A stretch of DNA of 38,369 nucleotides from Candidatus Fermentibacteraceae bacterium (lineage in GTDB: Bacteria > Fermentibacterota > Fermentibacteria > Fermentibacterales > JCC-6): assembly GCA_016744855.1 (NCBI GenBank), contig JADGDO010000014.1, forward strand, positions 64,661 through 103,029, written 5' to 3'. The notes beneath the pieces are model-generated. The model had not been told where the DNA came from. It saw only the letters and a program-made list of their open reading frames with translations, and did no database searches. This document shows positions 1 to 38,369 of this stretch, piece by piece (the stretch's first letter is position 1; every line of letters starts with the position of its first letter). The position numbers were made by a program, and so were the translations under genes.

Positions 1-34
1 TTCCTGCAGTGCTGCTGAATTCAATATCCGAATC

Positions 35-739
35 TTACCAGACGATAATGGCTGTAACTTCAGTTTCCGGAGGAATATCTCCCTCAACATCTGCACCCTG
101 CCACCACTCGCCCGGTTCAATGATGAAAGACATACCGGCATCCTCAACAACAGCAATGGGATTGCCGCCGTCTCCCCATGAGAGTCCATCAAAGTCGTAG
201 GCCTGTGAAAGTTCATCGTAATGTGAACCGACTCCGATTCCACTCTCTGTTTCAAACAGGTATGAGTCAACAGTTATTCTTGAAACTGTATCATAAGACA
301 ACTCCAGTTCAACTTTGCCACTGTTGTCAAACACAAGCTCTATGGCAGGATAGGCCATACCTTCAGCCATAAATTCAACATGTTCAAGCTGTACTTCGGG
401 ATACTGAGCCGCGAGTTCTTCAACTTCAGAGACAGAAGCTCCAATAAAGAAGAGTCCAGCTGCCTGATTGTCCATAAGGTAGAGCGTGGAAAGAGCTTCT
501 TCAGTGTCCAGCTCTTCAGGAGCATCGTTTTCACAATCTACTTCTACATCAGTATCAGCATGGTGATTACTATGATCATGGCCATGATGATCATCATCCA
601 TGTCTGCATCAACAGTTTCGACTTCAGTATCACTTATTTCTTCCTCAATTGCAGGGGCTTGTTCTGCCTGGTCGCAGCCCGGTGCCAGAGCAAGGATCGC
701 TATGAAAATCAATATAATTGGAATCAGTGACGATTTCAT
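35..739 (-). CDS. His/Asp/Glu-rich lipoprotein of unknown function
   Basis: Predicted lipoprotein of 234 residues. A short charged start, a hydrophobic stretch and a lipobox (LAPGC, Cys22) indicate lipidation and attachment to a membrane facing the periplasm. Residues 25-50 are very acidic and are followed by a His/Asp cluster at about 50-63 (DDDHHGHDHSNHHAD), a plausible binding site for Zn, Ni, Co or Cu. The remaining ~165 residues look like a folded domain that I do not recognise. The start is an ATG with GGAG seven bases upstream. It lies 33 bases downstream of the epimerase gene on the same strand, so the two are probably co-transcribed, although no functional link is evident. A similar His-rich acidic stretch occurs in the RND adaptor at 19651, hinting at a shared metal-related role. 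Lipoprotein call fairly sure; function unknown. Confidence 0.75.
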   Translation of the reverse strand: MKSSLIPIILIFIAILALAPGCDQAEQAPAIEEEISDTEVETVDADMDDDHHGHDHSNHHADTDVEVDCENDAPEELDTEEALSTLYLMDNQAAGLFFIGASVSEVEELAAQYPEVQLEHVEFMAEGMAYPAIELVFDNSGKVELELSYDTVSRITVDSYLFETESGIGVGSHYDELSQAYDFDGLSWGDGGNPIAVVEDAGMSFIIEPGEWWQGADVEGDIPPETEVTAIIVW

Positions 740-772
740 GAGTATTCTCCAGTTCGTTGGTTGTTTACAGTA

Positions 773-1720
773 TCAGGAGAGCCATGCGACTTCGCGGGAG
801 AGACCGACTTCAAGTGAAACAGCCGGTTTCCAACCAAGTTCGCGGGAGGCCAGCCCAGCCGATGCCCAGGTATCAGGAACATCTCCGAGTTTGCTATTCG
901 AAAAATCAATAGCGATTTTAGTTTTCATTACAGCAGCAAGAGTTTCAATAGTATGCAGGAGGGTGACTCGATTACCTCCACCCAGATTCATTGCAAGGCC
1001 TCCGGTAGAGTGCTCTGCAAGCCTGAGACCATGAACAATGTCATCGATGTAGGTGAAGTCTCTCGTCTGTTCCCCGTTACCGAATACTCCAATAGCCTTA
1101 CCTGCCAAAGCAGCTTTTATGAATCGGTTGAAAGCCATGTCGGGACGCTGGCGCGGCCCGTAAACCGTGAAGAAACGGAGGCTGGCTGACGGAAGCCCCA
1201 TATTTGCCGTGTAAAGCCTTACGAGATTCTCCGCTGCAAGTTTTGTAACTCCGTAGGGGGAGTGCGGCATCGGAACTGTCTGATCTTCAGTCATAGGAAG
1301 AATTTCAGGAACACCGTAGATGGAGGAAGAAGATGCGAAGACAAAATTCTTGATTCCTCCTCTCGAATGTGCCCATTCAAGAAGATTCTGCGTAGCATCT
1401 ATGTTGTCGCGGGTGTAAATCCGAAAATCAGCACCCCAGGATTTTCTTACACCTGCCTGTGCAGCAAGATGGTAGATTACAATCTCATCTGATTCTTGAA
1501 AAAGGTCATTCAGAAAAGATACATCTGAAGAGAGATCCTTCTCGATAAGGGTAAAAGATGGATTTTTAAGGGCTGCAGATAGATTGTTTCTTTTGATTTT
1601 TACATCATAGTAATCTCTGAATATGTCTATCCCGGTTACAGAAGCACCCTCTGAAAGAAGCTGGTCTGTAAGTGTGCTTCCTATGAAACCTGCACAGCCT
1701 GTAACAATGTACTTTTTGAT
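773..1720 (-). CDS. NAD-dependent epimerase/dehydratase (extended SDR), apparent ATC start
   Basis: Extended short-chain dehydrogenase of the UDP-sugar 4-epimerase class; such enzymes act in the cytoplasm to make nucleotide sugars for surface polysaccharide. The open frame encodes an N-terminal Rossmann motif (VTGCAGFIGS), an acidic residue after beta-2 (GIDIF), HLAAQAGV, SSSSIYG and the catalytic YGVTK, then RFFTVYGPRQRPDMA and a C-terminal substrate domain. At about 315 residues it has the normal family length and no internal stop. There is no ATG, GTG or TTG between the in-frame stop near 1735 and residue ~142. An ATC at 1718-1720, seven bases after a GGAG motif and directly before the Rossmann motif, is the best start candidate. 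It begins two bases after the stop of the DHH gene, implying translational coupling. The exact substrate (UDP-GlcA, UDP-Glc or GDP/dTDP-sugar) cannot be told. Confidence 0.82.
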   Translation of the reverse strand: MKKYIVTGCAGFIGSTLTDQLLSEGASVTGIDIFRDYYDVKIKRNNLSAALKNPSFTLIEKDLSSDVSFLNDLFQESDEIVIYHLAAQAGVRKSWGADFRIYTRDNIDATQNLLEWAHSRGGIKNFVFASSSSIYGVPEILPMTEDQTVPMPHSPYGVTKLAAENLVRLYTANMGLPSASLRFFTVYGPRQRPDMAFNRFIKAALAGKAIGVFGNGEQTRDFTYIDDIVHGLRLAEHSTGGLAMNLGGGNRVTLLHTIETLAAVMKTKIAIDFSNSKLGDVPDTWASAGLASRELGWKPAVSLEVGLSREVAWLS

Positions 1721-1722
1721 TT

Positions 1723-3198
1723 TTACTCTCCACTATCTTCTGTTATGCACCAATTAGCCTGCCCTTTGTTGTTGAGGTGCAGGAGGTAGCGCATAGACCC
1801 AACCTTAACGGCAACCGGAAGAAAGCCCGGGCCGAAAGGAGCAAGACTTGTGAACTGCCCCGGTTTAGGGAGTTTTTCTAAAAATAGATCGATGTGAGGT
1901 GCCGGTACAGGGTTGGTAGGGTACTCAGCCATGTGTGCAATCAAATGCTCACGCAATTCAAGCCACTCGGTTCCCTCATATGCAAAGCCGGCTGCTCTGT
2001 AATGTCCACCGGCGCTGGAGAAAATATCTCTCATGCTTACAAGAAAGCCTGCCATGTTCCAGTCGCCTATGGATCTGGTGTCTCCAGAGAGTTTACCATC
2101 TTCACGGCGGGTAACAATGATAGCTCCTCTGCGGTAAATCTTGCAGAGTCTGCTGGCGAGTGTTCCACCCATGCCGCCTGGAATATCATCGAGGTAAACC
2201 AGAATCATTCCAAGGGCATCTGCTTCAGGGTCTTTTTTCTTTATTGCTTTGGTTACGACTTCACCAAGAAGATGTCCTCTCTCCTCGCTGCTTCTCTGCA
2301 TAGAATCCCAGAGATTCTGGCACCATGTGGCGTCATAGCTGAACATGAAATCTATCATAGAGGAAATACCGGAGCTGTCTCCTTTACCTATTGTACTGGT
2401 TATCTGCTGGCGGACCATTGCTCCAGTCCATGCATTCTTGCGGCAGGGCCATTTCTTGAGAAGAAGTTTCAGCCCTTCGGTGAGTTTTGTTGGATCTATT
2501 AGCGAGAAACAATGAAGTAAATATCTGTTCCACTCTGTGAACGGTACCCTGTCGCTTACAGTCCCAAGAGCAACTGCTGCTAGTAACTGTGGATCATTAT
2601 CCCATTTGGGGAATATGTGAGAGAGGGCAGCGTAAAGCACACCGCATCCAGCGAGATCTGCAGCTGCGCCACCTGTAATCTGTGGATCGACCATGCCATG
2701 CGCAGGAGGCAGAGGAGGATTGAGTGTGTGGTGATCTGTGATAACAATCCTTGCTCCGTGCTCGCGGGCCCAGGTAACACCAACAACTGCGCTGCAGCCA
2801 TAGTCGACCGTAAGAAGAAGGTCTCCCGGATCTAAAACTCCCTCGAGCCTGCCTGGTCTAATTCCGTAGGTCTCAATATCTCTGCGCGGAACGATCGGTA
2901 CTACGTGAAAGCCCTCATTACGGAGAATACGCAAGCCGATAAATATGCCGGTCACGCCATCCATATCATCATGGCCGTAGAGGACAATCTTTCCACCGCG
3001 TTTTTTAAGTTCTTTTAATTCTTCTTCCAGAATATCAAGGTCGGGGAGTAGTTTTCCCCAGTCGGGTTTCGAAGGTAACCATTGGTTTACTGGGTCTTTT
3101 GAGTCAGGAAATCTGCTTTTAAGAACAGCTTTGGCTAGAGGGGTCAGCCTGGTTCTTTTCATGATTCGTTCGCAGTCGAATGTTCCCAGGCGTGCCAT
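1723..3198 (-). CDS. RecJ-like DHH/DHHA1 family phosphoesterase
   Basis: DHH-superfamily phosphoesterase of 491 residues, likely a single-strand-specific 5'-3' exonuclease of the RecJ type or a related nucleotide phosphodiesterase in the cytoplasm. Visible motifs are motif I GHDDMDG (75-81), VDYG (Asp132), TDHH (154-157) and a C-terminal DHHA1 signature GGHYRAAGF that binds substrate. Motif I has His where E. coli RecJ has the first Asp; His at this position is seen in archaeal RecJ-like and GAN proteins, so activity is plausible. Length is shorter than classical RecJ (~570), and the C-terminal OB-like part may be reduced. It is the first gene of a three-gene minus-strand run with the epimerase and lipoprotein; the gap to the upstream outer-membrane protein is 91 bases. 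DHH call firm; exact substrate inferred. Confidence 0.85.
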   Translation of the reverse strand: MARLGTFDCERIMKRTRLTPLAKAVLKSRFPDSKDPVNQWLPSKPDWGKLLPDLDILEEELKELKKRGGKIVLYGHDDMDGVTGIFIGLRILRNEGFHVVPIVPRRDIETYGIRPGRLEGVLDPGDLLLTVDYGCSAVVGVTWAREHGARIVITDHHTLNPPLPPAHGMVDPQITGGAAADLAGCGVLYAALSHIFPKWDNDPQLLAAVALGTVSDRVPFTEWNRYLLHCFSLIDPTKLTEGLKLLLKKWPCRKNAWTGAMVRQQITSTIGKGDSSGISSMIDFMFSYDATWCQNLWDSMQRSSEERGHLLGEVVTKAIKKKDPEADALGMILVYLDDIPGGMGGTLASRLCKIYRRGAIIVTRREDGKLSGDTRSIGDWNMAGFLVSMRDIFSSAGGHYRAAGFAYEGTEWLELREHLIAHMAEYPTNPVPAPHIDLFLEKLPKPGQFTSLAPFGPGFLPVAVKVGSMRYLLHLNNKGQANWCITEDSGE

Positions 3199-3289
3199 TA
3201 TATCGCTTTCCGTATTTATAAATGCTATTCTTCTGTTTTACTCTGACTGTGTAAGATTGCAGACTTAAGTGTCACTGTCAACGGAAATA

Positions 3290-4213
3290 TCAGTTAATGG
3301 TTGATTCCATTTCTTGTATTTCTTCCCTGGCACGAGCTCTGTACTCTAAAAGCAGCTCAAGGGCTTCGTCGTCATCAGTGTATCTGAGTCTTTCATAAGG
3401 ATCCAGTTCCGTTCTATTCAGGAAAGGTCCCAGATTTATCTGCAAGCCCACAGTGAACTTGGTGCTCTGCATTACATCCTGCCCGTTGGATGTTGAATCA
3501 TCTCCAAGAAAAAGATGTTCCAATTCGGATGCTGCTGCCATTACAGAGAAGTTTCTATTCACCCTGTAGACCGCCCCTGCATTGAGATCACGGCCATCCC
3601 ATTCGATCATTACCTCGCTACTGATGCTGGGATGCACAAGCAGGCTGCCAAACAGACCCGGAATAGGGTTTTCAAGGCCGTCTACAGCCTCGGAGGACTG
3701 CTTGAAGCGACCGGTTCCATAACCGAGATTCAAACAGATTGGGAACGATACATAGTAGCTGAAATCTTTGCTTATCAAACCGTAAATACTGAAATTCTGG
3801 TCGTTGGGGTAGTTGTAAAGACTGTCATTTGAGTCTCTATAGAATTCATAGTTCTTTTCACCGATAATGTTTTCAACTCCCAGCGAAATGCCGGGTCTTG
3901 AAATTGTTTCCGCAAGAAGAAGACCACGTGCTGTTCCGGATATTCCGGCTTGCCCGAGGTAGGTTGCACCTATCTGTCCCCGCTCAAACAACCCTATTTC
4001 AAGGTATCCTGCTACAGCTGCATTCATGCTTGAAGTACCAGCAGAGTCTTCCACCGAATAGGCAGTGCCTCCTCCGCCAAATGCGATTTCTGTGTGCTTT
4101 AACAATTCTGCTGATGGTGTGTCCAGAAGCCCGTAATGGGCAAAAGGCAACCCCCCGGCAAACGAAACAAGCGGTAACACAACAAGAACCACCGCTATGA
4201 GTGGAAAACGCAT
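3290..4213 (-). CDS. predicted outer-membrane beta-barrel protein
   Basis: About 307 residues with a cleavable Sec signal peptide (MRFPLIAVVLVVLPLVSFAG). It continues with GLPFAHYGLLDTPSAELL, resembling YjbH or porin-like proteins in which a short conserved start precedes a beta-barrel. The body alternates polar and hydrophobic residues with many Gly, Tyr and Phe, as expected of transmembrane beta strands. The last ~40 residues are highly charged (RARAREEIQEMES) and probably form a periplasmic helix rather than a closing strand. I chose the ATG at 4213 because AGAGGA lies just upstream and the signal peptide then starts correctly; a longer frame to 4285 would put 24 unneeded residues in front. 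It is divergent from the barrel gene at 4344 with a 130-base shared upstream region. No specific function can be given. Confidence 0.65.
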   Translation of the reverse strand: MRFPLIAVVLVVLPLVSFAGGLPFAHYGLLDTPSAELLKHTEIAFGGGGTAYSVEDSAGTSSMNAAVAGYLEIGLFERGQIGATYLGQAGISGTARGLLLAETISRPGISLGVENIIGEKNYEFYRDSNDSLYNYPNDQNFSIYGLISKDFSYYVSFPICLNLGYGTGRFKQSSEAVDGLENPIPGLFGSLLVHPSISSEVMIEWDGRDLNAGAVYRVNRNFSVMAAASELEHLFLGDDSTSNGQDVMQSTKFTVGLQINLGPFLNRTELDPYERLRYTDDDEALELLLEYRARAREEIQEMESTIN

Positions 4214-4343
4214 TATTCCTCTTTTCGATACATGAAAGAACAAAAACATTATATCTATAATGAACACAAATACCTCTTTAGTCAATTCCCTCTTGTTTTT
4301 TTATGCGGGTCGGCGGTTCCTAGGAACGAGGGAGGGAAAAGGC

Positions 4344-5381
4344 ATGAATTGGCCTGTCTTGTTTATACTCATTTCTGCATTCGAACCTCAGAGCGAATCT
4401 CCATGGCTTTCCGGAGGAATCGCAGCGGCTCTTTTCCCCAAAACACCATTTGTTGTTTCCGTAAATCCCGCCGGCGTGGGTCTTCTCTGTGGAAACTCAG
4501 TATCCGTTTCGGCTTCAAGGCCTTTCGGCTTCAGAGATCTTGACAGAACTGCCATTGCCGGATGTCACCTTGCTGGAAAGTACTCCTTTGCAGGGCTGCT
4601 GAATTATTCCGGTAGAAATGGCTATTCAGAGATGACAGCTGATTGTGGTGCCGCTGTCGGGCTGCGCAGGGGAATAGTGGCCGGCTTGTCTCTTTCATGT
4701 CACAGGTTGCAGATAGAGGGCTTCGGAAGCGGAACGGCTGTATCTTCTGACATAGGTGTAATCGCCCGACCGGCAAGAGGACTATACCTGGGAGGCGCCG
4801 TTCGCGGCCTTTACAGCTCATCCCTTACATCCACGGGGATGGGTGCTGTTCCCCGCACAATTTCCGGTGCTGTGGGGATATCACCGGTGAACGGTGTTCT
4901 TGTTTCTGCGGGGGCTTCAATGCACCAATATTCCGGGGAAGAATATTCCTTCGTCACTTCAGTTGAGCCCTATCCCGGAGTTTCTCTCTCATTTTCTTTC
5001 CTTTCCCCGCCTATCCGGATGGGAATGGGATTGAATGTTTGCATTTCATCTCTGTCTATGCAGTACGGATATGCAACACATCCCGAACTCGAGAGCAGTC
5101 ATTCCATCTGCTTGGCATACGGCTCTTCCGATTTTCACCCTGACCCGTTCTCGCACTCGGAAGATGAAGAAGTCGAAGAAATCGTAAGCTTTCCCCTCAA
5201 CATAAACACAGCCACAGAAGAAGAGTTGATTCAGATTCCGGGTATAGGCCCCTCAAAAGCCTCAACAATAAGAAATTATATAGAGTCTTCTGGTCCTCTT
5301 GAATCTATAGACCAAATGATTGAAATTCCAGGTATAGGTAGCACTACCCTTGAGAATCTAAGGCCTTATCTTACAGTATAA
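4344..5381 (+). CDS. outer-membrane-like barrel fused to ComEA-type helix-hairpin-helix domain
   Basis: About 345 residues. A signal peptide (MNWPVLFILISAFEPQ) is followed by a ~240-residue Gly/Ser-rich region of amphipathic strands (PorV/PorQ- or FadL-like appearance, including NPAGVGLL) and an acidic linker (HSEDEEVEEI). The C-terminal ~60 residues are a tandem helix-hairpin-helix of the ComEA family: LNINTATEEELIQIPGIG, then IEIPGIG and a final helix. ComEA domains bind double-stranded DNA in the periplasm during natural transformation. The start is the ATG after GGGAGGG; an upstream in-frame ATG at 4260 has no ribosome site and would spoil the signal peptide. It overlaps the next gene by one base (TAATG). 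The neighbour ComEB-like deaminase strengthens a link to DNA uptake. HhH firm; barrel assignment inferred. Confidence 0.75.
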   Translation: MNWPVLFILISAFEPQSESPWLSGGIAAALFPKTPFVVSVNPAGVGLLCGNSVSVSASRPFGFRDLDRTAIAGCHLAGKYSFAGLLNYSGRNGYSEMTADCGAAVGLRRGIVAGLSLSCHRLQIEGFGSGTAVSSDIGVIARPARGLYLGGAVRGLYSSSLTSTGMGAVPRTISGAVGISPVNGVLVSAGASMHQYSGEEYSFVTSVEPYPGVSLSFSFLSPPIRMGMGLNVCISSLSMQYGYATHPELESSHSICLAYGSSDFHPDPFSHSEDEEVEEIVSFPLNINTATEEELIQIPGIGPSKASTIRNYIESSGPLESIDQMIEIPGIGSTTLENLRPYLTV

Positions 5382-6853
5382 TGATTACACTAGTTGCAAT
5401 ACTCGCCATTATCAGTACTTCTTCCGGTGATTTTAGGGTCAGGGCAGAGCACAGCTGGCCTGATCCAGCCGGAATTATGGAAAATCTGTGGGAGGGAAGC
5501 TCTCTCTCTTTTTACCAAAGGCTACGTCTCGACTTCGAAAAATGGTCCGGGGTTATTTTTATGGAGAAAGACCCGGGAGAGGAGCTGGGAGACCTTATTA
5601 CCGGTGGTCTTGCCTGGAATGCTTCGACTAGTTTCAAGGTGGTAGCCGGCGCTCTCAGGGTGCAGTTTGCACACGGTCTGGTTCTGAACCATCCCGGCCC
5701 CTGGTCGGGAAGCGATCCTCTCAACCTTTCAAAAACACCGGCATTCAGGGTTCGCGTGGATCTTTCAGAAAGTCCCGGAGGTAATGATGCCGAACCCCTC
5801 ACCGGGGCTGCTGCTGAATACAATTTTGATTCCTTTACCATTTCAACAGTACTGGGTTGGTCAAAAACAGATACAGGCTCCTCGGGACTTCACAGAACAG
5901 AGAGCGAGCTTCTGAACAGGCGTGCTATTGAAGAAAAACTAGCCGCTTTTAGGGTTGGTTATGGCCCTGCAGGAATATCAGCGGCCCATATAGTATCTGA
6001 AGAGGATAATGTGACTGAATCCGTAACAAGGATCAGCGCTGATTTTCAACTGCAGGCTGAAGATGCCGTGCTGACCGGTGAGGTTGCAGCAGACTTTGAT
6101 TCCACATTCAATTTTCTTCTCTCCTGCAGCAGGGGGCAAAGTGACTTTCGCCATGCCATTTCTGTAAGCAGGCTAACTGGAGAGTGGCCCAGAAGCGGTG
6201 CAGATTCAGGTGCAAATCACAGAATAGGTGCGGGTTACGGGGTTAGGTGGAAGCCATCCGGTCGTGTCACCCTGGATGCCGGGCTGCAGCTTCTGGACAC
6301 CTATGATGTTAATCAATGGAAACTAGGATTTCAGGTGTCTGAAAGAATTGCCACAAGAACATCACTTACTCAGCGCTTTAAGCTGACTGCCTCAGAGCAG
6401 GGAAGAACATATCGCTTGCAGGCTTCTACCTCATGGAGCCCGTATCGCGATCTCACATTTACCATAAAGCTTCCTCTTACACTATTTCAAAATTTGGACG
6501 ATTCAGGAGAAGACGAAAACGGTGCCGGGATAGAGATCCGCTTAAAGCACCACATTCCGATGGCATTGATGGATATCACGGTTTCTGCCGCAGCAGCCGG
6601 AACAGATGGATGGAACAGCAGAATCTATGCATATTCTCTTTCATTCCCCGGAGAATTCGGCTCTCGTGCTCTTTACAATTCGTCTGCTCTTCTCCAGGGA
6701 GCAATTTCTCTGCATATTTCGGAAAGCACAGCTCTTCGGCTAAAGGCTTCTTTCCTTGCAATGGAGGGAGCAGAGTCACTGGGCAGTGGCAGCAGTGAAA
6801 CAGAGGGTTCATCCAGAACATCCGCCGGGATGCAGCTGGACTGGAGTTTCTAA
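5381..6853 (+). CDS. predicted outer-membrane beta-barrel, partner of HhH protein
   Basis: 490 residues, translationally coupled to the HhH-barrel gene by a TAATG overlap. A short signal peptide (MITLVAILAIISTSSG) precedes a long run of amphipathic strands with frequent aromatic girdle residues. The protein ends in LDWSF, with a terminal Phe as in many proteins folded by the BAM machinery. The stretch around residues 85-120 (ALRVQFAHGLVLN, then PGPWSGSDPLNLSK) resembles the conserved segment of large barrels that accompany helix-hairpin-helix proteins in Bacteroidetes-like genomes; that comparison is from memory. No enzymatic motif is present. Because of coupling it may form a complex with the upstream protein, perhaps a DNA-passage channel, but that is a hypothesis from context only. 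Confidence 0.6.
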   Translation: MITLVAILAIISTSSGDFRVRAEHSWPDPAGIMENLWEGSSLSFYQRLRLDFEKWSGVIFMEKDPGEELGDLITGGLAWNASTSFKVVAGALRVQFAHGLVLNHPGPWSGSDPLNLSKTPAFRVRVDLSESPGGNDAEPLTGAAAEYNFDSFTISTVLGWSKTDTGSSGLHRTESELLNRRAIEEKLAAFRVGYGPAGISAAHIVSEEDNVTESVTRISADFQLQAEDAVLTGEVAADFDSTFNFLLSCSRGQSDFRHAISVSRLTGEWPRSGADSGANHRIGAGYGVRWKPSGRVTLDAGLQLLDTYDVNQWKLGFQVSERIATRTSLTQRFKLTASEQGRTYRLQASTSWSPYRDLTFTIKLPLTLFQNLDDSGEDENGAGIEIRLKHHIPMALMDITVSAAAAGTDGWNSRIYAYSLSFPGEFGSRALYNSSALLQGAISLHISESTALRLKASFLAMEGAESLGSGSSETEGSSRTSAGMQLDWSF

Positions 6854-6870
6854 CAATTGAAGGAGAACAA

Positions 6871-7344
6871 ATGAGACCATCGTGGGATCAGTATTTTCTC
6901 AAACTTGCCATGCTGGCGAGTGAAAGAGCAACTTGTCCCCGCATGCATTGCGGGTGTGTTCTGGTAAAAGACAAGCATGTGCTTGCAACAGGTTACAATG
7001 GTTCACTTCCCGGGCTGCCGCATTGTGAAGATGTTGGATGCCTTATAGTGGACAATCATTGTATTCGCACGAACCATGCAGAGATGAACGCCCTTATGCA
7101 GGCGGCCAAGAACGGTGTTTCTATCGATGGTGGAACTGCCTATGTAACCAACATGCCCTGCACAACATGTGCGAAGGCCCTTATAGGAGCGGGTATAAAG
7201 AGAGTTGTTGTTTTCAGCAATTACCATTCTACTCATGCAGAAACGTTTTTCAAGAATGCAGACGTTAGGCTCGACAGGCAGCCTATTCCTGAGCAGGAGA
7301 TATCCTATGATCTGGATGGTTATTCCAGTGCTAAGAAATTCTGA
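6871..7344 (+). CDS. comEB: dCMP/deoxycytidylate deaminase family protein (ComEB-like)
   Basis: Zinc-dependent cytidine/deoxycytidylate deaminase, 157 residues, the usual length for dCMP deaminase. It converts dCMP to dUMP for dTTP synthesis in the cytoplasm. The zinc site is complete: HAE (His69, Glu71 as proton shuttle) and PCTTC (Cys97, Cys100). The typical N-terminus (WDQYFLKLAMLASERATCPR), GCVLVKDKHVLATGYNG and a second Cys/His cluster (HCEDVGCLIVDNHC) match bacterial ComEB/dCMP deaminases. The start ATG follows AAGGAG by five bases and sits 17 bases after the barrel gene, so it is the third gene of the operon. In Bacillus, comEB lies between comEA and comEC, so its place beside a ComEA-type HhH protein parallels that order, although ComEB is not needed for uptake there. 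Confidence 0.92.
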   Translation: MRPSWDQYFLKLAMLASERATCPRMHCGCVLVKDKHVLATGYNGSLPGLPHCEDVGCLIVDNHCIRTNHAEMNALMQAAKNGVSIDGGTAYVTNMPCTTCAKALIGAGIKRVVVFSNYHSTHAETFFKNADVRLDRQPIPEQEISYDLDGYSSAKKF

Positions 7345-7383
7345 ATTGTAGCCGATAGTAGAATACAGAATCAGTGAAAGGTA

Positions 7384-7977
7384 TTAGCGTACGAAGGCTT
7401 TAATGAATGCCCATGTATTCTGGCCGAATCCGTTTGAGAAAACACTGTTCTGATGACCGGGTGTGCCTTTGTCTCCATCTCCGTAGGAAATTGTACTGTG
7501 CAGCCAGCTTTCCCTGTCAGATGCAGCCCAGCCTGGATTCAGTCTTTCCAGAGATGATCCCGGCTCTATGTCCCAGCTATTGTCCCAGCTGAAAAACTCC
7601 TGAATATCACTGTCACTATCGCTTAGAAGCAGGCTTCCGGTTTGAGACAGTGAGAAGGTTCCCCATACCACATCGGGAGAGTAGTTCCCATTCTCAAATG
7701 CGATACTGCTTGAACCAACAACGAAATATCCATCCGGTGGAATAACATGAGAGGAAAAAAGAATGACCTGGTCTCTCTGATTCTTTATCGACCATTCAGA
7801 AATATCTACCCAGTCGGAGCTGTTGTTGTACAGCTCTATCCATTGACCCATTTCAGTAGAAGATGATGCAATAGGATCAATCATGATTTCATTTATAACA
7901 AGGCCTCCTCCATCGGTAACTCCACCGATAGGTGCCACTCCGTTTGTCACCATAAGCACAGTAAGAAGCAATATCAT
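7384..7977 (-). CDS. secreted lamin-tail-domain protein with TWxxIK C-terminal tail
   Basis: About 197 residues with a signal peptide from the ATG at 7977, preceded by a strong AAAGGGGGAG site; the frame extends to 8070 but without a better start. Residues ~25-90 form a lamin tail domain: LVINEIMIDP, QWIELYNNSSDWVDISEW and VIPPDGYFVVG are characteristic of this immunoglobulin-like fold, found in many exported bacterial proteins. The middle part is a Ser/Asp-rich second half of the domain. The last residues are NTWAFIKAFVR, which match the tails of three other secreted proteins in this window (17919, 18713, 31760). It is convergent with the ComEB gene, with only 39 bases between stops and no obvious terminator. 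The domain is clear; the role (adhesion, surface display or other) is unknown. Confidence 0.8.
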   Translation of the reverse strand: MILLLTVLMVTNGVAPIGGVTDGGGLVINEIMIDPIASSSTEMGQWIELYNNSSDWVDISEWSIKNQRDQVILFSSHVIPPDGYFVVGSSSIAFENGNYSPDVVWGTFSLSQTGSLLLSDSDSDIQEFFSWDNSWDIEPGSSLERLNPGWAASDRESWLHSTISYGDGDKGTPGHQNSVFSNGFGQNTWAFIKAFVR

Positions 7978-8076
7978 AGACTCCCCCTTTCTTCTTACAC
8001 GTTTCTTAGAATAGAAAAGAAATGACCCGAGGTCAAGTGCCAACAAACAATGAACAAAATAAGCGGTCAATAAATC

Positions 8077-8109
8077 AAAAAAACGGCAGTCCCTCGTAAG
8101 GGACTACCG
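8077..8109 (-). terminator. Rho-independent terminator of trpB2
   Basis: Read on the minus strand, a near-perfect stem (CGGTAGTCCCT / AGGGACTGCCG, loop TACG) is followed directly by seven T residues. It begins 14 bases after the stop codon of the TrpB2-like gene, exactly where an intrinsic terminator is expected. Confidence 0.9.
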
Positions 8110-8123
8110 CTTGAAAACTCTAT

Positions 8124-9398
8124 TCAGGCGTTAACATACGCTGCCAGATCCAGGTATCCATGTCCGCTAAGATTGAAAAGAATTACTTTATTCTCTCCTG
8201 TCTCCTTTGCGGCCAGTGCAGAGTCAATTGCCGCCGTTATTGCGTGGGTTGATTCAGGTGCGGGAAGAATTCCTTCTATTTGGGTAAATTCTTTTCCGGC
8301 AGCCAGCACTCTCTTCTGCTCGTATGCAACCGGGTTCACAAGCCCAAGTTTTACCAGGTGACTCACCAGTGGGGCCATTCCGTGATAGCGCAATCCACCA
8401 GCATGGATAGGGGGAGGTACAAAGCCGGCTCCAAGTGTGTACATCATGTATTTTGGAGTGAGCCCTGAAGCATCCCCAAAATCGTATTTGAGTTTTCCTT
8501 CAGTAAGAGTTGGGCAAACCGTTGGTTCCACTGCGGTGAAATCAATGTGTCCGCCACCTGTCAGCATTTTTTCTATGAAGGGGAATGCAATCCCTGCGAA
8601 ATTAGAGCCTCCACCGACGCATCCAATAATTTCTGTGGGGTACTCACCCATTTCTTCCATTTGAAGTATCGATTCCTGCCCGATGATTGATTGGTGAAGG
8701 CAGACAGCATCTGAAACGCTGCCCAGACTGTAGCAGGATTTGCTTTCAGTGAGAACGACTTCGACAGCCTCACTTATTGCTATACCAAGACTTCCCGGGT
8801 GTTCAGAATCTTCGGAGAGAAATTTTCTGCCGGATTCTGTCCTGTCACTTGGGCTGGCACAAACTCTTCCTCCATGCATGTTAATGAATGTTTTGCGAAG
8901 AGGTTTCTGCAGATAACTCGATCTTACCATGAATACGTCGAGATCCAGGTCAAACATATTGCATGCCTGAGAAAGAGCACTTCCCCACTGCCCCGCACCT
9001 GTTTCAGTTGTAATTCTCGTTATCCCGTCCTGAGCGGCAAAATAGGCCTGAGGAAGTGCCGTGTTGCTCTTGTGGCTTCCCGCAGGATTAGTTCCCTCGT
9101 ATTTGTAGTAGATGTGTGCCGGTGTGTCCAGAAAGCGCTCCAGCTCAACAGCTCTGATAAGGGGTGAGGGTCTGTAGACCTTGTATGCATCCAGAACTTT
9201 TTCTGGAATGGGAACTCTCGGCTCCAGAGTTACTTCGTGCTCTATCATCCCAGATGGGAAGAGAACAGAAAGAGCCTCGGGTCCTACAGGGGTTCCATCC
9301 GGACCTACTGGAGGAGGAGGAAGAGATGGAAGGAAGGGTTTTATATTCGTGTATTCTGTTGGAATGAAATCGCTACAACGCGATGAAAATCTACGCAT
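8124..9398 (-). CDS. trpB2: TrpB2-type pyridoxal-phosphate-dependent tryptophan synthase beta-like enzyme
   Basis: 424 residues, PLP-dependent fold-type II enzyme of the TrpB2 branch, which condenses indole with serine (or phosphoserine) to tryptophan. The Schiff-base lysine lies in AGSHKSNTA (Lys110), TTETGAGQWGSA follows, and the PLP phosphate loop is GCVGGGSNF. Typical TrpB2 features are the N-terminal extension rich in Pro (FLPSLPPPPVGPDG), YRPSPLIRA and the inserted region around residues 165-215. The C-terminus ends normally. No trpA or other trp gene is nearby; lone TrpB2 is common and is thought to salvage indole or work without the alpha subunit. ATG start with AGGAG six bases upstream. 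The 193 bases between it and malQ contain nothing recognisable. Confidence 0.93.
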   Translation of the reverse strand: MRRFSSRCSDFIPTEYTNIKPFLPSLPPPPVGPDGTPVGPEALSVLFPSGMIEHEVTLEPRVPIPEKVLDAYKVYRPSPLIRAVELERFLDTPAHIYYKYEGTNPAGSHKSNTALPQAYFAAQDGITRITTETGAGQWGSALSQACNMFDLDLDVFMVRSSYLQKPLRKTFINMHGGRVCASPSDRTESGRKFLSEDSEHPGSLGIAISEAVEVVLTESKSCYSLGSVSDAVCLHQSIIGQESILQMEEMGEYPTEIIGCVGGGSNFAGIAFPFIEKMLTGGGHIDFTAVEPTVCPTLTEGKLKYDFGDASGLTPKYMMYTLGAGFVPPPIHAGGLRYHGMAPLVSHLVKLGLVNPVAYEQKRVLAAGKEFTQIEGILPAPESTHAITAAIDSALAAKETGENKVILFNLSGHGYLDLAAYVNA

Positions 9399-9591
9399 GA
9401 CGTACTCCTGTATTGTTAATATTAAGAATTTTTAGTATTCTGAAAACTGTGATGTATAGAACTACAGAGTATTAATTATGGACGGAAGAACCCGCCCAAC
9501 AGCACCATGCGAATGCGCTGAAGAGTACAGAACTGTTCGGAGTGAAGTTTATGCCTCTCATGGCAGTAAAATGCTAAAATTAAAAAAAATG

Positions 9592-10953
9592 TCAATTGCC
9601 TCTTATAACAGGTACAGTTTCAGTGAACTCCTTCATTCTCCAGCTCCAGTTACCCGAGTCTTTCGATGGAGTATTCATCCTTGCCGAGGAATCCAGCTGC
9701 AGGATATCCTGCATGGGAATTACCGCCAATCCAGAGGGAGAATCAAGAGCCATTTCAATCAGACTACCTACGGAATTGTAACCAAGATTCTTACCTGTTG
9801 AATCAATCCACCCGACAGTTGTGTCATTGTCGTGAGTGCCTGTATAGATGACACTGGAAGAATCAACTTCTGCTGCTACGAATTCAGGATTTTGAAGCGC
9901 AAATTGCAAAACCACCATACCGGGGAAACCACAGAGTTTTCGAAGCTCGTGCACAGAAGAGGTTATTAAACCCAGATCTTCCGCGATCAACGGGAGTTTC
10001 CCGATTGATTTTTGTAGTTGGTTGAAAAGATCAATGCCGGGTCCCTTTACCCATTTCCCGTCAACTGCTGTGTTAGCTCCGCTCGGTATTTCCCAGTATT
10101 CATCAAAAGCCCTGAAGTGATCTATGCGAACGGCATCGTACATTTTGAGAGCTGCCTTAATGCGCTCTGTCCACCAACTGTATTCTGATGCTGCACAAGC
10201 GTCCCAATTGTAGACAGGGTTACCCCACAACTGTCCTGTTGTGCTGAAATAGTCCGGGGGTACGCCTGCTACAAAAGTAGGCAGCCCCTCCTCGTCTAAT
10301 TTGAAGAGATCTCTGTTGAAGAAAACATCAACAGAGTCGTGAGCCGTGTAAATAGGGATGTCTCCGAGAATACGAATTCCCAGAGAATTACAGTGATCCT
10401 TGAGTTTTGACCACTGCTGGAAGAAGAAAAACTGAATCATGGCATGAACTGCAGATCTGCTTTCACTTGGGGGATTGGTATTTGTCCAGAGAGTCCAGGG
10501 TAAACCGTTGTTCATTTCCTTCTTTGCCGCGAACCATTCCCATTCCTTGACCCATTGCTGTTCGCGGAATTCCTGAAACCCCGGGACCCCATTTTTTACA
10601 GCACGCGCTGCTGCCAGTTTTAGTAGCTCGGTTCGTCCTAAAAGAGATTCCCAGCAAACTGTTGACTTATTTTCAGATTTTGCTGAAGCAAGCTCAGTTG
10701 AAGATATGTATCCCTGCTTGTACAATTCATAAGGGGAGATAAGAAGTGGGTTTCCCGCAACTGAAGAGAGGGCCTGGTAGGGGGAATTAGCATAGACCGG
10801 TGGAGAAAGGGGAAGTACCTGCCATACATTGAAACCCGAATGGGTCATCCATTCGGCAAACCTGAAAGCCTCCCGGCCCAGGGTTCCAATACCCCATTCA
10901 CCCGGTAGGGATGTGGGATGAAGCAGCACTCCCGTATCTTTTGTGAAAAGCAT
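9592..10953 (-). CDS. malQ: 4-alpha-glucanotransferase (GH77)
   Basis: GH77 amylomaltase of about 453 residues, close to the short bacterial form (~500). It transfers alpha-1,4-glucan segments between maltodextrins, releasing glucose, in cytoplasmic glycogen or starch metabolism. Conserved landmarks are GVLLHPTSLPG at the start, PLSPPVYANSPYQ, GDIPIYTAHDS, the nucleophile in DAVRIDHFR (Asp278), the acid/base in LIAEDLG (Glu325) and the transition-state Asp in GTHDND (Asp375). The C-terminus retains PMQDILQLDSSARMNTP and ends GNWSWRM, as in the family. The start at 10953 is the ATG after GGAGG and is followed directly by the conserved N-terminus; a longer frame reaches 10998. Upstream lie two inverted repeats. 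Identification is firm. Confidence 0.95.
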   Translation of the reverse strand: MLFTKDTGVLLHPTSLPGEWGIGTLGREAFRFAEWMTHSGFNVWQVLPLSPPVYANSPYQALSSVAGNPLLISPYELYKQGYISSTELASAKSENKSTVCWESLLGRTELLKLAAARAVKNGVPGFQEFREQQWVKEWEWFAAKKEMNNGLPWTLWTNTNPPSESRSAVHAMIQFFFFQQWSKLKDHCNSLGIRILGDIPIYTAHDSVDVFFNRDLFKLDEEGLPTFVAGVPPDYFSTTGQLWGNPVYNWDACAASEYSWWTERIKAALKMYDAVRIDHFRAFDEYWEIPSGANTAVDGKWVKGPGIDLFNQLQKSIGKLPLIAEDLGLITSSVHELRKLCGFPGMVVLQFALQNPEFVAAEVDSSSVIYTGTHDNDTTVGWIDSTGKNLGYNSVGSLIEMALDSPSGLAVIPMQDILQLDSSARMNTPSKDSGNWSWRMKEFTETVPVIRGN

Positions 10954-10996
10954 TTTCCTCCATTCTGTTCGAACCGGGAAAATACCCATAACGTAC

Positions 10997-11085
10997 AACG
11001 CCCGCCACCGAAGTGACGGGCGTTGATAAGGAAGGAAGGTGCCAAAGAGTTCTTTTTTCCCCGCACGCCATTACGAAACTCTTTG
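10997..11085. repeat. two inverted repeats in the malQ leader region
   Basis: First repeat 10997-11024: arms AACGCCCG and CGGGCGTT enclose a further CAC/GTG pairing with a CGAA loop, giving a strong hairpin. Second repeat: CAAAGAGTT at 11043-11051 pairs with AACTCTTTG at 11077-11085 across a 25-base loop containing an A/T run. Neither is followed by a T tract on either strand, so they are not ordinary terminators. They lie between the unknown gene ending at 11185 and the malQ start at 10953 and could form a leader RNA structure or bind a regulator. Confidence 0.5.
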
Positions 11086-11184
11086 ACGGAAAGTAGTATA
11101 CATATACGTTCCTGGAATGTCAACCCGTATATATATAACAACGCAAAGCGCTTTCTACTGGGCAAACAAGAGATTGATTATGAA

Positions 11185-12387
11185 CTATTTGTTTGTGATA
11201 GGTTCCCATGTAATATCGAGATTTGAAGGGACGACAGGGAAAGGGACACTAATCCTTACAGTGGAGTAGTTGAGGGGGTTAAGATCGCGTCTCTTGAAAA
11301 GATCCTGAATGATTTCTCCGTAGTTGTCTACACCCTCGAGGGAATTGAGCTCTGCGGTCGGTAGTATCTCAAACCCAGGCTCAACAGGTAGTATGGAGCG
11401 TGCAAGATCGATGAGTTCTTCATTGTAAGCATCAGATTCATCAAGAATTGAAGAGACAACTCTGGGTTTGAACACCGAATTCTCCACGACTGATGTGGGC
11501 ATAATAACATCCATTGCTGCAAATTTGCAGGGAGTAATAACTTTCGATGAGGTAGAGCTCTGTTCATCAATGACAAACTTTTGAAGATCAAGCACCTCTG
11601 CGAAAACAAGGTCCATAAGCCCTGCATTTCCCGTTTCAAGCGGGAAAATCTCTTTAACACTCTGAACAAAACCGCTGCTGGAAGTTACGCTTGGAAGTGA
11701 GCAGTTGCAGTATTCGATGTAGTAGGGCAGAGCGTTAATTTCAAGAGGCTCGATCAATGGAATGCTGGCAGGGGAATGCGGATTTCCCTCAAACTCAGTG
11801 AATACTCTTGGATGGATGTAGAACCAGGGAATATCGGGTCTGTTCCGTCTAAGACCGAAAGAGCCCTTAAGCAGAATAAGCTTCCAGTCTGTGGGAGAAT
11901 CTGTAGGCTCAAAGAGTGAAACAGTAAGACGGGTAGATGCCTCGAGACCGTAGAGGAATCTGTTTCCCGTAAATGCAAGTTTTCTGTGATCGATAGATGC
12001 CTGGCAGGTACCTTCACAGGAGTAAGCAAGAAGCATCATTTCCATACTGGGTCTGTCACCGGCATGCATGTCAACAAGGTTTTCAAAAAGAACGAAGTTT
12101 TCATCGGCTACTGAAAGCAGATCATCGCAAACACCTTTTCTGGATGCTGCGCGAAGAAAACCTTTGAAGGCAGCTTTCCTCGGAATATGACGCACAGAAA
12201 GGAAGCAGTCTTCAATTTCATGAAGCTTGTAGATGTTCCAGCCGATCATTCGGTCTATACCGAGAGTTTTGTAAACGTCACGGGGTTGCTCGAGGTTGCC
12301 GGGCAGTGCCATGAGAATGTCTGTGACAGCACTCTTCAAGCCAACAAGACACTCTTGTGCCTGCTGACCGAGCAGCGAAGATTTCAA
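11185..12387 (-). CDS. hypothetical protein, 400 residues
   Basis: A 400-residue cytoplasmic-looking protein that I do not recognise. There is no signal peptide, membrane segment or nucleotide-binding motif. The first ~90 residues are helical (PRDVYKTLGIDRMIGWNIYKL, then RKAAFKGFLRAASRKGV) and could be a DNA-binding or dimerisation module; the rest is mixed alpha/beta with several Cys. The start is a TTG at 12387 with AAGGGG five bases upstream; no ATG is available nearby. It is divergent from the lipoprotein gene at 12517 and separated from it by an A/T-rich stretch. Gene reality is supported by the long uninterrupted frame and ordinary codon use. No function is proposed. Confidence 0.7.
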   Translation of the reverse strand: MKSSLLGQQAQECLVGLKSAVTDILMALPGNLEQPRDVYKTLGIDRMIGWNIYKLHEIEDCFLSVRHIPRKAAFKGFLRAASRKGVCDDLLSVADENFVLFENLVDMHAGDRPSMEMMLLAYSCEGTCQASIDHRKLAFTGNRFLYGLEASTRLTVSLFEPTDSPTDWKLILLKGSFGLRRNRPDIPWFYIHPRVFTEFEGNPHSPASIPLIEPLEINALPYYIEYCNCSLPSVTSSSGFVQSVKEIFPLETGNAGLMDLVFAEVLDLQKFVIDEQSSTSSKVITPCKFAAMDVIMPTSVVENSVFKPRVVSSILDESDAYNEELIDLARSILPVEPGFEILPTAELNSLEGVDNYGEIIQDLFKRRDLNPLNYSTVRISVPFPVVPSNLDITWEPITNK

Positions 12388-12458
12388 CCGGACCCCTTTC
12401 GTTATGCCTCCTGTTAAGGGGGTAAGATAATATATATATAAGAAAAGTGTTACCTCTG

Positions 12459-12464
12459 TATAAT
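12459..12464 (+). promoter_or_regulatory. candidate -10 element (TATAAT)
   Basis: A perfect TATAAT hexamer lies 53 bases upstream of the lipoprotein ATG at 12517, inside the divergent intergenic region next to an alternating TA tract (12430-12440). No convincing -35 hexamer is visible at the right spacing, so this is tentative. Confidence 0.35.
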
Positions 12465-12516
12465 AGCAAGACGGGAGATACTTGCACTATTGGTTGGTCT
12501 ATACCATATTTATTCA

Positions 12517-13341
12517 ATGAGAATCAAAAAAATACTACTCTTATGTGCATTTCATCTCATCATGTATACTGGTTGTGCCACCAGAGACAATACAGACTTC
12601 CAGCTTTTTACTGTTCAAACAGCTATTCTTGTCGAAGAAACTAATTTCACCATCAGATCTGCCCATTTACTTGCCGAGTTAAATCTTATGGAAGCGATTG
12701 CAGACGGTAACTCCCTGTTGCTTGAGCATTCAATTCTCCAAAGAAATGGACCATTCATGCTGAGAGCAGATTCTCTCTCGATAGTATCGGGGTTGATTAC
12801 TGCTGAAAGCAAATCAAAAGAGGCCATGCATGCCTTCGCAGATTACACGCTTCTTCTGGCCGAGATCACGCGACCCGAGGGCGCAGGAATCCAGCTCAAC
12901 TCCATTTCTTCTTCGGAGACTGCCCTGCTTGCCGGCGCAATTGCAGCGCTGGTTGAACAAGGAACTGCAGAGCGTGATGCAGAAACGCTGAACACTGCTA
13001 TGATGGCAGCTGCTCCTGCTGTCGATTCAATTTGTCTTTCTATGGCTGCGGTAACGCAGTGTGTGGCAAATACAGTGCAGGCATCTTATGCTGACATGGC
13101 CGCAAGAAGGCAGATGAACATCACAGTGAATGATAGCTCTCTTGAAAACGTGGAGGAGCTTTTTGTTCTTAACCGAGAAGTCACAACCCTTCTCCGAAAC
13201 CTTGAAATGCTGCAGGAATCCTGGTTGAGCATTCCTGCAATTCATGAGGAGTTGCGAACTTCTCTTTCCGAAGCCTCGGTTTCTGTTACACTAAGAGTTC
13301 TAGCTGAAAGAATGAACGAGATAAGAGAGGACGGAAAATGA
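12517..13341 (+). CDS. predicted lipoprotein of unknown function
   Basis: About 274 residues from the ATG at 12517. The N-terminus MRIKKILLLCAFHLIMYTGC is a good lipoprotein signal with Cys20 as the lipidation site. The mature part is almost entirely alpha-helical, Ala/Glu/Leu-rich with heptad-like spacing, suggesting a helical bundle or coiled coil. I recognise no domain. Neither the ATG nor an upstream in-frame TTG (12490) has a good ribosome site, so the start is chosen for the signal peptide. Its stop overlaps the start of the next gene (ATGA), so the two are translationally coupled and probably act together. Confidence 0.7.
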   Translation: MRIKKILLLCAFHLIMYTGCATRDNTDFQLFTVQTAILVEETNFTIRSAHLLAELNLMEAIADGNSLLLEHSILQRNGPFMLRADSLSIVSGLITAESKSKEAMHAFADYTLLLAEITRPEGAGIQLNSISSSETALLAGAIAALVEQGTAERDAETLNTAMMAAAPAVDSICLSMAAVTQCVANTVQASYADMAARRQMNITVNDSSLENVEELFVLNREVTTLLRNLEMLQESWLSIPAIHEELRTSLSEASVSVTLRVLAERMNEIREDGK

Positions 13342-13688
13342 GAGAAATAATGCTCTATTCTCTTTTCAGTACAATCTCAAAACTCCGTAGAGTTGAAATG
13401 GGTCTTGTAGAAAGTGAGTCAGAATCTGACAGTGTCGAAAAGGTCAGTGAAGCTATTCGAACACTATCTCTTTTCAGAGATAGACTTATAGCTGAAGAGC
13501 TTACCGATTCCAGCGATCGATTGGATGGTGCGGTCGAGCAACTGAAGAAGGTGTCAGTAGACCTCCGGGCCTACCGGGATGCAGGAGATGATGCTGAAAG
13601 CATGCTTGCAGAAATTCTTAGCAGTCTGCCTAAAGCGATCAGCCTCTTAAACGCAGTTATTGATTCAGAAGGGATGCCCCAGCAATAA
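13338..13688 (+). CDS. hypothetical helical protein coupled to upstream lipoprotein
   Basis: 116 residues, starting in an ATGA overlap with the preceding lipoprotein gene. The sequence is highly charged and helical (many Glu, Asp, Leu), with no signal peptide or membrane segment, so it is probably cytoplasmic; its partner is a lipoprotein, which is odd if they interact directly. No known family recognised. Its last 32 bases overlap, tail to tail, the gene on the opposite strand that ends at 13657. Confidence 0.6.
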   Translation: MREIMLYSLFSTISKLRRVEMGLVESESESDSVEKVSEAIRTLSLFRDRLIAEELTDSSDRLDGAVEQLKKVSVDLRAYRDAGDDAESMLAEILSSLPKAISLLNAVIDSEGMPQQ

Positions 13689-13929
13689 CAAGTATCAGCG
13701 AGCTGAGCATGCTGATAATGTAGAGTTTGTGGTATGGACCGACTTCCCCTGTTTCCGATGTGGTGAGTTCCCGGTATTTAGACATGTAGCCGAACCACTT
13801 CAGTCTCAGGAGAAAGAAGTTTACTTTCTCACCTTTTGAAGACAAATAGTTTACAATTCTAATCATGCAGTACACTCCGAAAAGTGCAGAAACAAACCCT
13901 GCCGCTAGAAAAAATACACCTAAATCCAT
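13657..13929 (-). CDS. small two-helix membrane protein
   Basis: 90 residues from the ATG at 13929, which has GGGAGG six bases upstream. There are two hydrophobic segments, at about residues 3-24 (FFLAAGFVSALFGVYCMIRI) and 70-87 (LYIISMLSSLILVIAGASLL), with a basic, hydrophilic loop between them. This is the topology of a small inner-membrane protein with both termini on one side. No family recognised. It overlaps the 3' end of the convergent gene by 32 bases, so one 3' end lies in the other's coding region. Confidence 0.65.
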   Translation of the reverse strand: MDLGVFFLAAGFVSALFGVYCMIRIVNYLSSKGEKVNFFLLRLKWFGYMSKYRELTTSETGEVGPYHKLYIISMLSSLILVIAGASLLNQ

Positions 13930-13950
13930 TAGCAACCTCCCAAGTTGAGA

Positions 13951-13975
13951 CAGTAATTTTAAATATAGATTACTG
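13951..13975. promoter_or_regulatory. palindrome upstream of small membrane-protein gene
   Basis: Perfect inverted repeat CAGTAAT (13951-13957) and ATTACTG (13969-13975) around an A/T core that reads CTATATTTAAA on the minus strand, a -10-like sequence. It sits 22 bases upstream of the minus-strand ATG at 13929 and 84 bases upstream of the plus-strand gene at 14059, so it may be a regulator site controlling one or both. Confidence 0.4.
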
Positions 13976-14058
13976 CAGTGAGTTTGTGCAATATTGCTAT
14001 ATTCATAACTGAAAGCTAGTTTGCTGTTGCACGACTATGTATAACCTCAGGAGGAAAA

Positions 14059-15108
14059 GTGAGAACAATATCAGCTATTTGTGCTATTCTAATAGGCATC
14101 CTTACAGCCTGCAGTGATGAAACAAACCCCTCCTCAAATGATACTTTACACGGCTGGGCAGTTGGAGAAAGTAGTGACGGATATGGCACAATTCTGAGCA
14201 CTTCAGATGGAAAAAACTGGGAGAGACAAGGCACTCCGGAAACCGTCCCCGAAGGTGTATTGAGTTCGGTTTCAGTTGTAGACAGCAGCATAGTATGGGT
14301 TGCCGGCGGGGTCTTTGAAGGGTTCGGTATCGTTTTGAAAACAACAGATGGTGGGAATTCCTGGTTGCGGATGGGATCTGAAATTTCCATACCGGGAGAA
14401 ACATCTGCAGTCGCAGCAGTCAGTTCAACGACAGGATGGGTTGTGGGCCCCGATAATTCTATTTTGCGAACTGCTGACGGTGGGATAACATGGTATGACA
14501 TGGCCGATCCCCTGTTTTCCGAGTTCAACTGGAGTGGTGTGCAGTTGGTCGGATCATCGAACATCTGGGTATGTGGCGCTAACTCCTCCAACAGTGACGG
14601 AAAAATAATACACAGTACGGATGGTGGTGTATCATGGCAGTCGGAGGGGGATTCCCTTCTTGTCGGTGGGTGGTACATGATAACAATCAAAGCCTGGGAT
14701 GAAAATAATGCCTGGGCAGTTGGTCACGGATACCTCATATTGAACACAACTGACGGTGGTGACAACTGGCATATAGTTACTCCAGATTCACTGCAGTACA
14801 GTCCTAATGATGCCAATGGTATCACTCTTCTTTCTTCAGATGATGCTTGGGTAGCTCTGGATTACGGTAACATTTGGAAAACTTCTGATGGCGGGGAGAA
14901 TTGGGTATTTCAGGACCCCGGTTATGGGGGCTTCTTTCTTCTGAGAATATCAGCTTTGGATACTTCAACAGCCTGGGTAAGCGGACATTCCGGATTTGGC
15001 GTAAACGAAGGAATTATTCTTTATACAGCAGACGGAGGCAGCAGCTGGAGCAGACAGAGTGATGACCAAAGCAATGGTCTCTGGGATGTATGTGTAAAGG
15101 AGTTTTAG
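14059..15108 (+). CDS. Ycf48/BNR-repeat lipoprotein (beta-propeller)
   Basis: 349 residues. Lipoprotein signal MRTISAICAILIGILTAC with Cys18, followed by a beta-propeller made of repeats of about 45 residues. Each has a T-x-DGG-x-x-W core: TSDGKNW, TTDGGNSW, TADGGITW, STDGGVSW, TTDGGDNW, TSDGGENW and TADGGSSW, seven in all, each usually preceded by a WVxG strand. This is the Ycf48/sialidase-like propeller seen in many exported proteins. The start is a GTG with AGGAGG directly upstream. There is no sialidase catalytic arginine triad that I can see, so enzymatic activity is unlikely. Probably surface- or periplasm-facing; partner unknown. Confidence 0.85.
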   Translation: MRTISAICAILIGILTACSDETNPSSNDTLHGWAVGESSDGYGTILSTSDGKNWERQGTPETVPEGVLSSVSVVDSSIVWVAGGVFEGFGIVLKTTDGGNSWLRMGSEISIPGETSAVAAVSSTTGWVVGPDNSILRTADGGITWYDMADPLFSEFNWSGVQLVGSSNIWVCGANSSNSDGKIIHSTDGGVSWQSEGDSLLVGGWYMITIKAWDENNAWAVGHGYLILNTTDGGDNWHIVTPDSLQYSPNDANGITLLSSDDAWVALDYGNIWKTSDGGENWVFQDPGYGGFFLLRISALDTSTAWVSGHSGFGVNEGIILYTADGGSSWSRQSDDQSNGLWDVCVKEF

Positions 15109-15124
15109 CTAATTTACCTTGAAG

Positions 15125-17884
15125 TTATTCACTGTCATGGGGTGATATTGCTAGGAAGGGGCGGGTAACTCCAGCTCGCACTTTTGTAACAGGCAGGAGT
15201 GCAGATGAGGATCCGAACCGGAGGGAAATTTCCTCACAGACTATGTCTGTTAACGTTGAGTCTCCTATTCCCTGAAGTATTAACAGAGAGAATGGAAGGT
15301 CCTCGTTACCTGTAATGAAGAGCCCCGGCTCACGGCCTAACCAGGAATGCAAGATATTTCCCTGTATTGATGGACAGACCAGACCGGCGGCCCCTATTTC
15401 TGCAATCTTGTCCAACTCTTTTTTGCCCGGAGCTGAGTTCAGAAAAACTATATCGCTTTTACGGGTAGTACTGTTGAATGCAGACAACCTTCCTCTGACT
15501 ATTTTTCCAAAACCCAGCACACCTTGCAGTTTGAAACAAAGACTTGAAACGTTGACTTCTCTTCTTCCGTCTGTGCCGGTAACCGTTCCTGCAAGAGGAC
15601 TGTTTATCGTGATAGGGCTCAGGTTGTAGTGGATGGTAACAGTACCCAGAGAATGATCAATGTCTGTAATGTATCCCGGACTGGGAGCCTGAAATATTGA
15701 CACATGGGGATCGATGGCAATGATTGCACCTCGGTAAAGCCAATCCCCAACAGCTACTCTCAGATATTGCTTCAGTTGTTTAGGTTTGATGCTCATCTTC
15801 CGGGCAACCTGCATGACATGGGCTAAGGTATCGTGCTGCATGTCTTCCACCATCATAACAACACCTGGTGGAACAACTCTTGTAACAGTTCCCCCAACAG
15901 GAGCTTCGTAGTAAGTACGGTAATTTCCGTAACTGCAATCCATGATGATTTCTCCGTATGATACTTTCTGACCGGGCTTTACTGAGATGGAGGCAGTAAT
16001 CTTTTCAGCTGGTATTTCTGTGGAGCTGCTTCTTGCATTGTACACATCAAGAGCAAAGTGCCTTGGGGGTATTTCTGTAATTGTCCCCAGACAGTCTCCC
16101 GGATTTACATGCTCTCCGAGTTCAACACAAATCTCTCCCGAAAAAGGCAGAGCCATGGAAAACTTCACCTCTTCCAATACCGGTGGAGAGGTTTCTCTCA
16201 CCGGAAACCTGATGTTTTTGCCTGTAATATCAGAACCTTTTCTGAAATCTATCGGCAGAGGAGTGCTGTCCCTTCTACAGTCGATAAGAAGGGGCATCCC
16301 GTCGCAAATTTTATCAACCCCTGCGATTGCATGACCGAATACTCGCACACTGCAATCTTTTGTGTCGGGCAGATATAGCCAGCTGCCTGTCCATATGGTT
16401 TTTTTCCCATGCGGCCCTTTTACCTCTGCGAAAATTCCGGTTAGACTCCATACCGGACTCAGTACTCTGCATACGGGTTTGAGGCAGTCGGCTATGTAGC
16501 AGCTGAGAGCTTCTTCAGGATAGGTTTCGAGCATCGCACCTAAGTGAGGGCTTCTGAAGTGTGTATCTACATAGAGCATTGTGATGCCCGGTGGTCTAAA
16601 CGCTTCTGCAAGTAGCCATGCCGCTCTTGTGGTAGAAGAATGTGAGAATACCCCCCCTGCTCCGATGAGTCTGCTGTAGGAATGCATGTAGAACTGCTTT
16701 CCGGAGAGGGTTTCCAGTCTTCGGTTTCCGGATGCTGGTCTGCGCAGTTTTACAAAATCACCTATAGAGGGTCTGCCTGGGTTGTAACCCACTTCCTGGT
16801 GATGCTTCCATGCCAGCCTTAACCCTTCTACTGCAACCGCAACTTCAAGCAATTCACTGTCTTCGCATCCGGGTATTGTTGTGGGGAAAAGACTTTTCCC
16901 GTAGCACCATCTGCGGATTGCTTCTTCCGGCAGTCCCGGCAGATGCCGGCTAACAGATTCAATTCCTGTTTCAGAAAGAGTGTTGGACATACTGTAAGAC
17001 ATTCCTGTGTTGGCGGCTACAGTTCTTCTCATTTCGCCTGAAAGTGATGAGAAAATATCAGTGGTTGCACCACCCATGTCTGCCATCAGCACATCTGATC
17101 CGGTTTCTGAGGCCAGTGCTGCAAGAATTCCCGAAACTCCGACCGGTGTGGGAATCACAGGCGCAGAAACAATATCAGTAACGCAATTGTAACCGGGGGC
17201 CTTCCTCATCACATGTTCCAGGAAGATATTCTGAACCGAGTTAATTGCAGGGCGCAGGTTTATTTCGTTGTTCCCCGGAATGACATTCTCAGTTGAACTC
17301 ATGACAAAATAGTTGTTCAGAGTCTCCCGTACGAATTCTCTTGCGCTAACATTCCCGCAGTAGAGCAGTGGCATTTTTGAGCCGTATTTTGGTTCCGGCC
17401 TTGCATGATTAAGCAGGTAGGCCATTGTGACCACACCGGACAATGCGCCTCCATCAGTGCCGCCTGCCATCAGCACCAGATCAGGGTTCAACCTGCTCAT
17501 CCTGTCGATAAGAGCTAATCTGTTTTTTTCGCTGTTTATGGAGAACGCCCCTGATATTACAGCACCGGCTGCGAAGGCTGTTGTCTTGGCGATTCGACAT
17601 GAATCGGCAGTTGTATAACCAACAACAAGTACCTGCAGGCCACCCCCGGCGGAACTGGTTGTGTAGTAGGGTACACAAACAGAATTGTCCTTAAACAGCT
17701 TAAGCCCCGTCTGAATAGCAAGTCTTCGAATGGCCCTGAAGAGACCGACAGTTACGTCGGAGAATGGCGGTTCAACAGTAGTGGGTTCCTGTAGTGATCC
17801 CAGTACAGAAAGAACCCCTCCTGTAAAATCAAAGGCAATAACCTTTGTGGTGGTGCTGCCAATATCACTTGCGAGTACAACCAA
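15125..17884 (-). CDS. large MutL-type ASKHA ATPase with C-terminal lipoyl-like extension (paralog 1)
   Basis: 919 residues. The first ~460 match the MutL family (glutamate mutase component L), ATPases of the acetate kinase/Hsp70/actin fold that accompany B12-dependent aminomutases. Seen are phosphate-1 DIGSTTTK (7-14), MAGGTDGG (139-146), phosphate-2 DMGGATTDIF (269-278) and GAGGVFSHS (~408-416). The C-terminal half (~480-919) is not part of ordinary MutL. It contains repeated PGD/PGQ-x-V-x-x-G segments typical of biotinyl/lipoyl-like beta-barrels (VKPGQKVSYGEIIM, NSPLAGTVTG), then a final alpha/beta module (GAAGLVCPSI, GREPGLFITG). The start is TTG with AGGAA upstream. No aminomutase gene is nearby. 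A full-length paralog lies at 28823. Function beyond ATPase is unknown. Confidence 0.8.
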   Translation of the reverse strand: MVVLASDIGSTTTKVIAFDFTGGVLSVLGSLQEPTTVEPPFSDVTVGLFRAIRRLAIQTGLKLFKDNSVCVPYYTTSSAGGGLQVLVVGYTTADSCRIAKTTAFAAGAVISGAFSINSEKNRLALIDRMSRLNPDLVLMAGGTDGGALSGVVTMAYLLNHARPEPKYGSKMPLLYCGNVSAREFVRETLNNYFVMSSTENVIPGNNEINLRPAINSVQNIFLEHVMRKAPGYNCVTDIVSAPVIPTPVGVSGILAALASETGSDVLMADMGGATTDIFSSLSGEMRRTVAANTGMSYSMSNTLSETGIESVSRHLPGLPEEAIRRWCYGKSLFPTTIPGCEDSELLEVAVAVEGLRLAWKHHQEVGYNPGRPSIGDFVKLRRPASGNRRLETLSGKQFYMHSYSRLIGAGGVFSHSSTTRAAWLLAEAFRPPGITMLYVDTHFRSPHLGAMLETYPEEALSCYIADCLKPVCRVLSPVWSLTGIFAEVKGPHGKKTIWTGSWLYLPDTKDCSVRVFGHAIAGVDKICDGMPLLIDCRRDSTPLPIDFRKGSDITGKNIRFPVRETSPPVLEEVKFSMALPFSGEICVELGEHVNPGDCLGTITEIPPRHFALDVYNARSSSTEIPAEKITASISVKPGQKVSYGEIIMDCSYGNYRTYYEAPVGGTVTRVVPPGVVMMVEDMQHDTLAHVMQVARKMSIKPKQLKQYLRVAVGDWLYRGAIIAIDPHVSIFQAPSPGYITDIDHSLGTVTIHYNLSPITINSPLAGTVTGTDGRREVNVSSLCFKLQGVLGFGKIVRGRLSAFNSTTRKSDIVFLNSAPGKKELDKIAEIGAAGLVCPSIQGNILHSWLGREPGLFITGNEDLPFSLLILQGIGDSTLTDIVCEEISLRFGSSSALLPVTKVRAGVTRPFLAISPHDSE

Positions 17885-17918
17885 TATCTATTCCTGTTCT
17901 ACCTGGACAACAGAGATT

Positions 17919-18563
17919 TTAATATCCACTCTTAATAGCAGCCCATGTGGTTGCCTCAAGAGGCAGGTAGGAAGTTCCGTTCAAGCGGAAGAAGCCAACA
18001 TAACTTTCGTGTACCCAGTCTCCTCCAGCTATAGAGATGCACATATTGCCTCCTTCTAAAAGGGAAGCCCAGAAATAGGCTGTTCCGTTGTAGTGTGGGG
18101 AAAACCAGTAAACTGTATTCGCCTCGGCTTCAAAATAATCTGAGGAATCAAGATCAGTTTTGGTACGATAGGGTCCACCCGAAGGGGTGTTTTTAACTAC
18201 AGCTGCTGGTACTTCCCAGAGAAGCTCGCCGGGTGTACCTGGAACATCTTGATAGTAGCTATCGTTGCTGTAGATGCGAAGATAAAATGAGTCGCTCTCT
18301 CCGGTAAAAAACAAACCCCACCACTCAATACTTTCAATCCGGCCGGCTTCGGTCAGAAGAAAATCTTCCGCGTTAATGCTCTGACCATAGCATTCTACAC
18401 CGCCATCCATGGTACCCAAATAAGACTGGTCAAAGAGCACTTCCAGGTCGGATACCGGAGGCACATACCCTGTTTCTATTCTATCGGAAGCAATCTGTGA
18501 AAGTGAAGAATCCGAATAAGAAACAACAGCAAGTAGAATCAAAACAATTACTGTGATACGCAT
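17919..18563 (-). CDS. secreted protein with TWxxIK tail (duplicate copy 1)
   Basis: 214 residues with a Sec signal peptide (MRITVIVLILLAVVSYSDSS) and a beta-rich mature domain full of Trp, Tyr, Asp and Ser. Recognisable blocks are AEDFLLTEAGRIESIEWWG, FYLRIYSNDSYYQDVPGTPG and VYWFSPHYNG, the pattern of a carbohydrate-binding-like jelly roll found in exported proteins of uncultured bacteria; no enzyme motif is present. The tail is ATTWAAIKSGY. The neighbouring gene at 18713 is a clear tandem duplicate. ATG start with AAGGGAGGG upstream. It lies 34 bases upstream of the MutL-type gene on the same strand, so co-transcription with it is possible. Confidence 0.75.
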   Translation of the reverse strand: MRITVIVLILLAVVSYSDSSLSQIASDRIETGYVPPVSDLEVLFDQSYLGTMDGGVECYGQSINAEDFLLTEAGRIESIEWWGLFFTGESDSFYLRIYSNDSYYQDVPGTPGELLWEVPAAVVKNTPSGGPYRTKTDLDSSDYFEAEANTVYWFSPHYNGTAYFWASLLEGGNMCISIAGGDWVHESYVGFFRLNGTSYLPLEATTWAAIKSGY

Positions 18564-18712
18564 TTCAACCCTCCCTTTATAGTTTATGGGAAAATATAGT
18601 ACCCCTTAAACAACTTAAAACAGCCTTTGAAAAGAAAATATACTACTAAAGTTATAACATATAGGGAGCAGTAGACACAGTTGCATTGAGACCTACAAGT
18701 AAGCCTGGATTT

Positions 18713-19375
18713 CTAATATCCACTCTTAATAGCAGCCCATGTCGTTGCCTCAAGAGCTTGGTAGGAAGTTCCGTTCAAGCGGAAGAAGCAAACACAAGTT
18801 TGCTGGGACCAGTCTCCACCATGGTGAGAGTAGCACATGTTGCCGCCACTTGTGAGAACACCCCAGAAATAAAGAGATCCGTTGTAGTGTACAGTGAACC
18901 AGTAAATTACAGACGCCTCGGCTTCAAAATAATCTGAGGGATCAAGAGCAATCTCACTGTGATAAATGTTATAACCAGAAAAATCGTCTCCAGTGTCGGT
19001 GTTTACTACTGAAGCTGCCGGTACTTCCCAGAGAACATCACCGGGAGTACCTGGAACATCTTGATAGTTGCTATCGTTGCTACAGATGCGCAGATGAAAT
19101 GAGCCGCTCTGTCCTGCAAAAAACACACCCCACCATTCGATGCTTTCAACCCTGCCGGCTTCGGTCAGAACAAAATCATCCGCGACTACATATGCCCCCC
19201 CGCAATTTGAACCGCCGTCCATGACTCCGTCATAAGCCTGGCCAAAGAGAACTTCACCCTCGGGTAAAGGAGGTTCGTAACCTGTTTCTATTCTTTCAGA
19301 AGTCTTCTTTAGAAAAGAAGAGTCACCATAAGAAACAACAGCGAGCAAAATCAAAACAATTCCTGTGGTACGCAT
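18713..19375 (-). CDS. secreted protein with TWxxIK tail (duplicate copy 2)
   Basis: 220 residues from the ATG at 19375; a GTG three codons earlier overlaps the ribosome site. Signal peptide MRTTGIVLILLAVVSYGDSS, then the same beta-rich domain as copy 1, including DDFVLTEAGRVESIEWWG and DVPGTPGDVLWEVPAA, with an extra ~8 residues around GDDFSGYN. The C-terminal ATTWAAIKSGY is identical to copy 1, and the DNA encoding it is almost unchanged. The leader sequences (CCCATAAACT... then GTTTGAAATGCG) are also related, so the duplicated unit includes the 5' untranslated region. Role unknown; divergent from the metal efflux genes. Confidence 0.75.
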   Translation of the reverse strand: MRTTGIVLILLAVVSYGDSSFLKKTSERIETGYEPPLPEGEVLFGQAYDGVMDGGSNCGGAYVVADDFVLTEAGRVESIEWWGVFFAGQSGSFHLRICSNDSNYQDVPGTPGDVLWEVPAASVVNTDTGDDFSGYNIYHSEIALDPSDYFEAEASVIYWFTVHYNGSLYFWGVLTSGGNMCYSHHGGDWSQQTCVCFFRLNGTSYQALEATTWAAIKSGY

Positions 19376-19650
19376 TTCAAACACCCCCTTGGAGTTTATG
19401 GGAACAAGAACAGCCTATCTCAGCTGTAAATAGTCCAATAAGCTTAAATATATTAATATGATCACACATAGGGAAGCCATCCCGTTAACCCAGTGCTCTT
19501 CCTCAACAGATTACATGCAAAATGACAGGCAAATGGTTGCAGATTCTACTTCGGGAACTAATCCCGACCAGTTTGGTATATTATTCTCTTGATCTAACCC
19601 AGTTTCAAAAAAAGATTTCCTGCAAAAAATGAATAGCGGAGGCAGACAGA

Positions 19651-20976
19651 ATGAAGCGAGCCACTTTCAACCCTCTCCGAGTACTCTCATTACTCTCTTT
19701 GATGCTGCTGGTATCATTTTCTTTCTACGGCTGCCAGGATGCGCATGCAGAAGACAACCATGATGTTGAAAGTGAAGAGGATCACTCTGGTCACGATCAC
19801 GCTATGGAAGAGGTTCATTCCGAGGAAGAGCATGATGACCACGATGAAGACATTGATGAACATGATGATCATGAATCTGAAGAATCTGATGACCATGAAG
19901 CTTCTGAAGAGGAAGATGGGCTTGTTCTTTCAGAGCGTAACATTGAAGATGCCGGTATTCAGTTCTCTATTGCCTCTTCGGGAAGCATAGATTATCACAC
20001 CCAGCTTCTTGGTGAGATATCGATGAACAGCGATCAGATGTTCCATATAGTGCCACCCGTTACAGGCACAGTGGAGGAAATCAGAGTACAGATAGGAGAC
20101 AGGGTTGAAGCCGGAGCGGTTCTGGCAGTTCTTTCCAGCCGTGACCTCGCAGATGCCCGTGGAGCGTATCTCAGTGCAGGGAGCAGTTACAGCCTGGCAC
20201 AAACGGTTCACAGTAACCAACAGGAGCTCTTTGACGCAGACTTTGTTTCCGAGCAGGATTTTCTTGTTTCTAGGCAGCAATACACAGAGGCCCGAATCGA
20301 ATACCAGACAGCAAGGCAGTCTCTTCTCAATCTTGGTCTAAGTGAATATGAGATAAACACGACAAGCAGTGGAAGTCTCCTGACCCGTCAGGAACTGAGG
20401 TCTCCGATAGAGGGAACTGTTGTTGCCTTGAACCTGGAGCCCGGTGAGATTGTCGGAGATGAAAACAGTGTTCTGACAGTGGCGGATCTGAGTTCAGTCT
20501 GGGTAGATCTTGCGGTGCTTCAGACGGATGTCGGTTCAGTCCGGGCAGGACAGACTCTTACAGTGTCAGCTTCTGAAAGCGATATACCGGAAGCCTCTAC
20601 AGTGCTTGATTATGTCTCTCCGGTTATAGACAGATCTACCCGTACAGCTTCTGCAAGAGCAGAGCTCTCCAATCCTCATGGTTATTGGATGCCCGGTCTT
20701 TTTATAACTGCACATGTTGCGACAGCTGAATCTATCTATCCTGTTGTTATAAACAGAGACGCCGTTCAGTCGCTGGAGGGCGAGCATGTGGTTTTCATTC
20801 AACACGAAGATTCTTTCGAAACTGTTCCTGTTGAGCTGGGTCAATCCAATGGAACACATGTTGAGATAAAGCATGGCCTTGAGCAGGGTGATAGATATGT
20901 TTCCGGAGGAGCATTCGCGCTTAAAGCTGAAATAGTTACAAGCGGACTCGACAGCCATGCCGGGCACGGTCACTGA
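19651..20976 (+). CDS. RND efflux periplasmic adaptor with His-rich N-terminus (CusB/CzcB family)
   Basis: 441 residues. Lipoprotein signal with lipobox FYGC (Cys28), then a strongly His/Asp/Glu-rich segment (about residues 31-87, repeated HDH and HDDH), as in adaptors of divalent metal pumps. Next is a membrane-fusion core: VPPVTGTVEEIRVQIGDRVEAGAVL (first half-lipoyl), a helical hairpin (~150-230), the second half LRSPIEGTVVALNLEPGEIV and a beta-barrel (DLSSVWVDLAV). It links the inner-membrane pump to an outer-membrane channel and may pass metal to the pump. ATG start with GGAGG eight bases upstream. It overlaps the pump gene by TGATG. No outer-membrane channel gene is present in the window. 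Confidence 0.9.
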   Translation: MKRATFNPLRVLSLLSLMLLVSFSFYGCQDAHAEDNHDVESEEDHSGHDHAMEEVHSEEEHDDHDEDIDEHDDHESEESDDHEASEEEDGLVLSERNIEDAGIQFSIASSGSIDYHTQLLGEISMNSDQMFHIVPPVTGTVEEIRVQIGDRVEAGAVLAVLSSRDLADARGAYLSAGSSYSLAQTVHSNQQELFDADFVSEQDFLVSRQQYTEARIEYQTARQSLLNLGLSEYEINTTSSGSLLTRQELRSPIEGTVVALNLEPGEIVGDENSVLTVADLSSVWVDLAVLQTDVGSVRAGQTLTVSASESDIPEASTVLDYVSPVIDRSTRTASARAELSNPHGYWMPGLFITAHVATAESIYPVVINRDAVQSLEGEHVVFIQHEDSFETVPVELGQSNGTHVEIKHGLEQGDRYVSGGAFALKAEIVTSGLDSHAGHGH

Positions 20977-23900
20977 TGCTGAATAGAATTATAGAAGCAT
21001 CTCTTGTTAACAGAACCCTGGTAATTCTGGGGATGATTGCAGTGATTGTTACCGGAATTGTTGTTTACAATTCAATTCCAGTGGATGCATTTCCCGATAT
21101 ATCTCCGGTTATGGTTCCCGTTTTCGCCGAGGCTCATGGAATGTCTCCCGAGGAAGTCGAAAGACTGATATCCTACCCGATAGAATCGTCTATGAACGGG
21201 TTGCCGGGGGTAACCAGGGTTAAGTCAACTTCGGCTTTCGGTCTTGCAGTCGTTTACGTCTACTTCGAGGAAAACATTGATATTTATTTCGCCAGACAGC
21301 TTGTCTCAGAGCGTTTGACAGCGGCAATGGCTGATCTTCCGGAGATGGATGAACCACCCGGTCTGGGTCCGATTTCCACCGGTCTCGGTCAGATATTCAT
21401 CTATTATCTCAGTGCAGATGAATCAGTCGATACGGGTGGTCTTCCTCTTGATATGTATCTCCGTGATCTGAATGATAAGGTTGTAAAATACCAGCTTCAA
21501 ACGGTTTCGGGCGTAACTGAAGTTCTCTCCATGGGAGGGAATGTTATTCAATATCAGATAAAGGTTAATCCTGGAGCTATGCTTGAATACGGTCTATCAA
21601 TGGAAGACATTGTAGAAACCGTTAACAGCAACAACAGAAATGCCGGTGGGCAATTCCTTGTAATAGGCTCAGAAGAGCATCTCGTTCGGGCAATCGGCCT
21701 GCTTACAAGCATTCAGGATATAAGTGATCTTCCACTTGCGACAACAGATGGAATACCGGTAAGAATCTCTGATGTTGCTACGGTGGAACTCGGCAGCGAG
21801 ATAAGGCGCGGAGCCGTAAGCAGAAACGGTGAGATGGAGGTTGTCTCAGGTATAGTTCTTAAACTGTACGGTGAGAATACCTCCGAGGTTATTGAGCGCT
21901 TGTATGCCAAAGTGGATGAAGTTCGGGCGAGCCTCCCTGAAGGGGTACAGCTTATCCCTTACTATGAACAGGCAGAGCTCGTCAGGAATGCTACCGGAAC
22001 GGTAAACAAAGCACTTCTTCTCGGTGCTCTTCTGGTTCTTGTAACTCTGGCTTTTTTCCTTGGAAACCTTCGCACATCATTTGCAGTAGCACTGGCTCTT
22101 CCATTTTCCGCTCTTACAGCATTCATCCTGATGAAAATTTTCGGAGTTTCTGCAAATCTGATGTCCCTCGGTGGAATAGCAGTTGCCATAGGAATGCTTG
22201 GCGACGGGGCAATTGTTATGGTGGAAAACATATATCGCCACCTCAATATTCCTGCGAATTACGGGTATGATAAAACGAAGATTATCCTTGATTCCGCCAA
22301 GGAAGTCGGCAGGCCAATAGCATTTTCCATATTTATCATTATTCTGGTGTTTCTTCCTCTCATGACCCTCCAGGGCGTGGAAGGCAAGATGTTTACACCG
22401 ATGGCGATGACAATATCCTTTGCCCTCCTGGGGTCTATCGTGATGGCACTTGTTGTTACACCTGCCCTCGCTTCATTTCTTCTGAAAACCGGTAAGCACA
22501 AAGAATTTATCGTTGTTACTAAACTTAAAGAAGCCTACCGCCCTGCTCTCGAGTGGGCAATTAAGCACAAGAAGAAGGTTGTTCTTATTTCACTCGCTGC
22601 ATTCGTAGTGAGTATAGCAATCTTCCCGTTTATAGGAACAGAATTTTTACCCACACTTGAAGAGGGATCTATTTTTATTGGGGTTGCAATGGCACCCTCA
22701 ATATCACTTGAAGAGGCTACGGCAACTGTAATGACGCTGGAAAGAAGAATTCTTGAGCACCCTGCCACAGAAGAAACAGTGTCTCGAATAGGTCGTCCTG
22801 AAGCAGGTAGTCACCCCCATCCTGTTAATTACGCTGAGATACATATAGAGCTTTTCCCTACAGACCAGTGGGGTGACGCAGGCTCGAAGGAAGAGGTTAT
22901 TGAGGCACTCAGAAACGACCTTTCGGGGTATCCCGGAGTGCAACTCAACTTCACACAACCGATACAGAACTCCTTTGATGAGCTTCTTTCCGGAACCCGT
23001 GCAGAGCTTGCAATCAAGCTGTACGGAGAAGATCTTGAGGTGCTTCGTGAAAAATCCCTGGAGATTTCTTCGGTAATTAGCGTTGTACCCGGGCTTGTTG
23101 ATATTGCAACAGAACAGGGTTTCGGGCAGCCTCAGATTCAAATCATACCAGACAGGGCTGCATGTGCCCGGTATGGAGTTTCGGTTGCAGAGGTACTTGA
23201 ACTGGTAGAACTCTCCGTTGGTGGAGAGGTCATAGATGATATGTACCTTAATGTTCGCAGATATGGAATACATCTTCGGCTGCAGGAGGAGTTCAGAGAT
23301 AATCCGGATGTGTTGAGCAATCTTCTTGTTCACACTTCAGACAGCTCCCTGATTGCCCTATCCATGGTAGCGGAAATTCGGGAGGTTATCGGGCCCATAC
23401 AGATTAACCGCGAGAAGAATCAGCGCTATTGGACAGTTCAGGGTAACATCGACGGCCGCGCGCTGGGAAGTGTTGTTGCTGATGTACAGGAGCAGATAGA
23501 GAGCAATATTGAGCTTCCTCCCGGCTACTTCATTGAATACGGTGGACAGTTTGCCAACCAGCAGCGTGCTATGAAGAGGCTTTCAATCATTGTTCCTCTG
23601 GTTATTGCAGCGGTTCTTATTCTTTTGTGGATGTCTTTCGGGGTTTTCCGCCACGCCATAGTAATCATTCTCAATATTCCGCTGGCACTTATTGGTGGAA
23701 TCATGGGACTTCTAATAACCGGTGAATACCTCTCCGTTCCGGCCGCAGTCGGCTTTATAGCACTGTTCGGTATTGCTGTTCAGAACGGGGTAGTGCTTGT
23801 CAGTTATTTCAATCACCACAGGCGGAAGGGTGTAGACCTTGATGCCGCTCTGGTCGAGGGATCATTGCTCAGGCTTCAGCCTGTAATGATGACTGCAGTA

Positions 23901-24107
23901 ACAACAGTTCTTGGACTTCTTCCTCTGCTGCTTTCAAACGGAATGGGTTCTGAGGTGCAACGACCGCTTGCAACAGTTGTTGTTTTTGGACTCAGCACAT
24001 CAACTCTGCTCACGCTCTTTGTAATTCCGGCGATGTATGGATGGATTGAAGAGAAACTTGACCCCTCCCTGAGATCAGCTGATGAAAAGCTGAAAGAGAA
24101 AAAATAA
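20976..24107 (+). CDS. heavy-metal RND efflux pump (CusA/CzcA family)
   Basis: 1043 residues, the usual size for HME-RND proteins: a first transmembrane helix, two large periplasmic loops and two blocks of helices (TM2-6 near residues 340-500, TM8-12 near 870-1030). It exports metal ions from periplasm or cytoplasm using the proton gradient. Conserved landmarks are VDAFPDISPVMVPV near the start and SLGGIAVAIGMLGDGAIVMVEN in TM4. By eye, TM4 keeps the second Asp and the Glu of the CzcA triad but has Ala-Ile-Gly where CzcA has Asp-Phe-Gly, as in CusA. The CusA methionine positions in the loop do not seem to be Met. Metal preference is therefore uncertain. Confidence 0.92.
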   Translation: MLNRIIEASLVNRTLVILGMIAVIVTGIVVYNSIPVDAFPDISPVMVPVFAEAHGMSPEEVERLISYPIESSMNGLPGVTRVKSTSAFGLAVVYVYFEENIDIYFARQLVSERLTAAMADLPEMDEPPGLGPISTGLGQIFIYYLSADESVDTGGLPLDMYLRDLNDKVVKYQLQTVSGVTEVLSMGGNVIQYQIKVNPGAMLEYGLSMEDIVETVNSNNRNAGGQFLVIGSEEHLVRAIGLLTSIQDISDLPLATTDGIPVRISDVATVELGSEIRRGAVSRNGEMEVVSGIVLKLYGENTSEVIERLYAKVDEVRASLPEGVQLIPYYEQAELVRNATGTVNKALLLGALLVLVTLAFFLGNLRTSFAVALALPFSALTAFILMKIFGVSANLMSLGGIAVAIGMLGDGAIVMVENIYRHLNIPANYGYDKTKIILDSAKEVGRPIAFSIFIIILVFLPLMTLQGVEGKMFTPMAMTISFALLGSIVMALVVTPALASFLLKTGKHKEFIVVTKLKEAYRPALEWAIKHKKKVVLISLAAFVVSIAIFPFIGTEFLPTLEEGSIFIGVAMAPSISLEEATATVMTLERRILEHPATEETVSRIGRPEAGSHPHPVNYAEIHIELFPTDQWGDAGSKEEVIEALRNDLSGYPGVQLNFTQPIQNSFDELLSGTRAELAIKLYGEDLEVLREKSLEISSVISVVPGLVDIATEQGFGQPQIQIIPDRAACARYGVSVAEVLELVELSVGGEVIDDMYLNVRRYGIHLRLQEEFRDNPDVLSNLLVHTSDSSLIALSMVAEIREVIGPIQINREKNQRYWTVQGNIDGRALGSVVADVQEQIESNIELPPGYFIEYGGQFANQQRAMKRLSIIVPLVIAAVLILLWMSFGVFRHAIVIILNIPLALIGGIMGLLITGEYLSVPAAVGFIALFGIAVQNGVVLVSYFNHHRRKGVDLDAALVEGSLLRLQPVMMTAVTTVLGLLPLLLSNGMGSEVQRPLATVVVFGLSTSTLLTLFVIPAMYGWIEEKLDPSLRSADEKLKEKK

Positions 24108-24108
24108 T

Positions 24109-24138
24109 AAACCTGCTCCCAACAGCATCAGCAGGTTT
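24109..24138 (+). repeat. inverted repeat after the RND pump gene
   Basis: AAACCTGCT (24109-24117) pairs with AGCAGGTTT (24130-24138) around a 12-base loop, immediately after the pump stop codon. It is followed within two bases by the stronger hairpin at 24141. It may stabilise the 3' end of the transcript. Confidence 0.6.
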
Positions 24139-24140
24139 GC

Positions 24141-24176
24141 AAGCCCCCGGTTCTCCCCCGGGGGCTTGTTTCTTTA
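24141..24176 (+). terminator. Rho-independent terminator of the RND operon
   Basis: Strong G/C stem AAGCCCCCGG / CCGGGGGCTT with a seven-base loop (TTCTCCC), followed by GTTTCTTT on the plus strand. It lies 33 bases after the stop of the RND pump gene. Confidence 0.88.
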
Positions 24177-24249
24177 TAATCTCCTTACAGAGTTTGCTCA
24201 GAAGATTGATGAAAGTGGATTTGCACCGCTGGATAGAAGAAAGGCAGTT

Positions 24250-25062
24250 TTGAAGCGAATAATATTTCTACTACTTACCTGCGCATTTATAGCTAATGCT
24301 GAATACTACCCCTCAAGGTTCGACGAGGGATTTACCTATTCGGCTATAGAAACCAGACTCTTCTCATTCGCAGCTGACACATCAGAAACTGTCATTGTAA
24401 TCCCTGCGGGTGAGCTCCTTGAGATTAAGGAGTTTACCGGTGAAACCTTTATGGCAGACTCCTGCAGTTGGGGCTGGTACCGGGCAAGGTACCGGGTTGA
24501 AAATAGAGAGTACGATGGTTTTGTCCGGGACCGGAATCTGGCATTTGCACATCTCCCGTTAGGGCTAGACACGCTGTTTGTTTTCAGCCTCTCCGGTTTC
24601 AATGCAACCGATAATGCATTCGAGGGCGCGATCTCGATAATATCAGACGGGCAAATACTTTTCTCAGAAGACTACAGGCCCAACTGGACACCATACGGCA
24701 GGATGTTCGACTACGATGTTACGGCTTCAGCTGCAAATCCTCAGAATCTTACAAATGTTAGAAAGCTTATCGTCTTTTACTCCGGCCTGGATGTTTCCGG
24801 TGTGCAGTGCAGAGAAGATCTTTTCCTGTGGACAGATGACGGGCGACTGGTTGAGGGTCCACAGGCCATTTCTTTATCTGAGGATGAAGATTCAAGGCAG
24901 ACAACTGTGTTTATTCTTCCCTCAACTCCGGGAGGAGAGGCAGATAGAATATCCCTTCGTGAGAGAATCGAGACTTTTAACAGGGAAACACAGGCCTGGA
25001 TGCTAACTAGTGAGCAAACATCCGATTTCTTCTGGACCGGATCCAGATTCGAAGAGCACTAG
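24250..25062 (+). CDS. secreted protein with SH3-like N-terminal region
   Basis: About 270 residues from a TTG at 24250 preceded by AAGAAAGG; the signal peptide is then LKRIIFLLLTCAFIANA. The frame stays open back to 24166, but that would place the start inside the terminator hairpin. Residues ~35-100 (VIPAGELLEIKEFTG, then WGWYRARYRV and YDGFVRDRNLAF) have the spacing of a bacterial SH3 domain, which often binds cell-wall peptides. The remainder is beta-rich without a family I know. It has its own transcript, since a terminator separates it from the pump. Periplasmic or surface location is inferred from the signal peptide. Confidence 0.65.
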   Translation: MKRIIFLLLTCAFIANAEYYPSRFDEGFTYSAIETRLFSFAADTSETVIVIPAGELLEIKEFTGETFMADSCSWGWYRARYRVENREYDGFVRDRNLAFAHLPLGLDTLFVFSLSGFNATDNAFEGAISIISDGQILFSEDYRPNWTPYGRMFDYDVTASAANPQNLTNVRKLIVFYSGLDVSGVQCREDLFLWTDDGRLVEGPQAISLSEDEDSRQTTVFILPSTPGGEADRISLRERIETFNRETQAWMLTSEQTSDFFWTGSRFEEH

Positions 25063-25073
25063 CACAAAAAAAC

Positions 25074-25104
25074 AACAAAAAAAGCCCCCAGCAGAACCGG
25101 GGGC
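25074..25104 (-). terminator. Rho-independent terminator of the Cys-rich operon
   Basis: On the minus strand, GCCCCC and GGGGGC arms with a nine-base loop are followed by TTTTTTTGTTG and more T. It starts 12 bases after the stop of the 106-residue Cys-rich gene. On the plus strand the hairpin is followed by A residues, so it serves the minus strand only. Confidence 0.88.
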
Positions 25105-25116
25105 AAAAAACTCAAA

Positions 25117-25437
25117 TTACTGGCAACCGCCGCCGCCACATCCACCGCCACCGCAGTGAGATTCTTCTACTTCAACTGCTTCTTCAACTGCATCGCAGTC
25201 CTCGCACCCACATGTGCATTCCTCGTCACACATCTCAGATTCACAGTTGCAGCAATCTCCAGTGCAGTCTTCAATTGTGCCCTCGCATGTGCAGTCATCT
25301 GTAACGGTCTCATCGATGTCTTCACAGGTACAGTTATCACATGGGGTAACTCCATCGCAATCCTCATGATCGCAGTCGCCTCCAAGGGCAAATCCTGCAA
25401 GCAGTAGCACCATCATACCAAGTGTAAGCAGTTTCAT
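25117..25437 (-). CDS. secreted, acidic, extremely Cys-rich protein (metal-binding candidate)
   Basis: 106 residues with a signal peptide (MKLLTLGMMVLLLAGFALGG), so the ~86-residue mature protein is exported. It contains 19 cysteines, mostly in CxC, CxxC and CC pairs, within a sea of Asp and Glu and almost no basic residues. The end is striking: HCGGGGCGGGGCQ. The composition suggests a periplasmic or surface metal-binding protein analogous to a metallothionein, or an unusual disulfide-rich protein. It is the last of three genes after an ArsR-family regulator and the 49-residue Cys-rich gene, 18 bases downstream of the latter, with CGGAG eight bases before the ATG. A strong terminator follows. 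I know of no family that it matches; metal binding is inference. Confidence 0.8.
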   Translation of the reverse strand: MKLLTLGMMVLLLAGFALGGDCDHEDCDGVTPCDNCTCEDIDETVTDDCTCEGTIEDCTGDCCNCESEMCDEECTCGCEDCDAVEEAVEVEESHCGGGGCGGGGCQ

Positions 25438-25455
25438 TAAAATATCTCCGATTTT

Positions 25456-25605
25456 TTAGTGTTTGCAGCCGCAACCGCAGTGATCTTCTTTTTCTTTCTT
25501 AACGGGAGCTTCACCATGACATTCACACTGCTGCTCATCGGTACATTCTTCCGGAGTGGTCTTCAGTTTGTCCGGCTGTTCGCAACACTTTTCGTTTCCG
25601 CACAT
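25456..25605 (-). CDS. 49-residue Cys-rich small protein overlapping arsR
   Basis: Short gene found by reading the third minus-strand frame. It encodes 49 residues beginning MCGNEKCCEQPDKLK and ending HCGCGCKH, with 9 Cys and several Lys/Glu; no signal peptide, so it is probably cytoplasmic. The ATG has an excellent ribosome site (GAGGGG, five bases upstream) that lies inside the arsR gene. Its first 43 bases overlap the 3' end of arsR in another frame. The stop is followed 18 bases later by the secreted Cys-rich gene. The cysteine pattern and the shared CG-rich tail of both small proteins suggest a metallothionein-like or metallochaperone pair. Reality is supported by ribosome site, coupling and composition; no family is recognised. 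Confidence 0.72.
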   Translation of the reverse strand: MCGNEKCCEQPDKLKTTPEECTDEQQCECHGEAPVKKEKEDHCGCGCKH

Positions 25606-25913
25606 AATTTCCCCTCTTTGGGGCACGCAGCCCCGTTTTCAATGCTATCCAGCATGGAGGATACTTCTTCCCCCATCTGCTCAAGCAGTTCCCTCTTAAC
25701 TGTATAGTGAATGTGGTAACCACATCTGTTATCCTGTACGATTCCGGCATCACGTAGCACGCGCAGATGCTGAGATATCGAAGACTGCGAGGCACCAAGA
25801 GTTGAAGCGATTAGCCCTACACACTGCCTCTTCGTAAGCAGTAGCTTTACAATCGCCAGCCTTTTCTCACAAGCAAGTGCCTTAAAAACTTTTACCATAT
25901 CAGTAGACTTCAC
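25563..25913 (-). CDS. ArsR/SmtB-family metal-responsive repressor
   Basis: 116 residues, the typical length for ArsR family winged-helix regulators. KALACEKRLAIVKLLL is helix 1-2, QCVGLIASTLGASQSSISQHLRVLRDAG is the helix-turn-helix and recognition helix, and NRCGYHIHYTV is the wing. A Cys at residue 31 lies at the position of the alpha-3 ELCVxD metal motif of ArsR/CadC proteins, and further Cys at 15, 64, 97 and 104 could complete a site. Such proteins leave the operator when metal or metalloid binds. GTG start with GGAG four bases upstream. It heads the operon with the two Cys-rich proteins, and a palindrome sits just upstream (25926-25953), so self-repression is likely. Confidence 0.92.
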   Translation of the reverse strand: MKSTDMVKVFKALACEKRLAIVKLLLTKRQCVGLIASTLGASQSSISQHLRVLRDAGIVQDNRCGYHIHYTVKRELLEQMGEEVSSMLDSIENGAACPKEGKLCAETKSVANSRTN

Positions 25914-25925
25914 CGGGCTCCAATC

Positions 25926-25953
25926 ATATTAGTATATGCGTAATATCTAATAT
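25926..25953. promoter_or_regulatory. palindromic operator candidate upstream of arsR
   Basis: Perfect seven-base arms ATATTAG (25926-25932) and CTAATAT (25947-25953) separated by 14 A/T-rich bases. It starts 13 bases upstream of the arsR GTG, exactly where ArsR-family operators, which are A/T-rich imperfect palindromes, usually lie. The same stretch contains TATATT and TAATAT hexamers that could be the -10 box, so binding would block transcription. Confidence 0.6.
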
Positions 25954-25982
25954 ATATTTATGGGAAGGTCAACCCGATGACA

Positions 25983-26018
25983 TTACGTAACTTGACGTAA
26001 CGCTAAATAGGGTTACGT
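25983..26018. repeat. three copies of ACGTAAC in mixed orientation
   Basis: TTACGTAAC at 25983-25991, GACGTAACG at 25994-26002 and its inverse GGTTACGTTG at 26011-26020. The last two form an inverted repeat (ACGTAAC ... GTTACGT, ten-base spacer), and the first contains the palindrome TTACGTAA. The cluster lies between the arsR operator and the ATPase remnant, and may be a second regulator site or the promoter of the remnant gene. Confidence 0.45.
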
Positions 26019-26045
26019 TGATTAAGGTAATAAGAAAGGATAATC

Positions 26046-26481
26046 ATGAATCTATTCAGGTACGGCCAGATACTTACCAGCGAAGATTTCTGCCCGAGAC
26101 CGCTTATGATTGAACAGCTTACAGCTTACAGCTTTCGCAGAGTCGGGGCAGAATGCATTTGTGCAGGAGGATGATAACAGCTATTGTGAGGCTTGAGAAT
26201 ACAGCATTTTTCCAGAGGAAAATTTTCATCAGGAGGCAGAAAAGCATCAAAGGCCCTCATTGTGCGAGCTGTTGGGATTTCAGGGAACATACCTGGCGGC
26301 GAACAGTTTAATAGGGTTGCTTTCCAAAGAGTTCCTGGAAGCATCGGGAATCCGAACAGCCTCTTCTGTACAGGCGGCTCTTAAACGCCTTGTGAAGCTG
26401 AAGATCATCTACAAATACGAGGGCACATACAGGCTGGCAAATCCATTCTTCGGCTCATGGCTGATATGGAATGGATACTGA
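26046..26481 (+). pseudogene. decayed AAA-type ATPase gene with large internal deletion
   Basis: Two fragments of one gene family in different frames. The first, from the ATG at 26046, reads MNLFRYGQILTSEDFCPRP and LMIEQL before stopping at about 26171. This is the start typical of a family of archaeal-type ATPases (FCPRPxLIxxL), just before where the Walker A loop should come. The second, near 26320-26481, reads KEFLEASGIRTASSVQAALK, then KLKIIYKYEGTYRLANPFFG and SWLIW, the typical C-terminal winged-helix end of the same family. The two are in different frames, and the central ~240 residues with the nucleotide site are missing, so the gene is not functional. Family recognition is from memory of its conserved ends. 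Confidence 0.65.
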
Positions 26482-26558
26482 AGCGGAAGCAAATCTCTTA
26501 ATATCACTATCATTAACAGTAGATGAATTCCTGCAAAGGAAAGAATCATTTAAGAGGC

Positions 26559-28712
26559 TTACCGGGAGAGAACTTCTCTGATTTTTTGTGCCAGATCAAT
26601 AAGGTGATAGGGCTTGCGCACAATTCCCATCGCGCTCTCTGCAAGCTTGTCTCTGTTAACATCGAATTCGGAGTGGCCGCTGACAATCAGCACCTTAACT
26701 GCAGGGTCAAGCTTCAACAGTTCCTGCAGGCACCTGTAGCCCCCCATTCCAGGCATATTAAGATCGAGTAGTACAATATCTACTTTTGCAAGTGATGCAA
26801 ATTTCTCCAGAGCCATCTCGCCGTTTTCAGCAGTGTGTACAGTGTATCCTGTCATCTCAAGGAATTCCTGCGAGAGTTGAATGATGTGCGGTTCGTCATC
26901 GACCAGCAGAACAGTTTCACCCTTTCCTGCAGTCTCTCTAGTTAAATCCTGCTGAACAGGGAGTGGTGAATCAACACTCGCAGCTGTCGGAAGTACAATA
27001 TGGAAAGTGGTTCCAACTCCCTCTTCACTGGTACACTTAACAATCCCTCCAAGACTCTTAACGATTCCGTAAACGGAAGCCAGTCCAAGGCCTGTGCCCT
27101 TGCCCTGTTCTTTGGTTGTAAAAAACGGATCGAATATTTTAGCTTGAAGCTCTTCACTCATTCCACATCCTGTATCCTTTAAGGAAAGAACTACAAAGGG
27201 TCCAAGCAATCTCTCCCCTGTTTCCGGTGAGATTTCGCTCTCCAACACAGACAGTGATGTTGAAATGAGAAGAGTCCCGCCCTGGGGCATTGCATCTACA
27301 GCATTATTCGAGAGATTGAATATGATCTGTTCCAGGTGAATCGGGTCCGCCATTACGGGGTCGAGATTTTCTGCAAGATCCAGTTTAATCTCGACCATTC
27401 TGGGTATAGTGTGTGTAAGAATGTTTGCAGCGTTGGTTACTTCTGCGTTGATGTTGGTAGCAACCTTAACAAACTCGATATTTCTGCTGAAAGCCATTAG
27501 TTTTGTAATCAAAGCCGCTGCTCTTTTACTGGCACCAACTATATGCTCAAGTTCGCTGAGGTCTACCTCAGTGCCGACGTTTCTTTCAAGCAGAAGAATG
27601 GCGTAACCTTCAATCACCTGAAGAATGTTGTTGAAATCGTGAGCAATTCCCCCCGAAAGTGTACCGAGAGCTTCCATTTTTTCAGAGTGCTGCAACCTGT
27701 AAGATTGCTCCAAGAGAGTTTCCTGTGCACTTTCAAGAGTCTTCATTTTCTCATTTAGTCGCTTTTTCAGGTAGAGAGTGGCAATTAAGAGAGAAACTAC
27801 TAGAGCCACAGCAAAGAGAGCCCCGAGCCGTAATATCTGAGCTAAACGCGGGTTCAATTTCCGACTCGGCTGCATCGATATCCACGAACTGCGGAGGGAA
27901 GTCAATTCATCTTCTGAAATTAGATTTAGAGCTTTCTGAACAGCACTGAATAGCATGGGATAATCACGGCTTACTCCGATACTCCACTCAAAAGAGTAAT
28001 CTGTTGTACTGGCCACACGGAGATTGGACAATCCTTCAAGGTTTGAATAGTAAGCTGCAACTGCAAGGTTTCCCACAAAAACATCCATTTCACCAAATGC
28101 TACAGCCTTGAGAGCATCCGGTACATTTTGCATTGTGTGGATGTCATAACTGCCATTGTCGGATTCTCTTACGTAGTTTTCTGAAGCAAATCCCGAGACA
28201 ACGGCTATCTTCATCCCGCCCAGCTCATCCAGATTCATGGCTTCTGTTCGATTGCTCGTAGTAATAATGACCACAGGTACCCTGGCATAGGGAACAGTGA
28301 AGAATGCGTAGCTTTCTCGTTCATCAGTTCTTACAATAGTGGGTGCAACGGAGCAATCACCTTTTGCAAGAGACTGTAGATGCAAATTCCAATCGCTGCA
28401 GGGTTGCTTTATGAATGTTATTCCCAGTCGTTGCTCGACAGCTGCTGTTACATCGGCCCCCAAGCCTATGAACTCACCGTTTTCATCAGCAAACTCTATT
28501 GGTGGGAAATCCGGGTTGTAATAAAGGGTTAGCTTTTCCGCATTCTCATCCAGCCACAATCTTTCCCCCGGGGTAAGAATGGCATTTTCTGTTTTGGGAG
28601 AACCTTCTCTGGTGCTTAGCATTACGATAACATGAAAAACCAGCAGTGCGAGAGCAATGAAGATTAGGGTTTTCTGAACCCTACCGAGTTCGGACAATGA
28701 TGGAATTCCCAA
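26559..28712 (-). CDS. hybrid sensor histidine kinase with periplasmic solute-binding sensor and receiver
   Basis: 717 residues. Order: N-terminal membrane anchor (15-32), a periplasmic solute-binding-protein family 3 sensor (~45-285, with YYNPDFPPIEFADENGEFIG and GLGADV), a second membrane helix (~297-316), a coiled stretch, a histidine kinase with phospho-acceptor His358 in GGIAHDFNN, N box (NLSNNAVDA), G1 (DTGCGM) and G2 (GKGTGLGL), and a C-terminal receiver with phospho-acceptor Asp650 in VLLDLNMPG. The kinase group (HDFNN, EALGTLSGGIAHDFNN) is the kind often paired with DNA-binding response regulators, but none is present here. It probably senses an amino acid or similar small ligand. 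The start is a TTG at 28712, with a GGGGGG run upstream, not fully certain. Confidence 0.9.
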   Translation of the reverse strand: MGIPSLSELGRVQKTLIFIALALLVFHVIVMLSTREGSPKTENAILTPGERLWLDENAEKLTLYYNPDFPPIEFADENGEFIGLGADVTAAVEQRLGITFIKQPCSDWNLHLQSLAKGDCSVAPTIVRTDERESYAFFTVPYARVPVVIITTSNRTEAMNLDELGGMKIAVVSGFASENYVRESDNGSYDIHTMQNVPDALKAVAFGEMDVFVGNLAVAAYYSNLEGLSNLRVASTTDYSFEWSIGVSRDYPMLFSAVQKALNLISEDELTSLRSSWISMQPSRKLNPRLAQILRLGALFAVALVVSLLIATLYLKKRLNEKMKTLESAQETLLEQSYRLQHSEKMEALGTLSGGIAHDFNNILQVIEGYAILLLERNVGTEVDLSELEHIVGASKRAAALITKLMAFSRNIEFVKVATNINAEVTNAANILTHTIPRMVEIKLDLAENLDPVMADPIHLEQIIFNLSNNAVDAMPQGGTLLISTSLSVLESEISPETGERLLGPFVVLSLKDTGCGMSEELQAKIFDPFFTTKEQGKGTGLGLASVYGIVKSLGGIVKCTSEEGVGTTFHIVLPTAASVDSPLPVQQDLTRETAGKGETVLLVDDEPHIIQLSQEFLEMTGYTVHTAENGEMALEKFASLAKVDIVLLDLNMPGMGGYRCLQELLKLDPAVKVLIVSGHSEFDVNRDKLAESAMGIVRKPYHLIDLAQKIREVLSR

Positions 28713-28822
28713 TACGGGCGTGCCCCCCTGTAATCAAGAAAATGTATGAAGATTGTTAAAGATGATAGAAAGATATCCTTATGAGGTCAAGAGTCAGTGG
28801 AATAGAACTCGCCCTTAGGAAG

Positions 28823-31555
28823 TCAGTAGGGTGAGATTACCATGAATGGTCTTTGAATTCCAGCGCGGATCTTGGTTTCCGGGAAGATGGCTGTGTGAAT
28901 TCCCGTACACTGTTCAGGGGAAATGGTTGCATTAGCATTATTGCTGCCAATACCGCACAAAATCAGCAGAGAGAAAGGCACTTCTTCCTGGCCTGTGATA
29001 AATATCCCGGGTTCCCGGCCAAGCCAGTCGACAAGGGCATCGCCTGTTATTGAGTTACACACCAGCCCTGCAACTCCCCGCTCCTGTGCCTTCTTTAGCA
29101 CAGAGGAATCTACCATGGACCCTGTAAAGGCGATATCACCCGCAGATGATTCTGTAAGCAAACGCAGAGGACCAGGAACTGTTTTTCCGAAACCCAGTAC
29201 TGCCTGAATCTTTGACCCGGTGCATTCCATTGCAACCGTTTTTGTGTTGTCTGTAGCAATGACTTTACCTGTCAGAGGACTTTCTATCAGTATCGGTGTC
29301 ATGTTGTACTGCACTGTAACCGTGCCGAGTGTGTGATCAATTTCTGTTATAAAACCTGGCGCAGGTGACACAGACATGCACACCGGATTGTCGTTTCCAA
29401 TCAAGTGTCCTCTGTAGACAAAATCACCTATCTCCACTCGAAGAAATTTCGCCATCTCCGAAGGAGGCACAGACATTTCATTCGCTACCTGAACCACATG
29501 GGGCAGGTCATCATGGCCCATATCTTCTTCCATGAATACAATCCCAGGCGGAAGTATTTTTGTCACAATGCCGTTTACCGGGCTTCCGAATTCAGAGATG
29601 TGTGACTTCTGCTCATGTCGGAAGATGCTCTCTCCGGTCTTAACTGAATCCCCCGGTTCAACGGTGATACACTCTCTGACTTCCTTATCAGAGAGTAAAG
29701 GTGAGCAAAGCAGAGATCCTCTGATATTGATAATGAAGTGTCTTGGGGGTACTTCCTCCACACGGCCCAGGCAGTCTCCCGGGACCACCTCATCTCCTGG
29801 GACTGCGGAGATGTTTCCCGGACAGGGCAGAGACATGGAATACTGGACCAGCCCCGGTTTCGGCTGTTCAATATTTCGAAATGGCAATTCAACTGAACCC
29901 TGAGGCAAAGCAAATTCCCTCTGGAAATCAACCGGTAGCGGCTCTCCCGGCTTTCTGCAGTCGATCAGCAGAGGCAGCCCGTCTCCAACTGATTCAAGGC
30001 CATCCATGGAGGGACCGAATAAATGAACAGTGATATCTGTTGTGTCTTCTATGTAGAGCCAGCTTCCCGGCCACACAGTTTTCTCACCGTCACTACCTGT
30101 AACCCGGGCAAATGGCCCCACTGCTTTCCTGGCAGGAGCAAGAACTCTGCAAACTGCTTTAATGCAATCGTCCTTGTAGCATTGAAGTGCTTCATTTGGA
30201 TACTTCTGCGATAGTGTTCCCATGTGTGGGCTTCGAAAGTGTGTGTCAACATAAAGAGTGGTCAGCCCCGGTGGCCGGAATGCTTCAGCAAGCATCCACG
30301 CCGCACGTACCGGTGTAGAATGGGAGAAAATCCCTCCGGCACCAGTTACCATTTCTAGCTCGTTCAGATGGAATCGCTTTCCACAAAGCGTTCCCAGAGG
30401 CGGGTTTATTGCAGATGGTCTGTTTATCCCGAGTTTTTCTTTCCATGTGAGATTACCTGGGTAGTATGCCACTTCTTTGTGATGGCTCCATGCAACGCGA
30501 AGACCCTCTACAGCAATAGCGGCTTCAATGAGGGATGAGGTAGGACAATCCGGTACTGTCGCAGGGAAGAGGCTCTTTCCCATTGCCCAGCTTCGCACGG
30601 TTTCGGTACTAATATCGCCCAGGTGGCGCATTACAGCAGGCAGACCGGCTTCAGACAGTGTGTTTGTCATGCTGTAAGACATGCCGATGTTGGCGGCTAC
30701 GGTTCGTTCCTGCACTTCATCTGTAACTGTAAATATGTCGGTAGTGGCACCACCCATATCAACCAGTATTGCTCCGGTTCCCATTGCAGAGAGTATTTCA
30801 GCCACTCCAACAGGTGTAGGCATAACCGGAGCAGAGACCAACTCAAGCACAGACGGATACCCCGGAGCCTTCTTCATCACATGCTCCATGAACAGACCCT
30901 GCACCGCCGCAATCGCCGGTCTGGGATTTGTGACCCGATTAGCAGGCGCAATATTCTCGGTTACCTGCATAGCAAAGTGGTTTCCGAGAGTTTCCCTTAC
31001 ATACTCGCGAGCCTCTACATTACCGCAGAACAACAGTGGCATTGCACCTGAGCCATACTTGGGTTGTGGTCGGGCTAAACTTAGCAGATGCGCCATACTC
31101 ACGACACCGGAGATTGCCCCACCGTCGGTTCCCCCTGCCATCAGCACCAGATCAGGGTTCAGCCGGCTCATCTTTTCTATGTGTTCGAGTCTGCTTCCCT
31201 TACTATCCATGGCAAATGCACCGGAGATAACTGCCCCGGCTCCATAGGCCGTAGACTCGGCCATCCGCAGAGAGTCAGCCAGAGTATAGCCGACCACCAT
31301 CATCTGCAACCCACCACCAGCCGAACTGGTTGTGAAGTAGGGAACAAGGAGAAAATCACCATCTATCAGATCAAGCCCGGTACTATCGGCAAGCCTGCGA
31401 ACAGCACGGAAGAGCCCCACCGTCACGTCTGAGAACGGCGGCTCGACAGTTGTTGGTTCCTGCACGGCACCAACAGCGGTAAAAGACCCATCCTTAAGCT
31501 CAAACACTACAACTTTTGTAGTGGTGCTACCTATATCACTTGCCAGAATTAACAT
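28823..31555 (-). CDS. large MutL-type ASKHA ATPase with C-terminal lipoyl-like extension (paralog 2)
   Basis: 910 residues, similar along the whole length to the protein encoded at 15125: same DIGSTTTK, TTVEPPFSDVTVGLFRA, MAGGTDGG, DMGGATTDIF and FRSPHMG blocks in the MutL-like half. The same extension follows, with PGDEVVPGDCLG, VEPGDSVKTGESIF and QAVLGFGKTVPG, and a C-terminal GVAGLVCNSITG / GREPGIFITG module. ATG start with GAGGAA six bases upstream. Co-directional with the hybrid kinase downstream (110-base gap). Like its paralog it stands apart from any B12-dependent mutase gene. Paralogy suggests two related complexes with distinct partners; the function of the extension is unknown. 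Confidence 0.8.
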   Translation of the reverse strand: MLILASDIGSTTTKVVVFELKDGSFTAVGAVQEPTTVEPPFSDVTVGLFRAVRRLADSTGLDLIDGDFLLVPYFTTSSAGGGLQMMVVGYTLADSLRMAESTAYGAGAVISGAFAMDSKGSRLEHIEKMSRLNPDLVLMAGGTDGGAISGVVSMAHLLSLARPQPKYGSGAMPLLFCGNVEAREYVRETLGNHFAMQVTENIAPANRVTNPRPAIAAVQGLFMEHVMKKAPGYPSVLELVSAPVMPTPVGVAEILSAMGTGAILVDMGGATTDIFTVTDEVQERTVAANIGMSYSMTNTLSEAGLPAVMRHLGDISTETVRSWAMGKSLFPATVPDCPTSSLIEAAIAVEGLRVAWSHHKEVAYYPGNLTWKEKLGINRPSAINPPLGTLCGKRFHLNELEMVTGAGGIFSHSTPVRAAWMLAEAFRPPGLTTLYVDTHFRSPHMGTLSQKYPNEALQCYKDDCIKAVCRVLAPARKAVGPFARVTGSDGEKTVWPGSWLYIEDTTDITVHLFGPSMDGLESVGDGLPLLIDCRKPGEPLPVDFQREFALPQGSVELPFRNIEQPKPGLVQYSMSLPCPGNISAVPGDEVVPGDCLGRVEEVPPRHFIINIRGSLLCSPLLSDKEVRECITVEPGDSVKTGESIFRHEQKSHISEFGSPVNGIVTKILPPGIVFMEEDMGHDDLPHVVQVANEMSVPPSEMAKFLRVEIGDFVYRGHLIGNDNPVCMSVSPAPGFITEIDHTLGTVTVQYNMTPILIESPLTGKVIATDNTKTVAMECTGSKIQAVLGFGKTVPGPLRLLTESSAGDIAFTGSMVDSSVLKKAQERGVAGLVCNSITGDALVDWLGREPGIFITGQEEVPFSLLILCGIGSNNANATISPEQCTGIHTAIFPETKIRAGIQRPFMVISPY

Positions 31556-31657
31556 TTGTTTTCCTCGTGAATTGTAAGAGCGAAGATTTCACAAACTTCC
31601 ACTAGTATATAGGAAGATGGGTGCTTCTTAGTTATCTGCTAACTGTTTTACAAATTT

Positions 31658-31669
31658 AAATATACTACT
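31658..31669 (-). promoter_or_regulatory. recurrent AGTAGTATATTT promoter-like element
   Basis: On the minus strand the 12-base sequence AGTAGTATATTT occurs here, 103 bases upstream of the MutL paralog 2 start, and again at 18636-18647, 73 bases upstream of the secreted-protein gene at 17919. Identical 12-mers in two upstream regions, each containing a TATATT -10-like hexamer, suggest a shared promoter or operator. No -35 was identified. Confidence 0.3.
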
Positions 31670-31759
31670 ACCAGTGGAGATCAGATATGACAATTCATGG
31701 TTTTGCAAGGCAAACATTAGGTCAGACATGTTAGAAAACAACTATCACTTCCGCTAAGA

Positions 31760-32371
31760 TCAAAAGATTGTTTTTAGTTGTCCCCAGCTGGTACGGTTGA
31801 GAGATGTGAGCTGATCCCAGTAGACAGCAATGAAGTATTCACCCCATGTGTAAATTTCCCACGCAGTAGCATCGCCGATGAAACTGTGGTTGATACCCAG
31901 GCTATAGTCTGCCAGGATTGAGGGCCATCCACCTCCACTCAGCTCGCTGTTTACAATGCACCAGTAGTCAGGCCCTACTTCCAGAGGAGGGTCATAATAG
32001 ACATATGTTGGCATGTTGTGCAATGCGGTTGCCATAGTCTTGTCAAGCTGCGTAACCGGACCACTTTCATTACCGTTCCATATCTCAATATAGACATCAG
32101 ACGTATCCCATGGATATTCGGTTTTGTGGTAGAACCACACTTCAGTTTGCTCTATGTAACCTAAATCAGCAGTTGGAATGAAGTCTTGTACATCAAACCA
32201 AACTGCCTTGCAGGTCCCATTCCAGTCAAACCATTGTGCAGTTCCGTTGTTGTACTGTAACCACTGCGAATCGTGTGATGTAAGGTCAGGATTAAGATCA
32301 AGAGCAACGGGATTAGCTAGAATAACAGAAGTAACCGACAGGACTATAAAGATTGATAGAATGCCTCTCAT
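31760..32371 (-). CDS. secreted protein with TSWGQLK tail
   Basis: 203 residues with a signal peptide (MRGILSIFIVLSVTSVILAN). The mature part is beta-rich and aromatic (WLQYNNGTAQWFDWNG, EVWFYHKTEYPW and VYIEIWNG), similar in style but not clearly homologous to the duplicated proteins at 17919-19375. The C-terminus is LNRTSWGQLKTIF, matching the tail pattern of three other exported proteins in this window. It is preceded and followed by spacer regions with no visible gene; 31556-31759 holds only promoter-like A/T-rich sequence. Probably a surface or extracellular protein; no enzymatic motif seen. Confidence 0.72.
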   Translation of the reverse strand: MRGILSIFIVLSVTSVILANPVALDLNPDLTSHDSQWLQYNNGTAQWFDWNGTCKAVWFDVQDFIPTADLGYIEQTEVWFYHKTEYPWDTSDVYIEIWNGNESGPVTQLDKTMATALHNMPTYVYYDPPLEVGPDYWCIVNSELSGGGWPSILADYSLGINHSFIGDATAWEIYTWGEYFIAVYWDQLTSLNRTSWGQLKTIF

Positions 32372-32453
32372 AATACCCTACTTCCAAATTACAGAAACTA
32401 ACAAACACTTGAATCTATAATCAGGAAATCCAGTGATTGAGTCAATAGGGGAG

Positions 32454-33053
32454 TTAAGATGACAAGTCCTTCATTTTTATAACAAGATCATAGGGCTTTC
32501 TAAGAGAAAGTTTTCTTTGGTCACGGCAGAACTTGCCTATCGTTTTGCCCCGGTGTAGAAGACGTACAACAGAAGCGGGATCTGTTGAAATGGATATCGT
32601 TGTTATCTTTGGTTTCCAGAACAGTCGAACGATGCCTGATTTGCGAAGAAGGGAATAAACCTTGCGAACAGAAAGGCGAATAACTCCCGCTCTGTTTAGA
32701 AGTCGAGCACGAAATTCCCCAGCAAACCCACCTGTTACTTTTCTTCTTGAACCGGAGCGCTCATAATAAATGGCCTTGCCGAGTATCCTGGTAAGGCAGA
32801 TCTTTTCAATTTCATCATAAGAATTATTGTCTCCACGAGTAAGCAAAAAGGAAGAACCTACCTTGAGTATCCTGTGAATTACATCTTCACTACCCGAATC
32901 CTCGCCTGAATAAACTATCACATCCCCTGCCCTGAGAGATTCCAGAGGAACGCTTTTAAAGTAGATACAATCTCCACTCCGAAAAGTATGCCTCATACTG
33001 CGCCCGTGATAAAATCGGAACGAAAGAGAAGAAACCTCTACTGATTCAGGCAT
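32454..33053 (-). CDS. S26/S24-type signal-peptidase-like protein without membrane segment
   Basis: 199 residues. The first half has the serine peptidase core of family S26: GRSMRHT with candidate nucleophile Ser19, GDVIVY, VIHRIL with His60 and LTRGDNN (73-77). This is the Ser/His layout of the eukaryotic/SipW-type branch rather than the Ser/Lys of LepB. There is no transmembrane helix, so it is probably cytoplasmic. The second half (~100-199) is very basic (RRKVTGGFAGEF, RLLNRAGVIRLSVRKVYSLL) and unassigned. It overlaps the HprK-like gene by 16 bases. Such soluble S24/S26-like proteases recur in peptide-maturation clusters with PqqD and HprK-like proteins, so it may remove the leader of the precursor at 34913. 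Protease fold moderately sure; leader role inferred. Confidence 0.75.
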   Translation of the reverse strand: MPESVEVSSLSFRFYHGRSMRHTFRSGDCIYFKSVPLESLRAGDVIVYSGEDSGSEDVIHRILKVGSSFLLTRGDNNSYDEIEKICLTRILGKAIYYERSGSRRKVTGGFAGEFRARLLNRAGVIRLSVRKVYSLLRKSGIVRLFWKPKITTISISTDPASVVRLLHRGKTIGKFCRDQRKLSLRKPYDLVIKMKDLSS

Positions 33054-33502
33054 TTCAGGATAGCCTCCTGGTCAATATAGTCTTTAGGAAACTTCATCAG
33101 GTAAGCAGGCACTGAAGTTGCTAGGTTGCGGTATATATCGAACATAGCTTCCCTCTTGCAGCCAGGCAATATAAAGCTTAATGTGGAGTGCTCATTCCAA
33201 AGGCTTGCCAGTAACTCTCGAGAAGCAAGTGGCTTGAGACTGAAAGAATCTGCTTTTTCTAAAAGAAAAAAGGCACGGGGAAGAGTTGGAGCTGGATGCG
33301 GAGTAAAGGTGGTCCATGGGGTGCCATATGCAAGCCATCTATCCTTATCATCCTTTTTAAAGAGAGTTTGATCGTCTGCAACAACAGTTCCGTTGTCACA
33401 AAGTCTTGCCGCAGTAGTTTTACCACCTTCGTCCATAGCGAGAAAAACAGCAGCATGCCCATCAAAGGAAACACAGGAGCAATGTATCATAACGGCGTTC
33501 AT
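33038..33502 (-). CDS. short HPr-kinase-like protein with degenerate P-loop
   Basis: 154 residues, similar to the C-terminal catalytic domain of HPr kinase/phosphorylase-like proteins. It has an IHCSCVSFDGHAAVFLA strand pair and a nucleotide loop AMDEGGKTTAA (22-32), where the usual GxSGxGKST has lost its first Gly. VADDQTLF is the acidic motif that normally binds magnesium. It is much shorter than HprK (~310) and lacks the N-terminal half. The start at 33502 has no clear ribosome site; an in-frame stop lies just upstream. It is coupled to the S26-like gene by a 16-base overlap. Together with the gene at 33934 it gives the locus two HprK-like proteins. It may be an adaptor or chaperone rather than an active kinase. 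Confidence 0.72.
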   Translation of the reverse strand: MNAVMIHCSCVSFDGHAAVFLAMDEGGKTTAARLCDNGTVVADDQTLFKKDDKDRWLAYGTPWTTFTPHPAPTLPRAFFLLEKADSFSLKPLASRELLASLWNEHSTLSFILPGCKREAMFDIYRNLATSVPAYLMKFPKDYIDQEAILKCLNQ

Positions 33503-33700
33503 ATATTACTTGCCAGAATTATCAAGATGTATCTTCCTCCAGGGGCGAAGATATACTAGAATACTGAAATCACATTAAAACGATAATCGGGTAATAAATA
33601 AAGTCAATATAATCTGCCGTGCTTTCACGTACTACTGTTTTAAGAGGACAGTTTTAAGTTTCGAGGCGTAGTGCATGAGTATCGAAAAGGTTAATGCATG

Positions 33701-33940
33701 TTAATCGGAAGTTCTATCCGGAAGTAGAAGAGATCTTACTAACTCAATATCTTCAGATGTAGTTTCTGTATCTACTTGATCAGCTCTGTTAAGAGCCGAA
33801 TCAATATCAGCATTTGTATCAATCAGGATCTGCAAAACGGCAAGAGCAGAAGAGTTTACCCTGAATAAACGCTTATCAGCATGCCTAAGGACAAGTGCTT
33901 CCTCATCAAATATTTCAAAGCTAAATTGATTTATCAGCAT
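33701..33940 (-). CDS. PqqD-like peptide-recognition protein 1
   Basis: 79 residues in the PqqD/RiPP recognition element fold: an N-terminal beta pair (FSFEIFDEEALVLRHADKR), LFRVNSSALAVLQIL (helix with the typical N-x-x-A/G start) and a final helix (EDIELVRSLLL). PqqD-type proteins bind the leader of a precursor peptide and present it to modifying enzymes. The start codon overlaps the last seven bases of the HprK-like gene at 33934, so the two are translationally coupled. A second, longer PqqD-like protein is encoded at 37499. Sequence is divergent, so confidence is moderate and rests partly on context. Confidence 0.72.
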   Translation of the reverse strand: MLINQFSFEIFDEEALVLRHADKRLFRVNSSALAVLQILIDTNADIDSALNRADQVDTETTSEDIELVRSLLLPDRTSD

Positions 33941-34809
33941 ATATCTGCAGTTTCCATTTCATTGTCAATTGTATCCCAAATATTGGTATTTATATTTGCG
34001 TGAATCCTGAAGCAGGGTGTTCTTTTCGCTAGATCAGAAAAGAAATGAAATGCCTTTTCATAAGTTTTAGAAGGAAGAGCTTTGACAAATGCGGTGTCTG
34101 TAAACAGACCCAGGAGAAGAACGGTTGCATCTATGCTGTCAACTTTCTCAATCCATGTCTGATCTCTGATTTTATCACGACTTGGAAAAATAATAGCCTT
34201 CAGAGGATAAACAGAAAAAGGATCATCACCCCACACTGATCCATGATAATATATTGGATTAAAAGTGAACTCGGCCCAGCGTGGCCCTGCTAGAAGGCCG
34301 TACATACTTTCAGAAAGATCTCCCAAGTGTTTCGAATTGAGAGTTAGTGCAGATAGCTCATCGCATAAAACAAGATTCTCTTTTTGTGATAGTTTTGAAA
34401 TTGTTGTTTTGCCTGACCCGCTTTGGCCGGGGAAAATATATCCAGCATTATTCCTTACAATAGAAGCAGAATGCATAAGATAGATACTCTCTTCACAGAA
34501 AATGTATGAGAGAGCAATTGATATTCCCATGTTAGCAAGAACCTGACGTTCCTCAACATATTTTTTATTGATATCTATGAAAACAGATTTTCCATTTGCG
34601 TAAATATTAACAGAATCTCTAAAACACAAAACATATTTCTTATCATGTATTGCTAAGTTATCACGAAGAGCAATTTGAATTTGATATTTGACATTTTTAA
34701 ATGACTCTGATTTTGAATTATACGGTTTACATACATGTGGCAAAGCAGCCCGAGAAAAGCCATGTACTTTGTCTACTGATATTAGGATGATATGATCAGT
34801 GTTTGGCAA
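33934..34809 (-). CDS. HPr-kinase-like protein (ScmC-like)
   Basis: About 291 residues with the HprK catalytic core: a strand-turn IYLMHSASIV, a perfect Walker A GQSGSGKTT (128-136), and LCDELSAL with a candidate magnesium/catalytic Asp at about 150. The C-terminal half has YPLKAIIFPSRD and other mixed alpha/beta elements. In HprK this fold phosphorylates a Ser in HPr. In peptide clusters, HprK-like proteins such as the paeninodin kinase phosphorylate the precursor; in SynChlorMet cassettes the homolog is called ScmC. Start assigned to a TTG at 34809, with no ribosome site nearby. The frame stays open further upstream, and an ATT eight bases after AAGGA (near 34834) is an alternative. Gene is real; start and exact role are unsure. 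Confidence 0.78.
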   Translation of the reverse strand: MPNTDHIILISVDKVHGFSRAALPHVCKPYNSKSESFKNVKYQIQIALRDNLAIHDKKYVLCFRDSVNIYANGKSVFIDINKKYVEERQVLANMGISIALSYIFCEESIYLMHSASIVRNNAGYIFPGQSGSGKTTISKLSQKENLVLCDELSALTLNSKHLGDLSESMYGLLAGPRWAEFTFNPIYYHGSVWGDDPFSVYPLKAIIFPSRDKIRDQTWIEKVDSIDATVLLLGLFTDTAFVKALPSKTYEKAFHFFSDLAKRTPCFRIHANINTNIWDTIDNEMETADIC

Positions 34810-34912
34810 ATTAACACTATATTTAGTAATAATCGTCGAATTCCTTCTTGAAAGAATGCAGCTTGTATTGGAAGAAGTTAACTCACTAAGTTAATAGTAT
34901 GTCAAAATAGTC

Positions 34913-35158
34913 CTAAAAAGACCCACCCTCACTGCACATGCTGGCCGCAGTTGTGCCTGGCAAGCACCATGCTGCCTGTGTATCATGTAACCCCCCGCCA
35001 CCGCAGGCGTGAACTGTGGACCCAGCCTCGCATTCAGAGCCGGATGCTGATGGAGTAATTCCGGACTGGCATAGACCCATTGGCATTTGCGCTGATCCAA
35101 TCATCATACTGCCCAAATCCTGTATCACTGGTTTGATGTAAGTCTTCTTCTTGCTCAT
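34913..35158 (-). CDS. putative RiPP precursor peptide, Cys/Gly-rich
   Basis: 81 residues from the ATG at 35158 (AGGAG seven bases upstream). The N-terminal ~28 residues (MSKKKTYIKPVIQDLG, then SMMIGSAQMPMG) follow the K-x-Y-x-x-P-x-x-x-x-LG leader pattern common to lasso and radical-SAM-modified peptides. The C-terminal ~50 residues are core-like: five Cys (30, 43, 52, 65, 75), a GGGG run (53-56), many Ser/Thr/Gly/Ala and the end MCSEGGSF. It lies between two radical SAM/SPASM genes upstream and HprK- and PqqD-like genes downstream, which is strong context. No signal peptide or enzyme motif. The modification could be thioether formation by the radical SAM proteins and perhaps Ser phosphorylation; these are inferences. 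Confidence 0.8.
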   Translation of the reverse strand: MSKKKTYIKPVIQDLGSMMIGSAQMPMGLCQSGITPSASGSECEAGSTVHACGGGGLHDTQAAWCLPGTTAASMCSEGGSF

Positions 35159-35261
35159 TCTAATGCTCCTAACCATTTTATCAAAATTTAAAAATAGAAA
35201 TTCTTATACTTCATAACATAAGATGTCTTTTTCTTTTCTCAAACGCACAATTCTAAAAAAA

Positions 35262-36365
35262 CTATGCCATCCCCTTCTCATGAGAAGGTATTGTGAGTCT
35301 ACTTTCGGGAAAAAGACCAAGTTTTTCTGCTGTTTCACAGAAATGATAAGAGGAGTCAAGTCTTCCAGTTCTGTTAAAATTTGCTGCAACACAGGTACCT
35401 TTACACAAAAAACGATGAATACAATTTGAGCAGATGCCTGTAAGCCTTTCAGGTACTGTTTCTCTGAGTTTAGAAAGTTTAGGTGACTTCACCCATATTT
35501 CTCGCAAACAATCTGTTTTGATGTTTCCATAAAGCAATTCATCTACTGATGTGCCGATACCGCAAAGGGCGAGGCCTCCATCAGAAAGCAGACCCATAAT
35601 ATTCAGAACATTACATCGTCCAGGTGCGCTTCTCAGAAAACGTGCTGGTTTTCTGAATGCCATTGGTATATCCGGATGTATGCTAATTTTCATATTGTTC
35701 GAGAGGTCATTTTCTATCATTTTATCAATTGCAATTATTTCAGGAACAGAGAGGGAATTTTCATCATCGAAGTCCATACCTCTGCCTACCTGTTGCACAT
35801 GGTTGAACTTGATAGAACTGCATTTTAGCTCTTCGGTCAGATTTACAATGTCTTTAATTTGTGAGATGTTGTTTTTGTGGAGTGTGCAGATTACCTGAGG
35901 TCTAATGCCTACTTCAACAAGGTTTTTTATACCTTGTACTGCCATATTGAAACAACCTTTAACCCTTCGAAGTTCTTCATGGGTCCTAGCATCTGCCCCG
36001 TCGAGGCTCACTGAAATGAATCTAAAGTATTCTGTATCTCTAAGAAATTTTGCCATTTCCTTATTTACGAGCGTTCCATTTGTTTCTATGACAATGCCAA
36101 GTTTCTGGGACGAGATATAGTTGACGATTTCCTTAATTGCAGGATTCATTAGTGGTTCGCCGCCGGTGAGCTTTACAGATGAAAGACCAAGCGGCTTACC
36201 CTGCTTTACCGCTTTTTTTACCAGCTCTATGTCTAGGTGCAGGCTGGTTTTTGTTCCAACTTCCTGATAGTCAGGATTGATCCAACAGTGGGTACAGTTA
36301 AGGTTACAAGCACCGGAAGCATAAATGTAAAGGGAGGTGAGTTTGGGAACAGACGTCTCTGTCAT
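35262..36365 (-). CDS. radical SAM/SPASM peptide maturase 2
   Basis: About 367 residues from the ATG at 36365 (AAGGAA upstream; a longer frame to 36392 overlaps the previous gene). It has the radical SAM [4Fe-4S] motif CNLNCTHC (Cys20, Cys24, Cys27), the SAM-binding KLTGGEPLMN, VSLDGAD, and a C-terminal SPASM cluster region with several Cys (GRCNVLNI, GLALCGIG, GICSNCIHRFLCKGTC and a final FCE). Such enzymes crosslink or otherwise modify ribosomal peptides using a 5'-deoxyadenosyl radical. It starts four bases after the stop of maturase 1, so the two are one transcript, and the precursor gene follows 103 bases downstream. Most similar in context to ScmE/ScmF of SynChlorMet. Modification chemistry cannot be read from sequence. 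Confidence 0.92.
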   Translation of the reverse strand: MTETSVPKLTSLYIYASGACNLNCTHCWINPDYQEVGTKTSLHLDIELVKKAVKQGKPLGLSSVKLTGGEPLMNPAIKEIVNYISSQKLGIVIETNGTLVNKEMAKFLRDTEYFRFISVSLDGADARTHEELRRVKGCFNMAVQGIKNLVEVGIRPQVICTLHKNNISQIKDIVNLTEELKCSSIKFNHVQQVGRGMDFDDENSLSVPEIIAIDKMIENDLSNNMKISIHPDIPMAFRKPARFLRSAPGRCNVLNIMGLLSDGGLALCGIGTSVDELLYGNIKTDCLREIWVKSPKLSKLRETVPERLTGICSNCIHRFLCKGTCVAANFNRTGRLDSSYHFCETAEKLGLFPESRLTIPSHEKGMA

Positions 36366-36369
36366 GTCT

Positions 36370-37524
36370 CTATTCCTTCCTAGGATATGCATCGTACACG
36401 CTTGTTATTGCGTTTGCAGCAAGAAAGTCCTTATAACAGTTTCGCCAGCTCGGAGCAATTATGGTATTTTGCATCTGCTGTACGATTCCCGGGCAGCCAC
36501 CGTTACAGTAATCTGCCCATTCACAATTTCTACACTCATCGATGTCAGACATGGGAATACAATATCTTTCTCTTGTTTCTTGGATAACCCGGCTATTATT
36601 CCATAGTTCCATAAGATCATCTGTGAGGAGATTTCCCATAGTAAGAGCGTGGAGCATTGTGCAGGGAGTGACGGCACCATCATGGAGAACTCCAAGCTTG
36701 CTGAAAACGCCACCACATGAGGAGAGATACCCCATCTTCCAGCGGTTGCTAAGTTTACCACTTCTTTTGCTTTTCTCCATTTCCCGGAACATCCTAAGCT
36801 TAACAAGTGGACCAGCTTGTGCCGAAATTCTGCCTTGGTACTTTAGCTGAAGATTTTCTAGTCTTTTACCTACTGCAAGTATTTCACAGTGGTCTAGAGC
36901 AAGCTCATCGCTATATGTACATCCTGTGCCTATAGGAGATGCTTCGTTGTTGGTCATAGAGGGCAGACCAATATCTTCAAGAAGGAATGCAGCCATGTCT
37001 TCAAGGTCATCCATGTTGTGACGGCTTATGGTTGCTCTGACTGTTACTGGGAAGCCATTTTTTTTTAGAAGCCTGAGACCTCTTACCGTTCTGTCAAAAC
37101 TATCAGGTCGACTTCTGTTGTGAACTTCAGCACAGGAGCCGTCAATTGAAATCTGTATGCTATCCAGCCGGAGGCGTCTTTTCCCCTTGCTGAATTCTTT
37201 TATTGTATCTTCAGTAATAAGTGTGCCGTTGGTAAGTATGGAATAGCGCATTCTGTTTTCTATTACCGAATCAACTAGTTCAAAGAAATCGCTTCGGGAG
37301 AATGGTTCACCACCGGTTAAAGTAACACGCATAATTTTTGCATCACCAAGTTTTTTAATATTTTGTTTCCACTGTTCTGTTGTGAGGTCATTCAGAGCAA
37401 CCATCTCGTCAGAGTAAAAACAGTACCGGCACTTTAGATTGCATTTTCCTGTGATGGAAATATCTGCAGATGCAGGAAATTTAGAATGCTCAGGTATTTT
37501 ATTGGCTGGAGGCAAGGAATCCAC
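36370..37524 (-). CDS. radical SAM/SPASM peptide maturase 1
   Basis: 384 residues with the radical SAM motif CNLKCRYC (Cys28, Cys32, Cys35), VTLTGGEPFSR, ILTNGTLI, QISIDGSCAEVHN and a SPASM tail (SSCGGVFSKLGVLHDG, TPCTML, then DECRNCEWADYCNGGCPG and a late NCY). The SPASM Cys arrangement differs from the neighbouring maturase, so the two enzymes probably do different steps or act as a pair. It overlaps the PqqD-like gene by 26 bases, the usual arrangement of a recognition protein with its cognate radical SAM enzyme. Start ATG at 37524. Context and domain order resemble PqqE-like and SynChlorMet enzymes. Confidence 0.92.
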   Translation of the reverse strand: MDSLPPANKIPEHSKFPASADISITGKCNLKCRYCFYSDEMVALNDLTTEQWKQNIKKLGDAKIMRVTLTGGEPFSRSDFFELVDSVIENRMRYSILTNGTLITEDTIKEFSKGKRRLRLDSIQISIDGSCAEVHNRSRPDSFDRTVRGLRLLKKNGFPVTVRATISRHNMDDLEDMAAFLLEDIGLPSMTNNEASPIGTGCTYSDELALDHCEILAVGKRLENLQLKYQGRISAQAGPLVKLRMFREMEKSKRSGKLSNRWKMGYLSSCGGVFSKLGVLHDGAVTPCTMLHALTMGNLLTDDLMELWNNSRVIQETRERYCIPMSDIDECRNCEWADYCNGGCPGIVQQMQNTIIAPSWRNCYKDFLAANAITSVYDAYPRKE

Positions 37525-37777
37525 CTTCTGTCATTATGGTCAGGTAGTTGTTAATGTCTTCTTGAAGGCTTTCTGGAAGGTCCTTGTAGGAATTGTTAAA
37601 CTGTTCAAGTATTTTGCTGATTGTTGAGCCTATTTTACAGAGATCCCAGATGAATCTGCCAGTTTCGTTAATTACCAGGACTTGTCCCGTGTCAGGGTTA
37701 TACAGCAGGCTGCCGCTATCATCTTCATCTCTTAGAACAACATCTGTATTTCTTAGATATATTTTGTGTTCACTCAT
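37499..37777 (-). CDS. PqqD-like peptide-recognition protein 2
   Basis: 92 residues, a better match to PqqD than the copy at 33701: two N-terminal strands (YLRNTDVVLRDED, SLLYNPDTGQVLVIN) and ETGRFIWDLC, the characteristic helix start. STISKILEQF and the following ~30 residues supply the last helices. These proteins bind the precursor leader and deliver it to the adjacent radical SAM enzyme, with which this gene overlaps by 26 bases. ATG start with AAAGAG upstream. It appears to be the first gene of the maturation operon; a 138-base spacer with no visible gene separates it from the transporter gene. Confidence 0.88.
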   Translation of the reverse strand: MSEHKIYLRNTDVVLRDEDDSGSLLYNPDTGQVLVINETGRFIWDLCKIGSTISKILEQFNNSYKDLPESLQEDINNYLTIMTEGGFLASSQ

Positions 37778-37915
37778 GAATACTCTTTTCTGTATATGCA
37801 GAATTATCTGAATAGATTAACTTACCCTTATGCCCAAAGATACACTGTTTGTCAAGGCTGTATAGGGAAGGTGGACTATCCGTTAAATTACTTCGTGTAT
37901 TGCCTGCAACAAGGG

Positions 37916-38369
37916 CTAAGACTCTTTAATACCATTGGATGTTGTATCAGCCGGGAACTGATTCTGCTTCTTGGCAATCTGGCTTCGAACAAACAGCAGT
38001 GAAAGAATGCCTGTGGCAAAATTTGCTATGCTGCCGGCAAGAAAGATGCCCTTGAGATCGAACAGCTTTACTCCTATCAGGGCCAATGGAATGTAGAAAA
38101 TGAACATTCGGCTGATTGAAAGAATTGCAGAATGGATGGGTTTGTGACTTCCATTCAGAGCTGCTGAAGAAATAACCATAAATCCCTGGAAACCGTAACT
38201 GATCGCTACAATGTTCAGATAGAGAACAACTGTACCGATTATTTCTGTGTCCTCGTTGAACAATCCCGCCAGAAATCTTCCGAATACCAGAAAGACTACA
38301 AACATGAAAGCTCCCCATACTATGGAGAATCTGTAGCTTATTTTCAGGGCTTTCAGTACTCTGTCTTTG
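37916..38369 (-). CDS. MATE-family efflux transporter, C-terminal part (truncated by window edge)
   Basis: Partial gene; the frame stays open to the right edge, so only the last ~150 residues are visible. Several hydrophobic helices separated by short loops are present (VLYLNIVAISYGFQGFMVIS, MFIFYIPLALIGVKL, GIFLAGSIANFATGIL), and SSAALNGSHKPIHSA is the typical MATE/polysaccharide-export family repeat-end motif. MATE proteins export drugs, cations or small molecules using Na+ or H+ gradients. It is on the same strand and just upstream of the peptide-maturation operon, so it might export the mature product, but the two could also be unrelated. Confidence 0.82.
   Translation of the reverse strand, partial: KDRVLKALKISYRFSIVWGAFMFVVFLVFGRFLAGLFNEDTEIIGTVVLYLNIVAISYGFQGFMVISSAALNGSHKPIHSAILSISRMFIFYIPLALIGVKLFDLKGIFLAGSIANFATGILSLLFVRSQIAKKQNQFPADTTSNGIKES

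Follow-up and report, generated by a model that had tools for sequence, protein, structure and literature searches.

A SynChlorMet-like RiPP cassette in Candidatus Fermentibacteraceae, probably with an LPP-type back end and rebuilt through recombination

Organization of the locus

The cassette occupies positions 32454–37777 of the window, by which we mean the whole 38,369-nucleotide stretch that was analyzed, and consists of eight open reading frames, all on the minus strand. As the initial annotation had described, the genes form a single block with stop/start overlaps, which we find in four gene pairs: D/E (26 bp), E/F (23 bp), H1/D2 (7 bp), and H2/S26 (16 bp). The features are as follows.

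37499–37777, minus strand: D, PqqD-like RiPP recognition element (RRE), 92 aa
36370–37524, minus strand: E, radical SAM/SPASM enzyme, ScmE-like, 384 aa, CxxxCxxC present
35262–36392, minus strand: F, radical SAM/SPASM enzyme, ScmF-like, 376 aa
34913–35158, minus strand: A, precursor peptide, 81 aa, with a YIKP leader and five C-x-x-G motifs in the core
35129–35140, minus strand: leader motif YIKP of A (Y7–P10), of the [Y/W]xxP kind to which discrete RREs bind
34916–35071, minus strand: Cys-rich core of A, with CQSGITP, CEAGSTV, CGGGGLH, CLPGTTA, and CSEGGSF
33934–34809, minus strand: H1, HprK-like kinase, 291 aa, TTG start
33701–33940, minus strand: D2, small protein, possibly a second PqqD-like RRE, 79 aa
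33503–33700, minus strand: spacer, in place of the missing N-terminal half of the orthologous HprK
33038–33502, minus strand: H2, HprK-like, kinase half only, 154 aa (305–312 aa in relatives)
32454–33053, minus strand: S26, archaeal-type signal-peptidase-like leader peptidase, 199 aa, Ser19, His60, and GD at 74–75

An alternative ATG upstream, at 35176, would extend peptide A to 87 aa. Upstream of D the contig continues for 592 bp, in a draft assembly of 107 contigs that is probably metagenome-derived. The G+C content of the cassette is 0.408 versus 0.469 in the remaining window; the A+T richness initially read as a sign of acquisition is thus present and compatible with it, but constitutes weak evidence because several orthologous cassettes are likewise low in G+C. 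The locus itself is beyond chance, since both its gene order and its peptide recur in orthologous loci.

A sister branch of SynChlorMet

SynChlorMet is a computationally defined system, for which our literature search found no experimental study and no report of a product, cross-link, or phosphate from any cassette. The window contains its gene set in one cluster: a pair of SPASM radical SAM enzymes with E preceding F, a PqqD-like protein, an HprK-like protein, and a short Cys-containing precursor (models for ScmA and ScmC–ScmF: TIGR04252, TIGR04249, TIGR04248, TIGR04250, and TIGR04251). The best model for E is ScmE TIGR04250 (340.8 bits, cut-off 400) and for F is ScmF TIGR04251 (381.5 bits, cut-off 400), which places neither SPASM protein among sulfatase maturases or unrelated families. 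In Pfam, E matches Radical_SAM (4.8e-30) and SPASM (1.4e-9), while the CxxxCxxC motif and seven SPASM cysteines of F are invariant across 15 relatives. Both enzymes are close to those of a genome of the same genus, G001 (81% identity for E and 77% for F). D exceeds the Pfam PqqD gathering score (2e-11), is 57–64% identical in orthologous cassettes, and has ScmD TIGR04248 as its best NCBIfam model (55.1 bits, cut-off 100); against the ScmC cut-off of 125 bits, H1 and H2 score 24.1 and 19.4. Canonical ScmF copies reach ~550 bits in other loci (L011, L041, and L042) and 551.8 bits in a separate cassette of the same genome (contig C30). The SynChlorMet-like assignment of the initial annotation therefore stands for the best-matching families, but all curated cut-offs are missed, making this a sister branch and not a certified member. 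Judged from its sequence, the cassette represents a branch, not yet covered by models, of a widespread, uncharacterised peptide family, and it differs from SynChlorMet in its longer peptide with five CxxG motifs, its S26 protease, and its two HprK-like genes.

A conserved precursor signature

The ScmA model TIGR04252 failed as a precursor finder: it did not match the 81-aa peptide, exceeded its cut-off in none of 44 related genomes and none of 42 Fermentibacterota genomes, and found no match in control genomes either. Nearly all precursors at SynChlorMet-type loci may thus far escape the available models. Peptide A is the only ORF of its kind within the window, is 52% identical to the peptide of locus L043 and 27–31% identical to those of orthologous cassettes, and shares invariant Y, P, C, G, C, and G residues with the family in 13 peptides. 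Across 80 ScmF-type loci from many phyla, a peptide combining [Y/W]xxP with at least three CxxG motifs occurs at 55, compared with ~1 of 80 in shuffled DNA; YxxP alone gives 50 loci versus 1–3 in the shuffles. The family repeat, derived from 338 cysteines, reads C-x-x-G-[S/G/T]-x-[A/P], with Gly at +3 in 84%. The conservation in orthologous loci and the shuffled-DNA comparison rule out a chance ORF, and the proposal that the Cys-rich peptide belongs to the locus, which its absence from homologous loci would have undermined, is borne out.

Kinases, second RRE candidate, and leader peptidase

H1 matches HprK_rel_A (1.1e-5) and ScmC (2e-5), and its AlphaFold model (mean pLDDT 68.7) resembles the PEPCK fold (Foldseek 7.9e-6) and the HprK/P fold (5.3e-3). 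Its catalytic set comprises His, Lys, and Asp, but the second Asp is replaced by Glu; His113, Gly133-Lys134, and Asp150 are invariant in 16 homologues. H2 is 59–64% identical to full-length orthologues over their C-terminal half, with His7, Gly27-Lys28, and Asp43-Asp44 invariant in nine homologues, and keeps all four His-Lys-Asp-Asp residues of lasso-peptide kinases (PMC9266682). Its frame has no internal stops, and its dN versus the G001 copy is 0.291 (E 0.118, S26 0.383), the comparison being limited to dN because synonymous sites are saturated in most genes. No remnant of an N-terminal half was found upstream of H2: the three-frame translation of 33503–33700 is full of stops, and tblastn gave no match there to the N-terminal halves from G001 and G026 (best E 0.18). 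H2 may be a non-functional remnant.

D2 was initially paired with D as a second PqqD-like protein, which is clear for D and weakly supported for D2: its best model is lasso_PqqD_Strm (E=4.5e-4), followed by daptide_RRE (0.07), no Pfam model matches, and the profile-profile comparison with the first PqqD family is not significant (probability 0.4%). A single-sequence AlphaFold prediction gave a low-confidence all-helix model that was left unused. D2 also lies downstream of H1 in L043 and L145.

The S26-like protein just misses the cut-off of TIGR02228 (48.3 bits, E 9.6e-13; cut-off 51.85), and its Ser, His, and GD are conserved in ten homologues; the catalytic residues of LppS, for comparison, are S29/H68/D93 (PMC13381572). 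Around ScmF at the 80 loci we counted ScmE 76 times, PqqD 70, HprK 58, S26 42, ABC 40, and NTP5 28. With S26 at 42 of the 80 loci, its reading as a special addition to the SynChlorMet set is ruled out.

Mosaic structure of the cassette

Orthologous cassettes (G001, G016, G025, G026, G028, G035, G038, and G039) have the order D-E-F-A-HprK-S26 where complete, and in close relatives the HprK lies between peptide and S26. The peptide-HprK1-PqqD2 module (A-H1-D2) occurs elsewhere only in two related genomes, and close homologues of H1 are confined to two other genomes of the phylum (G032/G034). Peptide A scores 67–69 bits with G032/G034 versus 14–24 with type I peptides. In the window, the module sits where one would expect the native peptide followed by the first half of the native HprK. 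The doubled genes thus look like the mark of a mosaic cassette, apparently stitched from two related operons. We propose that the module displaced the native peptide together with this N-terminal part of HprK, which would explain why HprK and PqqD-like genes each occur twice. Identity of A and H1 to the remaining copies of the module is only ~50% (49–52%), which leaves no donor among the genomes compared. No clean empty site exists at the window locus, where the MATE gene and a 910-aa gene are differently arranged in relatives. Cassettes do get swapped: the site of another cassette of this genome (C41) holds a different cassette in G007, between flanking proteins of 59–71% identity.

The initial annotation saw an expanded system. 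The doubled genes are indeed there, and the second HprK and PqqD could be functional additions serving extra modifications instead of recombination leftovers, a reading we consider a serious contender at somewhat under even odds. The open frame and intact His-Lys-Asp-Asp set of H2 fit it, as do ~170-aa HprK-like proteins standing alone in other cassettes (e.g., L012, L044–L047) and the two PqqD or two HprK genes at some ScmF-type loci beyond the window. However, H2 is only the C-terminal half of its ortholog, the remainder having been lost, and A-H1-D2 moves as a unit in two other genomes, for which a mosaic is the better account. Both accounts can hold together, provided that H2 is active in its shortened form.

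Proposed maturation pathway

Our preferred reading, with a probability of about 0.7, is a SynChlorMet-like RiPP cassette that ends in LPP-type steps and was rebuilt through recombination. Sequence provides the support for the gene families, the conserved peptide, the catalytic residues, and the mosaic structure; the chemistry, order of steps, and export are inferred. The PqqD-like RRE D would bind the YxxP leader of A, as demonstrated for the RRE LppB (PMC13381572), and offer the core to the ScmE-like and ScmF-like enzymes, which most likely form thioether cross-links from the C-x-x-G cysteines, perhaps as four-residue rings. The HprK-like kinases would phosphorylate Ser/Thr of peptide A, and the S26-like peptidase would remove the leader after cross-linking and phosphorylation; precursor phosphorylation by HprK-like kinases and cleavage by S26 proteins have precedents (PMC9266682, PMC13381572). 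A transporter would then export the product.

It is unlikely that the output is instead a linear, polyphosphorylated-type peptide, made chiefly by phosphorylation and S26 leader removal, with radical SAM chemistry other than thioether formation (e.g., epimerisation, C–C or ether links). Although S26, RRE, HprK, NTP_transf_5, and ABC in relatives together equal the genes of an LPP cluster (PMC13381572), the most pronounced feature of the precursors is a Gly at +3 from Cys, as expected of thioether substrates, and sactipeptide maturase models are among the lower-scoring matches of the ScmE-like enzyme E. An assembly artefact, with A-H1-D2 drawn from another locus or organism, is improbable: the genome is a draft and the module is otherwise found in a different genus of the family, but it shares strand, operon-like spacing, and similarly low G+C with its neighbors, and, as it is not close to any compared genome, a known relative is an unlikely source of simple contamination. 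Least probable of all is a metal-binding or disulfide peptide whose cysteines stay thiols or disulfides while the radical SAM enzymes work elsewhere, which suits the repeated Cys and Gly and the lack of a known cross-link but not the finding that, across many phyla, such peptides carry an RRE leader motif and are paired with two SPASM enzymes.

More tentatively than for the cassette itself, SynChlorMet-type systems may form a large multi-phylum radical SAM peptide class defined by [Y/W]xxP in the leader and by C-x-x-G-[S/G/T]-x-[A/P] repeated in tandem, with one small ScmE/ScmF thioether ring per repeat, a shared kinase/S26 back end, and swapped peptide-kinase modules. Through the repeat signature, most ScmF-type loci gain a candidate substrate, and the chemistry of ScmE/ScmF can therefore be tested directly with short co-expressed peptides. 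The mosaic suggests that precursor and kinase are exchangeable between maturation cassettes.

Relation to other known systems

The cassette connects radical SAM peptides with a recently described kinase/S26 leader-peptidase system, the LPPs (leader peptidase LppS, kinase LppK; PMC13381572), with which it shares an archaeal-type signal-peptidase-like leader peptidase, a discrete RRE, a YxxP leader, and an HprK-like kinase. Descriptions of LPPs include neither radical SAM enzymes nor Cys repeats, and of their leader motif YxxPxVLxHQxIxFETxxS peptide A has only YxxP. The likeness extends to an NTP transferase and MsbA-like exporter in relatives' cassettes: an MsbA-like ABC pump and NTP_transf_5 adjoin these and the C41 cassette, and both occur in L033, L040, L145, and L012. 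The window cassette, in contrast, has neither an ABC nor an NTP_transf_5 neighbor, although the contig stops a short way upstream of D, and is adjoined by a partial MATE gene.

Paeninodin-type phosphorylated lasso peptides (PMC9266682) likewise combine an RRE and an HprK-like kinase acting on the precursor with a YxxP/WxxP leader, but the window has radical SAM enzymes instead of a lasso cyclase and B2 protease. Streptosactin and other sactipeptides (PMC13361665) share the SPASM maturase, and their four-residue thioether rings offer a possible model for CxxG, although streptosactin has a single maturase, and HprK and S26 are absent. The peptide of one relative, L047, weakly matches StsA (E=0.0089).

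A sister branch of SynChlorMet

The cassette at 32454–37777 forms a single block of eight minus-strand ORFs, with stop/start overlaps at four pairs. The window sits at one end of contig C13 in a draft genome of 3.24 Mb from a Fermentibacterota bacterium, and the contig stops just upstream of the cassette. In transcription order, the genes are:

37499–37777, minus: D, PqqD-like protein
36370–37524, minus: E, radical SAM/SPASM protein
35262–36392, minus: F, radical SAM/SPASM protein
34913–35158, minus: A, precursor peptide of 81 aa
33934–34809, minus: H1, HprK-like protein
33701–33940, minus: D2, 79 aa
33038–33502, minus: H2, HprK-like protein
32454–33053, minus: S26

Both E and F contain Radical_SAM and SPASM domains. 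Among NCBIfam models, E scores highest with ScmE, at 340.8 bits, and F with ScmF, at 381.5 bits, each below the cut-off of 400. The top model for D is ScmD (55.1 versus a cut-off of 100), the ScmC model weakly matches H1 and H2, and the SynChlorMet precursor model TIGR04252 gives no match to peptide A. Because E, F and D are best matched by Scm models but under the cut-offs, and TIGR04252 is silent, the cassette is, judged by model scores, a sister branch of SynChlorMet. The literature searched, with most subscription journals outside it, yielded nothing on SynChlorMet chemistry. Elsewhere in the window, a small acidic Cys-rich protein (25117–25437, minus; C-terminal end CGGGGCGGGGCQ) is probably secreted, maybe metal-binding, and bears no relation to the cassette.

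Mosaic structure of the cassette

Relative to their counterparts in G001, a genome of the same genus, E shows 81% and F 77% identity; synonymous sites are saturated for most genes of the cassette. Peptide A scores 67–69 bits against peptides of two other relatives, G032 and G034, versus 14–24 bits against type I peptides. Among 42 genomes of the phylum, close H1 homologues occur in G032 and G034 only, where A-H1-D2 are consecutive and located downstream of F-S26-D'. The HprK adjoining S26 in the family's orthologous cassettes measures 305–312 aa, of which H2 retains the last 154 only; no trace of the N-terminal half of the native HprK was found in the window. Orthologous cassettes with a full-length HprK occur in G001, G016, G025, G026, G028 and G035; the full-length form is also present in G038 and, more distantly, in other phyla, so by sequence comparison the short H2 is a derived state. 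From these comparisons we conclude that a peptide-kinase-D2 module took the place of the original peptide and of one half of the original kinase.

The genome carries two further cassettes. L011, on contig C30, has a canonical ScmF (551.8 bits) and a peptide at 6897–7094; its ScmE gene is split into two overlapping frames (8258–9076 and 8934–9356, minus) by a frameshift or a sequencing error. L012, on contig C41 (8370–14487), reads D-E-F-HprK-S26 with an HprK of 170 aa, an ABC transporter and NTP_transf_5, and no recognisable precursor peptide. Its chromosomal site is occupied in genome G007 by a different, type I cassette (L147); the proteins on either side share 71% and 59% identity, the D proteins 28%. 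Exchange of whole cassettes is visible at this site.

The precursor peptide and its CxxG repeats

Sequence comparison assigns peptide A to the cassette. Orthologous cassettes of relatives encode a peptide of ~83–92 aa with five core Cys after F, and in 13 peptides compared, the leader Y and P and two CxxG units are invariant. Among 80 ScmF-type loci from a profile search of public genomes, 50 contain a small ORF that combines YxxP with three or more CxxG-like motifs, versus 1–3 in shuffled sequence; with WxxP also allowed, the count is 55/80 versus 1. The TIGR04252 cut-off was reached in none of 44 surveyed ScmF-locus genomes. Of 338 cysteines, 84% have Gly at +3, partly by construction because the counted peptides were selected for CxxG-like motifs, whereas the preferences for Ser/Gly/Thr at +4 (63%) and Ala/Pro at +6 (56%) are not. 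In the canonical cassettes L011, L041 and L042, the peptides combine a WxxP leader with four CxxG units; the window peptide has YxxP, so its genome carries both leader types. Tandem paralogous precursors, with two CxxG units each, occur in Bacteroidota loci L063 (five, 6308–7508) and L074 (two, 2292–3117), and one type I cassette (L038, genome G039) has two differing adjacent precursors (9161–9439 and 9480–9743, minus).

Kinases, S26 and a proposed pathway

Within 7 kb of ScmF, the 80 loci contain ScmE (76), PqqD (70), HprK (58), S26 (42), ABC transporter (40) and NTP_transf_5 (28), all lower bounds because some contigs end early; weak-scoring matches in the last two counts may include unrelated members. 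The gene set for linear polyphosphorylated peptides consists of S26, RRE, HprK, NTP transferase and MsbA-like transporter. In that system, leader cleavage by the S26-type LppS requires the RRE LppB, and Ser is phosphorylated by the kinase LppK (PMC13381572). Lasso-peptide HprK-like kinases phosphorylate the C-terminal Ser of the precursor and require His-Lys-Asp-Asp (PMC9266682). All four residues are present in H2; H1 has Glu at the last position, and its predicted structure matches PEPCK and HprK/P folds. The S26 protein retains Ser, His and the GD motif.

Most likely, D would bind the YIKP leader of A, E and F would introduce cross-links at the five CxxG units, Ser/Thr would be phosphorylated by H1 and perhaps also by H2, and S26 would cut off the leader. 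Streptosactin offers a precedent for thioether rings of four residues (PMC13361665), so by analogy a ring joining Cys to the residue three positions from it is plausible. At two other loci, a protein that by eye resembles sulfotransferases and has a C-terminal PqqD domain lies between HprK and S26 (L051, 10863–11696; L052, 10392–11201; plus) and might add sulfate to the peptide.
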